Origin: Poseidonibacter antarcticus
Lineage (GTDB): Bacteria > Campylobacterota > Campylobacteria > Campylobacterales > Arcobacteraceae
DNA: 64,000 nucleotides
NCBI RefSeq assembly: GCF_003667345.1
Contig: NZ_RCWF01000006.1
Span: 62,001 to 126,000 of the forward strand
Direction of reading: 5' to 3'
Both the position numbers and the translations under genes were made by a program. The notes beneath the pieces were generated by a model, which was not told the DNA's origin, did not search any database, and was given only the letters and a program-made list of their open reading frames with translations. Shown here in pieces: positions 1 through 64,000 of this stretch; within the stretch, counting starts at the first letter, position 1; each line of letters begins with the position of its first letter.

Positions 1-324
1 ATTGGAAAAGAAGGCTATAGATATAAGGCCTTATCTTATATCTTATTTAACTGGATTAATGAAAAATATGGATTAATGTTAAGACTTGAAGTTGCAGAAT
101 TTCTTAAAAATCAAGAAGCTTCAATTTATGCATATTTAGAGCCAGTAATTGAAATAATAAAAGAAAAAGGTACTTTTAAAACTAAACCTTTAGATGGTAT
201 TTTAGTTCATATTGCACTTAAAAAATTAAGAGAAGAGTTTCCAAATAAATATGTTGCTGTAAAAACAAATGTTAGAGGCGATAAATACGTACTTGTAAAT
301 GAGTACAGAAGTAAAGAGCAATAA
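1..324 (+). CDS. jag: Jag/KhpB RNA-binding protein, C-terminal part
   Basis: The reading frame is open from base 1, so this is the 3' end of a gene that begins before the window; the first ATG at 76 is internal. The visible 107 residues begin with IGKEGYRYKALS, the GxxG loop end of a KH domain, followed by a stretch of R3H-like character. Jag-type KH proteins bind RNA and lie between yidC and mnmE in Campylobacterota (recalled synteny), and mnmE follows here. The stop codon overlaps the mnmE start (TAATG), which suggests translational coupling. The assignment relies on the KH loop and the neighbour; the N-terminal Jag domain cannot be seen. Confidence 0.75.
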   Translation: MGKEGYRYKALSYILFNWINEKYGLMLRLEVAEFLKNQEASIYAYLEPVIEIIKEKGTFKTKPLDGILVHIALKKLREEFPNKYVAVKTNVRGDKYVLVNEYRSKEQ

Positions 325-1664
325 TGTTTGATGATGGTACTATTGTAGCTATTGCTACAGCAAATGGAATAGGCTCAATTTCTATAGTTAGACTTTCAGG
401 AATAAATGCACTAAGTATTGCTTCTAAAATTACAAAAAGAACAAATCTAAAACCAAGACTAGCATCTTTGTCTTCTTTATATAGTGTTGAAGATGAAGTA
501 ATTGATGAAGCACTTATTATTTATTTTAAAGCTCCATATTCATTTACAGGTGAAGATGTAGTAGAGTTTCAATGTCACGGTGGTTTTGCAATTGCAAATA
601 TGATTGTTAATGAGACACTAAAACTTGGTGCTAGATTTGCCAATCCTGGCGAATTTTCAAAGAGAGCTTTTTTAAATAATAAAATTGATTTAACTAAAGC
701 TGAAGCAATTGCTAAGATAATAGAAGCAAGAAGCGAAGATGCTGTTAAGTTGTTAGCACGACAGTTAAAAGGTGAATTAACTACTTTTGTAAATGATATT
801 AGAGAAGATTTATTATTTATGTTAGCTTATACAGAAGTTTCAATTGATTATGCAGAAGATGATTTACCATCAGATATTTTTGAACAGATTAAAAGTAAGA
901 TGGAAAAAATTATTGTAAAACTTACAAATACATTAGAAGCTAGTAAAAGACGTGAAGGAATGATTGAAGGCTTTAAAGTTGCAATCATAGGTAAGCCTAA
1001 TGTTGGTAAGTCTTCACTTCTTAACAAGCTTTTAAACTATGATAGAGCTATTATTTCAGATATTGCAGGAACAACTAGAGATACTATTGAAGAGTCTGTT
1101 AAAATAGGAACTCATATTATTAAAATAGTTGATACAGCAGGTATTAGAGATGCTAGTGATACTATTGAACAAATTGGTATTGAAAAATCAATTGAAGCTA
1201 TTAATGAATCTGATATTGTAATAGCATTATTTGATAATAGTAAAATTTGTGATAGTGAAGATGAAAAAATTATAGAGTTAATATCTAATAATGAAAAAAG
1301 AGAGATTATTAAAGTTATAAATAAATCTGATTTACAAAGTAATTTTGATAAATCATTATTAAGTGACTTTATAGAGTTATCTACTAAAGAAGATATTAAT
1401 CCACTTATAAAAAAAGTTGAACTTATTTTAGATTCAAACACACATAATGATGAAATGACTTTAGTTTCAAAAAGACAAGTTTTTTCAGTAGAAGAGACTT
1501 TGTCTCATATAAAACAATCTATACAACCACTTAATACTGGTGAATTAGAGTTTTTTGCTCATCATATCACAGAAGCATTAGAAAATATTTCTAATATTAC
1601 AAGACCTTACGATAATGACCAAATGTTAGATGTAATGTTTGGAGAATTTTGTTTAGGTAAATAA
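324..1664 (+). CDS. mnmE: tRNA modification GTPase MnmE
   Basis: MnmE works with MnmG (GidA) to install the carboxymethylaminomethyl group on wobble U34 of certain tRNAs. The 446-residue protein has the family layout: an N-terminal tetrahydrofolate-binding domain (about 1-120), a helical domain, and an inserted G domain with P-loop GKPNVGKS at 223-230, the DIAGTTRDT switch near 246-254, DTAG at 270-273 and NKSD near 334. It ends in the diagnostic C-terminal CxGK motif (FCLGK, Cys443). Length is normal. The start overlaps the jag stop by one base, and the stop lies inside a perfect hairpin shared with the convergent sixA gene. Confidence 0.97.
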   Translation: MFDDGTIVAIATANGIGSISIVRLSGINALSIASKITKRTNLKPRLASLSSLYSVEDEVIDEALIIYFKAPYSFTGEDVVEFQCHGGFAIANMIVNETLKLGARFANPGEFSKRAFLNNKIDLTKAEAIAKIIEARSEDAVKLLARQLKGELTTFVNDIREDLLFMLAYTEVSIDYAEDDLPSDIFEQIKSKMEKIIVKLTNTLEASKRREGMIEGFKVAIIGKPNVGKSSLLNKLLNYDRAIISDIAGTTRDTIEESVKIGTHIIKIVDTAGIRDASDTIEQIGIEKSIEAINESDIVIALFDNSKICDSEDEKIIELISNNEKREIIKVINKSDLQSNFDKSLLSDFIELSTKEDINPLIKKVELILDSNTHNDEMTLVSKRQVFSVEETLSHIKQSIQPLNTGELEFFAHHITEALENISNITRPYDNDQMLDVMFGEFCLGK

Positions 1665-1686
1665 AAGTATTTATACTTTTATTTAC
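1657..1686. terminator. Bidirectional hairpin between mnmE and sixA
   Basis: A perfect 13-bp inverted repeat (GTAAATAAAAGTA at 1657-1669 with its complement at 1674-1686) has a 4-base loop. It covers the stop codons of both convergent genes. The stem is AT-rich, with T-rich sequence on either side, so it may terminate in both directions. Confidence 0.6.
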
Positions 1687-2165
1687 TTATCTGGATAAAT
1701 ATAAGAAACTAATCTAGCATTTTCTTTTGAAATGTCAATCCATGAATTACAATCAAATTCTATTTCCATAATTCCACCTATTTGAAACTTTTCTTTAAAA
1801 TCAACTAATGTAATTGCTAAAGCTGTTAATGATGGATTATGACCAATTAATATCATATTTTCTACAGTATCAAATGTATATGAAATAGTTTCAAGTAATT
1901 CATTTACAAATGCCATATACAAAACTTCATTATACATAATTGATTTATTGTAATCTAATACATCAGCAAATATTTCAGCTGTTTGTTTTGTCCTAAGTGC
2001 TGGACTTGATACAATTAAATCTGTCTTTTCAATTTTATTAGAGAGTTGTATAGCCATTTTCTTAGCTTCATCTAAACCTTGTTGACTTAATTCTCTATCA
2101 TAATCATCTTGACCTGATTTTGCTTCTGCTTTATTTGTATGTCTTACAATATATAATTTTTTCAT
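1683..2165 (-). CDS. sixA: SixA-like phosphohistidine phosphatase (histidine phosphatase superfamily)
   Basis: This 160-residue protein is a compact histidine-phosphatase fold of SixA size. The catalytic RH pair is Arg8-His9 in YIVRHTNK (the next residue is Thr rather than the usual Gly or Ala). Arg58 lies in SSPALRTKQTAE and the second catalytic His is His109 in LIGHNPSL. SixA enzymes remove phosphate from histidine in phosphotransfer domains; whether this one acts on a phosphorelay protein or a small metabolite cannot be read from sequence. It is monocistronic and convergent with mnmE. Confidence 0.8.
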   Translation of the reverse strand: MKKLYIVRHTNKAEAKSGQDDYDRELSQQGLDEAKKMAIQLSNKIEKTDLIVSSPALRTKQTAEIFADVLDYNKSIMYNEVLYMAFVNELLETISYTFDTVENMILIGHNPSLTALAITLVDFKEKFQIGGIMEIEFDCNSWIDISKENARLVSYIYPDK

Positions 2166-2482
2166 ATTAAATCTCTTTATAGTTAGTAACCTTGATTTTA
2201 AATGAAAAAACCTTTTTTTATTATAAAAGATAAAAACTATTCTAGATAATCAATTGCAGTGTGTAATTTTTACAAGTTTTCATCAGAAAAATTAACAATT
2301 ATTTTATTATTTACAAATAATAACATCTATTTTTTCTTTTTTAATATATTCTCTTAAAAATATTTATTTTATAGTTTAATATTTGTATAATACTAAAAAA
2401 ATTAAAGTTAATAGAATTGTAATATAATTTATAATTATATTTACAAAAAATTTATCGTATAAAATAAATAAAAGGAAAAATT
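2166..2482. promoter_or_regulatory. Divergent intergenic region sixA / htpX with promoter-like elements
   Basis: A very AT-rich 317-base gap without a gene. On the plus strand two -10-like hexamers are visible: TATAAT at 2386-2391 and TATAAA at 2458-2463. The second would give a short leader carrying AAAGGA just before the htpX ATG at 2483. No conserved -35 is obvious, as is usual for sigma70 promoters in this phylum. I see no repeat, RNA gene or small coding frame here. Confidence 0.45.
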
Positions 2483-3328
2483 ATGGAACAAGCAAAAACA
2501 GTATTTTTACTAACATCATTAACAGTGTTATTTGTATTTATTGGATTCTCTTTTGGTGGAACTTCAGGTATGCTAATTGCTTTTTTATTAGCAGGAGGAA
2601 TGAATTTTTATGTATATTATTATTCGGATGAACAAGTTTTAAAACATTATAATGCAACACCTCTAGAAGATAAGCGTCATAGAGTTTATCAAATTACACA
2701 AAAACTTGTTAAAAAAGCAGGTTTACCAATGCCAAAGGTTTATTTAATAGCTGATCATACACCAAATGCTTTTGCTACAGGAAGAAATTATGAACATGCA
2801 GCAGTTGCTGTTACTACAGGTTTATATGAGATGTTAAATGAAAAAGAACTTGAAGGTGTAATTGCTCACGAATTATCACATATTAAACATTATGATATTT
2901 TAATTGGAACTATTGCAGCTGTATTTGCAGGAGCTATTGCGATGATTGCAAATATGATGCAATTTGGTGCAATGTTTGGAAATAATAGACAAAACTCAAA
3001 TCCTATTATGATGATTATAATGGCTATTCTTTTGCCCTTGGCAGCTTCCATTATTCAAATGACTGTAAGTAGAAGTAGAGAGTTTATGGCTGATGAAGGA
3101 TCTGCTAGAATGACTGGAAATCCTGCTGCTTTACAAAGTGCATTATCTAAGTTGGAAAATTATGCAAGAAGTGGTCATCAAATACATAATGCAACAGAAG
3201 AAACAGCGCATATGTTTATTATTAATCCATTTTCAGGCTTAAAATCAACATTTGGTTCATTATTTAGAACACATCCAACAACAGAAGATAGAATAGCAAG
3301 ACTTGAAGAATTAAAAGAAGAACTTTAA
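2483..3328 (+). CDS. htpX: Membrane zinc metalloprotease HtpX (M48)
   Basis: HtpX is an inner-membrane M48 peptidase that takes part in membrane-protein quality control together with FtsH. The 281-residue protein has two N-terminal membrane segments (about 8-24 and 28-45), the zinc motif HELSH (His129, Glu130, His133), two further hydrophobic segments (about 142-163 and 174-194), and a third zinc ligand in [13 protein letters not shown] (Glu200). The C-terminal [14 protein letters not shown] segment is typical of the family. It is a single gene with a good AAAGGA ribosome site, bounded downstream by the aroC terminator region. Confidence 0.95.
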
Positions 3329-3353
3329 TAATAGATATAAATAAAAATTAGAC

Positions 3354-3387
3354 ATAAAAAAAGCAACCCTTGACCAAAGAGTTGCTT
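3354..3387 (-). terminator. Intrinsic terminator of aroC
   Basis: Read on the minus strand, AAGCAAC pairs with GTTGCTT (3361-3367 with 3381-3387), with partial pairing continuing inward. The hairpin is followed by a run of seven T (A-run at 3354-3360 on plus). It lies just beyond the aroC stop, which fits an intrinsic terminator for the minus-strand operon. Confidence 0.8.
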
Positions 3388-3426
3388 AAGAATTTGATTA
3401 TATATAAAAGTGGTTTAAACTATTCT

Positions 3427-4503
3427 TTATTTAGAATATACTTTTTTTACATTTTCAATTTTTGAAGACATATTTAGTAAAGCCATATCAGCTAATACTA
3501 AAGCCATCATTGATTCAGCAACCACTGAACCACGAACAGCAACACAAGGATCATGTCTTCCTTTTAATTCACAATCAACTTCATCGTTATGAATATCTAC
3601 TGTTTCTTGTTTAATAAAAATTGATGGAGTTGATTTAAAATAAACTTTTACATTAATATCATCACCATTTGAAATTCCACCAAGAATTCCACCACTATGA
3701 TTTGTTTTAAATCCATCTTTTCTTATTTGGTCATTATTATCATAACCTCTAACTTTTGAGCTAAGAGTTCCATCACCAATTTCTACAGCTTTAACTGCAT
3801 TTATACTCATCATAGCATTTGCTATTTGTGAATCTAATTTAAAATAAAGTGGTTCACCTAAACCTATGGGTGCATTTTTAACATTTATAAGAGCAACTCC
3901 ACCAACAGAATTGTGTTTATTTTTTGCTGCTAAAATAGCATCTTTTTGCTCTTGTTCAATATTTTTATCTAAAGAAAATATTTCTGATTCAGTAACACTT
4001 GAAAAATCATACTCTTTTGCTTCAATTCCATCAATAGCACAAATACCACTTTGAACTTGAATATCTAATTCTTTAAGCATTAATTTTGCAATGGCACCAG
4101 CTGCAACTCTTGCAGCTGTTTCTCTAGCACTTGATCTTCCACCACCTCTATAATCTCTTGTTCCATATTTATTGAAATAAGTAAAATCAGCATGACCTGG
4201 TCTAAATAAATCTTTTACATTTGTATAATCTTTACTTTTTTGGTTTTCATTAAAAATTATCATAGAAATAGAAGTACCTGTTGTAATTCCTTCAAATACA
4301 CCTGAAAGTATTTCAACTTTATCACCTTCTTTTCTAGATGTTGCATATTTGTTTTTACCTGGTTTTCTTCTATCCATTTCATTTTGGATAAATTCTTCAT
4401 CAATTTTTATTCCAGCTGGTACTCCATCAACGATACAACCTAAGGCTTTACCATGACTCTCTCCAAATGTGGTAAATCTGAATCTATGTCCAAAAGTATT
4501 CAT
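3427..4503 (-). CDS. aroC: Chorismate synthase
   Basis: AroC converts 5-enolpyruvylshikimate-3-phosphate to chorismate, the last shikimate-pathway step, using reduced FMN. The 358-residue product carries the family signatures: the N-terminal [18 protein letters not shown], the central [23 protein letters not shown] region, and the C-terminal [10 protein letters not shown] segment. Its start codon overlaps the last base of rnc upstream, so the two are co-transcribed. The rnc-aroC order is recalled from Campylobacter. Confidence 0.97.
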
Positions 4504-5180
4504 TATTCACTACCCTTTAAAATATCTATTGCAATTTTAGCAACAGCTTGCTGTGCTAATTTTTTACTTTTACCTTTTGCTTTTCCATAAGTTTTATTAT
4601 CAATCCAAATTGATACTTCAAACTCTTTTTTATGGTCAGGACCAAAAGATGCTTCAATTCTATATTCAGGAATAGAAGCAAATCTAGCTTGTGTAATTTC
4701 TTGAAGTGCTGTTTTATAATCAGAAAATAAAACATCTAAATTTATTTTCTCATATGATTCATCTAATAATTTTAGAATAATTGGTTTTAAAGCATCTAAT
4801 CCAGATTCTAAATAAATCGCCCCCATGATTGCTTCAAAAGCATCTGATAATATAGAAGCTTTTGTTCTTCCTTTATTTCTTTCTTCAGCACTTGAAATAA
4901 AAATATAATCACCTAGTTTTATATCATTTGCTAATCTTGTGAAACCAGTCTCATTTACAAGTGATGCCCTTATTTTTGACAATTCACCTTCATTAGATTT
5001 TGGAAATTTTAAAAATAAAAACTCTCCTACAATTAAATTTAAAACTGCATCGCCTAAAAATTCTAATCTTTCATTATTATATGGTTTTTTAAAACTTTTA
5101 TGTGTAAGTGCTTCGATTATCAGGTTTTTATCTCTAAACTGATAATCCAAACACTTTTCTAATTTTGAATAATCACTCAT
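4503..5180 (-). CDS. rnc: Ribonuclease III
   Basis: RNase III cleaves double-stranded RNA in rRNA processing and mRNA turnover. The protein has an N-terminal endonuclease domain with the signature [12 protein letters not shown] and a second acidic site in [13 protein letters not shown], then a C-terminal double-stranded RNA-binding domain ending in [15 protein letters not shown]. The frame is open further up to 5246, but I chose the ATG at 5180: it is preceded by AAGGAA at good spacing and gives the expected N-terminus [15 protein letters not shown] and 225 residues. It overlaps aroC by one base. Confidence 0.96.
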
Positions 5181-5285
5181 TGTACTACTTTCCTTAATTT
5201 TTACATTATTATTAATTTTATAATTAATCGCAAGATTATAGCACATCTTTTATTATGAAAATAACAAAAGAAGATTTTTGTTTTA

Positions 5286-6335
5286 TTATTGTAATGATTG
5301 AACAGCTTGATCTAATGATTTACTTAGCGTATGATTTACGCTAAAAGTTAAAATATTATGACAGTGTGGACATCTATTCTCATAAATAGGGTGTGTTTGT
5401 TTACATGATGAACATACAAATTCAAAATCTAAAGTTGCTTTTACTTTTTTTGAATGTTTATGTAATAATATTAAAATATCAAAAATAAAATCTTCACTAT
5501 GCTCTAAATTATTTAAATAACCTTTAGCATTGTATAATTCAAGTAAAAAATCATTTGTAGAAACTTTTTTGAAATTAATATCATCATAATTTAGATACCA
5601 CATTAAATCAATAAATGATTTAGGGTTAAATTCTTCTAGATGATTCCAAAAATATGTGCTATTAAACTGTAATAAAAATTGTACAAACAATCTTTGAATA
5701 CTTTTATCCTTTTTATATATTTTATGAAGAAGTTCAATTCTTTTATCATAAGAAGAAAGAGGATCATTTAATATGATGAGTGCATCTAAATAAGTTTCAT
5801 CTTTTGATACATTTTTATCTAATTCTTTTAAACAAGATGTTATTTCTTTAGCTTTTTTGAAATCTTTTAATTTTTCATGGATTATTAGTAAATATGTTAA
5901 GGCTTTTTTATTTCTTGGAGAAAATTTTAATATTCGCATAAATACATCTTTTGATCTTTGTAAAAAACCACATTTGAAATATGTAATTCCAAGTAATTCT
6001 AAAAGTTCTTCTTTTTTCACTCTATCATTTACATGTTCTAGAAGTGTTAAATATACATTAATTGCTTTATTGTAATCACCTTTATGTAAAAAAGATGAAG
6101 CTAATAAAAGTATTGAGTCAAAAGGGAGATTATAAGTTTTATATAAATGTACATAATCTTCTTCTTTTAATTTTCCAAGTTCAAATCTGCGGGATAGTTT
6201 TCTATAGTCTTTTCGTGCTATTCGTTCTCTATATATTCCATAAGAATACGCAAAAAATGATATGACAAATACAAGTGCAACAAGTATTATTATACTAAAC
6301 AATGGGTCTCTATATTCTAAAACTATATTATCCAT
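5286..6335 (-). CDS. Membrane-anchored TPR protein with C-terminal zinc ribbon (LapB-like architecture)
   Basis: A 349-residue protein with one N-terminal membrane segment (about 12-31), a basic stretch, TPR-like helical repeats through the middle (for example 85-170), and a C-terminal four-cysteine rubredoxin-like knuckle (Cys308, Cys311, Cys322, Cys325). This matches the layout of enterobacterial LapB (YciM), which controls LpxC degradation and lipopolysaccharide synthesis; whether this protein does the same is inference. It starts 81 bases from the divergent dnaG and lies 105 bases upstream of rnc on the same strand. In C. jejuni I recall rnhA between the TPR gene and rnc; it is absent here. 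Confidence 0.6.
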   Translation of the reverse strand: MDNIVLEYRDPLFSIIILVALVFVISFFAYSYGIYRERIARKDYRKLSRRFELGKLKEEDYVHLYKTYNLPFDSILLLASSFLHKGDYNKAINVYLTLLEHVNDRVKKEELLELLGITYFKCGFLQRSKDVFMRILKFSPRNKKALTYLLIIHEKLKDFKKAKEITSCLKELDKNVSKDETYLDALIILNDPLSSYDKRIELLHKIYKKDKSIQRLFVQFLLQFNSTYFWNHLEEFNPKSFIDLMWYLNYDDINFKKVSTNDFLLELYNAKGYLNNLEHSEDFIFDILILLHKHSKKVKATLDFEFVCSSCKQTHPIYENRCPHCHNILTFSVNHTLSKSLDQAVQSLQ

Positions 6336-6405
6336 TAAAAGCCTTGTTCTTTATCTTTTTAAGAAGTGATATTATCATAAAAGTACATATAAAAAAATAA
6401 AGTGA

Positions 6406-6411
6406 TATAAT
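6406..6411 (+). promoter_or_regulatory. -10 element of dnaG implying a leaderless mRNA
   Basis: A consensus TATAAT ends only five bases before the dnaG ATG at 6417. A transcript from this -10 would start at or within a base or two of the start codon, leaving no room for a ribosome-binding site; none is visible. Confidence 0.6.
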
Positions 6412-6416
6412 CCGAA

Positions 6417-8054
6417 ATGATAAAAAAAGAGTCAATTGAAAATTTAAAAAATAATCTTGATATTGTTGATGTTATTTCACAATTTATAGAAGTTAAAAAA
6501 TCAGGTGCTAATTTTAAAGCATGTTGTCCTTTTCATGGAGAATCGACACCTTCTTTTGTAGTAAGTCCCGCAAAACAAATATATCATTGTTTTGGATGTG
6601 GAGCAGGTGGTGATTCTATTAAGTTTGTGATGGAATATGAAAAACTATCTTATCCAGAAGCTATCGAAAAATTAGCTTCAATGAATAATATAAATCTTGA
6701 ATATGATAATGTTAATACAAAAAAACAAGATATTAGAGTATTAGAAGATGTTAATAAATTTTATCAAAGATTATTTGTAAATAATCAAAAAGCAAAAGAG
6801 TATATTTTAAGTAGGGGAATTTCAGAATTCTCAATTGAAAAATTTGAAATAGGTTATGCTCCTGCATCTGCTGATACAATTAAATATTTAAAATCAAATC
6901 ATTATAATTTACCTGATGCTATTGATTTAGGAATTATTGATACGGGTGCAAATGGATTATATTCAAGATTTATTGAAAGAATTACTTTTCCTATTTATGG
7001 AATAAATGGGAAAATGGTTGGTTTTGGTGGACGAACAATTACTGGACACAATGCAAAATATGTAAATTCTCCTCAAACAAAGGTATTTAATAAGTCAAGA
7101 CTTTTATATGGGTATCACTTAGCAAAAGAGTTTATTTATAAAAAAAATGAATTAATTGTTTGTGAAGGTTATCTCGATGTAATAATGTTACACCAAGCAG
7201 GTTTCAACACAGCAGTAGCAACACTAGGAACTGCATTAACAAAAGACCATTTACCACTTATAAGAAGAGGCGAACCTAAAATTATATTAGCTTATGATGG
7301 AGACAAACCAGGACTTGCTGCTGCTTTTAAGGCTTCAGTTATGTTATCTCAAAGTGAGTTTGAAGGTGGCGTTGTAATCTTTGGAGAAGGTATAGATCCA
7401 GCTGATATGGTAAAAGATGGAAAAACTGAAGAATTAAATAATATATTTAAAACACCAATACCTTTTATTCCCTATGCAATTGATTATATTATTTCTAAAT
7501 ATGAAATAAACAATCCATCACAAAAACAAAAAGCTTTAATAGAAGCTAATGATTATTTACAGTCATTAGGTGTGATTTATCAAGATGAGTATAAAAGATA
7601 TATTGCACAAAAATTAAATATACGAGAAAACTTAGTAAAAGTAAGTAATAATTCTTTTGAACGAAGAGATGATGCAAATTTATCAAAAATTGATATAGCT
7701 GAATTATGTATTATTAAATCAATTTTAGAAAAACCATCAAGATTAGATGCTGTTTTAGATATTGTTGATTCATCAATGTTTGAAACACATAGAAATCAAT
7801 TTGAGTTATTATTAAATGATATAGATAATATTTCATTAAATGCTATTAGTTTAAATGAAAAACTAGAAAATTATGATGATGAAAGATTAAATAAAGAGTT
7901 ACTTACATTACTATATAAATTTTATACAAATAAATTAACTGCCATATCATATGATAAAAATTATGAGTTTAGAGAAAAAGTGAATATGATTAGAAAAATA
8001 AAAGATAATATTTACCAATTAAGACATGGGAAATTAGTTAGTTATAATTTATAA
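6417..8054 (+). CDS. dnaG: DNA primase
   Basis: DnaG makes RNA primers at the replication fork. The 545-residue protein has the N-terminal CHC2 zinc domain (Cys37, His40, Cys58, Cys61 in CPFHGE and HCFGCGAGG), the RNA-polymerase core, and the TOPRIM domain with catalytic Glu250 (VCEGYLDVIM) and the Asp294-Gly-Asp296 motif (LAYDGDKPG). The C-terminal part should bind DnaB helicase. The start at 6417 is fixed by the conserved N-terminus (KKESIENLKNNLDIVDVI), even though there is no Shine-Dalgarno sequence and a TATAAT lies directly upstream. Divergent from the TPR gene. Confidence 0.97.
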   Translation: MIKKESIENLKNNLDIVDVISQFIEVKKSGANFKACCPFHGESTPSFVVSPAKQIYHCFGCGAGGDSIKFVMEYEKLSYPEAIEKLASMNNINLEYDNVNTKKQDIRVLEDVNKFYQRLFVNNQKAKEYILSRGISEFSIEKFEIGYAPASADTIKYLKSNHYNLPDAIDLGIIDTGANGLYSRFIERITFPIYGINGKMVGFGGRTITGHNAKYVNSPQTKVFNKSRLLYGYHLAKEFIYKKNELIVCEGYLDVIMLHQAGFNTAVATLGTALTKDHLPLIRRGEPKIILAYDGDKPGLAAAFKASVMLSQSEFEGGVVIFGEGIDPADMVKDGKTEELNNIFKTPIPFIPYAIDYIISKYEINNPSQKQKALIEANDYLQSLGVIYQDEYKRYIAQKLNIRENLVKVSNNSFERRDDANLSKIDIAELCIIKSILEKPSRLDAVLDIVDSSMFETHRNQFELLLNDIDNISLNAISLNEKLENYDDERLNKELLTLLYKFYTNKLTAISYDKNYEFREKVNMIRKIKDNIYQLRHGKLVSYNL

Positions 8055-8143
8055 TTTATAATTAATTTATAAGTTTAATTTCTATTCTAGATTGTTTTTT
8101 GTAGAATACGAAAAAAGTTTTTAAAAATTAAAGAGGAAATAAT

Positions 8144-8527
8144 ATGAAATTAATTCAAAGTGATAATTTACCCTCAGCAATAGGTCCTTATTCGCCTGCT
8201 GTTAAAGTTAATGGTTTGGTATATACATCAGCGCAAGTTCCTATAACTTTAGATGGTACAATGGTTGAAAGAGATATTAAAATTCAAACTAGACAGGTAT
8301 TATCAAATTTAAGAACATTACTAGAAGATTCAGATAGTGGAATGGAAGAAGTAATAAAAGTATCAGTATATTTAGAGAATATTGATGATTTTGGTGTTGT
8401 TAATGTATTATTTGCAGAAGCTTTTGGTGATCATAAGCCAGCAAGAAGTACAATCTCAACAAATGGATTACCAATTGGATCGATGATTATGGTTGATTGT
8501 ATTGCAACTGCATCAGATTATAGATAA
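8144..8527 (+). CDS. ridA: RidA family enamine/imine deaminase
   Basis: RidA proteins hydrolyse reactive enamine/imine intermediates such as 2-aminoacrylate released by PLP enzymes. The 127-residue product has the family start (SDNLPSAIGPYSPAVKVNGLVYTS is split here into the motifs AIGPYSPAV and GLVYTSAQ), the VKVSVYLENIDDF segment, and the end PARSTISTNGLPIGSMIMVD with the conserved Arg that binds substrate carboxylate. A clear AGAGGAAA ribosome site precedes the ATG. It appears to be a single gene with a possible -10 (TAGAAT, 8102-8107). Confidence 0.92.
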   Translation: MKLIQSDNLPSAIGPYSPAVKVNGLVYTSAQVPITLDGTMVERDIKIQTRQVLSNLRTLLEDSDSGMEEVIKVSVYLENIDDFGVVNVLFAEAFGDHKPARSTISTNGLPIGSMIMVDCIATASDYR

Positions 8528-8555
8528 AAGGTAATTGTCTTAAAGAAAGTTTAAA

Positions 8556-8593
8556 CTAACTTTAGATACTATTCACGTTCAAAATAAAGTTAG
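8556..8593 (+). promoter_or_regulatory. Inverted repeat in the rplU leader
   Basis: CTAACTTTA (8556-8564) and TAAAGTTAG (8585-8593) form a perfect 9-bp inverted repeat with a 20-base loop, 51 bases before the rplU start. A -10-like TACTAT (8567-8572) lies inside the loop, so it could act as an operator or, if transcription starts upstream, as a leader hairpin. No function is demonstrated. Confidence 0.35.
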
Positions 8594-8644
8594 CATTAAT
8601 AAAAATGAAGTTAACACAAGAGAAGTTAATTTAGAGGAAAAAAA

Positions 8645-8962
8645 ATGTACGCAATTATCAAATGTGGTGGAAAACAGTATAAAGTTTCTGAAGGTGATAT
8701 TTTAGATATTGATTATACTGGTAAAGCTGCAAAAGAAACACTAGAAATTACTGATGTATTAGCTGTAAACAATGGTGAGTTAGTTACAGGTGATGCTGTA
8801 TCAAATGCAAAAGTTGAAGCAGAAGTAGTATTAGATGGTACAGGTGTAAATAGAGACAGAAAAGTTATCATTTACAAAAAAAGAAGAAGAAAAGATTCTA
8901 AGTTAAAAAGAGGTTTCAGAAAAAGCTTCACTAAAATTAGAATTACTAAAATCGCTGCATAA
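8645..8962 (+). CDS. rplU: 50S ribosomal protein L21
   Basis: L21 is a 23S rRNA-binding protein of the large subunit. The 105-residue sequence has the standard start [14 protein letters not shown] and a basic end with [15 protein letters not shown]. It is first in a two-gene transcript with rpmA, 27 bases downstream, which ends in a strong terminator. An AGAGGAAA ribosome site precedes the ATG. Confidence 0.98.
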
Positions 8963-8989
8963 GCATAAATAAGTTAAAGGAGATAAACT

Positions 8990-9244
8990 ATGGCACATAA
9001 GAAAGGTCAAGGAAGTACGCAGAATAATAGAGATTCAGCAGGTAGAAGACTTGGTGTTAAGAAATATGGTGGTGAAGTAGTAAGATCTGGTAATATTATT
9101 ATTAGACAAAGAGGTACTAAAGTTCATGTTGGACAAAATGTTGGTATCGGAAAAGACCACACAATTTATGCTTTAATTGACGGTGTAGTTAAATTTGAGA
9201 TTAAAGATAAAAAAAGAAAAAAAGTTTCAGTTTACGCTTCGTAA
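8990..9244 (+). CDS. rpmA: 50S ribosomal protein L27
   Basis: L27 lies near the peptidyl-transferase centre. The 84-residue protein begins [20 protein letters not shown], with no N-terminal extension of the kind that needs Prp-type cleavage in Firmicutes. It is preceded by AAGGAGA, a strong ribosome site, and followed by a GC-richer intrinsic terminator that separates it from obg. Confidence 0.98.
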
Positions 9245-9266
9245 TTCTGAACTTTTTTGGTTTTTT

Positions 9267-9303
9267 AAAAGGGTGTTGGCAAATTTGCTAGCACCCTTTT
9301 TTT
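9267..9303 (+). terminator. Intrinsic terminator of rplU-rpmA
   Basis: AAAAGGGTG at 9267-9275 pairs with CACCCTTTT at 9292-9300, and the inner GGCAAATTTGC region extends the stem. It is followed directly by a T-run. This is one of the strongest terminators in the window. Confidence 0.92.
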
Positions 9304-9308
9304 ATATG

Positions 9309-9314
9309 TATAAT
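9309..9314 (+). promoter_or_regulatory. -10 element of the obg-proB-fmt transcript
   Basis: TATAAT preceded by TG lies just after the rpmA terminator and about 60 bases before obg. It is the obvious promoter for a new transcript starting with obg. Confidence 0.55.
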
Positions 9315-9374
9315 ATGGAAAATAAAAAGTTAATAGAGTATTGATTTTTTATTTTTCACAAAGGTGAGGTTAAA

Positions 9375-10466
9375 ATGTTTATAGATAATGCTAGATTCGT
9401 AGTTCATTCGGGAAAAGGTGGACAAGGTTGTTCATCATTCAGAAGAGAAAAGTTTGTTACAAAAGGTGGTCCTGATGGTGGGGATGGTGGAAAAGGTGGA
9501 GATGTTTACTTTTTAGTAGATTCTAATACTGATACATTATCAAACTATAAAGGGCGAAAATTATTTAAAGCTGATAACGGTAAAGCAGGTATGGGATCAA
9601 GAATGACTGGTAAATCTGCTGATGAGTTAGTTTTAGTTGTACCACCTGGGACACAAGTTATTGATGATGATTCAGGTGAAGTTTTACTTGATTTATTAGA
9701 AGAAGGTCAAAAAGTTAAAATTCTTGAAGGTGGGAAAGGTGGACTTGGAAATGTTCATTTTAAAAACTCAAGAAATCAAAGACCGACATATTTTCAACCA
9801 GGTCTTCCAGGACTTAGTAAAAATATTAGATTAGAATTAAAATTAATTGCAGATGTTGGACTTGTTGGTTATCCAAATGTTGGAAAATCAACATTAATTT
9901 CTACTACATCAAATGCAAATCCTGAAATTGCAAATTATGAATTTACAACTTTAACTCCTAAGTTAGGTGTTGTTGAAGTTGGAGATTATAATTCATTTGT
10001 AATGGCAGATATTCCAGGAATTATTGATGGAGCAGCTGATGGTAAAGGATTAGGATTAGAGTTTTTAAAACATATTGAAAGAACTAAAACTTTACTATTT
10101 ATGATTGATGTTGCAAATCATAGAACTATGCTTGATCAATATACTGTATTGAAACAAGAAGTTTCTAAATTTTCAAATGAATTAGCTGGAAGAAACTATG
10201 CAATTGCTTTAAGTAAAATTGATGGATATTATGGTGAAGATTTAGAAGGTGAAATTAAACAATTTATTACAGATATTGGACTTGAATGTTCAACATCAAA
10301 TGAGTTTGGTTTTGATAAAGAATATCCATATTATGCTCAAGATTTAACTTATTCAAGATTTGATAATAGTAAACCATTTTTTGTATTACCAATTTCTTCA
10401 GTAACAAGAAAAAATACAAAATCAATTACTTATGCACTTTATAATTTATTGGAACAAAACAAATGA
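9375..10466 (+). CDS. obg: Obg/CgtA ribosome-associated GTPase
   Basis: Obg is an essential GTPase in 50S subunit maturation. The 363-residue protein has the glycine-rich Obg domain (for example [13 protein letters not shown], 31-43, and [11 protein letters not shown] near 119-129), then the G domain with P-loop GYPNVGKS (165-172), the DIPG switch and a closing SSVT element. The C-terminal extension is short and lacks a long acidic tail. The ATG follows AAGGTGAGG. Its stop overlaps the proB start (ATGA). Confidence 0.97.
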
Positions 10467-11239
10467 AACGATTAGTTATAAAAGTTGGTAGTGCAGTATT
10501 AAGAGAAGGTACTGAATTAGCTATTGATAGACTAAATAACTTGGTTGATTTTATAGCTAAACTAAAAAAAGAGAAAAATTTTGAAGTGATTTTAGTATCT
10601 TCAGGCGCCGTAGCTTCTGGAAATACTAAGTTAAATTTAGATAGAACAAAAATTTTAAATAGACAAGCATTGGCTGCAATTGGTCAACCTTTGTTAATGA
10701 AATATTATAAAAAAAGATTTGCACAACATAATATTAATTGTGCTCAAATGCTTTTAGTTGCAGATGATTTTGATTCACGTAAAAGGTCAGCAAATGCAAA
10801 ATCTGTAATGGAAATATTATTAGAAAATAATGTTGTTCCTATTGTAAATGAAAATGATGTTATTGCAAATGAAGAGCTTTTATTTGGTGATAATGATCAA
10901 TTAGGTGCTCATGCAGCATATTTTTTTGATGCAGATATGCTAGCAATTTTAAGTGATGTTGATGGATTTTATGATTCAAATCCTCATGAAAATGAAAATG
11001 CCAAAATGATAAAAATCATAAATTCTATAGATGAAGAAGAACTTAAAGTAAAACATAATCCAAATTCAGAATTTGCAACAGGTGGAATTGTTACTAAATT
11101 AAAAGCTGCAAATTTTTTAATTAAAAGAAATAAAAAGATGTATTTATCATCTGGATTTGATTTGAAAAATGCTTATGATTATTTACTTTATGATAATCAT
11201 AATAGTGGAACTCTTTTTCAAGCTAAAACTTCAATTTAA
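10463..11239 (+). CDS. proB: Glutamate 5-kinase
   Basis: ProB phosphorylates glutamate in the first step of proline synthesis. The 258 residues contain only the amino-acid-kinase domain (start [14 protein letters not shown], then [26 protein letters not shown] and [10 protein letters not shown]). The C-terminal PUA domain of the E. coli enzyme is absent, as in other short Campylobacterota versions. It overlaps obg by four bases and is followed nine bases later by fmt, so all three are one transcript. Confidence 0.94.
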
Positions 11240-11248
11240 GGAAAAATA

Positions 11249-12169
11249 ATGAGTAAAAAAATACTTTTTATGGGTACTCCAGATTATGCAACTAGAATAT
11301 TTCAAGAATTAATTAATAGTTCTTATGAAATTGTAGGACTTTTTACTCAACCTGACAAGCCAGTTGGAAGAAAACAAGTTTTAACAGCTCCTCATATTAA
11401 ACAATTTTGTATTGATAAAAATTTAGAATTTCCAATTTTTCAAGCAGAAAGATTAAGAGGAAATAATGAAGCTGTTTTACAAATAAAAGAGTTAAAACCA
11501 GATTTTATAATTGTTGCTGCTTATGGGCAAATATTACCAAAAGAGATTTTAGATATAGCTCCTTGTATAAATCTTCATGCTTCACTATTACCTAAATATA
11601 GAGGAGCATCTCCTATTCAAGAGTCACTTTTAAATGATGATTATTTTACAGGTGTTACTTCTATGTTTATGGAAGAGGGTTTAGATTCAGGTGATATTTT
11701 AGGCTTACAATATTTAAAAATCACTCCTACTATGGAAGTTGATGTTGCATTTGATAAATTATCAGATATTGCAGCTAAACTTACTATTACAACTTTAGAT
11801 AATTTTGAAAATATACAACCAAAAAAACAAGATGAAACTGAAGTTAGTTTTTGTAAAAAAATTAAGAAAGATGATGGTTTAGTTGATTTTTCATCAGCAA
11901 AAGCACTTTTTTTGAAATATAAAGCTTATTCTTATTGGCCTGGAGTTTTTCTAGCTTCTGGATTAAAATTAAAAAATATTGAATTTATTGAAAATGAATC
12001 TTCTAATATTGAAGGTTCAATTTTACAAATTGAAAAAGATTTTGTTTTAATTGGATGTACAAAAGGTAGTTTAAAAATAAAAACTTTACAAGCTCCATCT
12101 AAAAAAGCTTTGAATTCTTCTGATTATATTAGAGGTCAAAGATTAGAAAAAGACGATATTTTAAAATAA
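11249..12169 (+). CDS. fmt: Methionyl-tRNA formyltransferase
   Basis: Fmt formylates initiator Met-tRNA with 10-formyl-tetrahydrofolate. The 306-residue protein shows the N-terminal MGTPDYA, the catalytic region with Asn108, His110 (NLHASLLPKYRGASPI) and Asp146 (LDSGDI), and a C-terminal OB-like domain for tRNA. An AAGGAAAA ribosome site precedes the start. The stop lies within the terminator hairpin at 12153-12175, which ends the obg-proB-fmt unit. Confidence 0.96.
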   Translation: MSKKILFMGTPDYATRIFQELINSSYEIVGLFTQPDKPVGRKQVLTAPHIKQFCIDKNLEFPIFQAERLRGNNEAVLQIKELKPDFIIVAAYGQILPKEILDIAPCINLHASLLPKYRGASPIQESLLNDDYFTGVTSMFMEEGLDSGDILGLQYLKITPTMEVDVAFDKLSDIAAKLTITTLDNFENIQPKKQDETEVSFCKKIKKDDGLVDFSSAKALFLKYKAYSYWPGVFLASGLKLKNIEFIENESSNIEGSILQIEKDFVLIGCTKGSLKIKTLQAPSKKALNSSDYIRGQRLEKDDILK

Positions 12170-12180
12170 ATATCGTTTTT
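12153..12180 (+). terminator. Intrinsic terminator of fmt
   Basis: ACGATATTT (12153-12161) pairs with AAATATCGT (12168... to 12175 region, allowing for a 6-base loop) and is followed by five T. It overlaps the fmt stop codon. The AEC gene converges on it from the other strand. Confidence 0.7.
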
Positions 12181-12186
12181 CATCTT

Positions 12187-13080
12187 TTATCCTAAATAAC
12201 TTGTATATGCAGTTATTGTTAAAAGACTTGCTAATACTCCTAATACAAGAGAATTTATAGCAACATTCTCATCTAATCCACCTTTTATAGCTAAAACAGT
12301 TGCCATAGTCATAGGTGGCATTGCAACTTCAATAATTGTAACTTTTACCCAAGTTTGATCTATTCCATAGAAAAGCTGAAATCCAATAAGTACAATAATT
12401 GGAACAATTACCATTTTTAATATCATTGCCATTGAAACAATATGAAATTTTACAAAAATATGTTTAAGTTCAAGTTTCATACCAATTGCAATCATAGCAA
12501 TAGGAACAAGTGTTGCTCCTAAAGTTTGACTTGTTAAAATTAAAAAATTTGGTACTTCAAAATTCTTAGCTATTATTGTTATAAAAAACATAAGTGATGG
12601 CGGAAATAGTAAAACACTTTTAAATATTGATTTAGTATCATTTTTTCTTCCACTTCCCCAAGTAATAATAAACATACCAACTGAAACTAGTAATAAAAAT
12701 GAACCAAATAAATCATAAATAAGACCATATACAATATAATCTTGTCCATAAAAAGCATCAATATATGAAAAACCAATAAAAGAGGTATTCCCAAAAGTGG
12801 ACATAATCATAAAAGTTGCTAACAATAATTTATTTAGCTTCATTAATCTACCAATAAAATAAGAAAGTGCTAAATTGAATAAAATAAAACATATAAACAT
12901 TAAAATTAATCCAAATATTTTTTCATCTAATGTTAATGGATAAATTTTTGAGAATACAATAGCAGGAAGAGAAAAATATATTATAAACTCAATTAATTGT
13001 TTTGAATTATCGTGAAAAACTAGTTTAAATAAATAACCTAGAAGAAGATATATTGCAATTGGTAAAACTGGATCTAACAT
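12187..13080 (-). CDS. AEC-family (auxin efflux carrier-like) permease
   Basis: A 297-residue integral membrane protein with about ten hydrophobic segments in two halves, starting MLDPVLPIAIYLLLGYLFK. The layout and the conserved middle and end (for example GATLVPIAMIAIGMKLELK and AMPPMTMATVLAIKGG) fit the AEC transporter family, some of which export malate or other organic acids. The substrate cannot be read. It is the only minus-strand gene in the conserved plus-strand block from rplU to mtnN, sitting between fmt and birA, which are adjacent in Campylobacter as I recall; it therefore looks like an insertion. Confidence 0.8.
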   Translation of the reverse strand: MLDPVLPIAIYLLLGYLFKLVFHDNSKQLIEFIIYFSLPAIVFSKIYPLTLDEKIFGLILMFICFILFNLALSYFIGRLMKLNKLLLATFMIMSTFGNTSFIGFSYIDAFYGQDYIVYGLIYDLFGSFLLLVSVGMFIITWGSGRKNDTKSIFKSVLLFPPSLMFFITIIAKNFEVPNFLILTSQTLGATLVPIAMIAIGMKLELKHIFVKFHIVSMAMILKMVIVPIIVLIGFQLFYGIDQTWVKVTIIEVAMPPMTMATVLAIKGGLDENVAINSLVLGVLASLLTITAYTSYLG

Positions 13081-13129
13081 AATAGCCTTTTTGTAATTAT
13101 ATTTAATATTATCTTGTAAAGTTATTATG

Positions 13130-13135
13130 TATACT
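13130..13135 (+). promoter_or_regulatory. -10 element of birA (possibly leaderless)
   Basis: TATACT ends six bases before the preferred birA ATG at 13142. No ribosome-binding sequence lies between, so a transcript from this element would begin at or next to the start codon. Confidence 0.4.
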
Positions 13136-13141
13136 TTTACA

Positions 13142-13777
13142 ATGAGAATAATTAAATTAAATGAAATTGATTCAACACATAGATATTTGAAAGATTATAT
13201 AAAAAATAATTCTTTTTCACAAACACTTTGTATACAAACAGATAATCAAACTAATGGAATAGGAAGTCGAGGAAATTCTTGGCAGGGAACAAAAGGTAAT
13301 TTATTTTTTTCTTTTGTTATATCTAAAAATGATTTACCAAATGATTTACCAATTCAAAGTGCATCAATATATTTTTCTTATCTATTAAAACAAGTTTTAA
13401 AAGAAAATAAATCAAATGTATGGTTAAAATGGCCAAATGATTTTTATATTAATGATAAGAAAATTGGTGGAACAATTACAACAATTTCTAATGATTTAAT
13501 TTATTGTGGAATTGGATTAAATTTAATATCTGTAAGTGAAGATTTTGGTAAGTTAGATATAAATATAAATTCAAATAAAATTTTAGAATTATACTTCGAT
13601 AAATTAGAAAGAAAATATTCATGGAAGCAAGTTTTTAGCGATTTTAAGATAGAATTCGAAAACAGTAAAAAGTACCAAGCTAGCATTGATAATCAAAAAG
13701 TTTCATTAGAAAATGCGATATTAAATGAAGATGGGTCAATAGAAGTCAACAATAAAAAGGTATTCAGTTTAAGATGA
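13142..13777 (+). CDS. birA: Biotin--[acetyl-CoA-carboxylase] ligase
   Basis: BirA attaches biotin to the AccB carrier protein. The protein has the catalytic domain motifs STHRYLKD, QTDNQTNGIGSRGNSW (the biotin/AMP GRGRxGR-type loop, here degenerate) and VWLKWPNDFYINDKKIGG. There is no N-terminal DNA-binding domain, so it is not a bio-operon repressor. A frame-compatible ATG at 13127 would add MYTFT, but I prefer 13142 (MRIIKLNEIDSTH), because the N-terminus then matches the family and a TATACT -10 overlaps the upstream start. Its stop overlaps the parA start (ATGA). Confidence 0.9.
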   Translation: MRIIKLNEIDSTHRYLKDYIKNNSFSQTLCIQTDNQTNGIGSRGNSWQGTKGNLFFSFVISKNDLPNDLPIQSASIYFSYLLKQVLKENKSNVWLKWPNDFYINDKKIGGTITTISNDLIYCGIGLNLISVSEDFGKLDININSNKILELYFDKLERKYSWKQVFSDFKIEFENSKKYQASIDNQKVSLENAILNEDGSIEVNNKKVFSLR

Positions 13778-14550
13778 CAGAAATTATAGCAATAGCTAAT
13801 CAAAAAGGTGGAGTAGGTAAAACTACTACTGCTGTTAATTTAAGTGCTGCACTAGCGTTAGAAGGTAAGAGGGTATTACTAATTGATGCTGATCCTCAAG
13901 CTAATGCAACAACATCTCTAGGTTTCCATAGGGATACTTATGAGTACAATATTTATCATGTAATGTTAGGAACTAAAGAGTTAAATGAAATTATTCTAGA
14001 TTCAGAAATTGAAAACTTAAAAGTTGCACCATCGAATATTGGACTAGTAGGAATTGAAAAAGAGTTTTATAAAAATACAAAAGAGAGAGAATTAGTCCTA
14101 AAAAGGAAAATCGATCCAATTAAAAAAGATTTTGATTATATTATTATTGATTCACCTCCTGCTCTTGGACCAATTACAATTAATACATTAAGTGCTTCAA
14201 ATTCTGTACTTATTCCAATCCAATGTGAGTTTTTTGCATTAGAAGGTTTAGCACAATTATTAAGTACTATTAAATTGGTAAAACAAACAATAAATAAAAC
14301 TTTACAAATAAGAGGTTTCCTTCCTACAATGTATTCTTCACAGAATAATTTATCAAAACAAGTGTTCGCAGATTTAGCACAGCATTTTGAAAATAAATTA
14401 TTTAAAATAGATGAAAGTTCATATGTAGTAATTCCCCGAAATGTTAAACTTGCAGAAAGTCCAAGTTTTGGGAAACCAATTATGTTATATGATGCAAGTG
14501 CAAGTGGTACTAAGGCGTATATAAATCTTGCTCGTGCAATTACTGCATAG
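13774..14550 (+). CDS. parA: Chromosome-partitioning ATPase ParA (Soj)
   Basis: ParA is a Walker-type ATPase that binds the nucleoid and moves ParB-parS complexes. The 258-residue protein has the deviant Walker A motif KGGVGKTT (11-18), the A' region LLIDADPQANATTS, and Walker B in YIIIDSPPALG. The lack of an N-terminal helix-turn-helix extension marks it as the chromosomal type. It overlaps birA by four bases and is 39 bases upstream of parB. Confidence 0.96.
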   Translation: MTEIIAIANQKGGVGKTTTAVNLSAALALEGKRVLLIDADPQANATTSLGFHRDTYEYNIYHVMLGTKELNEIILDSEIENLKVAPSNIGLVGIEKEFYKNTKERELVLKRKIDPIKKDFDYIIIDSPPALGPITINTLSASNSVLIPIQCEFFALEGLAQLLSTIKLVKQTINKTLQIRGFLPTMYSSQNNLSKQVFADLAQHFENKLFKIDESSYVVIPRNVKLAESPSFGKPIMLYDASASGTKAYINLARAITA

Positions 14551-14589
14551 TTTATAAAATTAAAATTAATATTACAACTAGGAAAACTC

Positions 14590-15447
14590 ATGGCATTAGG
14601 TAGAGGATTAGGAGAGTTATTAGGTGAAGTAGAATCAGCTTATGGAAATAATAATAAATATGATTATACTTCAAAAGTAATAGATTTAGATGTGTCTTTA
14701 ATACAAGCTAACCCAAATCAACCCCGAAAAATATTTGATGAAGAAAAACTAGAAGAATTAAGTTCTTCTATTCTTGAACATGGTTTATTACAACCAATTA
14801 CAGTAATTCCAAATGATGATGATACTTTTACTTTAGTTTCAGGGGAAAGAAGATTAAGAGCTCATAAATTAGCAAATCTAGAAACTGTAAAATCTATTGT
14901 TTTAGATATTGATACTTTTAAATTAAGAGAATATGCATTAATTGAAAATATTCAAAGAGATGATTTAAATATTGTTGAATTAGCATATTCATATGCTCAG
15001 TTAATAAATGAACATAATATTACACATGAAGAATTATCAAAAAAAGTTTTTAAAAGCAGAACCTCAATAACAAACACTTTAAGATTGTTACAATTAGACT
15101 CATACGTACAGCAGTTTCTTGCAAATAATAAGATTACTGCAGGGCATGCTAAAATTATGTTAGGTTTAAGCTCAAATGAACAGAAAATGGTATGTGATTC
15201 TATAATTGGACAGAAGTTGTCAGTTAGAGAGACAGAGAAGCTTGTAAAAGAGTTAAAAGAAAAGAATAACCCTAAAGTTAAGAAAAGCAATAAAAAGGCT
15301 AATTTTGATTTTAAACCATTAAGTAATGTATTATCAAAACTTCAATCAAATAACCTAAAAGTCAAGGCTGAGAAGAATTATTTTAAAATAGAAATAAATT
15401 CACAAGATGATATTGAAAAGATTTCGTCTTACTTTAAGTTACAATAG
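14590..15447 (+). CDS. parB: Chromosome-partitioning protein ParB (Spo0J)
   Basis: ParB binds parS sites and loads onto DNA as a CTP-dependent clamp. The 285-residue sequence has the basic start LGRGLGELLG, the ParB/Srx CTPase domain with NPNQPRKIFDEEKLEEL and SGERRLRAHKLA, the GxxRR-type box, and the helix-turn-helix centre (ELSKKVFKSRTSITNTLRLLQL). It ends in a lysine-rich linker and dimerisation domain. I could not find a 16-bp parS palindrome in the window. Confidence 0.96.
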   Translation: MALGRGLGELLGEVESAYGNNNKYDYTSKVIDLDVSLIQANPNQPRKIFDEEKLEELSSSILEHGLLQPITVIPNDDDTFTLVSGERRLRAHKLANLETVKSIVLDIDTFKLREYALIENIQRDDLNIVELAYSYAQLINEHNITHEELSKKVFKSRTSITNTLRLLQLDSYVQQFLANNKITAGHAKIMLGLSSNEQKMVCDSIIGQKLSVRETEKLVKELKEKNNPKVKKSNKKANFDFKPLSNVLSKLQSNNLKVKAEKNYFKIEINSQDDIEKISSYFKLQ

Positions 15448-15511
15448 TAACAAAATCTAAAAATTTATAATCTAATTTTTTCCTTTAATAAAATTTTATA
15501 GTTAACTTTGC

Positions 15512-15540
15512 TAAAATATATAAGTTTTAGTTAAACTAAA
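15512..15540 (+). promoter_or_regulatory. Promoter of the atp operon with a 15-bp palindrome at the predicted start
   Basis: TAAAAT (15512-15517) is a plausible -10, with transcription starting near 15524. Just downstream, TTTAGTT-A-AACTAAA (15526-15540) is a perfect 7-1-7 palindrome. It could be an operator or a short leader hairpin. The gap between parB and atpF' has no other feature. Confidence 0.4.
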
Positions 15541-15563
15541 CTGTAAAAAATATGGAGGAATGA

Positions 15564-15986
15564 ATGTTAGACATAAGTCCTGTATTATTGCTTAGCTCTG
15601 GTGTGATCTTTCTTTTAGTTCTTGCTAGACTGAACAGCTGTCTATTCAAACCATTACTTAAGCATATGGATGAAAGAGCAGCTTCTATTTCTCAAGATTT
15701 AGAAGATGCAAAATCAAACGGTGCTAATGTTGATGGAATGATTGCCGAAGCAAACAATGTGATTGCTCAAGCAAAAAAAGAAGCAGCTATTATTAGAGAA
15801 CAAGCATATAAGGAAGCCAAAGAGAGTGCTGATGCAAAACTTGCAAGTGCTAAATCTGATTTAGAAGCAAAATCTTCGGAATTTGCTAAAAACTTACAAG
15901 ATGAAACTAAAGCTCTAAGAGATTCTTTAGTATCTACTATGCCTCAATTTAATGAGAGCCTAAAAGCTAAGCTTAGCTCAATTTAA
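15564..15986 (+). CDS. atpF': ATP synthase subunit b' (AtpF')
   Basis: The second b-type stator subunit, as in Campylobacterota and photosynthetic bacteria. The 140 residues have one N-terminal membrane helix (about 5-25) and then a long, charged, heptad-like coiled coil rich in Ala, Glu and Lys. It precedes atpF by 14 bases. The tandem b'/b arrangement implies a heterodimeric peripheral stalk. AGGAATGA provides the ribosome site. Confidence 0.9.
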   Translation: MLDISPVLLLSSGVIFLLVLARLNSCLFKPLLKHMDERAASISQDLEDAKSNGANVDGMIAEANNVIAQAKKEAAIIREQAYKEAKESADAKLASAKSDLEAKSSEFAKNLQDETKALRDSLVSTMPQFNESLKAKLSSI

Positions 15987-16000
15987 AGGGAAATGGAAAT

Positions 16001-16516
16001 ATGAAAAGAATTTTATTACTTGGATTCGCTTTAGCCCCTCTTGCATTATTTGCAAGTAGCGAAGGTGCGGTTGAAACAGATATTGTTCAAAGAACCGTTA
16101 ACTTTATAATATTTGCTGGAATTTTATGGTATTTACTTGCCGATAAAATTAAAGCATATTTTGCTGAAAGATCTTTATCTATTCAAGCAGAACTTGATAA
16201 AGTACAAGATACTTTAAAAGCTTCTGAAGATAAAGTAAATGAAGCTAAAAAACAATTAGAAGATGCGAATAAAATTGCAGCAGAAATTGTTGAAAATGCA
16301 AAAAAAGATATAGATTCTGTTAAAGAAAAAGTATCTGTAGCTGTTAATGCTGATATTGTTAATCTAGAAAAAAATTTAGAAGAGATGATAAAAGTTGAAA
16401 CGTCAAAAGCTAAGAAAGAAGTTGTTAGAGAAGTTCTTGAAGAGTTATTAAAATCTGATAATATCAAATTATCTCAAGATGAGTTAGTTAATATTGTTTT
16501 AAAAAAGGTAGCTTAA
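16001..16516 (+). CDS. atpF: ATP synthase subunit b (AtpF)
   Basis: Stator b subunit linking the membrane a-subunit to delta. The 171 residues begin with a signal-peptide-like segment (MKRILLLGFALAPLALFA), followed by a membrane helix (about 29-47, TVNFIIFAGILWYLLADKI) and a long coiled coil. The extra N-terminal hydrophobic segment is unlike E. coli b but usual in this phylum. It lies two bases from atpH. Confidence 0.93.
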   Translation: MKRILLLGFALAPLALFASSEGAVETDIVQRTVNFIIFAGILWYLLADKIKAYFAERSLSIQAELDKVQDTLKASEDKVNEAKKQLEDANKIAAEIVENAKKDIDSVKEKVSVAVNADIVNLEKNLEEMIKVETSKAKKEVVREVLEELLKSDNIKLSQDELVNIVLKKVA

Positions 16517-16517
16517 T

Positions 16518-17048
16518 ATGAATGATTTAGTAGCAAAAAAATATGTTAAAGCTTTAGTTGATGGAAGAGAAGCTAAAAATATTACTTTAATTAGTAATAA
16601 TTTAAATAGTATTTCTACAGCATTTTCTAATGCAAAATTTAATTCGATTATGTCTTCTCCTGAAGTAAAAGATAGTAAAAAAGTTGAATTAGTTCTTTCT
16701 CTTGTAGGAAAAGCTGATAAAACTTTAACAAATTTTGTTAAATTACTTGGTGAAAAAAGAAGATTAGAATTATTACCATTTATTGCAGATGAACTTAATG
16801 TTCAAATAGCAAAAATGAATAATACTTATGTTGGTGTTGTTTATACAAATAAAGAACTTAGTTCTGATTATGTATCTTCAATTGAAAACCAATTTAGTAA
16901 AAAATTTGATGTTAAATTATCATTATCTCAAGATGTTTGTGATTATGATGGTATTAAAGTAGATATTGATGGATTAGGTGTTGAAATTTCTTTCTCGAAA
17001 GAGAGATTAAAATCACAAATGATTGATCATATTTTAAAAGCAGTTTAG
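16518..17048 (+). CDS. atpH: ATP synthase subunit delta
   Basis: Delta connects the top of the F1 head to the b stalk. The 176-residue protein has the all-helical N-terminal domain (VAKKYVKALVDGREAKN start) and a C-terminal segment with the family pattern GIKVDIDGLGVEISFS. It lies between atpF and atpA in canonical order. Confidence 0.94.
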   Translation: MNDLVAKKYVKALVDGREAKNITLISNNLNSISTAFSNAKFNSIMSSPEVKDSKKVELVLSLVGKADKTLTNFVKLLGEKRRLELLPFIADELNVQIAKMNNTYVGVVYTNKELSSDYVSSIENQFSKKFDVKLSLSQDVCDYDGIKVDIDGLGVEISFSKERLKSQMIDHILKAV

Positions 17049-17070
17049 AACTTAACAAAGGAGAAATTGA

Positions 17071-18588
17071 ATGGGTACAAAAATTCAAGCTGATGAAATC
17101 AGTTCGATCATAAAAGAAAGAATTGATAACTTTGAATTAAACGTAGATGTAAATGAAACTGGTAAAATCATCTCTTATGCAGATGGTGTTGCACAAATTT
17201 ATGGTCTAAAAAATGTTATGGCTGGTGAGATTGTTGAGTTTGAAAATGGAGACAAAGGTCTTACATTAAACTTAGAAGAATCTTCAGTTGGTGTTGTTGT
17301 TCTTGGTAGAGGTAATGGTTTAAGAGAAGGAAGTTCTTGTAAAAGACTTGGTTCTTTATTATCTACTCCTGTAGGTGCAGCAATGGCTGGTAGAGTTGTT
17401 AATGCAATTGGTGAACCAATTGATGGAAAAGGTGCAATTGAATCAACTGAAGATAGATTAGTTGAAGAAAAAGCTCCTGGAATTATGGCTAGAAAATCAG
17501 TTCATGAACCATTACAAACTGGTATTAAAGCAATTGATGCACTTGTTCCAATTGGAAGAGGTCAAAGAGAGCTTATTATTGGTGATAGACAAACTGGTAA
17601 AACTACAGTTGCTATTGATACTATTCTTAACCAAAAAGGTGAGAATGTTCAATGTATCTATGTTGCAATTGGTCAAAAAGCATCAACTGTTGCATCTGTT
17701 GTAAGAACATTAGAAGAAGCTGGAGCAATGGAATATACTACTATTGTAAACGCTGGAGCTGCTGATTCTGCTGCATTACAATTTTTAGCACCATATACAG
17801 GTGTTACTATTGGTGAATTCTTCAGAGATAATGGTCAACATGCATTAATCGTTTATGATGACTTAACTAAACATGCCGTAGCTTATAGAGAAATGTCTTT
17901 ATTATTACGAAGACCTCCAGGTCGAGAAGCATTCCCAGGGGATGTATTTTACCTTCACTCAAGATTACTTGAAAGAGCTGCTAAAATGTCAGATGAAAAT
18001 GGTGCTGGTTCTATGACTGCATTACCAATCATTGAAACACAAGCAGGGGATGTTGCAGCATATATTCCAACAAATGTAATTTCTATTACAGATGGTCAAA
18101 TTTTCTTAGAAACTAACCTATTTAACTCAGGGATTAGACCTGCAATTAATGTAGGTTTATCAGTTTCAAGAGTTGGTGGAGCTGCACAAATTAAAGCTAC
18201 TAAGCAAGTTGCTGGTACTTTAAAATTATCTTTAGCACAATTTAGAGAATTAGAAGCATTTGCACAATTTGCATCAGATCTTGATGAAGCTACAAGAAAA
18301 GAACTTGAACTTGGTCAAAGAATGGTTGAAGTACTTAAACAAGGTGTAAGTTCACCTTTAGTAATTCAAAAACAAATTGTAATTCTTTACGCTGGTGTAA
18401 AAGGTTACTTAAATGATGTTGCTGTTGGTGACGTTGTTAGATTTGAAGCTGAATTACATGCATTCTTTGAACAAAAATATACTAATATTTTAGATGCAAT
18501 TAAAGCTAAGAAAAAGCTTGATGATGAAACTGAAGCAGAATTAAAAGCTGCATTAGAAGAGTTTAAAACTATTTTTAGTGCAAACTAA
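17071..18588 (+). CDS. atpA: ATP synthase subunit alpha
   Basis: Non-catalytic nucleotide-binding F1 subunit. The 505 residues include the P-loop GDRQTGKT (171-178), the Arg-finger region ([11 protein letters not shown]-like, here [13 protein letters not shown]), and the conserved [29 protein letters not shown] precedes the start. Very strongly conserved, and in canonical order. Confidence 0.99.
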
Positions 18589-18598
18589 GGATTAGTTC

Positions 18599-19483
18599 AT
18601 GGCTAACTTAAAAGAAATTAAATTACAAATTGGTAGTGTGAAAAACACTCAGAAGACAACTAAAGCTATGAAGCTTGTATCTTCTGCAAAACTAACGCGA
18701 ACTAGACAATTGTCTGATCAAGCTAGAAGTTATGCAGGTAAGATAAATGATGTTCTTTCTGATATCGCTGCTAAAGTTAGCAAAGTTCAAGACGAGGGAA
18801 ATATCGGTAAGGCATTTATTGCAAATGATAATCCAAAAACAGTGGATATTGTTTTTGTAACTGCTGATAAAGGACTTTGCGGTGGTTTTAATATGGCAAC
18901 AATTAAAACTGTTAGTAAAATGATGGACGAATATAGTACAAAAGGTACAACAGTTAGATTAAGAGCTGCTGGGAGAAAAGGTGTTGATTACTTTAACTTT
19001 CAAGGTGTAGAATTACATCAAGCAATTTCTGATTTATCTTCAGCTCCTGAGTATGATAGAGCGGCAGATTTTATTAAAGATGTTGTAGAAGACTTTAACA
19101 ATGGCATTACTGATAAAGTAATTGTTATTTATAATGGATTCTTAAACATGTTAACTCAAGAAATTAGAGTTAGAGAATTGTTACCAATTAGCTTAGATAA
19201 TGTTGATTTAAAAGAATCAAGTTCTATGTTAAATATTGAACCAGATGATGATGAAGAAGTGTTAAATGAATTAACAGGTAAATATATTGATTTCAATATG
19301 TATTACGCTCTACTTGACTCTTTAGCTGCTGAACATTCTGCAAGAATGCAAGCAATGGAAGCTGCAACTAAAAATGCAAAAGAGAAAGTTGATTCGTTAA
19401 CAGTAGAATATAACAAAGCTAGACAAGCTGCAATTACAACAGAGTTAATTGAAATTATCTCTGGTGTAGAATCATTAAAATAA
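18599..19483 (+). CDS. atpG: ATP synthase subunit gamma
   Basis: Central rotor shaft. The 294-residue protein has the N-terminal helix with KLVSSAKLTR, the central domain starting TADKGLCGGFN, and the C-terminal helix with EHSARMQAMEAATKNA that sits inside the alpha/beta ring. It is ten bases after atpA and 18 before atpD. Confidence 0.98.
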   Translation: MANLKEIKLQIGSVKNTQKTTKAMKLVSSAKLTRTRQLSDQARSYAGKINDVLSDIAAKVSKVQDEGNIGKAFIANDNPKTVDIVFVTADKGLCGGFNMATIKTVSKMMDEYSTKGTTVRLRAAGRKGVDYFNFQGVELHQAISDLSSAPEYDRAADFIKDVVEDFNNGITDKVIVIYNGFLNMLTQEIRVRELLPISLDNVDLKESSSMLNIEPDDDEEVLNELTGKYIDFNMYYALLDSLAAEHSARMQAMEAATKNAKEKVDSLTVEYNKARQAAITTELIEIISGVESLK

Positions 19484-20896
<1,413 letters not shown>

Positions 20897-20918
20897 TAAT
20901 TAACCATTAAGGCATAAC

Positions 20919-21296
20919 ATGGATACAATTAAACTATCAATAGTTACACCTAATGGAGAAATTTTTAATGATGATGTAAAAACCGTAACTCTTCCTGGAA
21001 AAGAGGGAGAGTTCGGAGTTTTACCTGGACACTCATCATTAGTTTCTTCACTAACAGTTGGTGTAATTATTATTGAAAAAGCTGACTCTACTGAAGCTGT
21101 TGCCATTAACTGGGGACATGTTAAAGTAGATGAAAAATCGGTTGATGTTCTAGCAGATGGTGCAATTGCACTAACTTCTGGAGAAGATTCAAAGATTGCT
21201 AAAAATATTGAAGCTGCAAGAAAATTAGTTAATTCTGTTAAAGATTCTAATGTTTCAGTTGCCTCAGTTGAAGCAAAAATAAACTCATTCGCATAA
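20919..21296 (+). CDS. atpC: ATP synthase subunit epsilon
   Basis: Rotor foot and regulator of ATP hydrolysis. The 125 residues show the N-terminal beta sandwich (IVTPNGEIFNDDVKTVTLPGKEGEFGVLPGHS, read as two motifs TPNGEIF and GEFGVLPGH) and a C-terminal helical region (KNIEAARKLVNSVKDS). It closes the F1 gene order. Tol genes begin six bases later, so the Tol-Pal cluster may be read from the same transcript. Confidence 0.96.
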   Translation: MDTIKLSIVTPNGEIFNDDVKTVTLPGKEGEFGVLPGHSSLVSSLTVGVIIIEKADSTEAVAINWGHVKVDEKSVDVLADGAIALTSGEDSKIAKNIEAARKLVNSVKDSNVSVASVEAKINSFA

Positions 21297-21302
21297 TAGC
21301 TT

Positions 21303-21863
21303 ATGACTGATACAATACTAAATTATTTGACTAATAGTAGTGCTATAACTTATATAGTTTTAGCACTATTGTCAATCTACTTAATCATTACAATATGGAT
21401 TTTCTTATATAGATATTTTTCAATTACAGCACTAATTAAAAATGAAGAAAAATCACTAGAATCTTTAACTTCAAGAGAAGCTACCTTTTCACCTTTATCT
21501 GCATTAAATAAATGTGCAAATAGTTCAAATTCAAAAGAATTATTATATGCATGTGAATTAAATATTATTAAAGAAGCGAGTGAAGGAATTTCTTGGTTAG
21601 CTATTATCTCATCTACATCACCATTTATTGGTTTATTTGGTACAGTTGTAGGAATATTAGAATCTTTTGCAAAATTTTCTACTCATTCAAAAGTTGCTTT
21701 TTCAGTTATTGCACCAGCAATAAGTGAAGCTTTAGTTGCAACAGCTGCAGGTATTTTTGTAGCAATTTTTGCTTATACTTTTCACCAAATTTTAGTAAGA
21801 AAAGTTTATGAGTTAAATACTTATATTAAGGCTCAATCTCAAATATTAATTGCTAAAGGTTAA
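21303..21863 (+). CDS. tolQ: TolQ/ExbB proton-channel protein
   Basis: Inner-membrane proton-channel component that energises TolA. The 186 residues have three membrane segments (about 17-38, 98-120 and 140-162), with the conserved SSTSPFIGLFGTVVGILESF and EALVATAAGIFVAIFAYTF. Its place before tolR, tolA, tolB and pal supports a Tol rather than a TonB role. In Campylobacter the same locus is annotated exbB/exbD, so it could also serve TonB-dependent transport. Confidence 0.88.
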   Translation: MTDTILNYLTNSSAITYIVLALLSIYLIITIWIFLYRYFSITALIKNEEKSLESLTSREATFSPLSALNKCANSSNSKELLYACELNIIKEASEGISWLAIISSTSPFIGLFGTVVGILESFAKFSTHSKVAFSVIAPAISEALVATAAGIFVAIFAYTFHQILVRKVYELNTYIKAQSQILIAKG

Positions 21864-21868
21864 TACTA

Positions 21869-22258
21869 GTGTATGATTTTAATCAAAAACCAGACTTAAA
21901 TATTACACCTTTAGTTGATATTATGTTAGTACTTCTAGCTATTTTAATGGTAACTGCACCATCAATAGAGTTTGAAGAACCAATAAATCTTCCAACAGGA
22001 AGTAAATCAAAACAAGTTTCAGATTTTAAAAAGATAGATATATTTATTACAAAAGATAGAATTGTAATTATTAATAAAAAGAAATATGAAATCAATAATT
22101 TCCCAGATAGTTTTTTATTATTTGTTAATGGTAAGGACAAAAATACGCCCGTGCATATTAGAGCTGATAAAACATTACAATATGATGATATTATATTTGT
22201 TTTAAAATCGGTAAAAGAATCTGGATTTTTTAAAGTTGCTTTAGTAACTGATGGTTAA
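21869..22258 (+). CDS. tolR: TolR/ExbD membrane protein
   Basis: Partner of TolQ. The 129 residues have a short cytoplasmic start (MYDFNQKPDLNITPLVDIMLV), one membrane helix with the critical Asp of PLVDIMLVLLAILMVTAP, and a periplasmic ExbD/TolR fold. The start is GTG at 21869; no ATG lies before the conserved N-terminus. It is five bases after tolQ and three before tolA. Confidence 0.9.
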   Translation: MYDFNQKPDLNITPLVDIMLVLLAILMVTAPSIEFEEPINLPTGSKSKQVSDFKKIDIFITKDRIVIINKKKYEINNFPDSFLLFVNGKDKNTPVHIRADKTLQYDDIIFVLKSVKESGFFKVALVTDG

Positions 22259-22261
22259 TTT

Positions 22262-22999
22262 ATGCAAAAAAAATCCTCTTTTTTAATCTCAGGAATAATA
22301 TCTTTTTCTTTTTACATTTTTATTTGTTTCTTAGTTATTTACTATGTTTCAAAACCTCCCGTAAAAAAATATGCAACTAAAATAAATACTACCGTTTTAG
22401 AACTTGATGTAATAGTAGAAAAAAGCGATAAGAAAAGAATAGAAAAAAAAGAAGATATAAAAAAAGAAAAAGAAGAAGTAGTTGAAATAAAAAAGTCAGC
22501 GTCAAAAGCAGCAGAAAAAAAACCTGATCTAAAGTCATTATTTGCTAATGTTAAAACAAAAACAAAGAAAGTAGCAAAAAAAGAAATTAATAAGGTTGAA
22601 AAATCAATTGATCCTAAGAGATTTAAATCAAAATTTGAAAAACAAAAAAAATCTTCTAATATAAAATTAGATAAATTATTAAATGATAAAAAAACTACAA
22701 CAAATGTTAGAAGTTCAAGTAAGAGTAAAAGTAAAGAAAGTGATGAATACTTTTCTGAGGTTTCGGCATTATTAGATGCTTGGGTTCCTTTAGTAAGAGA
22801 TGATAATGTTAAGGCAACTATTCTTGTTAGTATTAGTGCAAATGGAACTTTTGATTATAAGTTTGAAAAATATTCAGGAAATACTGATTTTGATATTTCA
22901 TTAAAAGCTTTTTTAGAAGAACAAAAAAGTATAACGTACCCCAAACCAAAACTTGGTAAACCTATAACTATTGAAGTTGAATATAAAACAAAAGGATAA
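22262..22999 (+). CDS. tolA: TolA/TonB-like energy-transducing protein
   Basis: A 245-residue protein with one N-terminal membrane anchor (about 7-29), a long lysine/glutamate-rich spacer, and a C-terminal TonB/TolA-type domain (about 160-245) with VKATILVSISANGTFDYKF and a final short beta region. By position it links the TolQR motor to TolB-Pal during envelope constriction. It could double as a TonB; the window also encodes a TonB-dependent receptor, but no other obvious TonB. Confidence 0.82.
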   Translation: MQKKSSFLISGIISFSFYIFICFLVIYYVSKPPVKKYATKINTTVLELDVIVEKSDKKRIEKKEDIKKEKEEVVEIKKSASKAAEKKPDLKSLFANVKTKTKKVAKKEINKVEKSIDPKRFKSKFEKQKKSSNIKLDKLLNDKKTTTNVRSSSKSKSKESDEYFSEVSALLDAWVPLVRDDNVKATILVSISANGTFDYKFEKYSGNTDFDISLKAFLEEQKSITYPKPKLGKPITIEVEYKTKG

Positions 23000-23001
23000 A
23001 T

Positions 23002-24273
23002 ATGAAAAAAATATTATTAATTACACTATTAATGATAAGCACATTATTTGCAGCAGTTGATGCAAAACTTGAGATTGTTAAAAAAGCTAATACATTACCG
23101 AAAATTCTTATTTCTATAGCGAGTGATACTTCTGAAATTAGTACACTTACAAAAATTAAAGATTTGCTTTCTAAAGATTTAGAAATAACTGGACATTTTG
23201 AAATATTAAATATTCAAAATATTATAAGATATGATGATTTACCTGATATTAATACCTTATCAAATGAAGGTGTAGATTTATTTCTAAATATATCTGCTAC
23301 AAAAGATACCTCAGGTGCTTATAGTTTACGTACAAAATTATATGATATCAATGCTCAGGCTATGATTTTAGAAAAGAGTTTTACTTCATCAAGAGAAAAT
23401 AGATATCCTTTTTTAGCTCATAGAACTACAATATCTATTAACGATTATTTTAAAGCTCCAAGCGTAAAATGGATGGATAGATTTGTTATATATTCTGTAT
23501 ATAAAGGTGCAGGTAAATCTGATATTATGATTGCAGATTATACATTAACATATAAAAAAACAATTGTAAGTGGTGGTTTAAATATTTTCCCAAAATGGGC
23601 AAGTCCTAAACAAAGAAGTATTTATTATACATCATATAACTATTCTAAACCAACTTTAGTTAAATTAAATATTTTTAATAGAGATAAAAAAATTATTATG
23701 AGTTCAGATGGTATGATTGTTTGTTCTGATGTAAATCATGATGGTTCAAAATTATTAATTACTGCTTCTCCAAATGGACAACCAGATATTTATTCTTATT
23801 CTGTAAATACAGGTAATAAAACTAGAATTACAACATATAGTGGTATTGATGTTGGTGGACAATTTATTGAAGATGATAAAAAAATTGTATTTGTTTCAGA
23901 TAGACTTGGTAGTCCAAATATTTTCGCAAAGAATATTAATTCTAGAGGTGTTGAAAAATTAGTTTATCATAGTAATAATAATTCTTCAGCAACAGCTTTT
24001 AAGGATAATATTGTTTATGTAAGTAAAGATAAAAATAATGAATTAGGAAATAGATCTTTTAATTTGTATTTAATGTCTACAAAATCAGATAATTTAAAAA
24101 GATTAACTTCAAGTGGTACAAATCAATTCCCAAAATTCTCAGCAGATGGTGAATCACTTTTATTTATGAAAACATTTAATGGTAGAAGTTCTATTGGAAT
24201 TGTAAGGTTAAATTTTAACAAATCTTATTTATTTCCATCTAATAATGGTAGAATTCAATCAATTGATTGGTAA
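23002..24273 (+). CDS. tolB: Tol-Pal system beta-propeller protein TolB
   Basis: Periplasmic TolB links Pal to the Tol motor. The 423 residues have a signal peptide (MKKILLITLLMISTLFA), an N-terminal alpha/beta domain, and a propeller built from WD40-like PD40 blades such as FPKWASPKQRSIYYTSY, FIEDDKKIVFVSDRLG and FPKFSADGESLLFM. It lies three bases after tolA. Confidence 0.94.
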   Translation: MKKILLITLLMISTLFAAVDAKLEIVKKANTLPKILISIASDTSEISTLTKIKDLLSKDLEITGHFEILNIQNIIRYDDLPDINTLSNEGVDLFLNISATKDTSGAYSLRTKLYDINAQAMILEKSFTSSRENRYPFLAHRTTISINDYFKAPSVKWMDRFVIYSVYKGAGKSDIMIADYTLTYKKTIVSGGLNIFPKWASPKQRSIYYTSYNYSKPTLVKLNIFNRDKKIIMSSDGMIVCSDVNHDGSKLLITASPNGQPDIYSYSVNTGNKTRITTYSGIDVGGQFIEDDKKIVFVSDRLGSPNIFAKNINSRGVEKLVYHSNNNSSATAFKDNIVYVSKDKNNELGNRSFNLYLMSTKSDNLKRLTSSGTNQFPKFSADGESLLFMKTFNGRSSIGIVRLNFNKSYLFPSNNGRIQSIDW

Positions 24274-24325
24274 TTAAGTTATGATTTTGTAAAATCATAG
24301 TAATTTTTAATTTAAGGATAAATTT

Positions 24326-24895
24326 ATGAAAAAAATTAGTATTTACTCTTTAGTAGTGGCGTCTGTTTTATTAACAACAGGTTGTAGTGAAAAAAATGTT
24401 GATATGGCTGTAGACAATACACCAAAACAAGTTGTTGACAATAGTTCTGAATCAGCTTTAAACACTATTCCTGATACAACAATTAATGAAATTACTGATG
24501 GTTCATTTTCAATGGCTGGTGAAGCTGACAATGGAGTTTATTATATTATAAACGGTAAAAAAGTGTTAATTGAGAATGTATATTTTGGATTTGATAAGTA
24601 TGATTTAACAACTTCTATGAAAGATGTTGTAATGACAAATGCAAATAAGTTATCTGCTGTAAATCCTAGTTCAACTGTAAAAGTTACTGGAAATACAGAT
24701 GAGTGGGGAACTGATGAGTACAATTATGCATTAGGATTAAAAAGAGCTAAAGTTGTAAAAGATGTATTAATTAATAATGGTGTTAATGCTAATATCTCTT
24801 TAGTTACATTAGGTGAAAGTAATCCAGCTTGTACTGCTAAAACAACTGCTTGTTGGCAAAAGAACAGAAGAGTAGAGCACGCTCTTATTAAATAA
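24326..24895 (+). CDS. pal: Peptidoglycan-associated lipoprotein Pal
   Basis: Outer-membrane lipoprotein that binds peptidoglycan. The 189 residues start with a lipoprotein signal ending LLTTGC (lipidated Cys20), followed by a variable linker and the OmpA-like domain (about 85-189) with VYFGFDKYDL and GNTDEWGTDEYNYALGLKRA. Homologous to Campylobacter Omp18. An AAGGATAA site precedes the ATG. Confidence 0.96.
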   Translation: MKKISIYSLVVASVLLTTGCSEKNVDMAVDNTPKQVVDNSSESALNTIPDTTINEITDGSFSMAGEADNGVYYIINGKKVLIENVYFGFDKYDLTTSMKDVVMTNANKLSAVNPSSTVKVTGNTDEWGTDEYNYALGLKRAKVVKDVLINNGVNANISLVTLGESNPACTAKTTACWQKNRRVEHALIK

Positions 24896-24899
24896 TTTT

Positions 24900-25907
24900 A
24901 TGAATAAATATATTTTATCTTTTTTAATCACTAGTTCATTAGCTTTAGCCCAAGAGGTTTCAGTTTTTGGGGCTGGTGATTTGAATTCAAAAAATCCTTA
25001 TGGATTAAACTCTTCTGAAAAGTATATTCTTAAGAATCAAAAGAAGTTAAATACATTAACTTCAAAAGTTAGTGATGTAAAGTTATTAATTGATTCATTA
25101 AATAAAAGAATAGAAGGTTTAGAATCTATTTACGAAGGCGATTCATCTAAGTTAAACTCTACAGTTTTAAAAATGAATGAGTTAATGCAAAAAGTTGATT
25201 TGTCTTCAGATATTGTTTCTAAGAATAGTAACGATACAGAAGAGATTAAGAATGTTTCAGAGCAACTTTTAAATATGAAAGAAGAAACTGATAAAGAAGT
25301 TAAAAGAAGTATCAGTACTTTAAAACAAGCAGTTTCTAAACTTTCTAAATTAGTTAATAAAATTAATTCTCAATACATTTCAGAAAGTGAATTAAAAAGT
25401 AATATGAATCAATTTGTTACTAAAAGTGAGTTTGAAGCTTTAAAAAAAGCAGTAGGTGTTAAATCTACTCCTATTGTACAAACTTCTTCTACTCAAGTAA
25501 AAGAAAAAAAAGAAGTTGTAACAAAAACAAAAGATTTAAGTGCAGCAGATAGAAAGAACTTATCTCTAAGTGCAAAAGAAGATTATAATAAAAAATATTT
25601 TACAAGTGCAATTCCAAAGTTTGAACAACTTGTATCATTAAATTATAAACCAGCTGAAGGTAATTATTATCTTGGTGAAATGTGGTATGTAAGAAAGAAA
25701 TATGACCTTGCAATAAGTCATTTTAAAAAATCTGCTATTCTTTATGATCAAGCAGCTTATATGCCTACATTATTATTGCACAGTGCTATTTCATTTGAAA
25801 AAACAAAAGATAAAGAAAATGCAAAAAGTTTTTATAGTACTTTAATAGATCTTTATCCAAATTCATCTGAGTCAAAAATAGCTAAGAAAAATTTATCAAA
25901 ATTATAA
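24900..25907 (+). CDS. cpoB: CpoB/YbgF-like periplasmic TPR protein
   Basis: The last Tol-Pal cluster gene. The 335 residues have a signal peptide (MNKYILSFLITSSLALA), a long heptad-rich coiled coil (about 40-185) and C-terminal TPR units (about 220-335) with YNKKYFTSAIPKFEQL and FYSTLIDLYPNSSESKIA. In E. coli CpoB coordinates PBP1B with Tol. The coiled coil here is longer than in the E. coli protein. Confidence 0.85.
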   Translation: MNKYILSFLITSSLALAQEVSVFGAGDLNSKNPYGLNSSEKYILKNQKKLNTLTSKVSDVKLLIDSLNKRIEGLESIYEGDSSKLNSTVLKMNELMQKVDLSSDIVSKNSNDTEEIKNVSEQLLNMKEETDKEVKRSISTLKQAVSKLSKLVNKINSQYISESELKSNMNQFVTKSEFEALKKAVGVKSTPIVQTSSTQVKEKKEVVTKTKDLSAADRKNLSLSAKEDYNKKYFTSAIPKFEQLVSLNYKPAEGNYYLGEMWYVRKKYDLAISHFKKSAILYDQAAYMPTLLLHSAISFEKTKDKENAKSFYSTLIDLYPNSSESKIAKKNLSKL

Positions 25908-25927
25908 AATCATAATAAGGAATATTT

Positions 25928-26467
25928 ATGTCAAATAAAGTTATTGGAATAGAATACAATTTAAAAGATGCTAAAACAGGTGAGCAATTAGACTCAAATC
26001 TTGGTGCAGCACCTTTAGAATTTATTACAGGAAAAGGTCAAATTATCCCAGGTTTAGAAGCAAAAGTTGAAACAATGACTGCAAATGAATCTGCTGATGT
26101 ATTAGTTGAACCAAAAGATGGTTACGGTGAATATAATGAAGAAGCTATTCAAACATTACCAACTGAACAATTTGCTGGTATTGAATTAGCTGAAGGTATG
26201 TCATTATATGGAACTGGTGAACAAGGTGAAACTGTTCAAGTTCTTGTAAAATCTTTTGATGATAAAGAAGTTACAATTGATTATAATCACCCAATGGCTG
26301 GAAGAACTTTAATGTTCTCAGTTACAATTCTTTCTTTAAGAGATGCTAGTGAAGAAGAAGTTCAAACTGGTGTTGTTGGTGGAATGGCTGCTATGGGTGG
26401 TGGTTGTTGTGGTGGAGGAAGTTCTGATGAATCTGCACCTCAATCTGGTGGTTGTGGTTGTCATTAA
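25928..26467 (+). CDS. slyD: FKBP-type peptidyl-prolyl isomerase SlyD
   Basis: SlyD is a prolyl isomerase, chaperone and metal-binding protein. The 179 residues have the FKBP domain (start NKVIGIEYNLKDAKTGE, with GKGQIIPGLEAKV), an inserted flap domain (about 75-125), and a Gly/Cys/His metal-binding tail (GGGCCGGGSS and GGCGCH) that could hold nickel or zinc for enzyme maturation. It follows cpoB by 20 bases and ends in a strong terminator. Confidence 0.94.
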   Translation: MSNKVIGIEYNLKDAKTGEQLDSNLGAAPLEFITGKGQIIPGLEAKVETMTANESADVLVEPKDGYGEYNEEAIQTLPTEQFAGIELAEGMSLYGTGEQGETVQVLVKSFDDKEVTIDYNHPMAGRTLMFSVTILSLRDASEEEVQTGVVGGMAAMGGGCCGGGSSDESAPQSGGCGCH

Positions 26468-26500
26468 TAATTACTATATTAGTAAATTATTTTAATGAAT

Positions 26501-26553
26501 AAAAATATTAGTTTGCCCAAGTGTATTTATGCACTTGGGCAAAACTATTTTTT
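26501..26553 (+). terminator. Intrinsic terminator after slyD
   Basis: TTTGCCCAAGTG (26512-26523) pairs perfectly with CACTTGGGCAAA (26532-26543). The flanking A-run (26501-26505) and T-run (26548-26553) extend it through small bulges. Its 3' arm and T-run are shared with the alternative hairpin 26541-26586. Confidence 0.85.
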
Positions 26554-26586
26554 AGGGCTACACTTTTAACTTTAAAAAATAGTTTT
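26541..26586 (+). promoter_or_regulatory. Alternative hairpin in the slyD-fabD gap
   Basis: AAAACTATTTTTTAGGG (26541-26557) can pair with CTTTAAAAAATAGTTTT (26570-26586) over 17 positions, two of them G-U, with a 12-base loop. The 5' arm is the T-run and 3' side of the upstream terminator, so the two structures are mutually exclusive. It ends 47 bases before fabD. Whether it regulates fabD is unknown. Confidence 0.45.
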
Positions 26587-26633
26587 AAGACAAAACTACA
26601 AATTTAAAAATTTAATAATAAGAAGGTATTACA

Positions 26634-27563
26634 ATGAAAAAAGTTGCTTTTATTTTTCCAGGACAAGGTTCACAATCTATAGGAATGGGAAAAGATTTTT
26701 TTGAAAATAGTGATATTGCTAAAGATATGATTTCTAAAGCAAGTAAGCGATTGGGAGTTAATTTCGAAGAATTATTATTTACAGAAAATGACAACTTAGG
26801 TAAAACTGAATTTACACAACCTGCAATTTTGTTAGTTTCTTCAATTGCAAATGCTATTTTTAAAGATAGATATAATATAGAACCTGAATTTGTTTTAGGA
26901 CATTCATTAGGTGAATTTTCTGCCTTAGTATCAGCTGGTGGACTTGATTATTTAGATGCAATTGAATTAGTACATAGACGTGGTTTATTTATGGTTGATG
27001 CTTGTTCAGGTGGTGGTGCTGGAATGATGGCATTAGTTGGACTTGATGATAAAGTTGTTGAAGATATTTGTGTAGTACAAAGAAAAGAAGGTAAACAAGT
27101 TTGGCCAGCAAATTATAATATGGATGGACAACTTGTTCTTGCGGGTCTTAAAGCTGATTTAGAATCACTTGTAGATACATTTAAAGCAGCAGGTGCAAAA
27201 AGAGCAATTGTTTTAGATATGTCTGTAGCTTCTCATTGTGAGCTATTAACAGCTGCTGTTGAAAACTTAAAACCATACTTAGAAGAGTATTTAAAAGACG
27301 AATTTTCACCTGTTATTTCAAATGTAACAGCTGAAAGTTATACTACTAAAGATGATGCAATTGAATTATTATCATCTCAACTTACGTCACCTGTTAAATA
27401 CAAACAATCAATTTTAGCAAATACAAATGTAGATGCATTTATTGAATTTGGAAATGGTGCTGTTTTAAAAGGTTTAAATAGAAAAATTTGTAAAGCAATT
27501 CCTACTTTAAACGTAAGTGATTTTGCATCACTGGAAAAAACAATAGAGGCTTTAAATGACTAA
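26634..27563 (+). CDS. fabD: Malonyl-CoA:ACP transacylase
   Basis: FabD moves malonyl from CoA to acyl carrier protein in fatty-acid synthesis. The 309-residue protein has the FPGQGSQ motif (8-14), the nucleophile elbow GHSLGE with Ser91, and the catalytic His in SVASHCELL. The ATG follows AGAAGG. It overlaps mtnN by eight bases. Confidence 0.97.
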   Translation: MKKVAFIFPGQGSQSIGMGKDFFENSDIAKDMISKASKRLGVNFEELLFTENDNLGKTEFTQPAILLVSSIANAIFKDRYNIEPEFVLGHSLGEFSALVSAGGLDYLDAIELVHRRGLFMVDACSGGGAGMMALVGLDDKVVEDICVVQRKEGKQVWPANYNMDGQLVLAGLKADLESLVDTFKAAGAKRAIVLDMSVASHCELLTAAVENLKPYLEEYLKDEFSPVISNVTAESYTTKDDAIELLSSQLTSPVKYKQSILANTNVDAFIEFGNGAVLKGLNRKICKAIPTLNVSDFASLEKTIEALND

Positions 27564-28251
27564 ACTAGCTATTATGGGAGCAATGGAAGAGGAAATAGAA
27601 CCTCTTTTATCGCACTTTAAAGATGTGAATATAGTAGAATTTGCAAATAATAAATATTATGAAGTTTCGTATAATGGTTTAGATATTGTAATTGCATATT
27701 CAAAAATTGGAAAAGTATTTGCTAGTTTAACTGCTACAACTATGATTGAAAAATTTGGCTGTGATACTTTATTATTTTCAGGTGTTGCAGGTGCTATTAA
27801 TCCTACACTTAAAATAGGTGATTTAATCATTGCTGATAAATTATGTCAACATGATTTAGATATTACTGCTTTTGGTCATCCAAATGGTTTTGTTCCAGGT
27901 GGAAGCGTATTTGTAAAAACATCTAAAGAGTTAAGAGATACTGCTATAGAAGTTGCAAATGAAAATGATTTAAAAGTTATTGTTGGTACTATTGCTACAG
28001 GTGATCAATTCGTACATTCTGCTGAGCGAAAAGAGTTTATAGAATCTACTTTTAAAGCTGATGCTCTAGAAATGGAAGGTGCAAGTGTTGCTGTTGTTTG
28101 TGATGCTTTAAATGTACCATTTTTTGTATTACGTGCTATTTCTGATAGTGCTGATATGGATGCTGGATTTGATTTCGATGAGTTTTTAAAATCAAGTGCT
28201 GTTAACTCTGCAAACTATCTAATTAAAATAGTTGAAAAGCTAGAAAAATAA
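27556..28251 (+). CDS. mtnN: 5'-methylthioadenosine/S-adenosylhomocysteine nucleosidase
   Basis: MtnN (Pfs) cleaves MTA, SAH and 5'-deoxyadenosine; in some Campylobacterota it also acts in menaquinone synthesis by the futalosine route (family knowledge). The 231 residues have catalytic Glu12 region MGAMEEEIEPLL, EMEGASVA, and the catalytic Asp in RAISDSAD. Translationally coupled to fabD by overlap. Confidence 0.95.
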   Translation: MTKLAIMGAMEEEIEPLLSHFKDVNIVEFANNKYYEVSYNGLDIVIAYSKIGKVFASLTATTMIEKFGCDTLLFSGVAGAINPTLKIGDLIIADKLCQHDLDITAFGHPNGFVPGGSVFVKTSKELRDTAIEVANENDLKVIVGTIATGDQFVHSAERKEFIESTFKADALEMEGASVAVVCDALNVPFFVLRAISDSADMDAGFDFDEFLKSSAVNSANYLIKIVEKLEK

Positions 28252-28274
28252 GTTATTAGAAAGAGAGAGATATA

Positions 28275-28314
28275 ATACAAATATAAAAACTTTTATTAAG
28301 TATTATATTTGTAT
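28275..28314. terminator. Hairpin between convergent mtnN and pgi
   Basis: ATACAAATATAA (28275-28286) pairs perfectly with TTATATTTGTAT (28303-28314), with a 16-base AT-rich loop. It may terminate both convergent transcripts, although the stem is AT-only apart from one pair. Confidence 0.45.
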
Positions 28315-28333
28315 ATATTTCTTATAAAATATT

Positions 28334-29530
28334 TTATCTTAATTTCTCTTTTAAAATAATTTTCCCAGCTTCAACGCCAGGTTGGTCATATGTATTAATC
28401 TGTACAAAGCTTCCTACTATTGATGTAAGTAATTCATATGAATACATTAATTTTCCAATATTATATTCATCTTGAGCTTCAATTGTAAGAACATCACATG
28501 GTATATGTTTTAGATTTTGTATTGCTTCTATTGTTGCATCTGCTTGTTTATTTATCATATTTTTAAATTTGATATTATTTATATAATCTAAACCTTCTAA
28601 TCCTGGTAGTGAAATATCTGGAATTACTAAATCATTTTCAAAATCAGCTACCTTTATAAACGTAACAGTTTTGTCTCTTTTCCCTTCCATTATTAATTGT
28701 AAAAAAGAATGCTGGTCTACTGGTCCTATTAATCCTATTGGTGTTAGAGCCTGTTTTGTTTTATTTATATTTATTTTTCCTAAACTCTCACCCCATAATT
28801 GAACGTACCATTTATTAAAACCTTCAAGTAATGATGAATAAGAAAATACTACATTTATATTAAACTTATTTTTATTTTCAACCATAAATCTAGCTTTTTC
28901 CATAAGTGTTCTATAATATTCACCTTTATCAAAATAGTCATCATAAATTGTTTTACAACCAAAAAGAATTCTATCTATATCAAGTCCCATAATAGCTAAA
29001 GGAACTAATCCTACATTTGAAAATACTGAAAATCTTCCACCTACATTTTTAGGTATATTAAAAGTCTTCATCTCATTTGCAATTGCAAAATCATTTAGTT
29101 TACTATCATTTTCTGTAATACAAATAGTATTTGATTTATCTATTGTAGTAATACTATGTAAATATTTTAAAATACTTACAGTTTCTATTGTAGTCCCTGA
29201 TTTACTTATAATGATAAAAAGTGTATCATTTAAATCAACTTTACTTGTTCTTCTTTGTAAATCTAAAGGGTCCGTAGATTCTAAAAAGTGAAGTTTTTTC
29301 ATATTTTCTTTATGTTGTAAAAATTTGTGAATAGCATAAGTTCCTAGTGAACTTCCACCAATACCAACAACAACAATATCTTGTTGTGTTACAGTTTTAG
29401 CATATTCTTTTATAGAACTTGTATCTTGAAATGGAAGAGAATAGTAACCAATTGTTTCTCTTTCTTTTGATATCTTTTCAAATATCTCTACATTTGATTT
29501 TATTTGGTAGAAATTTTTAGTATAATTCAT
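28334..29530 (-). CDS. pgi: Glucose-6-phosphate isomerase
   Basis: Interconverts glucose-6-phosphate and fructose-6-phosphate. At 398 residues it is the short form (the E. coli enzyme is about 550). Visible motifs are VVGIGGSSLGTYAI, the sugar-phosphate-binding ISKSGTTIET, GGRFSVFSNVGLVPLA and the C-terminal QINTYDQPGVEAGK. Last gene of the operon with galU (two-base gap), which fits a role in nucleotide-sugar supply. Confidence 0.95.
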   Translation of the reverse strand: MNYTKNFYQIKSNVEIFEKISKERETIGYYSLPFQDTSSIKEYAKTVTQQDIVVVGIGGSSLGTYAIHKFLQHKENMKKLHFLESTDPLDLQRRTSKVDLNDTLFIIISKSGTTIETVSILKYLHSITTIDKSNTICITENDSKLNDFAIANEMKTFNIPKNVGGRFSVFSNVGLVPLAIMGLDIDRILFGCKTIYDDYFDKGEYYRTLMEKARFMVENKNKFNINVVFSYSSLLEGFNKWYVQLWGESLGKININKTKQALTPIGLIGPVDQHSFLQLIMEGKRDKTVTFIKVADFENDLVIPDISLPGLEGLDYINNIKFKNMINKQADATIEAIQNLKHIPCDVLTIEAQDEYNIGKLMYSYELLTSIVGSFVQINTYDQPGVEAGKIILKEKLR

Positions 29531-29532
29531 TA

Positions 29533-30354
29533 TTATTCCTTATTTTTTTTATAAAAATGGTTAGTTGCTTTTACAAAGCCATCAATACTACCACAATCAA
29601 ATCTCTCTCCCTTAAATTTAAAAGCTAATACCATACCTTTTTTTGCTTGAGTAAGTAGTGCATCAGTTATCTGGATTTCACCACTTTTCCCAGGTTTTGT
29701 AGCTTTAATAATATCAAAAATATCAGGAGTTAAGATGTACCTTCCTATAATAGCTAAATTTGATGGAGCATCTTTGGGATCTGGTTTTTCTACCATATCT
29801 TTTATCATAAAAATTCCTGGTTCAATTTCTTTACCATCTATTACACCATATTTATATGTTTCTTCTTTTGGTACTTCTTCAATAGCAACTATTGAACAAT
29901 GATATTTCTTATAAAGTTCACACATTTGTGATAAGACACCTTTTTTTGCATCACATAAATCATCTGCTAAAATTACTGCAAAGGGTTCATTTCCTATTAA
30001 AGTCTCACCACCTGTAAGAATAGCATGTCCTAAACCTTTCATTTCTATTTGTCTAGTATATGAAAAAGTACACCTATTAATAACTTCTCTAATTTCAGTT
30101 AAAAGAGGTTCTTTACTTGTACCTTTAATTTGGTGCTCTAACTCGTAAGAAATATCGAAGTGATCTTCTATTGCTCTTTTACCACGACCTGTTACTATTG
30201 CCATTGTAGTCATTCCAGCTTCAATAGCTTCTTCAACTCCATATTGAATTAAAGGTTTAGTTAGAACTGGTAGCATTTCTTTTGGTGTAGCTTTAGTAGC
30301 AGGTAAAAATCTCGTACCATATCCTGCTGCTGGGAATAAACATTTTTTTATCAT
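29533..30354 (-). CDS. galU: UTP--glucose-1-phosphate uridylyltransferase
   Basis: GalU makes UDP-glucose for surface polysaccharides. The 273 residues carry the nucleotidyltransferase signature AAGYGTRFLPATKATPKEML, then FAVILADDLCDA and VEKPDPKDAPSNLAIIGRYI. The middle gene of the three-gene sugar-phosphate operon; three bases separate it from the upstream mutase. Confidence 0.96.
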   Translation of the reverse strand: MIKKCLFPAAGYGTRFLPATKATPKEMLPVLTKPLIQYGVEEAIEAGMTTMAIVTGRGKRAIEDHFDISYELEHQIKGTSKEPLLTEIREVINRCTFSYTRQIEMKGLGHAILTGGETLIGNEPFAVILADDLCDAKKGVLSQMCELYKKYHCSIVAIEEVPKEETYKYGVIDGKEIEPGIFMIKDMVEKPDPKDAPSNLAIIGRYILTPDIFDIIKATKPGKSGEIQITDALLTQAKKGMVLAFKFKGERFDCGSIDGFVKATNHFYKKNKE

Positions 30355-30357
30355 TTC

Positions 30358-31734
30358 TTAATTTTCTCCTATACTACTTAATAATTTCATTAATATTTCT
30401 TGATATATTTTTGCTTGGGCTTGAGTATCTGCTTCAAATCTAGTTACAAGTTTAGGTGTTGTATTTGAAGCTCTTATTAATCCCCAACCTTTATCAAAGA
30501 TAACCCTTACACCATCGACTTCTATAATATCTTTGATAGGTTCAAAATATCTTGGAGGATTTTGAAGTGCAACTTTTAAATCATCAATAATTTTAAACTT
30601 TGTATCTTCTGTTACTTTTATATTTATTTCAGGTGTTGAATATACTTTTGGAAGAGCATCATATTCAGAGTCAAAATCAAAGTTTTTATCTATTAATTCT
30701 AAGGCTCTAAATGTAGCATAAATAGCATCATCATATCCAAAATATCTATCATTAAAAAATAAATGACCTGATACTTCTGCTGCGAATGAAGCATTTAATT
30801 CTTTGATTTTTACTTTTAAGTTTGAGTGACCTGTTTTATACATAATAGCTTTACCATAAGTATTGATAGTATCATACATAACTTGAGAACATTTTACTTC
30901 TCCAATAACTACAGGATTTTCTATAAACTTTGAAAAGAATATAGCTAATATATCACCTTTAAAGTTGTTCTTTTTTGAAAGTAGGGCAATTCTATCTGCA
31001 TCTCCATCATAAGCAAAACCAAAATCAAATTTGCCTGTTGAGAGCTCTTTTTTAATATCTACTAGTGTTGATTCATCACTTGGGTCTGGATGATGATTTG
31101 GAAAGTTTCCATCTGGTTGTTCAAAAAGTATATGATGTTTGATATTTAATTTATCAAGTATCTCACGAAGAACTACACCTGCAACTCCATTTCCACAATC
31201 AAAAACAAATTTTTTGCCTTCTAGTTTTAAATCTTTGAAATGATTTACAATATAGTCGATATATCTTTCTTTTGCATTAATTAAAATTGTTGTGTTATTA
31301 TCAGGAATAGTAGAATCATCTTTTAAAATATCTCTTCCCATAGAGTATATTTGCTCACCAAAAAATGGATTTTTATTTATAGTAATTTTAAATCCATTAT
31401 ATTCAGGTGGATTATGTGAACCTGTAATCATAATAGAACCATTTGAAGATAATCCATTAAAATCTACAAAATTAGAAAAATAGTTTACAGGTGTTGGAAC
31501 CATTCCCATATCAAGTACTTTTAGTCCTGCATGATTAATTCCTGAAGCTAACCAGTTTTTAAGTTCTATGGAATGAAGTCTCGCATCATATCCAACTGAA
31601 ATAAATGAAGCATTAGGAACTTTTTTGATTAATTCTTTAGCAAAATAATAACCAATTTTTTTCACAATGTTTTCATTTAACTCTTTTTGGAATATTCCTC
31701 GTATATCATACTCTCTAAAAATAGATTTGCTCAT
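30358..31734 (-). CDS. Phosphomannomutase/phosphoglucomutase (AlgC/ManB type)
   Basis: A hexose-phosphate mutase supplying glucose-1-phosphate or mannose-1-phosphate. The 458 residues have IFREYDIRGIF at the start, the active serine Ser106 in TGSHNPPEYNGFK, the metal loop YDGDADRIAL near 241-250, the sugar-specificity loop AAEVSGHLFF (GEMSGH-type, here with Val for Met), and a C-terminal phosphate-binding segment IRASNTTP. With galU and pgi downstream it completes a route from fructose-6-phosphate to UDP-glucose. Confidence 0.9.
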   Translation of the reverse strand: MSKSIFREYDIRGIFQKELNENIVKKIGYYFAKELIKKVPNASFISVGYDARLHSIELKNWLASGINHAGLKVLDMGMVPTPVNYFSNFVDFNGLSSNGSIMITGSHNPPEYNGFKITINKNPFFGEQIYSMGRDILKDDSTIPDNNTTILINAKERYIDYIVNHFKDLKLEGKKFVFDCGNGVAGVVLREILDKLNIKHHILFEQPDGNFPNHHPDPSDESTLVDIKKELSTGKFDFGFAYDGDADRIALLSKKNNFKGDILAIFFSKFIENPVVIGEVKCSQVMYDTINTYGKAIMYKTGHSNLKVKIKELNASFAAEVSGHLFFNDRYFGYDDAIYATFRALELIDKNFDFDSEYDALPKVYSTPEINIKVTEDTKFKIIDDLKVALQNPPRYFEPIKDIIEVDGVRVIFDKGWGLIRASNTTPKLVTRFEADTQAQAKIYQEILMKLLSSIGEN

Positions 31735-31855
31735 TATATTTTCTCCTGTTTAGTGCTATTTTATATGATTATAATATAAACTTTCTTATTCCATTGTAAA
31801 TAATATTATAAATTATTGATATTAAATTGAAGAGATTAATAATGATATTTTTGGC

Positions 31856-31890
31856 ATAAAAAAAGGCCAGAAGCAAAACTTCTGACCTTT
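31856..31890 (-). terminator. Intrinsic terminator of atpE
   Basis: On the minus strand AAAGGTCAGAAG pairs with CTTCTGGCCTTT (one mismatch) around a TTTTG loop, followed by a T-run. It lies about 30 bases beyond the atpE stop. The opposite strand also has T-rich flanking, so it may work both ways. Confidence 0.85.
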
Positions 31891-31918
31891 TTAATTTATA
31901 AGCTGTGTGCTTTTGATA

Positions 31919-32233
31919 TTAACCTAAGAATGGGTTTGCGTATAAAACAATCATAGCAACAACAAGTGCATAAATAACTTGTGCTTCAATCATCGCTAAA
32001 GCAATGAACATAGTTGTCATTAATTTTCCACCTAAACCTGGGTTTCTAGCAGTACCAGCAATAGTTGCAGCAGCAGTATTACCCATACCAATAGCACCAC
32101 CAAGTGCAGCAAGACCTAAACCAATACCTGCAGCAACTACAGAGTAAGCTTTTAAAGTTTCGTTTGCAACATCACCATCAGCAGCAAAAGCAGCTACAGC
32201 AATTGAAAGCATTAATAAAACGATTTTTTTCAT
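31919..32233 (-). CDS. atpE: ATP synthase subunit c
   Basis: Proteolipid of the F0 rotor ring. The 104 residues include an N-terminal signal-peptide-like extension (MKKIVLLMLSIAVAAFA), two membrane helices, the loop RNP (63-65) and the ion-binding carboxylate Glu83 in MIEAQVIYAL. The residues around Glu83 lack the Ser/Thr typical of sodium-type rings, which suggests a proton enzyme. It lies away from the main atp operon, as in Campylobacter. A likely minus-strand -10 (TATAAT, 32355-32360) gives a leader of more than 100 bases. Confidence 0.97.
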   Translation of the reverse strand: MKKIVLLMLSIAVAAFAADGDVANETLKAYSVVAAGIGLGLAALGGAIGMGNTAAATIAGTARNPGLGGKLMTTMFIALAMIEAQVIYALVVAMIVLYANPFLG

Positions 32234-32418
32234 TTGAAATTCCTTAAAAAATATTTTGATAAAGTCTTTTCGGATAGCGTAACTTTGCTAAAAATAACAA
32301 AGCAATACCTACATAAATGCAAATATTTCCCTACTAATTACTTTAATCGTTTGGATTATATTAAAAAAAACATTATAAATAGATAAAATATCAATAATTC
32401 TATTTTTTATTTAAAAAT

Positions 32419-32427
32419 TGCTATAAT
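32419..32427 (+). promoter_or_regulatory. Extended -10 promoter of the AsmA-like gene
   Basis: TGCTATAAT is a perfect extended -10 (TGnTATAAT). It lies 28 bases before the ATG at 32456, with AAGGG as ribosome site in between. Confidence 0.6.
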
Positions 32428-32455
32428 AATTCTAATTATTAATTTAAGGGTTTTT

Positions 32456-34537
32456 ATGAAAAAGTTTTTTTTTAGTTTAACAATATTGATTATACTCATT
32501 ATTGCTACAGTTTATGGTGTTTTATTTACAAAACCGGGGAATAATTTTGTTGCTTCTTATATTGAAAATAAAGTAAATGATGAGCAAAAGGATGTACGAT
32601 TAAAAGTAAATGATTTTACATTAACATTTAATACTATTAATTTTAATGCAGTAATTAATGACAATTCTAATATAAATATTTCAGGTGATTTAGAGATATT
32701 AAAAAAGAAAGTTGATGTTAAATATGATATTAAAATTAATGAATTATCTAAGTTAATTAATTTGACAAAGCAAAAATTAAATGGTCCTTTTTCTACATCT
32801 GGAATATTTAAAGGTGATGCAAACTTCTCTGAAATAAAAGGTATTTCTAATGTTGCTCAAAGTGAAACATCATATGATTTGAAACTTGTTAATTTTGAAG
32901 CAAAAAATATCAATTTTCTTATGAAAAATGCACGGATAGAAAAACTTTTACATCTTGTTAACCAAAAAAGTTTTGTAAAAGGTGATATTACATTAAAAGG
33001 CGATATTAAAGATGCAAATATCTCAAATTTAGATGGTAATATTCTTATAAATATTATCGATGGAAAAGTAAATAATGATGTTATTAATAAAGAATTTAAA
33101 CAAAATATATCTTCATCTATTTATTTTAAAAGTGATATTAATGCAAAATTAACTCCCAATAAAGCTACTATAAAATCTGATTTAATTACATCATTAGTTG
33201 ATGTAGTTACTAAAAAAACAGAGATAAACATAGATAGTGGAAAAATTTTAAGTGATTATAAATTAGATGTTAAAAACCTTACAAAACTTGAAGGTATAAT
33301 TGGAAAAAAATTAAATGGTAATTTTATTACAAAAGGTAATGTTCTTGTAAATGAAGGAAAAATAAATATTGATGGAGATTCTGATATTTTTGATAGTTCA
33401 ACTAAATATTCTATTGGATTTGATGATACAAAAATTGAATATGTAAAATTCAATATTACGAATGCTAAAATTGATAAATTATTAAATATTTTAAATGAAC
33501 CTGTATATGCAGATGGTATTTTGAATATTAATGCAAATATTACTGATGCAAGAGAACAAACACTATCTGGTGATATAAAAACAGAAATTTTAAATGGTAA
33601 AATAATTAATCCTGTTGCAAATACTGTATTTAATTTGAATTTAAAAAAAGAGGTAATATTTAAGGCTAATATGATAACTTCATTACTTCCAAATCAAGCA
33701 ATTACTAATAGTACAATTACAACTTCATTAGCAAATTTAGATATTAAAAAAGCAGTATTTAATTTTGATGATGCTTCATTTAATTCAGATTATTTACTGA
33801 ACTTACCTAATCTTAGTAATTTATATGGTGTTACTGCTACAAAAATGAGAGGTTCTCTTGATATAGTTGGTGATTTATCAAATAAAAATAAATCACTTTT
33901 ATTAACAGGAAAATCAGAACTTCTTGATGGAAATTTAGATTTTTATTTAAAAAATGATGACTTTCATGCTGATATAAAAGAAATCCAGATTAAAAAATTA
34001 ACACATATGCTTTATTATCCAGATGTTTTTGATTCTACAGCTGCATTAGTATTGGATTATAATCTTCTTAAAAAAAGAGGAGAACTAAAAGGTAATCTTT
34101 TAAATGGTCATTTTATAAAAAATGATTTTTCAACTCTTTTAGATCAATTTGCAAAATTTGATATTACAAGAGAAGTATATGAAACAGTTGATATAGATAC
34201 TGATATTAATAAATTACTTTTAACATCAACTGTTAATATGAAAAGTAAAAATACAACTATAAATATAGATAAATCCTTGTTAGATTTAGAAAAAAGTACA
34301 ATTGATGCATACATAGATACTAAAATTAAAACTACTGAATTTGCCTTAAAAGTAAAAGGGAATACATCAAAACCTAAAATTTCAATTGATTCAAAAGATT
34401 TAATTAAAGGTCAAGTAAATAAACAACTTGATAAAAATGAAGAAAAAATAAAAGAAAAACTAAATAAAGTTTTAAAAGGTAAATTAGGAGAAGATGGAGC
34501 TCAAAAAGTATTAGAAAATTTTAAATCACTTTTTTAA
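32456..34537 (+). CDS. AsmA-like repetitive envelope protein
   Basis: A 693-residue protein with one N-terminal membrane helix (about 4-24) followed by a long, mostly beta-rich periplasmic region of low-complexity D/N/K/I composition. It reads as at least three diverged copies of a module of roughly 190-200 residues. Each holds a KLNG-type segment (starts near GPFSTSGIF, GNFITKGNV, GSLDIVGDL) and a KIDKLL-type segment (ARIEKLLHLVN, AKIDKLLNILN, IQIKKLTHMLY) followed by GDI-rich strands. The ending (STIDAYIDTKIKTTEFALKVKG, SKPKISID, then a basic helix) recalls the C-terminus of AsmA/TamB-type lipid-transfer proteins. Family membership is inference from architecture. It is a single gene with its own promoter and terminator. 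Confidence 0.6.
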   Translation: MKKFFFSLTILIILIIATVYGVLFTKPGNNFVASYIENKVNDEQKDVRLKVNDFTLTFNTINFNAVINDNSNINISGDLEILKKKVDVKYDIKINELSKLINLTKQKLNGPFSTSGIFKGDANFSEIKGISNVAQSETSYDLKLVNFEAKNINFLMKNARIEKLLHLVNQKSFVKGDITLKGDIKDANISNLDGNILINIIDGKVNNDVINKEFKQNISSSIYFKSDINAKLTPNKATIKSDLITSLVDVVTKKTEINIDSGKILSDYKLDVKNLTKLEGIIGKKLNGNFITKGNVLVNEGKINIDGDSDIFDSSTKYSIGFDDTKIEYVKFNITNAKIDKLLNILNEPVYADGILNINANITDAREQTLSGDIKTEILNGKIINPVANTVFNLNLKKEVIFKANMITSLLPNQAITNSTITTSLANLDIKKAVFNFDDASFNSDYLLNLPNLSNLYGVTATKMRGSLDIVGDLSNKNKSLLLTGKSELLDGNLDFYLKNDDFHADIKEIQIKKLTHMLYYPDVFDSTAALVLDYNLLKKRGELKGNLLNGHFIKNDFSTLLDQFAKFDITREVYETVDIDTDINKLLLTSTVNMKSKNTTINIDKSLLDLEKSTIDAYIDTKIKTTEFALKVKGNTSKPKISIDSKDLIKGQVNKQLDKNEEKIKEKLNKVLKGKLGEDGAQKVLENFKSLF

Positions 34538-34561
34538 AATAAGGTTTTATAACCTTATTTT
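34536..34561 (+). terminator. Terminator after the AsmA-like gene
   Basis: AAAATAAGGTT (from 34536) pairs perfectly with AACCTTATTTT (to 34561) around a TTAT loop. The stop codon lies in the 5' flank. Confidence 0.75.
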
Positions 34562-34627
34562 AAATTTATTTCTCTTCAAATATAAACTCTTAATTAAATA
34601 CAAATATATAATCACCAATAATAGTTA

Positions 34628-34642
34628 TGATAATAATTATCA
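34628..34642 (+). promoter_or_regulatory. Perfect 7-1-7 Fur box upstream of the imelysin operon
   Basis: TGATAAT-A-ATTATCA is an exact 7-1-7 inverted repeat matching the classical Fur heptamer model. A further TGATAAT half-site at 34686-34692 overlaps the likely -10 of the operon (ATG at 34718). This predicts iron-dependent repression. Confidence 0.8.
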
Positions 34643-34717
34643 ATTTAATATTCTTTTAAGTCTTTTTTTGTTTTAATTTCATTAATGATAATTGATATTA
34701 AAATTAAAAGGAACATA

Positions 34718-36076
34718 ATGTTAAATAAAACAAAATTTTTTGCAGCTTCTTTATCTATTGCAGCAGCAATAGCTCTTACTGGTTGTTCATCAACAAATGC
34801 AAATGAGACAATGAGTAAAATAGAGACTGTTAAAGAAAAAGGGATTTTAAGTGCATATGCAAATTTAGCATTAGCTAATTATACAGATGCATTAAATGAT
34901 GCAATAGTTTTAGAAAAAGCCATAAATGTATTTGCTTCCAATCCAACTACTACAAATTTTGCTTATGCTAAAAAAGCATGGTTGATTTCTAGAGAATCTT
35001 ATGGTCAAACAGAAATTTTAAGACTTGCAAATGGTCCTATTGATGCAGAAGAAGGTTGGGTTGCTAATACTTATGGTTCTTTAGAAGGTCAACTTAATGC
35101 TTGGCCATTAGATGAAAATATGATTGATTATACAATTGATGCAAATGGAGCTAAAACTTCAGGAAATATTATTGATACAATTGGTTCATTTAATCCAGGT
35201 GGAGAAGATGCACAAACTGTAAATGTTGAAACAATTACTGAAGATTCATTAACTGCTTTAAATGAAAATGGTGGTGATGCAAATGTATCTACAGGATATC
35301 ATGCAATTGAATTTTTATTATGGGGACAAGATCAAGATTATTCTAACTTCTTAAAAGATTCTGTAACTCCTGGTGCTTTAACAGCAGGACAAAGACCATT
35401 AAGTGACTTTACAACTGCTAAAAATGCAGATAGAAGATTAGCTTATTTAAAAGCATCTGCATCTAAAATTGTTAATGATTTAAAAACAGTTAAAAGTGCA
35501 TGGGAAAAAGATATAAATGGTAATACTGGTTTATATCAAGCTGCATTACAAGGTAAATTAACAGATGCCAATGCTTCAAAAAATATTGATTCAAAAGAAG
35601 CTTTAAAACAAATTATTGCAGGTATGGGTGTATTTATGAAATCAGAATTAGCAAATGAAAGAATTGCTGTTGCTGTACTAACTCCAAGTGAAGAAGATGA
35701 GCATTCTTGTTTTTCTGATAATACGCATAGAGATATCTTAAATAACTATTTAGGATTTAAAAATGTACTAACTTCAACTTATAAAGGTCAAAAATTTGGT
35801 GCATCTTTATTAGATAGTGTTGATGTAGATACTAAAGCAAATATCTCTTCTTTAATGAAATCTATTGAAGAAAAAATCAATAGTATTGATGAAATTGCAA
35901 AAACAAAAGAACACTTTGATTATCAAATTAAACCTACAAGTCCTCAATCAAAAGTTATTGTAAAACTTAAAAATGAGATGAGAAAACTAGGTGATGAAAT
36001 GGTAAATGTTGCAAAAGCAAATGGTATTGATTTAACTAGTGATGATGTAACTGATGCTGAAGAAACTCAAATTTAA
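34718..36076 (+). CDS. Imelysin-family (M75-like) iron-regulated lipoprotein
   Basis: A 452-residue lipoprotein (signal ending LTGC, Cys23) of the imelysin family, which includes IrpA/IcmP-type periplasmic iron-acquisition proteins. The family motif GxHxxE is present as GYHAIE (Gly193, His195, Glu198) followed by FLLWGQDQDYS, and a four-helix-bundle repeat region follows. The frame extends up to 34685, but the ATG at 34718 has AAAAGGA before it and starts the lipoprotein signal. It heads a five-gene operon behind a Fur box; the next gene starts inside its last 23 bases. The ligand, possibly iron or haem, is not determined. Confidence 0.88.
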   Translation: MLNKTKFFAASLSIAAAIALTGCSSTNANETMSKIETVKEKGILSAYANLALANYTDALNDAIVLEKAINVFASNPTTTNFAYAKKAWLISRESYGQTEILRLANGPIDAEEGWVANTYGSLEGQLNAWPLDENMIDYTIDANGAKTSGNIIDTIGSFNPGGEDAQTVNVETITEDSLTALNENGGDANVSTGYHAIEFLLWGQDQDYSNFLKDSVTPGALTAGQRPLSDFTTAKNADRRLAYLKASASKIVNDLKTVKSAWEKDINGNTGLYQAALQGKLTDANASKNIDSKEALKQIIAGMGVFMKSELANERIAVAVLTPSEEDEHSCFSDNTHRDILNNYLGFKNVLTSTYKGQKFGASLLDSVDVDTKANISSLMKSIEEKINSIDEIAKTKEHFDYQIKPTSPQSKVIVKLKNEMRKLGDEMVNVAKANGIDLTSDDVTDAEETQI

Positions 36077-37406
36077 TTCTTTCTTTTTAAAATTAATTTT
36101 GATAAAAAGCCTGGTAGTATTTTTTACTACTGGGCTTTTTGCGCTTAATATTCCTACTATAAAACCATTAGATGGAATGAGTGATGAACAGTATGATAAA
36201 TTTATTTTAGGAAGAAGTTTTTTTGTAATTCCTTGGGTTGAAGCTCCAAGTGCAACAAGTGCAAGAGATGGATTAGGTCCTTTATTTAATGCGAATACTT
36301 GTATCTCTTGTCATGCTGCAAATGGAAGAGGGACTTTATATAATAAAAATAAGAATACATCGCGTTCTTTAGTTGCAAGATTATCAATTCCTTCTAATGG
36401 TTCCAAAGAACATAAAAAATTACTATACAAAAATGGCTTTATACCCAATGAAGTTTATGGTACTCAAATATCAATAAATGGAATACATGGTGTTGATTAT
36501 GAAGCTAGAATAAATTTAGACTTTGAAGAAATAAAAGTTAAATTTCCAGATGGGGAAATTGATACAATATTAAAACCTAAGTATAAACTAATTAATCAAA
36601 ATTATGGAAATTTATCAAAAGATACAATAATCACATATAGAATAGCTCCTTCTTTACATGGCTTAGGCTTAATTGGAAAAATACCAAATGAAGAAATTTT
36701 GAAAAATGTTGATGAATTTGATAAAGATAATGATGGAATATCAGGAAAAGCTAATATAGTTTATTCTCCTAAAACTTTAAAATATGAATTAGGGAAATAT
36801 ACTTGGAAAGCTAGTTCACCTTCTGTATTAGAACAATCTGCCTCAGCTGCAGTTACAGATATGGGTTTAACTAGTTATCTTTTTAAAGAAGATAATTGTA
36901 CAAAATTTCAAGATGATTGTAATAATGCACCAAAAGCAAAAGATTCAGAAGATATAACACCAATAAGATTAGAAGCTATTACTTATTATTTAAAACACAC
37001 ACAAATTCATAAGCCTAAACAAACACAAGATTACAAAGAAGGCTTAGAAGTTTTTGAAAGTATTGGTTGTGTGAAATGTCATACAAACAATTTTAAAACA
37101 AAAAACAATAAAATCATTTCTCCTTACTCAGATTTTTTACTTCATGATATGGGTGAGGGGTTAGATGATGGAAGAAGTGAATTTTCTGCAAGTTCAAGTG
37201 AATGGAGAACAGCACCTTTATGGGGACTTGCATTACATGAAAAGATAAATAAGAAAAAACCAAGATTATTGCATGATGGAAGAGCTAGAAATTTCCAAGA
37301 AGCAATTCTTTGGCATGGTGGGGAAGCTAGTAAAGTTAAAGAAAACTATATGAACTTATCTAAACAAACAAGAGAAAAATTACTTAATTTTTTAGGAAAT
37401 ATTTAA
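36054..37406 (+). CDS. Di-haem oxidoreductase, DHOR/DUF1111 family (putative peroxidase)
   Basis: A 450-residue secreted c-type cytochrome (signal or anchor about 11-31) with two CxxCH haem sites, Cys83-His87 (CISCHAANGRG) and Cys339-His343 (CVKCHTNN). Between them is a DKDNDGISG calcium-type loop, and the C-terminus carries WGLALHEK and LHDGRARNFQEAILWHGGEA, typical of the family often labelled thiol oxidoreductase. In Pseudomonas and Vibrio such genes lie beside imelysins (recalled). It overlaps the upstream imelysin by 23 bases and abuts the next gene (TAATG). Confidence 0.88.
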   Translation: MLKKLKFNSFFLKLILIKSLVVFFTTGLFALNIPTIKPLDGMSDEQYDKFILGRSFFVIPWVEAPSATSARDGLGPLFNANTCISCHAANGRGTLYNKNKNTSRSLVARLSIPSNGSKEHKKLLYKNGFIPNEVYGTQISINGIHGVDYEARINLDFEEIKVKFPDGEIDTILKPKYKLINQNYGNLSKDTIITYRIAPSLHGLGLIGKIPNEEILKNVDEFDKDNDGISGKANIVYSPKTLKYELGKYTWKASSPSVLEQSASAAVTDMGLTSYLFKEDNCTKFQDDCNNAPKAKDSEDITPIRLEAITYYLKHTQIHKPKQTQDYKEGLEVFESIGCVKCHTNNFKTKNNKIISPYSDFLLHDMGEGLDDGRSEFSASSSEWRTAPLWGLALHEKINKKKPRLLHDGRARNFQEAILWHGGEASKVKENYMNLSKQTREKLLNFLGNI

Positions 37407-38350
37407 TGAAAAAAATTTTATTTATGATGATGATTTTAGTATCAACAGTTTTTGCAGATCAAACTGCATTAAATTCAATATTAAAAAATATATCAATACC
37501 AAATGTTGATAAAACAATAAAAAATGCAAATGTGTTAAAAGAAAATTTAAATGAGCAAAATTTTAAAAAATTTCTTAGTTCATGGAAAAAAGTTGAGGCA
37601 TTATATTTTGCAGGAGAAATAGATAATGACTATCTTGATACTCCTAGATATATTGATGTGTTTCATAATTTGAAAGAAGATTTAAAAGAACAAATGCAAA
37701 GAGTTATTGCTTCAAAAGATGAGCCAAATATAGCACTTTTTAAAAATTCATTTAAAACAATTAATGCATTAGAGTATGTATTATTTAATGATGATAAAAT
37801 TACTAAAAGAGAAAAGCTTTTAAGTCTAGCAATTCTTGATTCTATTGTTTCTCATTTAAATGATATTAAAGGTGTTTATACACAATATTTAAGCTCAAAA
37901 CCAAAAAGTGAAACTTGGGAAAATGCAATGATTATTAATAGTTTAATTGCAAGTACTTATAGATTAAAAGAATGGAGAATAGGAGATCCTAGTGGGAATT
38001 CTTCAAAATACAAAGACAATGCTGATAATAAAAGAGCTGAGTATTTTTTAAGTAAAAGTTCATTCTTAGCTATAAAATCAATTTTAGATGCACATGAAGA
38101 GATTATGGGTGAGAGTAAATATCTTAACTTTGGGAAAATGGCAGTACAATCAGGTGCAAAAGCTGAAGTAGCAGAAGTTGAAAATGCAATTCATAATAGT
38201 TTAAATGAGTTAAAAAAACTTAAAAATGATGATTTCTCAAATGCAAAAGATTTATATGAAGATGTAAAGTCATTACATAATGCATATTATTTATCACTAA
38301 TTGAACAACTAGCAATTACCGCAAAAATTTTAGATGCAGATGGTGACTAA
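37406..38350 (+). CDS. Second imelysin-family periplasmic protein
   Basis: A 314-residue protein with a cleavable signal (MKKILFMMMILVSTVFA) and no lipobox, so probably soluble in the periplasm. Imelysin features include WKKVEALYFAG, DTPRYIDVFH and WENAMIINSLIAS. The HxxE motif is altered: the aligned site reads NALEYVLF (Asn120, Glu123), so the His is lost. This suggests a structural or altered-binding partner to the first imelysin. The start overlaps the upstream stop by one base. Confidence 0.85.
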   Translation: MKKILFMMMILVSTVFADQTALNSILKNISIPNVDKTIKNANVLKENLNEQNFKKFLSSWKKVEALYFAGEIDNDYLDTPRYIDVFHNLKEDLKEQMQRVIASKDEPNIALFKNSFKTINALEYVLFNDDKITKREKLLSLAILDSIVSHLNDIKGVYTQYLSSKPKSETWENAMIINSLIASTYRLKEWRIGDPSGNSSKYKDNADNKRAEYFLSKSSFLAIKSILDAHEEIMGESKYLNFGKMAVQSGAKAEVAEVENAIHNSLNELKKLKNDDFSNAKDLYEDVKSLHNAYYLSLIEQLAITAKILDADGD

Positions 38351-38352
38351 GA

Positions 38353-39276
38353 TTGAATGATTTTTTTGCATTAGAGTATTTAATAAACCCAAATAAGAGA
38401 ATTTTTTGGGTTTATATACTCTCTTCAATTTTAATTACAATAATATATTTTTATTTTAATTCAAGAAGTAAAAAAGTAGTACTAAGTTCTAAACTTTGGT
38501 TACATCCTAGTGCTAAACTTGATTATTATTACTTTTTTATTTCATATTTTGTAAAAGTATTTATGTTGATTCCTATTGTAGTATCTGCAAAAACAATTGC
38601 TTTTTTCGTTAATAAACATTTATATTTACAATTTGATTATTATGAAAATACTTTTTTTTCTTATGAAGTTGTAATTGTGATGTATACCTTATCACTTTTT
38701 TTAATAAGTGATTTTTCAAGATATTGGCTTCATAGATTTTTACATAAAATTCCTTTTCTTTGGGAATTCCACAAAGTACATCACAGTGCAAAAGTTTTAA
38801 CACCAATTACTTTTTATAGAGTTCATCCTATTGAAAATCTTCTTTATGGAATAAGATATTCATTAAGTATTGGTTTTGTAACTGGTATATTTATATACTT
38901 TTTTGGTGCAATGATTGATATTTATTCTGTTTTAGGAGTAAATATTATTGTTTTTGTTTTCTCTATTTTAGGAGCTAATTTAAGACATTCACATGTTCAA
39001 GTATCTTTTGGAGAAAAAATAGAAAAATGGTTCATTTCACCAAAACAACATCAAATTCATCATAGTCGTAGGCATTTTAATAAAAATTATGGAGGGACAT
39101 TAGCCATTTGGGATAGATTATTTGGTAGTTTAAGCCTTTCAAAAGAAGTAAAAATATTAAAATTTGGTTTAAGAAAGAATCAAATGAATGATTATCTAAG
39201 CGTTTTTGACTTGTTAATCAAGCCATTTAAACTTTTGATATTAAATAAAATATTAAAAAAAAGGAAATTAAAATGA
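38353..39276 (+). CDS. Fatty-acid hydroxylase/sterol desaturase superfamily membrane protein
   Basis: A 307-residue di-iron membrane oxygenase-like protein with four or so membrane segments (about 17-33, 54-77, 96-113, 163-205). The histidine clusters are HRFLH, HKVHH and HQIHHSRRH, which give the HxxxH, HxxHH and HxxHH pattern of the superfamily. The start is TTG, two bases after the previous stop. The lipid or other substrate is unknown; being inside a Fur-boxed operon of periplasmic haem and imelysin proteins is unusual. Its last codons overlap the next gene by four bases. Confidence 0.85.
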   Translation: MNDFFALEYLINPNKRIFWVYILSSILITIIYFYFNSRSKKVVLSSKLWLHPSAKLDYYYFFISYFVKVFMLIPIVVSAKTIAFFVNKHLYLQFDYYENTFFSYEVVIVMYTLSLFLISDFSRYWLHRFLHKIPFLWEFHKVHHSAKVLTPITFYRVHPIENLLYGIRYSLSIGFVTGIFIYFFGAMIDIYSVLGVNIIVFVFSILGANLRHSHVQVSFGEKIEKWFISPKQHQIHHSRRHFNKNYGGTLAIWDRLFGSLSLSKEVKILKFGLRKNQMNDYLSVFDLLIKPFKLLILNKILKKRKLK

Positions 39277-40442
39277 ATAATTTTAAATCAACATTATTAA
39301 GTGCATTTGCACTTTTTTCTGTTTTATTATTTACAGCTTGTTCAAATGATAAAGTATCAAAAGCAGAACTAATACAAAAACAGCAAGAAAAGGAAAACTT
39401 AGGTCAAGTTCTATTTTTTGATGTAAATCTTTCAAAGAATAGAACTCAATCTTGTGCAACTTGTCATAATCCTGATACTGGTTTTGTAGATAATAGAAAC
39501 AATGGTGTAAATAGTATGGTATCACTAGGTGATGATAATATATCTCTTGGTGATAGATCAGCCCCAACGGCTTCTTATGCAATGTTTTCTCCAAAGTTTC
39601 ATTATGATATGAAAAAGAAAAAATACATTGGTGGACAGTTTTGGGATGGTAGAGAAGATGATTTAGCAGGACAAGCAGGTGGACCACCATTGAATCCTAT
39701 TGAAATGGGTATGAAAGACAAAAAAGAAGTAACAAGTAGATTACAAGAAAATCCATATTATGTTCAAAGTTTTAAAGATATTTATGGTGATGATATTTGG
39801 GAAAATGATAATTTAGCATTTAAAGCAATGACAGAAGTAATTGCAGCTTTTGAGCGAACAGAAGTATTTGCACCTTTTGATTCTAAATATGATAGATATT
39901 TAAAAGGCGAATATGATTTAACACCTTTAGAAGATTTAGGTAAGTCGATTTTCTTCTCAAATAATAATAACTCTTGTTCTACTTGTCATGTACTAAAAGG
40001 TGAAGATAAATTAGGTGAAACATTTACAAATTATGAATATCATAATATTGGAGTGCCTATAAATGAAGAATTAAGAGCTAAAAACGGTGTTACAGTTATT
40101 GATGGTGGTTTATTAAATAATCCAAAAGTTACAGATGTAAAAGAAAAAGGAAAATATAAAGTTCCAACTTTAAGAAATGTAGCTGTAACTGCTCCTTATA
40201 TGCATAATGGAGTATTTAAAGATTTAAAAACAGTTATGGAATTTTATGATAAATACAATGATGTAAATAGAAAAATAAATCCTGAAACAAATAAACCTTG
40301 GCGTGAACCTGAAGTAAAAGAAACAGTATCACTAGAAGAACTAAGATCAAAAAGACAAAGTGATAGAAAAATAGAAGCTTTAGTTGCATTTATGAAAATT
40401 CTAACTGATAAAAAGTATGAACATCTAATAAAAGAAGATTAA
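39273..40442 (+). CDS. Di-haem cytochrome c peroxidase (MauG/CcpA family) lipoprotein
   Basis: Reduces hydrogen peroxide in the periplasm with electrons from cytochromes. The 389 residues have a lipoprotein signal (LLFTAC, Cys23) and two haem sites, Cys61-His65 (CATCHNPDTGF) and Cys235-His239 (CSTCHVLKGE). Family motifs RSAPTASYA and FWDGREDDLAGQA are present, as is a C-terminal PTLRNVAVTAPYMHNGVF. Membrane anchoring is unlike the soluble Campylobacter enzymes. It closes the Fur-box operon, overlapping the desaturase-like gene (ATGA). Confidence 0.93.
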   Translation: MNNFKSTLLSAFALFSVLLFTACSNDKVSKAELIQKQQEKENLGQVLFFDVNLSKNRTQSCATCHNPDTGFVDNRNNGVNSMVSLGDDNISLGDRSAPTASYAMFSPKFHYDMKKKKYIGGQFWDGREDDLAGQAGGPPLNPIEMGMKDKKEVTSRLQENPYYVQSFKDIYGDDIWENDNLAFKAMTEVIAAFERTEVFAPFDSKYDRYLKGEYDLTPLEDLGKSIFFSNNNNSCSTCHVLKGEDKLGETFTNYEYHNIGVPINEELRAKNGVTVIDGGLLNNPKVTDVKEKGKYKVPTLRNVAVTAPYMHNGVFKDLKTVMEFYDKYNDVNRKINPETNKPWREPEVKETVSLEELRSKRQSDRKIEALVAFMKILTDKKYEHLIKED

Positions 40443-40443
40443 T

Positions 40444-40473
40444 AAGTAAAGAAGATAAAAATCTTCTTTACTT
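40444..40473 (+). terminator. Terminator of the imelysin-peroxidase operon
   Basis: AAGTAAAGAAGAT (40444-40456) pairs perfectly with ATCTTCTTTACTT (40461-40473) around an AAAA loop. It begins at the stop codon of the peroxidase gene. Confidence 0.82.
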
Positions 40474-40622
40474 CTCATAGTTTTCAAATTCTTTTAAATT
40501 AAAACTATTTAAATTAAGAGTATTTTTTCTATTTTAAGAGTTAAGAAATTAAACAAATCTAAATCTAAATTAAACTAATATAAATACAAACTAATTAAAT
40601 ATTATATGCAAAAGGAAAAAGT

Positions 40623-41327
40623 ATGGCAAAAAGAGTATTAATAACGGGTGGAAATAGAGGAATTGGTTTATCAGTTTCTCAAGCAATGCTAGATCTTGAT
40701 TATGAAATTATTGTAGTAGCAAGAGAATTCAATGGTTTTGCCTTAGGTGGACTTCCTAGTGTTTTTGAGTATGAATATGATTTATCAAATATTGATGGTT
40801 TACAAAAATTAATAGAAAAAATAGGTCATGTTGATATTTTAATTAATAATGCTGGATTTATGCAACCTAAATATTCATATGATAATTACCCAAAAGATGC
40901 AAAAGAAAATATTATGAATGTTGACTTATATGCACCTGTAGAATTAATGAATTTAGTATCAAAAAGTATGAAAAAACAAGGTTCTGGTAAAATTGTAAAT
41001 GTTGCATCAATTGCTGGACAAATAGGACATCCTGATGTTTGGTATGGAATAGCAAAAGCTGGTTTAATTAATGCTACGAAAATATATGGTAAATTATTAG
41101 GTTCTCATGGTATTACAGTTAATTGTGTAACTCCAAGTCCAACTGAAACAGATATGCAATCATCTAATTCAGAAGAGCGAAAAAAAGAGTTTTTAAAAAC
41201 TGTTTCAACAAAAAGATTTGCACAACCAGATGAGGTAGCAAAAGCTATAGTTTGGCTAGCAACTGATTGTCCTGATTATATAAATGGAACTACATTAGAT
41301 ATTAATGACTGTTCATATCCTAGATAA
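40623..41327 (+). CDS. Short-chain dehydrogenase/reductase
   Basis: A 234-residue NAD(P)-dependent SDR. The nucleotide motif is GGNRGIG (9-15), the NNAG motif is at 75-78, and the catalytic set is Ser129, Tyr141 and Lys145 (YGIAK). The closing segment WLATDCPDYINGTTLDINDC is typical of FabG-like enzymes. The substrate is unknown. It is a single gene with AAAGGAAA as ribosome site. Confidence 0.9.
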   Translation: MAKRVLITGGNRGIGLSVSQAMLDLDYEIIVVAREFNGFALGGLPSVFEYEYDLSNIDGLQKLIEKIGHVDILINNAGFMQPKYSYDNYPKDAKENIMNVDLYAPVELMNLVSKSMKKQGSGKIVNVASIAGQIGHPDVWYGIAKAGLINATKIYGKLLGSHGITVNCVTPSPTETDMQSSNSEERKKEFLKTVSTKRFAQPDEVAKAIVWLATDCPDYINGTTLDINDCSYPR

Positions 41328-41339
41328 ATAATTTTAATT

Positions 41340-41367
41340 ATTTACCTATTTTTTTAAATAGGTAAAT
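41340..41367. terminator. Hairpin between convergent SDR and APC genes
   Basis: ATTTACCTATTT (41340-41351) and AAATAGGTAAAT (41356-41367) form a perfect 12-bp stem with a TTTT loop. It includes the APC stop codon; T-rich flanks exist on both sides. Confidence 0.6.
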
Positions 41368-42542
41368 AAAAATAGTAAAAAAATTACTAAAATAATAAAT
41401 ATATTTGAAAATAGTAGAATTATTCCAAATAATATACTTAAAATAATAGCACTAATTTTTAAAAATCCTTTTTCAAAAAGTATAACGGCTGTTATAAGAC
41501 CAATTATTGCATTTGCAATAAAAAATCCATCAGCAAATGCTACTAAATTATCCAAAGTTAAAATCTTAGAATATACAAGTAAAAGAGTTATTATATAAAT
41601 AATAGATAAAAGGTTTAATGCTCCAATTGGTGTATTATTAGATAAATGCTTTGAGGTATATGTTGTTAGGTTTAATGATGAAATAAGACGTGCTACTCCA
41701 CCTACAAAAAGAATAAGAGTACCAATACAAAGTATTATTGAAACTGTGGCTAGAATTGCATTTGAGAAATCTGTAAAAATAGGTTTGATTATCCAAACGA
41801 GTTTGAATTCTTCATCTTTGGGAAAATCACCAAAACATATTGCAATAGCTGTTAATATATATACAAGTGAAATAATTATTGCTGATAGTTTAACTGCATT
41901 TGTTAATGTTTTAGTTTTTTCTACTTCTTTTGAATAGTTTCCTATAACTTCCCATCCTACAATAGACCAAAATACAATTATTAGTGAATGACCAAATTCA
42001 TTTATTGATAAAGTTGGTAAGGTAAAGTGAAAGTTATTTATATTTAATATGATATTTATACTTGAAATTAAAAATATTAGTGTAATAACAGAGCTTACTA
42101 TTAACATTAATTTACCAAGAAAATTTATTTTTATAAGTAAAAATAAATAGGTTAATATATAAATAAAAAAACCTAATAATTCAAGTGAAACATTTGGAAA
42201 GTAGGGTTTGATAAATTCTGCTGCAATTATTAAAACAGCAACAGGTCCAAAAAATACTGCACAGATGAGGTAAAAAGAAGTTAGAAGTTGGTATTTCTTC
42301 CCCATTGCTTCTTTTGTTGCAAGACTAACTCCACCATCTCCTTTATATAAAACTGCAAGTTTCCCAAAAATAAGAGCAAATATAAATCCTAAAGTTAAAA
42401 TAATAGCCCATATAATTAATGAAAAGTTTCCAACCATATTATAAAGCAAAGGAGGGAGTAAAATTAAACCAGAACCTAAAATTGGACCAATTATTAGTCC
42501 TGATAGTGTAAATGTATTTAATCTATTTGAATTATGACTCAA
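41346..42542 (-). CDS. APC-superfamily amino acid permease
   Basis: A 398-residue protein with about eleven to twelve membrane segments and the APC glycine-rich first helix (LSGLIIGPILGSGLILLPPLL). The SIVGWEVIGNYSKEVEKTKT segment matches the helix-6 region of amino-acid transporters. The start is TTG at 42542, inside the last codons of the EamA gene (11-base overlap, with AAGAAG as possible ribosome site); the next in-frame Met would remove the conserved first helix. Substrate unknown. Confidence 0.8.
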   Translation of the reverse strand: MSHNSNRLNTFTLSGLIIGPILGSGLILLPPLLYNMVGNFSLIIWAIILTLGFIFALIFGKLAVLYKGDGGVSLATKEAMGKKYQLLTSFYLICAVFFGPVAVLIIAAEFIKPYFPNVSLELLGFFIYILTYLFLLIKINFLGKLMLIVSSVITLIFLISSINIILNINNFHFTLPTLSINEFGHSLIIVFWSIVGWEVIGNYSKEVEKTKTLTNAVKLSAIIISLVYILTAIAICFGDFPKDEEFKLVWIIKPIFTDFSNAILATVSIILCIGTLILFVGGVARLISSLNLTTYTSKHLSNNTPIGALNLLSIIYIITLLLVYSKILTLDNLVAFADGFFIANAIIGLITAVILFEKGFLKISAIILSILFGIILLFSNIFIILVIFLLFLFTYLKK

Positions 42543-43434
42543 TTTTCTTCTTTTTAAATATAATAATATTATTTAATATCTTAACTGCAAATAAGGTAAG
42601 TATTACACCAATAATAGTTGTAATATGTACTTCTTCTTTTAAAAATATTATACTAAAAACAATGGCAAAAAATGGAACTAAAAATATGAAAGAACTAACT
42701 TCATTTGTTCCTAGTTTTTCAATACCAATAAAATATACAGTTGTCGCAAAAGTTGTAGCAATTATCGAGAGAATTAAAATATTTATCCAAAAAATCGAAT
42801 CAAAAGTTTCAAAAGGAATTGCTTTAAAATCTACAAAAAATAAACTAACCATTATTGTTGAAATAATATACATATACATAGAAAAAACCATTGGAGATGT
42901 ATGTGTGATTTTTGAACTAGTAATTGTTAAAGCAGGCCATAAAACAGACGCACCTAAGAAGTACATATTTTGAGTTGAAAATATTTGTTCATGTGAAAAA
43001 GACCAGATATTTAGCATTGTTAATACCCCAATTGCTCCAATTATTAAAGCAAATATATCTTTTTTAAGTATCTTTTTACCCCAAAATAAAGCCATAAATA
43101 TAAATGTATTAATAGGAATTAAAGTAGTAACTAACGCACCGCCAAGTGATGCTGTACCATGTTTTGTACCTAAAAAATAACATTTTAGATAGACAATCAT
43201 AATTACAGATGCTAATACTGCTAATAAAAAACTACGTCTGTTTATATGGAAATATTTTTTTGTAATAATTAAAACAGGTGCAAGTGTAATAATAGTAAAA
43301 AAGTTTCGTAGGAATATCATTTCATATTCATTTACATAAGAGCTTAATACTTTTGCATTAACCCATGATGCACCCCATCCTGCCATTGCAAATATCATTA
43401 AGATATAAAAAATATTTTTATTTTGCTGTGTCAT
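42532..43434 (-). CDS. EamA (DMT-superfamily) transporter
   Basis: A 300-residue exporter-like protein with ten membrane segments in two EamA halves (first starting FYILMIFAMAGWGASWVNAK, second starting MYFLGASVLWPALTIT). The frame continues up to a TTG at 43449, but the ATG at 43434 has AAAGAA before it and gives a standard N-terminus. EamA proteins often export amino acids or metabolites. The gene is downstream of an AraC regulator and overlaps an APC permease, so the three likely form a metabolite import/export unit. Confidence 0.85.
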   Translation of the reverse strand: MTQQNKNIFYILMIFAMAGWGASWVNAKVLSSYVNEYEMIFLRNFFTIITLAPVLIITKKYFHINRRSFLLAVLASVIMIVYLKCYFLGTKHGTASLGGALVTTLIPINTFIFMALFWGKKILKKDIFALIIGAIGVLTMLNIWSFSHEQIFSTQNMYFLGASVLWPALTITSSKITHTSPMVFSMYMYIISTIMVSLFFVDFKAIPFETFDSIFWINILILSIIATTFATTVYFIGIEKLGTNEVSSFIFLVPFFAIVFSIIFLKEEVHITTIIGVILTLFAVKILNNIIIFKKKKIES

Positions 43435-43493
43435 TGTAGATTCTTTCAATTTATCAATTTTATAGTAGGAGTTTAGTATAAAAGAAAAATAAA

Positions 43494-44285
43494 TTATAGA
43501 ATAATATTGCTATTCTTTTGTAATAATGAAGGTGTATATCCAAAATATTTTTTGAAATTTCTTGCAAAATGAGATTGGTCATTAAAACCAACTTGAATGC
43601 TAGCTTCACTTATAGAAAGCCCACTTTGTATTAAACTATTTGCTCGATTTAATCTCTCATTTACAATAAAAGCGTGAGGAGTTAAGCCAAACTCTTTTTT
43701 AAATAATCTTAAAAAGTGATATTTACTAAGGTTTACATTTGAAGCTAGATTTTCTAAAGTGAATTTTGTATCAATCGAGTCATTTATAAATTCATATGTA
43801 TCTTTAATTATTTTTTTATCTTCAAAAATATCTTTGTATGATTTTGTATATATTACAGAAGTTAAAATCAAATTTGATAAGGCATCAATTAAATTACTTT
43901 CAATTAAAATATCATCTTCTCTACTAAAATATGAGTTAAAAAAAGTATGAAGTTTTAAAAATAGTAGTTTATTATCAATTATATGTCTTCTAAAATAGGG
44001 TATCTTTTTTTCTAGAAATATTTGTTCATAAAGATCTGTCATTACTTCTGTAGTTGGATAAAAGTTTACATGAGACCAATCTTTAGATTCTCCGGCATGT
44101 ACTTCTCCAGGGTTATTTATTCTTATTGAATATTCATAAGATTCATAAGATTCATATGAATTATAAGATTTTAAAACACCTTTATATGTTAATCCTATTG
44201 TATATGTATCATGATAATGTTTAGTAAAATTTTTTGTTGAATGTGTAACATTTTCAAAAAGAATATTATGTAATAATTTTGACAT
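43494..44285 (-). CDS. AraC-family transcriptional regulator
   Basis: A 263-residue regulator with an N-terminal cupin-type sensor domain (KHYHDTYTIGLTYKG, NNPGEVHAGESKDW) and a C-terminal double helix-turn-helix (about 165-260) with LASNVNLSKYHFLRLFKKEFGLTPHAF (split: NLSKYHFLRLFKKEFG and VGFNDQSHFARNFKKYFGYT). The sensor carries a short tandem SYE repeat (SYNSYESYESYEYS) encoded by a 9-bp DNA repeat. It lies upstream of and co-oriented with the EamA and APC transporter genes, its probable targets. Confidence 0.9.
   Translation of the reverse strand: MSKLLHNILFENVTHSTKNFTKHYHDTYTIGLTYKGVLKSYNSYESYESYEYSIRINNPGEVHAGESKDWSHVNFYPTTEVMTDLYEQIFLEKKIPYFRRHIIDNKLLFLKLHTFFNSYFSREDDILIESNLIDALSNLILTSVIYTKSYKDIFEDKKIIKDTYEFINDSIDTKFTLENLASNVNLSKYHFLRLFKKEFGLTPHAFIVNERLNRANSLIQSGLSISEASIQVGFNDQSHFARNFKKYFGYTPSLLQKNSNIIL
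44132..44167. repeat. 9-bp tandem repeat inside the AraC-type gene
   Basis: Four tandem units of ATTCATAAG: two exact copies (44132-44149) and two diverged (44150-44167). They encode the repeated Ser-Tyr-Glu/Asn triplet in the sensor domain. Unit changes keep the frame, so copy number could vary without loss of the protein. Confidence 0.75.
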
Positions 44286-44319
44286 AAGTGATTATATCTA
44301 AAAGAAAAAAAAGAGTATC

Positions 44320-44349
44320 AAAAAAGTATAGAATTAACTATACTTTTTT
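44320..44349 (-). terminator. Terminator of nhaA
   Basis: AAAAAAGTATAG and its complement CTATACTTTTTT form a 12-bp stem around a 6-base loop, ending in a T-run on the minus strand. It overlaps the nhaA stop and separates it from the AraC gene. Confidence 0.75.
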
Positions 44350-45618
44350 TAATCTTAGAATTAATATAACACCAACTATTGCTGCAATAAATGAAGCTGC
44401 AAAAACTCCTAGTTTAACTGCTGCAATTATATTTTCATCTAAAAAGGCTAAGTGCGTGATGAAAATTGACATTGTAAATCCAATTCCACCTAAAAATCCA
44501 ACTGCTATTACTTCAGCCCATGAAATATTATCAGGTTTTTTAATTATATTTAATTTTGTTGCAAGATAGGTAAATCCAAATATTCCTATTGGTTTTCCAA
44601 TTATCAGACCAAATACTACACCTAAAACAATCATTAAGTTTGCACTTACTGTTGAAAAATCAATTAAAACACCTGCATTTGAAAAAGCGAATAAAGGCAT
44701 AATAATAAAGGCTGAAAGACCATGTAAATCATGTTCTAATCGTACAAGTGGGTTTTGAACTTTATCATAGTTATATCTAATATTTTCAAGTGAATCTATT
44801 TGATGATGGTTTAAAATAGGTTCAGGAGTTATATGCCCCTCAAACTCATCTACATCGTCTCTAATTTCTTTAACAAACTTTTTATCATTTAGTTTTGATC
44901 CAATTGGAATAGCAAAAGCTAGTAAAACTCCTGCAATTGTTGCATGAATTCCTATTGCGTGAATATATACCCATAAGGCAACACCAAGTACTAAGTATGG
45001 TAAAAGTTTAGTAACACCTTTAAAGTTTAAAGCCCAGATTAAGGCATAAACAATAAGAGCAGGTAAAAAGTATTGAGTTTGAATATCGCTTGTATAAACA
45101 GTTGCTACAACTAAAATTGCACCTAAATCATCAACAACAGCAAGGGCAACTAAAAATAGTTTTAATGCAGGATTTACTCTTGATCCTAAAAGCATTAAAA
45201 TACCAAGTGCAAAAGCAATATCCGTAGCCATTGGAATACCAAATCCTAATGGATTATCAGGATTAAGTCCTACATAAATAAGTGCAGGGATTATCATCCC
45301 TCCAATTGCAGCAATAATAGGAAAAGATGCTTTTGCTACAGATGAAAGTTCACCAATTAGCATTTCTCTTTTTATTTCAAGTCCAACCATTAAGAAAAAT
45401 AATGCCATTAATGCATCATCAATCCAATATGTTAAAGTCATTGAAATTTTTAAATCACCTATATTAATTCCTAATGGAAGATGCCATAAATCATAATAAG
45501 CTTGTCCATAACTTGAATTAGCAACAATTACAGCTGCAATTGTTGCAACAAAAAGTAAAATTCCACTCAATGCTTCTTTATTTATAAATTGATTTAATGC
45601 AACCAAATTTTTTAACAT
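44338..45618 (-). CDS. nhaA: Na+/H+ antiporter NhaA
   Basis: Exports sodium in exchange for protons at alkaline pH. The 426-residue protein has about twelve membrane segments and the family motifs LTYWIDDALMALFFLMVGLEIKRE (read as WIDDALMALFF and VGLEIKREML), GIPMATDIAFALG and LALAVVDDLGAILVVA, which includes the paired Asp of the ion site. A charged hydrophilic loop (about 235-275) contains DDVDEFEGH. It lies five bases after a Fur-family gene and is probably co-transcribed with it. Confidence 0.96.
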   Translation of the reverse strand: MLKNLVALNQFINKEALSGILLFVATIAAVIVANSSYGQAYYDLWHLPLGINIGDLKISMTLTYWIDDALMALFFLMVGLEIKREMLIGELSSVAKASFPIIAAIGGMIIPALIYVGLNPDNPLGFGIPMATDIAFALGILMLLGSRVNPALKLFLVALAVVDDLGAILVVATVYTSDIQTQYFLPALIVYALIWALNFKGVTKLLPYLVLGVALWVYIHAIGIHATIAGVLLAFAIPIGSKLNDKKFVKEIRDDVDEFEGHITPEPILNHHQIDSLENIRYNYDKVQNPLVRLEHDLHGLSAFIIMPLFAFSNAGVLIDFSTVSANLMIVLGVVFGLIIGKPIGIFGFTYLATKLNIIKKPDNISWAEVIAVGFLGGIGFTMSIFITHLAFLDENIIAAVKLGVFAASFIAAIVGVILILRLKKV

Positions 45619-45623
45619 CTATT

Positions 45624-45998
45624 TTATCCTTTATTTTTTAAACATTTAGGGCAAATACCCTTTATAATAATATTATCTACTTGATAATTTGCAAGATCAA
45701 AATCAAGTTTTTCATGTATACATTCTATTGCTGAACAGCTAGTACAAATAAAGTGAGAATGCATAGTTTTTTGAATCTCAAAATATCTTTTTTTATCATT
45801 TGATTCAAAAGAATTTATTATATTCTCTTCTTCGAACTTTGTTATATTTCTATAAAAAGTTGCTTTATCCATTGAAAGTTTATCTTTTATATCTTCATAA
45901 GACAAAGGTTTATCTGAATTAATTAGTATTTCAAGTATAACTTTTCTCGCACTAGTTAATTTTATATTTTTTTTATTCGTTAATTCTTCTATGTTCAT
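45624..45998 (-). CDS. Fur-family metalloregulator (Zur-like)
   Basis: A 124-residue winged-helix regulator of the Fur family: DNA-binding half (about 1-80, with TSARKVILEILINSDKPLSYEDI), then a metal domain with HSHFICTSCSAIECIH and a C-terminal CPKC pair that would form a structural zinc site. It is divergent from znuA and a NicO-type permease with two palindromes between, so zinc or nickel is the likely signal. It is distinct from an iron Fur, which is not in the window. First gene of a two-gene transcript with nhaA. Confidence 0.85.
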   Translation of the reverse strand: MNIEELTNKKNIKLTSARKVILEILINSDKPLSYEDIKDKLSMDKATFYRNITKFEEENIINSFESNDKKRYFEIQKTMHSHFICTSCSAIECIHEKLDFDLANYQVDNIIIKGICPKCLKNKG

Positions 45999-46034
45999 AT
46001 AATATTATATCTTTTTTTGTTTAAAGTTCTTTTA

Positions 46035-46045
46035 CAACTAAGTTG
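46035..46045. promoter_or_regulatory. Putative metalloregulator operator, copy 1
   Basis: CAACT-A-AGTTG is a 5-1-5 palindrome in the 122-base gap between the Fur-family gene and znuA. The same core recurs 46 bases downstream with a longer arm. Probable binding site of the divergent regulator; not proven. Confidence 0.55.
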
Positions 46046-46079
46046 CATTAAAGAAAATATTCATTAAAATTCAGATAAA

Positions 46080-46092
46080 GCAACTAAGTTGC
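46080..46092. promoter_or_regulatory. Putative metalloregulator operator, copy 2
   Basis: GCAACT-A-AGTTGC is a perfect 6-1-6 palindrome, 28 bases before the znuA ATG. With copy 1 it forms a pair of identical CAACTAAGTTGCA direct copies, placed to control both divergent transcripts. Confidence 0.6.
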
Positions 46093-46120
46093 AAATTTTA
46101 AAAAAAAGATTAGGGAAAAA

Positions 46121-47047
46121 ATGAATAAGTTAATATTAGTAGTTTTAATGATGTTTACATCATTATATGCAGTGAAAAAAGATGTAACGGTAAGTATTGT
46201 TCCTCAAAAATATTTTGTAGAAAAAATAGCTGGGGATAAAATAAATGTAAATGTAATGGTTAAAGAAGGTTTCTCACCTGCTACATATGAGCCAAAAACT
46301 TCACAAATGAAGAAATTATCAAATTCAAGTATTTATTTTGCAATTGGTGTACCTTTTGAGCATATTTGGCTTGATAAATTTAAGAATGCAAATAAAAATA
46401 TGCTAATTGTTCACACAGATGATGGAATTGAGAAACTTAAAATGTTAAAACATTCACATCATGAAGAAGAACATCACGATGATGAAGCTCACGATGATCA
46501 CGAAGGACATGAGCATGAAGCATCTCATGAAGCATCTCATGAAGGACATAATCATGAAGACGGATTAGATCCACATATTTGGAATGACCCAATTTTAGTA
46601 AAAAAACAAGCTACAAATATTTATCAAGCTTTAATAAAAATTGATAATGAAAATAGTGCATTTTATAAAACAAACTATGAAAACTTTTTAAAAGAATTAG
46701 ATATTTTAGATGAAAAAATTTCAAAAATATTAAAACCTTATGAACATAAAGCTTTTATGGTATTTCATCCATCTTGGGGATATTTTGCAAAAAGATATTC
46801 TTTAGAACAAGTTGCTATTGAATCAGAAGGGAAAGAACCTAAACCAAAAGAATTAGTAGAATTAATCAAAGATGCTGCTGAACATAAAGTAAAAATAGTA
46901 TTTGTAGCTCCTCAATTTTCACAAAAAAGTGCAAAGATTATAGCTGATAATATAAAAGGAAATGTTCTTATTATTGACCCATTAGTTGCTAATTGGGATA
47001 CAAATCTTATATATACTGCTGAAAAAATTGCTAATACTTATAAGTAG
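46121..47047 (+). CDS. znuA: ZnuA-like zinc ABC transporter substrate-binding protein
   Basis: Periplasmic metal-binding protein of cluster A-I. The 308 residues have a signal peptide (MNKLILVVLMMFTSLYA), the family start VTVSIVPQKYFVEKIAG, a histidine/acid-rich loop (about 107-145) with HHEEEHHDDEAH and HEGHEHEASHEASHEG, and then DGLDPHIWNDP, FHPSWGYFAKRY and LIIDPLVANW. The loop marks a zinc rather than manganese protein. No permease or ATPase genes (znuB, znuC) follow; the next gene, starting directly after the stop, is a NicO-type permease. Confidence 0.9.
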   Translation: MNKLILVVLMMFTSLYAVKKDVTVSIVPQKYFVEKIAGDKINVNVMVKEGFSPATYEPKTSQMKKLSNSSIYFAIGVPFEHIWLDKFKNANKNMLIVHTDDGIEKLKMLKHSHHEEEHHDDEAHDDHEGHEHEASHEASHEGHNHEDGLDPHIWNDPILVKKQATNIYQALIKIDNENSAFYKTNYENFLKELDILDEKISKILKPYEHKAFMVFHPSWGYFAKRYSLEQVAIESEGKEPKPKELVELIKDAAEHKVKIVFVAPQFSQKSAKIIADNIKGNVLIIDPLVANWDTNLIYTAEKIANTYK

Positions 47048-48499
47048 ATGATTAGATTTCTAATTATATTTATATTATTTAAGAGTGTCCTTTTAGGATG
47101 CTCTTTATGCTCTATTTATTCTCCTCGAACTGACATTTCAATTAACATAAATGCTAATAAAGATTTTATAAAAGATGCAACTTTTAAATGGACTTTTTCT
47201 AAAGAATTTAGTGATGAATTAATTCAATTATATGATGCTGACCTTGATGGCAAATTTAATGAAAAAGAACTTAAACCTATTGAAAATTCTTTATTAGTAT
47301 ATATTGAACCTCTAAATTATCTAACTTTTTTATCATATTCAAATGTAATTGAAGAAGAAAGTAAGATTTTAGATGTTAAAAATTATAAATTGTCATTTAA
47401 AAACAATATTTTATCCTTTGAATATTTTGTAAATTTAAATTATAAGATTGTAGATAAAAATAAACTTTATATTCGTATTCATGATGAATCAGGTTATTTC
47501 TCAATATTTTATGATGAAATGAATCAAACATTTACAATTCCTTATAACTTTAAAAAAGATATTACAGAAAATACTATTACATATACTATTAATGATTCTT
47601 CAATAAATAGTGAAAAGATTAAAAAAGAAGAAAAAGAGTTAATCTCAAATACATTCAAAGAAGAAAATCTTGAAAAAGTGGATGATAATAAAAGAGAATT
47701 AAAACCTCTTGATAAATTTGTTCAAAAAATAAAAGAGTCTTTATTAGAAATTGAAAAAGGTGAAGATAAATATGCAATATTCTTTTTACTTTTTGCATCT
47801 TTTATTTATGGGGTAATTCATGCTTTAGGACCAGGTCATGGAAAAGCTTTAGCATTTTCATATTTTAGTTCAAGAAAAAGTTCTTATTCTCAAGCTTTTG
47901 TAATATCATTTTTTACTGCATTTATTCATATTGTTGGTGCTTTGGTATTAGTTAGTATTTCTATTTTTATTATTGAGGGTATTTTTAGCAGTTTCCTAGA
48001 TGATTCAATTACATATATTACTAAAACATCAGCAGTTTTAATAATGCTTTTATCTTTATATATTTTATATAGAAAACTAAAAAAGAAGTCTTGTGCTTGT
48101 AGTGCTTGTAATATTCCTGATACAAAAAATCAAATGTTTTCGACATCAGCTACAAAATCAAATTTTGTATTTAAGAATTCTAATAATATTCATACACAAA
48201 CTAAGAATAAAAATGAAAATCTATTTTTTGTATTAACAGCTGGTTTAATTCCTTGTCCTGGAACGGTGATATTATTTGTTTATGCATTTATTTTAGAGAC
48301 TTACTTTTCAGTATTTTTAGCTAGTATTTTTATTAGTTTAGGTATGGGAGTAGTGATTTTTGCTTCGTCATTTTTAGGTGTTTCTTTACATAAGGTATCT
48401 GCAAAATCTTCTAAGTTTACAAATATTTTAGAAATAGCTTCTCCAATATTTATGTTTTTCTTAGGACTTTTCCTCTTGCTAAATTGGCAAACAATATAA
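47048..48499 (+). CDS. DUF1007/NicO-family metal permease
   Basis: A 483-residue protein: signal peptide, an N-terminal periplasmic DUF1007-like region (about 25-190, with LYDADLDGKFNEKELKP resembling a calcium loop), then a charged linker and a membrane domain of the NicO/RcnA type with GVIHALGPGHGKALAFSYFS, AFIHIVGALVLVS and a late GLIPCPGTVILF. The His in HALGPGHGK belongs to the NicO metal motif. Such proteins move nickel, cobalt or possibly zinc; direction is uncertain. It abuts znuA and likely shares its regulation. Confidence 0.85.
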   Translation: MIRFLIIFILFKSVLLGCSLCSIYSPRTDISININANKDFIKDATFKWTFSKEFSDELIQLYDADLDGKFNEKELKPIENSLLVYIEPLNYLTFLSYSNVIEEESKILDVKNYKLSFKNNILSFEYFVNLNYKIVDKNKLYIRIHDESGYFSIFYDEMNQTFTIPYNFKKDITENTITYTINDSSINSEKIKKEEKELISNTFKEENLEKVDDNKRELKPLDKFVQKIKESLLEIEKGEDKYAIFFLLFASFIYGVIHALGPGHGKALAFSYFSSRKSSYSQAFVISFFTAFIHIVGALVLVSISIFIIEGIFSSFLDDSITYITKTSAVLIMLLSLYILYRKLKKKSCACSACNIPDTKNQMFSTSATKSNFVFKNSNNIHTQTKNKNENLFFVLTAGLIPCPGTVILFVYAFILETYFSVFLASIFISLGMGVVIFASSFLGVSLHKVSAKSSKFTNILEIASPIFMFFLGLFLLLNWQTI

Positions 48500-48500
48500 A

Positions 48501-48530
48501 AAAAGCTTAGGAATTTAATCCTAAGCTTTT
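48501..48530. terminator. Bidirectional terminator NicO / porin
   Basis: AAAAGCTTAGGA (48501-48512) pairs perfectly with TCCTAAGCTTTT (48519-48530) around ATTTAA. A-runs and T-rich sequence flank both sides, and the genes on both sides converge on it. Confidence 0.85.
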
Positions 48531-48549
48531 ATAATAAAAAGGTTTTTTA

Positions 48550-49656
48550 CTAGAATAACCAAAGAATATTAGCTCTTCCTAAAGTTTCATCTTCTAATCC
48601 ATCAACTTCTAATTGTCCCATTCTAACATATGCGCTAAGACCTTTTGTAATTTGGTATTTAACTGTTGCATACATTTCTTTTTCATCTGCTGCTGATTCT
48701 ATTTCCATATCTGCATAAGTTGCAGAAAGATTTACTTCAGGTATTATATCAACATTTAATCCAACTTTTGTTAATTTTGCATCTTTTTTCCCTAATAGAC
48801 TTACTTTCCAACCTTGTAAGTTTAAAGAAGCATCATCGTCATATGTAACCCAACCACCTTCTTCGTTTGTTTCTCCATATGCTACTTCTGCACCAACAAT
48901 TCCATATTTAGCTTTAACTCCAGCTTTCCATAAACTTTGGTCATCATCTATTCCATCAATATCAGCAGCTGTATATCTTGCAAATGGTGTAATCATTCCA
49001 TTCCCAACTTTAATATTACCTTTTAATCCAATTGTATATGAATCATATCTATCTTCCATTGTTGTATACCAAGCATCAACAGATAGCGCTCCTATATTTG
49101 TACTAGCTCCTATATTTACATAAGACTCTCCACCATCAATAGCAGTAGTCCCTGGGAATAATCCAACTGCATCACCTAATTCGAAGTTTGTATTTGCAAA
49201 ATAAGCAGCTGTTAAATTCACATTTCCAAGTTTAGTTGTTACACTAACACCATTAGCTTCAGATGTTGCTGTTGCTGGATCATATACAACTGTATATGGT
49301 GTATCAACACCTTGTTTACCTGCAGCAATAGAAGTGTTTTTGATTCCTGTATATGTAAAGTAATTATATACCATTAATAAGCTTGAATAATCTGCTGATC
49401 CATTAGTAGGATCAATTTCTAAATTTGCTCCTGCAAACATATAACTAATATCATCAGTTAATTTACCACTAGCACCTAGTACTTCTTTATGTGTATAGCT
49501 TGAACCTTTTGTATCACTATCATCATATCTTACTTGTGCATAACCGAATACATCAAAATTACTTGCAACTTCTGTTAAAGTATTGGCACTCACATTTGAA
49601 GAAAATCCTGCTAATGTTGCTGCAGCTACAAGACTCATTTTTACAAATTTTTTCAT
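48550..49656 (-). CDS. Campylobacterota-type outer-membrane porin
   Basis: A 368-residue beta-barrel protein with signal peptide (about 1-24, ending NVSA), alternating amphipathic strands rich in Gly, Asp, Tyr and Thr, for example FDVFGYAQVRYDDSDTKG and YTIGLKGNIKVGNGMITPFARY, and a C-terminal strand ending in Phe (ANILWLF), which is the outer-membrane assembly signal. Very few basic residues in the loops suggest cation preference, but this is inference. It is monocistronic, with AAGGAA before the ATG. The 340-base upstream gap holds a phased repeat array. Confidence 0.85.
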   Translation of the reverse strand: MKKFVKMSLVAAATLAGFSSNVSANTLTEVASNFDVFGYAQVRYDDSDTKGSSYTHKEVLGASGKLTDDISYMFAGANLEIDPTNGSADYSSLLMVYNYFTYTGIKNTSIAAGKQGVDTPYTVVYDPATATSEANGVSVTTKLGNVNLTAAYFANTNFELGDAVGLFPGTTAIDGGESYVNIGASTNIGALSVDAWYTTMEDRYDSYTIGLKGNIKVGNGMITPFARYTAADIDGIDDDQSLWKAGVKAKYGIVGAEVAYGETNEEGGWVTYDDDASLNLQGWKVSLLGKKDAKLTKVGLNVDIIPEVNLSATYADMEIESAADEKEMYATVKYQITKGLSAYVRMGQLEVDGLEDETLGRANILWLF

Positions 49657-49788
49657 TTCTTATTCCTTAAATAAATAATTTTTTGTCAATAAATAAAAAG
49701 TTATTTTTTAGATTTACCTTTAAAAATATAACTTTTATTATGAAAACATCAGGAAAGTTTACATGCTTATTTTTAAAGTTTCCTTAGT

Positions 49789-49859
49789 GCTATACTCAAG
49801 CTATAAAGCCCATAACTAAGGCTATATTTGTGCTATACTAGTGCTATATTCAGGCTATA
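49789..49859. repeat. Phased GCTATA array between porin and cytochrome c genes
   Basis: GCTATA occurs six times in 71 bases, starting at 49789, 49800, 49821, 49832, 49842 and 49854: spacings of 11, 21, 11, 10 and 12. A degenerate CCATAA fills the position of the missing unit. The near-11-bp period places every copy on one face of the helix. The rest of the 49657-49996 gap holds a -10-like palindrome near 49954 and nothing else I can name. Confidence 0.7.
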
Positions 49860-49953
49860 AAAATCTTATTTTTCGTCTTTTTTTATTATAAAATCCCTAT
49901 ATTTGAAGAATATTATAAAAATAATTTATTTAAAAAGAAAATTTAAAAATTTT

Positions 49954-49966
49954 ATGATAATATCAT
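49954..49966 (+). promoter_or_regulatory. Palindromic -10 region of the cytochrome c gene
   Basis: ATGATA-A-TATCAT is a perfect 6-1-6 palindrome and contains GATAAT, a good -10, about 35 bases before the ATG at 49997. AAAGGAG is the ribosome site. The palindrome may be a Fur-like or other operator. Confidence 0.45.
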
Positions 49967-49996
49967 TTAATAAATATTTTAAAGGAGAAATAAAAT

Positions 49997-50596
49997 ATGA
50001 ATAATTTATCAAAAATTGTTTTATTAGCTACATTTTCAACATTAGGGTTTTCAGAGGTTACAGTTTGTTTTAAGAAAAATCTTCAAGATATGACAAAGAT
50101 TGAAGAAACAAAATTAGATGGTGGTTTATGTAAAGGAGATAAAAATCAAAATGAGATGATTGAAAATGGATGGAAACTTCTTAATCTTAAAATTACAAAT
50201 GATGATTATCTTTTTGTTTTTAAAAAAAATGAGTTAGCTATAAAAGAAGAAACAAAAAGTTCTTTGAAAAAAGAAATAATAGTTGAGCTTGAAAATAAAA
50301 AGAAAAAAGAAGTAGAAATTACAGAAAAAGAAATAAAAGAGAAAAAATATAACAAAGGTGAAAAAATTTATACTAATAAATGTTCTTCATGTCATGGAAT
50401 TAAAGGTGAAACAAAGATTTTAAATACAACATCTTTAAATTTAATTGATTTAGAGCAATTTAAAACAGCTATTAAAGGTTATAAAGTAGGTTCTTATAAT
50501 TTAGGAAATGGATCTGAAATGAAACCTTATGCTATAGGTTATACATCAAATGATGTTGAAGATATTTATGAATATATAAACAAAATAAATAAGTAA
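49997..50596 (+). CDS. Periplasmic cytochrome c with novel N-terminal domain
   Basis: A 199-residue exported protein (signal about 1-19). The N-terminal part (about 20-78) has two cysteines (Cys24 and Cys45) that could form a disulfide and ends in YLFVFKKNE. A charged Lys/Glu-rich linker (about 80-118) follows, then a class-I monohaem cytochrome domain with CSSCH (Cys129-His133) and a likely Met175 ligand (GSEMKPYA). I do not recognise the N-terminal domain. A redox partner role is plausible. Single gene with a strong terminator. Confidence 0.82.
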   Translation: MNNLSKIVLLATFSTLGFSEVTVCFKKNLQDMTKIEETKLDGGLCKGDKNQNEMIENGWKLLNLKITNDDYLFVFKKNELAIKEETKSSLKKEIIVELENKKKKEVEITEKEIKEKKYNKGEKIYTNKCSSCHGIKGETKILNTTSLNLIDLEQFKTAIKGYKVGSYNLGNGSEMKPYAIGYTSNDVEDIYEYINKINK

Positions 50597-50598
50597 TA

Positions 50599-50633
50599 AA
50601 AATAGAACATATTAGGAGTATATGTTCTATTTT
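50599..50633 (+). terminator. Terminator of the cytochrome c gene
   Basis: AAAATAGAACATAT (50599-50612) pairs perfectly with ATATGTTCTATTTT (50620-50633) around a 7-base loop, directly after the stop codon. Confidence 0.85.
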
Positions 50634-50770
50634 AAATTAAATTCTTTTTACATAAACTGTCCAAAAATCGCAAAAAATCAAAACACGTTATATTATAAGA
50701 AAATAAAAAGGGATAAAATATCATAAGATTAGCAACTTAGATATTTCGTAATGAAAGTATACTTTTATAT

Positions 50771-50787
50771 TATAGCCCTCATATAGC
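50771..50787 (-). repeat. Second GCTATA pair, 11 bp apart
   Basis: On the minus strand, GCTATA occurs at 50787-50782 and 50776-50771, again 11 bases apart. It lies in the convergent gap downstream of both the cytochrome gene and the PLP enzyme gene, in the opposite orientation to the array near 49.8 kb. Confidence 0.5.
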
Positions 50788-50840
50788 CAAGAGCTAATTT
50801 TTTTATAAATTGTAGAATTTTCTTTTTTTATCCTATTTTT

Positions 50841-52337
50841 CTATCTTTCTAATCTTTTAAATTCATTAATAATATCATCAATGTTTTCACAACCAACGGA
50901 AATACGAAGTAAGTCAATTGGAAGTTCAATTTCTTCTAAAAATTTATTTCCTTCTTTACTTGAAACTAAATCCCAATGAGCTAAATAAGTATAAGGCATA
51001 AGAAGTGTAAATTCAGTTCCTAAGCTTGGACCTTTTGCAAAGTTTAAGTTGTCATATATATCTTTAAAAGCTTTTGTAAATGTTACAGATACAATTCCTG
51101 TTAAGCTATTATCATCACACATTGTTTGTGAATAGTTTTCCTTATTTTCATCGCTTAAACAATAATAAACTTCTTTTATATAAGAACAAGTCTTGAAGTA
51201 TGCAACTAATTGTTTTGTATTTGTAGATATTTTTTTCACTCTTTTTTCATAATCTTTTATCTCAAAAGCAAGTCTTTGAATATCTTGTATATAAACAGGT
51301 TCACAATGTTTGAAAAATTCATAATTCATATGTGAAAGATTATGTTTCTTATTTAAAATAATTGCACCCATTAAAACATCTGCATTTCCACAGGCAAACT
51401 TTGTAAGTGATTCTACAAAAATATCTGCATAGTTTGTTAAATCAAGATTATAAGGTGTTGCAAAAGTTGTATCTATTACTAATGGAATATTATATGTATC
51501 ACATAAGCTTCTTAATCTTTTAATATCAACAGTTTTAAGTAGTGGATTAGTTGGCATTTCTGTAATTATTGCACTTACTTTATTTCCATCTATTTTTAAA
51601 TAATCTTCTAATAAATCAAGATTTAAAATATCTGTAAATACCTTTGATTGATTATAATGATGATTTACAATATTCATAGTATCAAGATAAAGCCATCCAA
51701 ATTGAACTAATATTGTTCTTGCATTATGATTTTGAATTGAATTTAGACCTCGTATAACTCCATAAATTGCATTCATTCCAGAAGGTGTTAAACATACATT
51801 TTTAGAAGGTTGATTATAAGCATTTGCCAAAGTATTGATTACAATATCTTTTGCTACTTTTTTATCTTCAAGTTCTTCTTTATGAATAGAATCTAATAAT
51901 CCTAAATCAAAAAGGTAGTTTTGAGCAAATCTTGAAGATAAATTACATCCAACGTGTTGAATATATGTTAGAACCTTTTGAAGTTGACAAGTGCCTTTTT
52001 GAACTAAAATAACTCCAAAAGGCTCATTTACTTCAATTTTATTGTGAATAAAATATTTATCACTAATTAACTCAACTGCTTTTGTTGAAGATAAAATTAC
52101 AACTTCAAAATCATCACAAACCTTATATTTATCTTTTATATAAAGTGCAAGTTTTTTTAAATATGGATGTAGCACAAATCTTGGATAAGCACTTTTTACT
52201 TTTTCCAATATTTCTGGTGTTTGTTTTTCATAACCAATAACATCATGAAGTGTAGGCATTGAAACAGAAACCGCATGTATATTGTTTACAGGTAATGTTT
52301 CTCCACAATCTATATGTTCAAATTTTTTTTTGTTCAT
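50841..52337 (-). CDS. Fungal-type cystathionine gamma-synthase-like PLP enzyme
   Basis: A 498-residue Cys/Met-metabolism PLP enzyme. The PLP-binding half has the aspartate of LVIDTTFATPYNLDL (Asp289) and the Schiff-base lysine in SLTKFACGNADV (Lys313). This SLTK(F/Y) form with a Gly-Asn-Ala-Asp tail resembles the fungal Str2-type cystathionine gamma-synthases rather than the usual bacterial MetB with SATKY. It has an extra N-terminal region of about 150 residues, also as in those proteins. The comparison is from memory. It follows a second PLP enzyme by 18 bases in the same operon. Confidence 0.7.
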   Translation of the reverse strand: MNKKKFEHIDCGETLPVNNIHAVSVSMPTLHDVIGYEKQTPEILEKVKSAYPRFVLHPYLKKLALYIKDKYKVCDDFEVVILSSTKAVELISDKYFIHNKIEVNEPFGVILVQKGTCQLQKVLTYIQHVGCNLSSRFAQNYLFDLGLLDSIHKEELEDKKVAKDIVINTLANAYNQPSKNVCLTPSGMNAIYGVIRGLNSIQNHNARTILVQFGWLYLDTMNIVNHHYNQSKVFTDILNLDLLEDYLKIDGNKVSAIITEMPTNPLLKTVDIKRLRSLCDTYNIPLVIDTTFATPYNLDLTNYADIFVESLTKFACGNADVLMGAIILNKKHNLSHMNYEFFKHCEPVYIQDIQRLAFEIKDYEKRVKKISTNTKQLVAYFKTCSYIKEVYYCLSDENKENYSQTMCDDNSLTGIVSVTFTKAFKDIYDNLNFAKGPSLGTEFTLLMPYTYLAHWDLVSSKEGNKFLEEIELPIDLLRISVGCENIDDIINEFKRLER

Positions 52338-52355
52338 TTGTTTTTTTCTTACTTT

Positions 52356-53507
52356 TTATTTTATTGCTTGTTCTATATCTTTTATTAAATCTTCAACATT
52401 TTCTAATCCAATAGACAATCTAACTGTACTATCACTAATTCCAATTGCTGCTAATTCTTCTTTTGAGAATGTTGCATGAGAAATTTTTGCAGGAATTTCT
52501 ACTCTTGAATCTGGACTACCAAATGAACATTTTTCACCAAAGATTTTTGTTTTTTCAATAAATTGTTCGGCTAATTTAACGCTTTTAAAATCAACACAAA
52601 ATAGTCCTGGAATATAATCCATTTGCTCATTTGCCAAATCGTGTTGAGGGTGTGATTTTAAACTAGGGTGTGTAACTTTTACAATATAGTCTTGATCTTC
52701 TAAATATTGTGCAATGATAATTGAGTTTTTTTCATGTTCTTGCATTCGCACTTTAAGTGTTGGAATTCCTAGTGTGATTAAATACACATCCATAGGATTT
52801 TGGCTTCTTCCACCTGCATTTGCATAGTAGTGAATCTCTTTTGCTAATTCTTGTGTTTTTGCAACAATTGCACCAGCAACAACTGCTCCATGACCTGAAA
52901 TATATTTTGTAGTTGAAAATAGTGAAAAATCTGCACCTAATTTTAAAGGTCTTTGAGAAATAAATGTTGCAAGAGAGTTATCAACTGCAAATAGTGCATT
53001 ATTTTCTTTTGCTAATGCACCTACTTTTTTTAAATCAATGATTTTTAATCCAGGATTTGTAGGACTTTCACATAAAACTAAATCAATTGGATTATTTTTT
53101 AGAATATCTTCAATTTTATCAAAGTCTAAAAAGTCTGCAAAATGAACTGTAACATTATACTTTTCTTTAAATATTTTAAGTAATCTAAATGTTCCACCAT
53201 AACAATCAGCTTCTACTAAAATATGAGAATTTGCTTTTAACACAGTTTCAAAAAGAAGTGCAACAGAAGCAATACCTGTATGAGTACAAACACAACCAGC
53301 ACCACCTTCAACTTCAGTAAAAAGGTTTTCTAATGTTTCTCTTGTTGGATTATCACTTCTTGTGTAGTCATAAATTTTATCACCATCTTGTTTTTTTAAA
53401 TCAAATGTTCCTGTATTGTAAATAGGAAAGTGAGAAGCTCCTGTTTGTTCTTTAAATGGTGCAAATTTTGCAATATGGCTTAATGATGTTTCTACATGTT
53501 TTTTCAT
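52356..53507 (-). CDS. Trans-sulfuration PLP enzyme (MetB/MetC/Met gamma-lyase type)
   Basis: A 383-residue enzyme with the classic pattern: YTRSDNPTRETLE at the start, THTGIASVALL, the cofactor Asp176 (FAVDNSLAT) and Lys201 in FSTTKYISGHGAVVAGA, then a C-terminal SVGLENVEDLIKDIE-type end (here RLSIGLENVEDLI). It could be cystathionine gamma-synthase, beta/gamma-lyase or O-acetylhomoserine sulfhydrylase; motifs do not decide between them. It is the first gene of a two-gene operon with the larger fungal-type relative. Confidence 0.85.
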   Translation of the reverse strand: MKKHVETSLSHIAKFAPFKEQTGASHFPIYNTGTFDLKKQDGDKIYDYTRSDNPTRETLENLFTEVEGGAGCVCTHTGIASVALLFETVLKANSHILVEADCYGGTFRLLKIFKEKYNVTVHFADFLDFDKIEDILKNNPIDLVLCESPTNPGLKIIDLKKVGALAKENNALFAVDNSLATFISQRPLKLGADFSLFSTTKYISGHGAVVAGAIVAKTQELAKEIHYYANAGGRSQNPMDVYLITLGIPTLKVRMQEHEKNSIIIAQYLEDQDYIVKVTHPSLKSHPQHDLANEQMDYIPGLFCVDFKSVKLAEQFIEKTKIFGEKCSFGSPDSRVEIPAKISHATFSKEELAAIGISDSTVRLSIGLENVEDLIKDIEQAIK

Positions 53508-53574
53508 AAAGTGTCCTAATTGTTATTGTAATTTTTCATGATTATATCTAAGTTTTAATAAGAGTTAAAATGAT

Positions 53575-53604
53575 GAAAAAAGAAGTATTAATTTTTCTAA
53601 TACT
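53575..53604 (-). terminator. Terminator of the DEDDh exonuclease gene
   Basis: On the minus strand AGTATTA and TAATACT form a 7-bp stem around GAAAAAT, followed by TCTTTTTT. It lies about 30 bases after the exonuclease stop. Confidence 0.65.
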
Positions 53605-53635
53605 AGAGTAAAATAGTTTGATTTAAATTATGACA

Positions 53636-54397
53636 TCAAATTATATTTTTTTGATTATTCTCAATTTCAAGTGTATCAAAAGTAAATTTTATATCTATAT
53701 CTAATTCAACATTCTTTTTCATCCAATTTATATAATCTATATCATTATTATAAATATCACTTATTTTTTTGCCTTTATATTTACCATATTTAAAAATATT
53801 TAGAAGAATTGGTGTTTTAGTAAATTCTTGCATTTTATCTATAATATTGTCATTTGGAAACTTTTCTTTTGTTAGTATTTGAAGTTTTGAAAATAATAGT
53901 TTAGTAACTAATACATCACCAATTGCTGTATGTTCTTTCATAACAACGCCATATTTAATTGCTTCGTTTTCTTCATCTTCATATAATTTAAGTGAATATC
54001 TAAGATATGGAAGAGCTTTAGATCTATCTTCTGCTAAAAGATGTTTAGCAACTCTTAGCGTATCAATAATTTTAAAATTACACTCAAATCCTTCTTTTTC
54101 TAACATGCTTAAGTCAAATGGCATATTATGTGCGACTAAATAGTTTTTATCATTATTTAATTCAAGAAGTCTTTTATAAAATTGTGTTTGAGTAAATTTA
54201 CATTTCTTTTCTATCATCTCTTGTGTGATTTTATGAATAAGGGTAGCTTCCATTTTTATAGGAACATCAGTACTACAAAGCTCGTCTAAAACTTGTATTT
54301 CACCTTTATTATCAATAATCATTGCCGCAACTTCTATGATTCTATCTTCTTTATAAAATCCAGTAGTTTCAGTATCAAATATTATAAATTTTGGCAT
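53636..54397 (-). CDS. DEDDh 3'-5' exonuclease (ExoX/DnaQ-like)
   Basis: A 253-residue exonuclease with ExoI motif FIIFDTETTG (Asp8, Glu10), ExoII HNMPFDLSMLEKEGF, and ExoIII EHTAIGDVLVT, the DEDDh set. The C-terminal piece (about 205-235, FKYGKYKGKKISDIYNNDIDYINWM) matches the small DUF3820/ExoX tail found after such domains. It is probably a repair or proofreading-type nuclease, not the polymerase III epsilon subunit itself, which lacks this tail. Single gene. Confidence 0.85.
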   Translation of the reverse strand: MPKFIIFDTETTGFYKEDRIIEVAAMIIDNKGEIQVLDELCSTDVPIKMEATLIHKITQEMIEKKCKFTQTQFYKRLLELNNDKNYLVAHNMPFDLSMLEKEGFECNFKIIDTLRVAKHLLAEDRSKALPYLRYSLKLYEDEENEAIKYGVVMKEHTAIGDVLVTKLLFSKLQILTKEKFPNDNIIDKMQEFTKTPILLNIFKYGKYKGKKISDIYNNDIDYINWMKKNVELDIDIKFTFDTLEIENNQKNII

Positions 54398-54516
54398 ATG
54401 TTATTCCTTAATTATTAGCTTTGATTGAATTCTTTTATATTATACATCAGAAAATAGTAGAATTTTTTTTATTTTTATAATATAATTTTGGAAATAAAAA
54501 ATAATAAGGAAATAAA

Positions 54517-54819
54517 ATGAAATATCTTTTACAGATAGATTTTCCCTTTAGTGGACCATTTAATGAAGAATTCTTTGAATCTATGAAAGATTTAGCTCAA
54601 GATATTGCACAAGAAGAAGGTTTAATATCTAAGATTTGGACTGAGAATGAAGAGACTAAAGAAGCAGGTGGAATTTATGTATTTGATAACTTAAATGATG
54701 CAAACAGATATTTACAAAAACATACTAAAAGATTAGAATCTTTTGGTTTTACAAATATAAGAGCAAAAATCTTTAAAATAAATGAGGAATTAAGTTCAAT
54801 CTGTAAAGCTAATTTTTAA
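54517..54819 (+). CDS. YdhR-like small dimeric protein (putative monooxygenase)
   Basis: A 100-residue protein close in pattern to E. coli YdhR: MKYLLQIDFPFSGPFNEEF at the start, ISKIWTENEETKEAGGIYVFD in the middle (with the conserved TENE..GGIY), and FTNIRAKIFKINEELS near the end. YdhR has a ferredoxin-like alpha/beta-barrel dimer fold; its reaction is not established. AAGGAAAT is the ribosome site. Monocistronic. Confidence 0.85.
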   Translation: MKYLLQIDFPFSGPFNEEFFESMKDLAQDIAQEEGLISKIWTENEETKEAGGIYVFDNLNDANRYLQKHTKRLESFGFTNIRAKIFKINEELSSICKANF

Positions 54820-54873
54820 TTAAAATATAATAATTTGGGGGACATTGATTTTTTATCATATTGATAAATAAAA

Positions 54874-55515
54874 TTAGACTTCTTCTTCAAGTAAATAGTT
54901 CTGCATTCTATAAACTTTGGAAGCAATTCGTTTACAATCTTGCATATCGTGGGTAACCATTATTGTATGTAGTTTATGTTCTTGTGTGATATTTTTTACT
55001 AAGTCTAGCATTATTATTTTAGTTTGCTCATCTAATCCTGAAAAAGGTTCATCTAATAGTAGTATTGGTTCATTTCTAAGTAGAACTCGAGCTAGGGCAA
55101 CACGTTGTTGTTGTCCACCTGAAAGTTGTGAGGATAGGGTATGCTCAAACTTTTCTAGTCCTACTTTTTTTAGAATATTTGAAACTGCTTTTTTATCATC
55201 AGCATTTGTTCTTCCTAATCCTAATAAAATATTTTTTTGTACATTTAAATGCTCAAAAAGATTATGGTTTTGAAATAAAATACTCATAGGTCTTTTTTCT
55301 ACACTTAAACTTAATAGTTCTTTTTGATCTAATAGTATACTTCCGCTAAGTGGATCTATAAATCCAGCTATCAAATCTAAAAGTGTAGATTTCCCACTTC
55401 CACTTTGTCCTAAGATTGCTATAATTTCGCTTTCTTTTACTTCTAAATTATAAGTATACGTTTCTTTTGTATTTGAGTTTTTGTACTTGTATTGTAAATT
55501 TTTTATTTTAAGCAT
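54874..55515 (-). CDS. thiQ: Thiamine ABC transporter ATP-binding protein
   Basis: ATPase of the thiamine/TPP importer. The 213 residues have Walker A GQSGSGKST (36-44), signature LSGGQQQRVALAR, Walker B ILLLDEPFSG and the H-loop VTHDMQD. Together with thiB and thiP directly upstream and the TPP riboswitch at the head of the operon, the substrate is well supported. It overlaps thiP by eight bases. Confidence 0.93.
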   Translation of the reverse strand: MLKIKNLQYKYKNSNTKETYTYNLEVKESEIIAILGQSGSGKSTLLDLIAGFIDPLSGSILLDQKELLSLSVEKRPMSILFQNHNLFEHLNVQKNILLGLGRTNADDKKAVSNILKKVGLEKFEHTLSSQLSGGQQQRVALARVLLRNEPILLLDEPFSGLDEQTKIIMLDLVKNITQEHKLHTIMVTHDMQDCKRIASKVYRMQNYLLEEEV

Positions 55516-57130
55516 TTTTGCTCCTGAATATTCTTGGTATTAAAATAAACACAGCTAATACTAGTATTAAAAGTATTAGTGCCACACCTGCTGCATCGTT
55601 TGTATTGTATGAACCCATAAGCTGATAAAGGTACCAAGGTAAGGTTATAAATTCATCCGAACCAAATAGGGCAATAATACCTAAATCACCTAGTGAAAAA
55701 CAAAAAGATAAAGTAAACACATAAGCAATTGATGATTTTAAATAGGGTAGTTCTACTTCTTTATATCTTTGGAAGGTACTAAGTCCTAAAGAAAAAGATA
55801 GTTTGTCATATCGTTTTGCTATTTTTTGCATAGCAGGTGCAATTACAGCTAAAGCAAAGGGTAAAGACATAAGTACATTTGCTGTTATTAGGGCGAATGT
55901 TGACCAAAGAACAAATGAACCATCATATTTTTGATACATCATAAAAAAACCTAAACCTAATACTAGTGAAGGTATTGCTAAATATATATTGCCAGAAAAA
56001 GCAATGAAAAGATTTAATATTTTAGAAAATGGATTTGAAGCTAGTCTTGTATCTAAGCTAAAGTTTCGTCTTGTATTACTTAGAAGTATTGCTGCAATTA
56101 CTGTTATGATACTTGATACAGTTGCAAGTGTTATAGAAGTAAAAAATGATTGTATAAAAATCTTATCTGATAATATCTTTGTAAAGTTTGCACTCAAACC
56201 ATCTAAAAAAATCACGATTAAAGGAGAGATAAAAAATATAGTAAAAACAAAAATGATAAACCATTGCAAAGTTTGAATTTTTTTAGAATTTTTCCAAACT
56301 ATGAAAGTATTACTTGTTTTAATATTGCTAGTACTTATTTTAAAAGAAGAAGATAATACTACTAAAACAACAGAAATACTAAGCTGAATAAGTGCGAGTT
56401 TTAAAGCAGTTTCAATATCAAAATCTAACTTTACAGCTTCATAAATAGCAACTTCTAAAGTATTATAACTAGGATTTCCACCAAGCAATAAAACAACAGC
56501 AAAGGAAGTAAAACAAAGTAAAAATATTGTAGAAGAAATACTTAATAAGCTTGATTTCAAAGCAGGGTATTCTACATAATAAAAACATTTCAAAACAGAA
56601 AAGTTTAAACTCTTTGCTAATTTATATTTTTCTTTTGGAATTGCTTCAAAACTATGTAGTAATGATCGTAGCGCAAAAGAGGCATTAAGATAAACATGAG
56701 CTAATAAAATTCCACCTAAACCGTAAAGATATGTACCAAAAGAAGTATCAAAAAAATAAAGACTTATTTGATTTATGTATCCTTGCCTTCCAAAAATACC
56801 TATTATTCCAAAAACTACAATTAGTGTTGGCAATACTAAAGAAGAAGAAAACAAAGCAATTAAAGTTGAACGTCCTTTGAAATTAGTTTGATGACTTAAC
56901 GCCCAAGCTAATAATAATCCTACAAATACTGAAAGAACAGTTGATAAAAAAGCTTGAAAAATAGTAAATTTTAATAAGCCATATATTTTACTATCAACTT
57001 GCGTAAAAAGATTTGTTTCTTGTGCGGTGTATAAAGTGTAAAATATAAGAAAAGAAAAAGATAATAGTGCAAAAGATAAAGCTCCACCCAAAAGTGTAGA
57101 ACCCTTAAATCTTTTCAAATTTTTAAACAT
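55508..57130 (-). CDS. thiP: Thiamine ABC transporter permease
   Basis: A fused two-half permease of 540 residues with about twelve membrane segments and two EAA-type loops (AKSLNFSVLKCFYYVEYPAL and LSFSLGLSTFQRYKEVELPYL). This double-length design is typical of ThiP. It is two bases after thiB and overlaps thiQ, so the complex is made from one transcript. Confidence 0.92.
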   Translation of the reverse strand: MFKNLKRFKGSTLLGGALSFALLSFSFLIFYTLYTAQETNLFTQVDSKIYGLLKFTIFQAFLSTVLSVFVGLLLAWALSHQTNFKGRSTLIALFSSSLVLPTLIVVFGIIGIFGRQGYINQISLYFFDTSFGTYLYGLGGILLAHVYLNASFALRSLLHSFEAIPKEKYKLAKSLNFSVLKCFYYVEYPALKSSLLSISSTIFLLCFTSFAVVLLLGGNPSYNTLEVAIYEAVKLDFDIETALKLALIQLSISVVLVVLSSSFKISTSNIKTSNTFIVWKNSKKIQTLQWFIIFVFTIFFISPLIVIFLDGLSANFTKILSDKIFIQSFFTSITLATVSSIITVIAAILLSNTRRNFSLDTRLASNPFSKILNLFIAFSGNIYLAIPSLVLGLGFFMMYQKYDGSFVLWSTFALITANVLMSLPFALAVIAPAMQKIAKRYDKLSFSLGLSTFQRYKEVELPYLKSSIAYVFTLSFCFSLGDLGIIALFGSDEFITLPWYLYQLMGSYNTNDAAGVALILLILVLAVFILIPRIFRSKNA

Positions 57131-57132
57131 TA

Positions 57133-58122
57133 TTATTTTTGTACTGCACTAAGCCATTCATTTATTATAGCTTTTCTTTTTTCTTCTACTTCTTTTCCAT
57201 CCATTAAAATAAACTCTTTAGGTTTATGTAATTTATCAAAATCTTTATGAAGTTTAACACCTTTTATTACAGGATATGCCCAGTTAGCTGTTGGAATAAG
57301 TTGGGCAAATTCTTTAGTATATAAAAATTCCAAAAACTTTTTTCCTAGTTCTTTTTGTTTTGAAGATTTAACAATAGCTGCAACTTCAATTTGAGCATAA
57401 TGACCTTCTTTAAAATCTGCTGATTTAATATTGTACTTATTTTCTTCTATCATATGATATGCAGGAGATGTTGTATAACTTAAAACCATATCAGCTTCAC
57501 CTTTTAAAAATAGACTATAAGCTTCTGACCATCCTTTTGTAATAGTTAGAATATGTGGAGATAAACGTTTCCAATAATCAACTGTTTTATCTCCATAAAT
57601 AGACTTAACCCATAATAATAAACCAAGTCCTGGAGTTGAAGATCGAGGATCTTGAATAACTATTTTAAAATCTTCTGGCATAGAAGCTAAGGATTCAAAA
57701 GAATCTGGTATATTTTTTATTTTTTTTTCATCATAAACAAAAGCAAAATAACTATAATCAAAAGGTACAAAAGTATCATCTTTATATGAATTTGGTAAAT
57801 CAATTATAGATGTATCCAAACCATGAGGAGAAAAAAGTTTAGTTTCTTTTGCAACTTGTGCAATTGCTGTATCTAAACCTAATATTACATCAGCTTTTGT
57901 TTTTTTACCTTCAAGTTGAATTTTACGTAAAGTTGCAATTGAACTTGAAACTCCTACAAATTTTATATTACAATCGCAAGTTTTTTCAAAAGCTTTTTTC
58001 ACTTTTGGTGCTGGTCCCCATGATGCTGCAAAAGCATCATAGGTATATACTGTAAGAGTTGGCTTTTCATTTCCAAAGGTTAAAATACTAGTTAAAAGTA
58101 ATAAATATATTGTTTTTTTCAT
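57133..58122 (-). CDS. thiB: Periplasmic thiamine-binding protein
   Basis: Binds thiamine or its phosphates for ThiPQ. The 329 residues have a signal peptide (MKKTIYLLLLTSILTFG) and a sequence very close in pattern to ThiB: TLTVYTYDAFAASWGPAPKVKKAF (as motifs YTYDAFAASWGP and KVKKAFE), TPGLGLLLWVKSIYG, TKGWSEAYSLFLKGEADMVL and LSYTTSPAYHMIEE. It overlaps the TonB-receptor gene's stop by one base. Confidence 0.96.
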   Translation of the reverse strand: MKKTIYLLLLTSILTFGNEKPTLTVYTYDAFAASWGPAPKVKKAFEKTCDCNIKFVGVSSSIATLRKIQLEGKKTKADVILGLDTAIAQVAKETKLFSPHGLDTSIIDLPNSYKDDTFVPFDYSYFAFVYDEKKIKNIPDSFESLASMPEDFKIVIQDPRSSTPGLGLLLWVKSIYGDKTVDYWKRLSPHILTITKGWSEAYSLFLKGEADMVLSYTTSPAYHMIEENKYNIKSADFKEGHYAQIEVAAIVKSSKQKELGKKFLEFLYTKEFAQLIPTANWAYPVIKGVKLHKDFDKLHKPKEFILMDGKEVEEKRKAIINEWLSAVQK

Positions 58123-60212
58123 TAGAAATAATACTTCGCTGTAAATCCAAATGTTCGAGGATCACCCTCTTGAGTATAAAGTTCTGTAGCATATCCATTA
58201 CCTGGATTATTTCCAAAACTTCCAAAACCTCTTGTTTGATAAGATTTATCAGTAAGGTTTTTACCCCATAAAGTTAGAGTCCAATCAGAAGCAAAATAAG
58301 AAACACTTGCATTTAAAAGTGCATAAGATTTTGATTTTGCATTGTGTCTATTTGAGAAGTAATATGAATCTTTACCTTCTACATCAGTTTTAAACTGAAC
58401 ATCATTTGTAAGCATATAATCAAAGCCTACATTGTATTGATAAACAGGAGATTGAGCTGGTGTTCTTCCATTAACATCTACATTACTTGGATTTGGGTCT
58501 TCATATTCATCAAACTTAGATTTAAGTAAACCAAGAGATGCAAATAAATGCAAAGTATTATCTGCATAATAATCTGTTTGTGCTTCTACACCATAATAAC
58601 TACTTTTAGCAGCATTTGCTAAATAATCTGTAAATTCTGTACTTCCGTCAGTTCTTACTGTTACAGTAGAACTTTTAACTTGTTGGTCACGTCTTAAACC
58701 ATAAAAAAAGTTTATTCTACTTTTTAGTTTGTTATCTAAGTTAGAAAAACTTTTCCCAATATCCAAGTTCCATAAATGTTCAGTATTAAACTCTCTTGCA
58801 TTGCTTGATAGTGAATTATCTGCATTAACTCCACCTGGTTTATAACCTTTTGAAAGTGTTACATAGTATAAATCATTTTCATTTTCTTGATAATTTAATC
58901 CAACTTTTCCACCAACAAGTACTTCATCTGTATCTATATTTAAAGAATCAGAATCACTATATTTAGCTTCCCATTTTTCAACTCTTAAACCTGTTGTTAA
59001 AGTAAGCTTATCTGCAATATGAGAATCTAACTGTCCATAAATAGCTAAGTTTTCAGTATCGTAACTACTAGTATACGGTGAGCTAAGATATGTATAATTT
59101 CTTGTTAAGTCTTCACTTTGATTTTTATAATATGTTCCAAAAGTCCAATCTGTAGTATTATTTAAAATTCGACCATCTTCATCAGATACTAATCGTAAAT
59201 CAATATCTACTTTTTCTCTTTTTCTTAAATACTCATCAAAAGAGCTATATGGATATAAACTATCTGCAAAAGCACCTTTATATGACCAATCTTCATCATA
59301 AGAATATGTACTATCTGATTTTGAGAATGATGCTTTACTTATTAAATGCATTTTTCTATTGATTTGATATGTAGATTTAATTGCAATTGCATTAGTTTCT
59401 TGTGCATCTGTTCCTGGTTGGTCTGAATAAGTATTATAAGAGTTATCAAATGTCCAAGCATCATAACCATTATCTACATCAATATGTGCAAGATTAATAT
59501 CTACTGTATGCTCATCGCTTGCTAAGTAAGTTAATTGACCTTTAAGTGCTAGTTCATCAATATTTTGAGTATCTTTTTTACCTAAATATTTATTTTCCAT
59601 AAAACCATCACTAGTATTTTTATAAACAGAAAATCTACCTAATAATGTATCTTCAATCAATGTCCCACCTAAAGCAAGTCCTATTGATTTTGTATTGTAG
59701 TTTCCAACTGTAGTTTCTATATGACCTTCAAAATCTTTTGTGGGTTGATTACTTTGTAAGCTAACAACTCCCGCCATTCCATTTGAACCAAATGTTGTAC
59801 CTTGTGGACCTTTTAATACTTCTATTTGATTTACATCAAACATTGTAAGTGCAAGTGCTGATTCCGATACATCAATACCATCTAAAACTAAACCAACAGA
59901 TGGATTTACAGGAGAGATAAATTGACTTCTTTCACCAATTCCTCTTATTTGAATATAGTGAGCTCTTGAACCTCCTGTTGAAAAGTTTACATTTGGTATT
60001 TGACCTATTACATTTTCAAATGATTGATGAGCTTTTTCTTCTATTTTATCTTCTGATAATACGCTAATAGCATTACTTGTTTGTGAGAGATTTTTATCTC
60101 TAAAATCAGAAGTAACAGTAATAGAATCTAATGTTATATCTTCGGCATAGGCTAAAGAACTTAATAATATAAATGATGTGCACGCAGATAGTGTTAAATT
60201 TTTAATTTTCAA
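58122..60212 (-). CDS. TonB-dependent outer-membrane receptor, probably for thiamine
   Basis: A 696-residue receptor with signal peptide (about 1-23), a TonB-box-like start (ITLDSITVTSDFRD), the plug domain (about 40-160, with IRGIGERSQFI and VEVLKGPQGTTFG-type IEVLKGPQGTTFGSNGMAG) and a 22-strand-type barrel ending in Phe (FTAKYYF). The start is TTG at 60212, preceded by AAGGAA; there is no nearby ATG that keeps the signal. It follows a TPP riboswitch and leads thiBPQ, so thiamine or TPP is the likely ligand. The general receptor call is certain; the ligand is inferred from context. Confidence 0.9.
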   Translation of the reverse strand: MKIKNLTLSACTSFILLSSLAYAEDITLDSITVTSDFRDKNLSQTSNAISVLSEDKIEEKAHQSFENVIGQIPNVNFSTGGSRAHYIQIRGIGERSQFISPVNPSVGLVLDGIDVSESALALTMFDVNQIEVLKGPQGTTFGSNGMAGVVSLQSNQPTKDFEGHIETTVGNYNTKSIGLALGGTLIEDTLLGRFSVYKNTSDGFMENKYLGKKDTQNIDELALKGQLTYLASDEHTVDINLAHIDVDNGYDAWTFDNSYNTYSDQPGTDAQETNAIAIKSTYQINRKMHLISKASFSKSDSTYSYDEDWSYKGAFADSLYPYSSFDEYLRKREKVDIDLRLVSDEDGRILNNTTDWTFGTYYKNQSEDLTRNYTYLSSPYTSSYDTENLAIYGQLDSHIADKLTLTTGLRVEKWEAKYSDSDSLNIDTDEVLVGGKVGLNYQENENDLYYVTLSKGYKPGGVNADNSLSSNAREFNTEHLWNLDIGKSFSNLDNKLKSRINFFYGLRRDQQVKSSTVTVRTDGSTEFTDYLANAAKSSYYGVEAQTDYYADNTLHLFASLGLLKSKFDEYEDPNPSNVDVNGRTPAQSPVYQYNVGFDYMLTNDVQFKTDVEGKDSYYFSNRHNAKSKSYALLNASVSYFASDWTLTLWGKNLTDKSYQTRGFGSFGNNPGNGYATELYTQEGDPRTFGFTAKYYF

Positions 60213-60300
60213 TATGTTTCCTTAAATAAAATTTTATTTATGTAGGAAAAAGTTGTATATAAAGTATGATTAAAATATCATAGTAGGATTATTTACATTT

Positions 60301-60396
60301 CTCTTCCTTACGCTGGAATTACCCAGTTCAAGTTCAACGGGACAAGCAATTTGCTATCTCAGCTTTTATCTTAAGAAGATAATAGCGCCCCTAGAG
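60301..60396 (-). ncRNA. TPP riboswitch (THI element)
   Basis: Read on the minus strand from 60396 to 60301: CTCTAGGGGCGC at the 5' P1 side, the conserved CTGAGA (60362-60357), then CCC...GAACTTGAACTGGGTAAT and the signature GGGTAATTCCAGCG, closing with AGGAAGAG complementary to the 5' end. All core TPP-aptamer elements are present in order. It lies about 90 bases before the TonB-receptor start. The expression platform is not obvious: a TATGAT/ATCATA hairpin follows, but no strong T-run. Confidence 0.95.
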
Positions 60397-60471
60397 GTTG
60401 ATTCTTAATTTTACTTTAAGTTCTATTTATGAAAGCTTAAATCAATTTATTCATCTGAAAGCAATTCTTAC

Positions 60472-60477
60472 TATAAT
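60472..60477 (+). promoter_or_regulatory. -10 element of the TSUP gene
   Basis: TATAAT lies 29 bases before the preferred TTG start at 60501, with AAAGGAG in between. The divergent TPP riboswitch belongs to the other strand. Confidence 0.55.
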
Positions 60478-60500
60478 GCATAAATTCAAAGGAGATGATT

Positions 60501-61274
60501 TTGGATTTATCAATTATTACATATGAATTAATGATTATACTTTTTGCTGTCGCTGTCTTCGCAGGTTTTATCGATACTTTAGCAGGTGGTGGAGGATTGA
60601 TTACAATTCCTGCTTTAATTTTGACAGGAATGCCTCCTCTTCTTGCTCTTGGTACAAATAAATTTCAAGCTTTTATTGGTAGTGGTACTGCTTCTGTTAT
60701 GATGCTTCGTAAGAAAAAAATTACGTTTAATGAAGTTAAATATTTGATGCTTATGGCTTTTGTAGGTTCTGTAATAGGAACAATTTGTGTTCAATTTATT
60801 GATGTAAAACTACTAAATTTTGTAATACCTATAGTTCTTTTACTTATTGGTGTATATTTCTTATTTATGCCAAAAGCTTCTAATATTGAATCAAAAGCAA
60901 AAATAACTGAAAAAACTTATCAATATACAGCTGTTCCTTTTATTGGATTTTATGATGGTATGTTTGGACCAGGGACTGGTTCTTTTTTATCCTTATCCGC
61001 AATTGCATTAAGAGGAATTGAACTTATAAAAGCTACTGCAATGGCTAAAACTATGAATTTTGCAACTAATATAGGGTCTGTTATAATCTTTTTAATTTAT
61101 GGACAAGTTATCTTTAGTATTGGTATTTTAATGATGTTAGGTCAAATGATTGGAGCATATATTGCTTCACATTTTTTACTTAGAATAAATCCTTTACATC
61201 TAAGAATTATTGTAATTGCTATGTGTTTTTTAATGTTAATTAAATATTCTTTTCAAATGGGTTGGTTAGGATAA
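60501..61274 (+). CDS. TSUP (TauE/SafE) family sulfite/organosulfur exporter-like protein
   Basis: A membrane protein of about 257 residues with eight or so hydrophobic segments and the family motifs FAGFIDTLAGGGGLITIPALI and PFIGFYDGMFGPGTGSFL. An ATG at 60495 is only one base after GGAG, too close for initiation; TTG at 60501 is six bases from AAAGGAG and is the better start. TSUP proteins move sulfite, sulfoacetate or other anions; the substrate is not evident. truA follows six bases after the stop. Confidence 0.85.
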   Translation: MDLSIITYELMIILFAVAVFAGFIDTLAGGGGLITIPALILTGMPPLLALGTNKFQAFIGSGTASVMMLRKKKITFNEVKYLMLMAFVGSVIGTICVQFIDVKLLNFVIPIVLLLIGVYFLFMPKASNIESKAKITEKTYQYTAVPFIGFYDGMFGPGTGSFLSLSAIALRGIELIKATAMAKTMNFATNIGSVIIFLIYGQVIFSIGILMMLGQMIGAYIASHFLLRINPLHLRIIVIAMCFLMLIKYSFQMGWLG

Positions 61275-61279
61275 AATAT

Positions 61280-62053
61280 ATGTATTATCATAGGCTTATA
61301 ATCTCATATAAAGGAACAAATTACTTTGGGTGGCAAGACCTTGGAAATAATAGTGATAAGCCAACAGTTCAGGCAAGTATTCAAAAAGTACTTGATAAAA
61401 TTTGCAAATATCAAGATAGTATTATTTCATCTGCAAGTAGAACTGATGCAGGTGTTCATGCCCAAGGACAAGTGCTAAAAGTATCTATTCCTTTGGAAAT
61501 TGAATCCTCAAAACTACAACTTGGAATGAACTCATTATTGCCTCCTGATATTCGTATTTTAGAATGTGAAACTAGTAATATTGGATTTAATCCAAATAAA
61601 GACAGCGTGAGCAAAGAATATCATTATTGCTTTTCTACAGATAAAGTCTATAATCCTATTTTAAATGATATTGTAACTCACATATCTTCTAATAATGGAA
61701 TACTTGATATTAAACTTATGAAAGAAGCTTGTAATCTTTTTATTGGTGAACATGATTTTTATTGTTTTGCTAAACGAGATACAAATATGAAATCTACAAT
61801 TCGTACAGTTTTGTCTTGCGAAATATTAGAACTTCAAGCTTCTGCTTTTTCTAATAAAATCTACTATCTTAAGATTGTAGGAAATGGTTTTTTAAGTCAT
61901 ATGGTTAGATATATTATGGGAGCTTTATTTGAGTTAGGAAATAAGAAACTTAGTTTAAAAGATATTAGTGAAGCGTTAAAAAATCATAAAGAAGAAAAGA
62001 TTAGTGTTAAAGCTAAATCAAAAGGCTTGCAATTGATTGGGATTTCTTATTAG
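61280..62053 (+). CDS. truA: tRNA pseudouridine synthase A
   Basis: Makes pseudouridine at tRNA positions 38-40. The protein begins YYHRLIISYKGTNYFGWQ and has the catalytic Asp in SASRTDAGVHAQGQ, plus GNGFLSHMVRYIMGALFELG. I start it at the ATG at 61280, with TAGGA nearby, giving 257 residues; a TTG at 61262 would add six residues that overlap the TSUP gene. Downstream is an 11-bp perfect hairpin (62072-62095). Confidence 0.95.
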   Translation: MYYHRLIISYKGTNYFGWQDLGNNSDKPTVQASIQKVLDKICKYQDSIISSASRTDAGVHAQGQVLKVSIPLEIESSKLQLGMNSLLPPDIRILECETSNIGFNPNKDSVSKEYHYCFSTDKVYNPILNDIVTHISSNNGILDIKLMKEACNLFIGEHDFYCFAKRDTNMKSTIRTVLSCEILELQASAFSNKIYYLKIVGNGFLSHMVRYIMGALFELGNKKLSLKDISEALKNHKEEKISVKAKSKGLQLIGISY

Positions 62054-62071
62054 AATGGAAATACTAATTAA

Positions 62072-62095
62072 AAGGATTCATAAATATGAATCCTT
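62072..62095 (+). terminator. Hairpin after truA
   Basis: AAGGATTCATA (62072-62082) and TATGAATCCTT (62085-62095) form a perfect 11-bp stem with a two-base formal loop. No T-run follows, so termination is uncertain. Confidence 0.5.
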
Positions 62096-62195
62096 CGTGT
62101 TCCAAAAGTAAGTGATTGTAAAATGCCTTGTTCAGCGAAAAAAGGCGAGTAGTTTCTCCGATGCAATAACTTGTTATGCATCTCACCAATTGTAT

Positions 62196-62858
62196 TTAAA
62201 TATGTACAAAAATACTTTTGTGTTCTCGTCGCGACTTTGGAAGTTTGGCGTTATAGTCCTCTTCAATGTGATGATACCCTATAGCCAAAGCAACATCACA
62301 CTGATAACCATCTAGTTCTTTTTTAAACTCTTCATTTACTAGATCGGTATCAATCCCTTCCATAGGTGTGGAGTCAATTTTTAGACGAGCTAAAGTATGT
62401 AGAGTATTTCCCAAAGCTAGATAAGTTTGAGCTTTAGTCCAAGCACTTGTATCACCAGATTCATCAGTATTAAGTTCAGCAAAAAACATACCACCAAAAG
62501 CACTTTCTCTCTTTTCGGGTTTAGTACGCTTATCTTTGATACCTTTATCTACTACTTCAGCGTAATCATCACGAGAGTAATGAGGGTTATATGCAAAGAG
62601 AATAATCATCGAGCTATCAAAAACATGCGGTTGATTCGTTTGAAATTTATGGGCAAAGGTTTTGTTCATTCTTTCTTTGGCTTCATCACTTTCAATCACA
62701 ACAAACTTCCAGGGTTGAGAATTGATTGAGGATGCTGAAAGACGCATTGCTTCAAAGAGTATATTAAGATCTTCTTGAGGAATCTTTCTAGCCTTATCGT
62801 ATTTTTTAGTAGTATGTCTCCAAAGAAGATCTTCAATTATTTGATTTTTTTCATTCAT
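62196..62858 (-). CDS. Nitroreductase-family FMN oxidoreductase
   Basis: A 220-residue flavoprotein of the NfsB/nitroreductase fold. Visible are LLWRHTTKKYDKARKIP at the start, the FMN-binding MRLSASSINSQPWKFVVIES, the second FMN region TYLALGNTLHTLARLKIDSTPMEG (as LALGNTLHTLARL) and a KSRRE-type end. Physiological substrate unknown (quinones, nitroaromatics or enals are possible). A MarR regulator lies 39 bases upstream on the same strand. The 3' part and the downstream gap look less AT-rich than the neighbours. Confidence 0.9.
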   Translation of the reverse strand: MNEKNQIIEDLLWRHTTKKYDKARKIPQEDLNILFEAMRLSASSINSQPWKFVVIESDEAKERMNKTFAHKFQTNQPHVFDSSMIILFAYNPHYSRDDYAEVVDKGIKDKRTKPEKRESAFGGMFFAELNTDESGDTSAWTKAQTYLALGNTLHTLARLKIDSTPMEGIDTDLVNEEFKKELDGYQCDVALAIGYHHIEEDYNAKLPKSRREHKSIFVHI

Positions 62859-62897
62859 AATGTTTCCTCGTATAATATATTTATATAACGTTAATAC

Positions 62898-63335
62898 TTA
62901 CTTATTTAAATTATCTTTTACTTTTTCCAATAAACTACAAAGAAGTATTTTCTCATCGTTGGAAAATCCTTTATAAGTTTTATCTAAAAGTTTTGTAGAT
63001 ATTTGATCTAAGACAATAGGTTTAGTCTCATGTCCTTTTTGTGTAAGTTTTACTATTGTACTTCGGCTATCATGTTCATGTTTAAATTTTGTAAGAAATT
63101 CCATCTTTTCTAATTTATTGACTAAAGCTGTAACCGTTGATTTGTCTTTATTAATTGTTGATGTAATTTTATTCATAGGGACACCTTCCTCATTTTGATA
63201 TAAGAGTATTAATATATCTCCATGAGATGGTGCAAGTCCTGTCAAATTATGTTTTTTAAGTTCATCAACAATAAGTTTATTTGCATTATTATGAATATTT
63301 GCAATTACTGAAATTACCGCGTTTGTATTTATCAT
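62898..63335 (-). CDS. MarR-family transcriptional regulator
   Basis: A 145-residue winged-helix regulator. The DNA-binding core has LTGLAPSHGDILILLYQNEEGVPMNKI (read as SHGDILILLY) and INKDKSTVTALVNKLEKMEFL, followed by the wing KHEHDSRSTIVKLTQKG. It sits between the NmrA-like gene and the nitroreductase gene, all co-oriented, and probably regulates one or both. The AT-rich gap before the nitroreductase start contains a TATTATAC -10-like element. Confidence 0.9.
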   Translation of the reverse strand: MINTNAVISVIANIHNNANKLIVDELKKHNLTGLAPSHGDILILLYQNEEGVPMNKITSTINKDKSTVTALVNKLEKMEFLTKFKHEHDSRSTIVKLTQKGHETKPIVLDQISTKLLDKTYKGFSNDEKILLCSLLEKVKDNLNK

Positions 63336-63391
63336 TAGTTTTATATCCTACTATTTATAAATGAAATAATAACCACTATTTCTTTATTGTT

Positions 63392-64000
63392 TTATTTATC
63401 ATTTTCAAAAACAAAGTTTTTAGAAGACAAGGCTTCTTCAGGTTTTTCACAAATCATATGAGGATAAAGGTCACTAGATTTAAGTGTTTCATCGTTAAAT
63501 GTAGCAAGTTTTCCAAGTACATAAATTACATAATTTATACCCCATCTCTCCCTGTCTGTTTCTTTTCCTACTTTTGCAGTAACTTCATCTCCATCTTTAT
63601 CTTTCATTGTTGTAATATATTCAGAAGAGAAATGTGTATATTCAAAGTTACTATCTGGCCAAAAGTTTTTTAATAAATCAATCATTTCATTTTGACTTAA
63701 ACTATTATAATCCATTTGAACACACTTATTTAATGTTCTGTCATCAGTAAGTGCTAGGGCTGCAATGTGACCAATATCATCAATACTATGAGTGAAAATT
63801 GGAAGTTCCATTTTCCCAAACGTAGTGATTTTTTCAAAGAAACGTAAATTTGGAAGACAGTAATCAAATATTAAACCATTATAGAAAAATGTCCATCCTA
63901 TTCCTGATTTAATTATCTTTTCATGTAGTGATTTCTTATAATCAAAAAGAATTCCATCACCTACTTTTATCCCTCTTGTATGAACACCAAACTCATTGGG
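63392..64000 (-). CDS. NmrA-like/atypical SDR NAD(P)-binding reductase, C-terminal part
   Basis: The frame is open to the right edge, so the N-terminus and Rossmann nucleotide-binding motif are outside the window; the Met at 63811 is internal. The visible 202 residues begin PNEFGVHTRGIKVGDG, then GIGWTFFYNGLIFDYCLPNL and IFTHSIDDIGHIAALAL, the pattern of NmrA/isoflavone-reductase-like proteins. The function could be a reductase or a redox sensor. It is co-oriented with the MarR and nitroreductase genes downstream. Confidence 0.75.
   Translation of the reverse strand, partial: PNEFGVHTRGIKVGDGILFDYKKSLHEKIIKSGIGWTFFYNGLIFDYCLPNLRFFEKITTFGKMELPIFTHSIDDIGHIAALALTDDRTLNKCVQMDYNSLSQNEMIDLLKNFWPDSNFEYTHFSSEYITTMKDKDGDEVTAKVGKETDRERWGINYVIYVLGKLATFNDETLKSSDLYPHMICEKPEEALSSKNFVFENDK

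Follow-up and report, generated by a model that had tools for sequence, protein, structure and literature searches.

On balance, the five-gene operon found within the window, i.e., the whole 64-kb stretch of DNA under study, probably encodes a periplasmic and membrane module for iron acquisition under Fur control, as a variant form of the imelysin-DHOR-imelysin operon. It is best read as an operon of a known kind, in which the slot of DUF1513 is taken by a membrane protein of the di-iron oxygenase family (the FA_hydroxylase-family protein, here designated FAH) and a MauG-type oxidase. Pfam was run on all five genes, and every domain match lay above the gathering cut-off (Table 1).

Table 1. 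Features of the operon, with positions in the window.
Feature	Position	Strand	Remarks
Fur-type box, perfect 7-1-7, TGATAATAATTATCA	34628..34642		begins 90 bases 5' of the imelysin 1 ATG (34718)
Imelysin 1, ICMP/LruB-type lipoprotein, GxHxxE motif	34718..36076	+	Pfam Peptidase_M75 2e-61
DHOR di-haem oxidoreductase, two CxxCH	36054..37406	+	Pfam PF06537 1e-64
Imelysin 2, IPPA/PA4372-type, GxxxxE, without the GxHxxE histidine	37406..38350	+	Pfam Peptidase_M75 2e-20
FAH, FA_hydroxylase-superfamily (sterol-desaturase-like) integral membrane protein	38353..39276	+	TTG start; Pfam PF04116 3.5e-26
MauG-type di-haem enzyme, lipoprotein-like N-terminus, two CxxCH, Tyr294-equivalent	39273..40442	+	Pfam CCP_MauG 4e-48
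13-bp hairpin 3' of the last gene	40444..40473		possible terminator; weak U-tract, + strand

As read from the sequence, all five open reading frames lie on the + strand and their junctions are tight, which bears out the coupling by overlaps or a 2-base gap described in the first-pass annotation. Imelysin 1 and DHOR overlap by 23 bases (stop at 36076, DHOR ATG at 36054), DHOR and imelysin 2 by a single base (TAATG at 37406), and FAH and the MauG-type gene by four bases of the ATGA type (at 39273), while the 2-base gap separates imelysin 2 from the TTG start of FAH (38350/38353). A second in-frame ATG is available to imelysin 1 at 34685. The single terminator claimed for the operon end stands in part: the hairpin is real (13 bp, folding z of -4.9), but it was called by the terminator scan on the - strand only and, as the + strand lacks a clear U-tract after it, a single terminator is plausible at most.

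The perfect 7-1-7 Fur box previously noted upstream of the operon was also recovered, and its position is conserved in related loci. The window holds no other perfect match, and the 2.9-Mb genome only one more. Among 36 related loci, the best box 5' of imelysin 1 was perfect in 7 cases, one base off in 8 and two bases off in 10; in random 360-bp stretches taken from these loci, such boxes made up 0.4%, 1.4% and 1.8%, respectively. With one mismatch allowed genome-wide, 18 sites were counted against 11 for a control pattern; as this enrichment is mild, the Fur-box argument rests on the conserved position. This conserved predicted box points to Fur control of the operon, whose five genes would probably be switched on under iron scarcity.

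Imelysins have long been tied to iron and, to our knowledge, their biochemical function is not known. Imelysin 1 matches the solved ICMP structure 7xrx (E of 7e-51) and carries the motif as GYHAIE, with GxHxxE present in 39/39 relatives; the same motif is missing from imelysin 2 in 39 of its 40 relatives. Two CxxCH motifs were found in 40/40 DHOR relatives. Sequence searches of solved structures returned no match for DHOR or imelysin 2, and the AF2 model of DHOR (pLDDT 84) weakly resembled hydrazine synthase (chain C, E of 1e-4). The order of these three genes, ICMP-type imelysin, DHOR and GxxxxE imelysin, is that of the PA4370-PA4373 operon of P. aeruginosa and of the Leptospira LruB operon, and this conserved gene content agrees with the earlier assignment of imelysins and DHOR to an iron-operon type. 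Unlike the PA4370-PA4373 type, the operon has no DUF1513 among its five genes according to Pfam, and FAH and the MauG-type enzyme occupy that slot. DUF1513 is present in one of the compared loci (L143) and annotated in three others (L152, L155, L156); it is the last gene in the alphaproteobacterial form of the operon and in the Pseudomonas form. Since the Leptospira form lacks it, DUF1513 is not essential to the operon type.

Iron or Fur regulation of the imelysin-DHOR-imelysin type is described in two reports (PMC3143127, PMC13066512), the second of which describes induction of the Leptospira core operon by the iron chelator dipyridyl. EfeUOB likewise joins an imelysin domain and a haem enzyme in one iron operon, and the EfeU family (FTR1) adjoins the five-gene-type set in Pasteurellaceae; however, the window operon contains neither a cupredoxin-imelysin fusion nor an EfeU gene, and its haem enzymes are DHOR and the MauG-type protein. 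In the open-access literature searched, no report was found of an imelysin with a desaturase/hydroxylase-family or MauG-type operon partner, and in the available text of two Leptospira papers naming both imelysin and mauG, the latter is a gene of another locus (PMC7567364, PMC13066512).

The five-gene order extends well beyond the window strain, being kept across Arcobacteraceae (20+ loci) and recurring in Gamma- and Betaproteobacteria; the refutation named beforehand, a desaturase-like gene confined to this strain, therefore does not apply. FAH is present in 20/298 Campylobacterota genomes, every one of which encodes both imelysins, and the FAH set also occurs in Pasteurellaceae, Moraxella, Alcaligenaceae and thiotrophic symbionts. 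Finding the same set in several bacterial groups argues that the combination is real. Among the 80 closest FAH relatives, 76 have an imelysin at a distance of <=8 kb, supporting the desaturase-family gene as a true operon member, and 35 of these 76 belong to another set, DUF4856-imelysin-TonB receptor-FAH. The possibility that DUF4856 is a hidden imelysin was not supported, as comparison with an ICMP-type profile aligned signal peptides only.

MauG is known mainly for making another enzyme's cofactor, and Tyr ligation in known MauG accompanies protein oxidation, not peroxide removal. The last gene of the operon, formerly taken for a lipid-anchored peroxidase, proved to encode a Tyr-ligated MauG-type di-haem enzyme. 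A classical cytochrome c peroxidase was rejected, since the axial Tyr294 of MauG (the six-coordinate haem ligand) is kept in 38/38 sequences, whereas Met occupies the axial column in 8/8 other CCPs of these bacteria; the two CxxCH motifs are likewise present in 38/38. The enzyme shares about 47-50% identity with Paracoccus MauG over its whole length and retains both haem sites together with Gln103, Pro107 and Glu113. Nevertheless, it differs from this MauG, which belongs to the methylamine dehydrogenase cluster, in several respects: the column of Trp199, used by MauG for electron transfer to preMADH, holds N/T/V/L in 38/38, that of Trp93 is variable (24/38), no mau genes were found among the operon neighbors, and the operon is of the iron type. 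Scores against the NCBIfam models of MauG (TIGR03791, 98.9 bits, cut-off 443.85) and MbnH (TIGR04039, 156 bits, cut-off 362.85) were below the cut-offs. A mauA search of the own genome gave no match but carries little weight, the control query also matching nowhere. Close MauG relatives, studied mainly for methylamine dehydrogenase, are placed in an iron-uptake setting in several bacterial groups.

In two vesicomyid symbionts (L076, L077), a multicopper oxidase replaces the MauG-type gene, and one is likewise found in one Azospirillum imelysin operon, whereas A. brasilense has the MauG-type gene; the stand-in is of the CueO/laccase type. Importers are found next to the set in several loci: L082 holds a minimal overlapping set of imelysin 2-FAH-MauG type-SBP-permease-ATPase, FeoB and an ABC importer adjoin the set in L071, ABC genes lie upstream of it in L059, L090 and L092, and FTR1 adjoins it in L088, L090 and L092. 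None of the FbpABC-like, FTR1 or FeoB importers adjoins the operon in the window genome. Moreover, the ABC binding proteins were assigned to a Pfam solute-binding-protein family only, no NCBIfam iron model having named them, which counts against our preferred explanation.

We infer the following course of events for the iron-acquisition module, most cautiously where the substrate of FAH is concerned. At low iron, Fur would let go of the operon, and incoming iron, or the complex that contains it, would be held by the two periplasmic imelysins. Oxidation of iron, ligand or a partner protein may then fall to DHOR and the MauG-type enzyme (or the multicopper oxidase in two other lineages), after which an importer of the inner membrane (FbpABC-like, FTR1 or FeoB) would take over the iron. 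FAH would be a dedicated part of the unit, probably oxygenating a membrane-associated substrate linked to the iron hand-over. With such a conserved partner set of defined chemistry (a MauG-type oxidase seemingly exchangeable with a multicopper oxidase, a membrane di-iron-family protein and adjoining known iron importers), the role of imelysins becomes directly testable.

Lipids are the usual substrates of the FA_hydroxylase superfamily, which offers no direct reason for iron chemistry and counts against this explanation. FAH could instead be an OlsE- or Scs7p-like lipid hydroxylase with a role in envelope remodeling when iron runs short, sitting in the operon for co-regulation only, although we regard this as unlikely. 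With Scs7p and OlsE, FAH shares the domain (92.6 bits against PF04116, gathering score 31) and ten invariant His (50 aligned sequences), and it may share the fold: Scs7p was the best solved-structure match of its AF2 model (pLDDT 90), at a Z of 5.4, which is below 8, with unrelated rows at 3.4. Foldseek found nothing significant in PDB for this model, and the sequence search of solved structures was empty for FAH as well. The OlsE match is weak, reaching 61.8 of the 475 bits required by model NF052566, and FAH forms a subfamily bound to imelysins. It keeps beside imelysins and iron importers in two different architectures and in reduced symbiont genomes, which suits a partner better than a passenger, and it is also found next to an FbpABC-like importer without any imelysin. 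The earlier question of why this gene should sit in an iron operon is thereby answered in part, and a family annotated merely as 'sterol desaturase' gains a partner context. A bolder version, which we consider doubtful as a whole, would make FAH not a lipid enzyme but a dedicated inner-membrane iron handler. Its di-iron site of ten His would accept iron from imelysin 2 and either oxidize it or hand it on to the permease, the partner oxidase being the MauG-type enzyme or the multicopper oxidase; MauG of methylamine metabolism would then have branched off from an older oxidase of iron uptake. FAH-like proteins encoded on plasmids (25-38% identity) were also seen but set aside, as their neighborhoods were unrelated in the two cases inspected.

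Another possibility, in our estimation as improbable as the lipid hydroxylase, is that an organic ligand of iron (haem, siderophore or catecholate) is processed by the operon, FAH and either the MauG-type enzyme or the multicopper oxidase oxidizing this ligand and so freeing iron. The TonB receptor gene of the sister operons and the CueO/laccase-type stand-in would fit this possibility, but the five-gene set itself has no TonB receptor, and thermofluor tests gave no haem binding by the imelysin structures (PMC3143127). Lastly, a peroxide-defence unit, in which DHOR and the di-haem enzyme protect the envelope as peroxidases and iron regulation is secondary, is very improbable: H2O2 also raises the Leptospira core genes, according to PMC7567364, but the ligation is by the MauG-type Tyr and not the CcP-type Met, and these genomes carry ordinary CcP genes at other loci.

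The five-gene operon, which encodes in order an ICMP-type imelysin (imelysin 1), DHOR, a GxxxxE imelysin (imelysin 2), a sterol-desaturase-like membrane protein of the FA_hydroxylase family (FAH) and a MauG-type di-haem enzyme, is genuine and widely conserved, a variant form of an iron operon already on record that includes two redox partners not expected there. Both the association of imelysins with DUF1111/DHOR and the PA4370-73 operon have been described before (PMC3143127). The lruB operon of Leptospira is described in PMC7567364 and PMC13066512, the latter reporting induction of the core operon by dipyridyl. In the open-access literature searched, no paper linked imelysins to a desaturase/hydroxylase-family protein or to a MauG-type operon partner. 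Iron acquisition as the role of the operon is well supported by context; we infer its regulation and chemistry.

The window sequence agrees with the earlier description of five tightly coupled genes behind a perfect 7-1-7 box, which is the only one within the window and one of two genome-wide. Boxes with at most two mismatches stand upstream of orthologous operons in 25 of 36 loci, as compared to fewer than 4% of random stretches. Fur-family regulators are encoded in the same genome, where one-mismatch boxes adjoin tonB-exbB-exbD and an ABC binding protein/permease pair. The genome's other perfect box (locus L178) lies near recombinase/integrase-like genes, with no known iron gene adjoining. 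As for the single terminator proposed at the operon end, a strong hairpin does follow the last gene, but as a plus-strand terminator it is only a candidate.

Coordinates and residues of the features discussed (window positions unless another locus or protein is named)
Feature	Position	Strand	Remark
Perfect Fur-type box	34628-34642		7-1-7
FAH gene	38353-39276	+	
3' hairpin	40444-40473		
SDR-family gene	40623-41327		3' of operon
Fur-family regulator and ZnuA-like protein genes	45624-47047	- (regulator)	
Other perfect Fur-type box	G000:C5:134956-134970		window's own genome
Extra gene between FAH and MauG-type genes	L085:9009-10379		matches Porin_O_P
Extra gene between FAH and MauG-type genes	L091:8747-10195		
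FAH invariant histidines	H127, H131, H140, H143, H144, H158, H212, H233, H236, H237		alignment of 50 sequences

The five-gene order recurs in essentially all loci of 60 relatives, those cut by a contig end excepted, and imelysin 2 and FAH co-occur there in the same genomes and places, apart from four distant FAH-like matches (29-33% identity) without imelysin neighbours. Among 298 Campylobacterota genomes, FAH is present in 20, all with both imelysins at the same place; an imelysin match was found in 14 of the 278 FAH-less genomes, mostly one imelysin each; two more (G238 and G305) carry two pieces apiece, which resemble a single broken gene. When 84,980 species genomes were scanned, the order turned up again under the names Sulfurospirillum, Sulfurovum, Pasteurellaceae (Bisgaardia, Spirabiliibacterium), Moraxella macacae, Alcaligenaceae (Pelistega, Advenella), Cellvibrionales and thiotrophic symbionts; these are bins or strains, and as several are metagenome bins, their names can be wrong. 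The outcome that the first-pass annotation gave as refuting its idea, FAH in this strain only, is therefore itself refuted. Two loci carry an extra gene between those for FAH and the MauG-type enzyme.

FAH scores well above the Pfam cut-off for its domain, has ten histidines invariant in 50 aligned sequences and, by analogy with its family, is expected to bind two irons. Its predicted structure is confident (pLDDT 90), with Scs7p as the closest solved structure at a modest Z of 5.4. Identification as OlsE was rejected, as the curated model was not satisfied. An imelysin lies within 8 kb of FAH in 76 of its 80 nearest relatives, a set ranked on resemblance to the window protein and therefore not representative of the whole superfamily; thus, among these, FAH is a regular partner of imelysins. 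The arrangement is imelysin-DHOR-imelysin in 40, DUF4856-imelysin in 35 and imelysin 2 only in one (L082). The remaining four comprise two at contig ends (L079, L100), L115, where an FbpABC-like importer comes after DUF4856-FAH, and L119, with no imelysin, DUF4856 or such importer beside FAH. More distant superfamily members lie in other settings, as in two plasmid-borne cases examined. In Alteromonadales, Marinobacter and relatives, the order is DUF4856 lipoprotein, imelysin, TonB-dependent receptor and FAH, the latter being 40-47% identical to the window protein (nearest in those groups); the imelysin, like imelysin 2, lacks the motif histidine (GLDALEYLLF versus GYHAIEFLLW). This operon occurs in many marine Gammaproteobacteria (L093-L133), and no description of it was found in the open-access literature searched.

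The last gene product, previously taken for a peroxidase, is instead MauG-like by sequence. It aligns over its full length with Paracoccus MauG (E about 1e-107, identity about 47-50%), and the axial ligand Tyr294, which distinguishes MauG from cytochrome c peroxidases (CCPs), is kept in 38 of 38 operon proteins, whereas eight other CCPs of the same genomes have Met there. The operon proteins share Gln103, Pro107 and Glu113 with MauG, and so do most CCPs. Trp199, the residue that MauG uses to transfer electrons to the precursor of methylamine dehydrogenase, is confined to mau-cluster proteins among those compared, whereas Trp93 is retained by 24 of the 38 operon proteins. These residue roles are those established in earlier work on MauG. 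Scores fall short of the curated models for both MauG and MbnH, so we use the name MauG-type. In a tree, MauG groups with the operon proteins and two Azospirillum proteins, separately from the CCPs (support 88/89); this tree, drawn open and with a long-branched outgroup, fixes neither the order inside the group nor a derivation of MauG from the iron type.

In Azospirillum brasilense, a MauG-like gene precedes imelysin-DHOR-imelysin-DUF1513, an operon that in A. thermophilum contains a multicopper oxidase. Likewise, in two vesicomyid clam symbionts (L076, L077), a CueO-like multicopper oxidase follows FAH at the place of the MauG-type gene. These two separate swaps suggest that both enzymes share a common oxidase role. 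The symbiont genomes are reduced (1.0 and 1.5 Mb), with imelysin-DHOR-imelysin-FAH kept and the multicopper oxidase in place of the MauG-type gene.

In several loci, genes for probable iron importers adjoin the set. ABC importer genes, labelled FbpABC-like from family, sequence and context as NCBIfam assigns no iron name, continue on from the multicopper oxidase in both symbionts and lie directly upstream in L059, L090 and L092; in L082, imelysin 2, FAH, MauG-type, binding protein, permease and ATPase genes form one overlapping run. FeoB adjoins the set in L071, followed by an ABC importer, and FTR1 lies just downstream on the opposite strand in L088, L090 and L092 (assignments firm by Pfam, by similarity for L092). 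Such adjacency would probably be rare by chance, given that a genome holds one or two loci of this kind.

The SDR-family gene 3' of the operon, found likewise in several but not all Arcobacteraceae (L030, L040, L044; farther away in L028), is probably outside it. Elsewhere in the window, a Fur-family regulator gene adjoins one for a His-rich, ZnuA-like binding protein; the pair probably makes up a locus for zinc uptake that has a Zur of its own.
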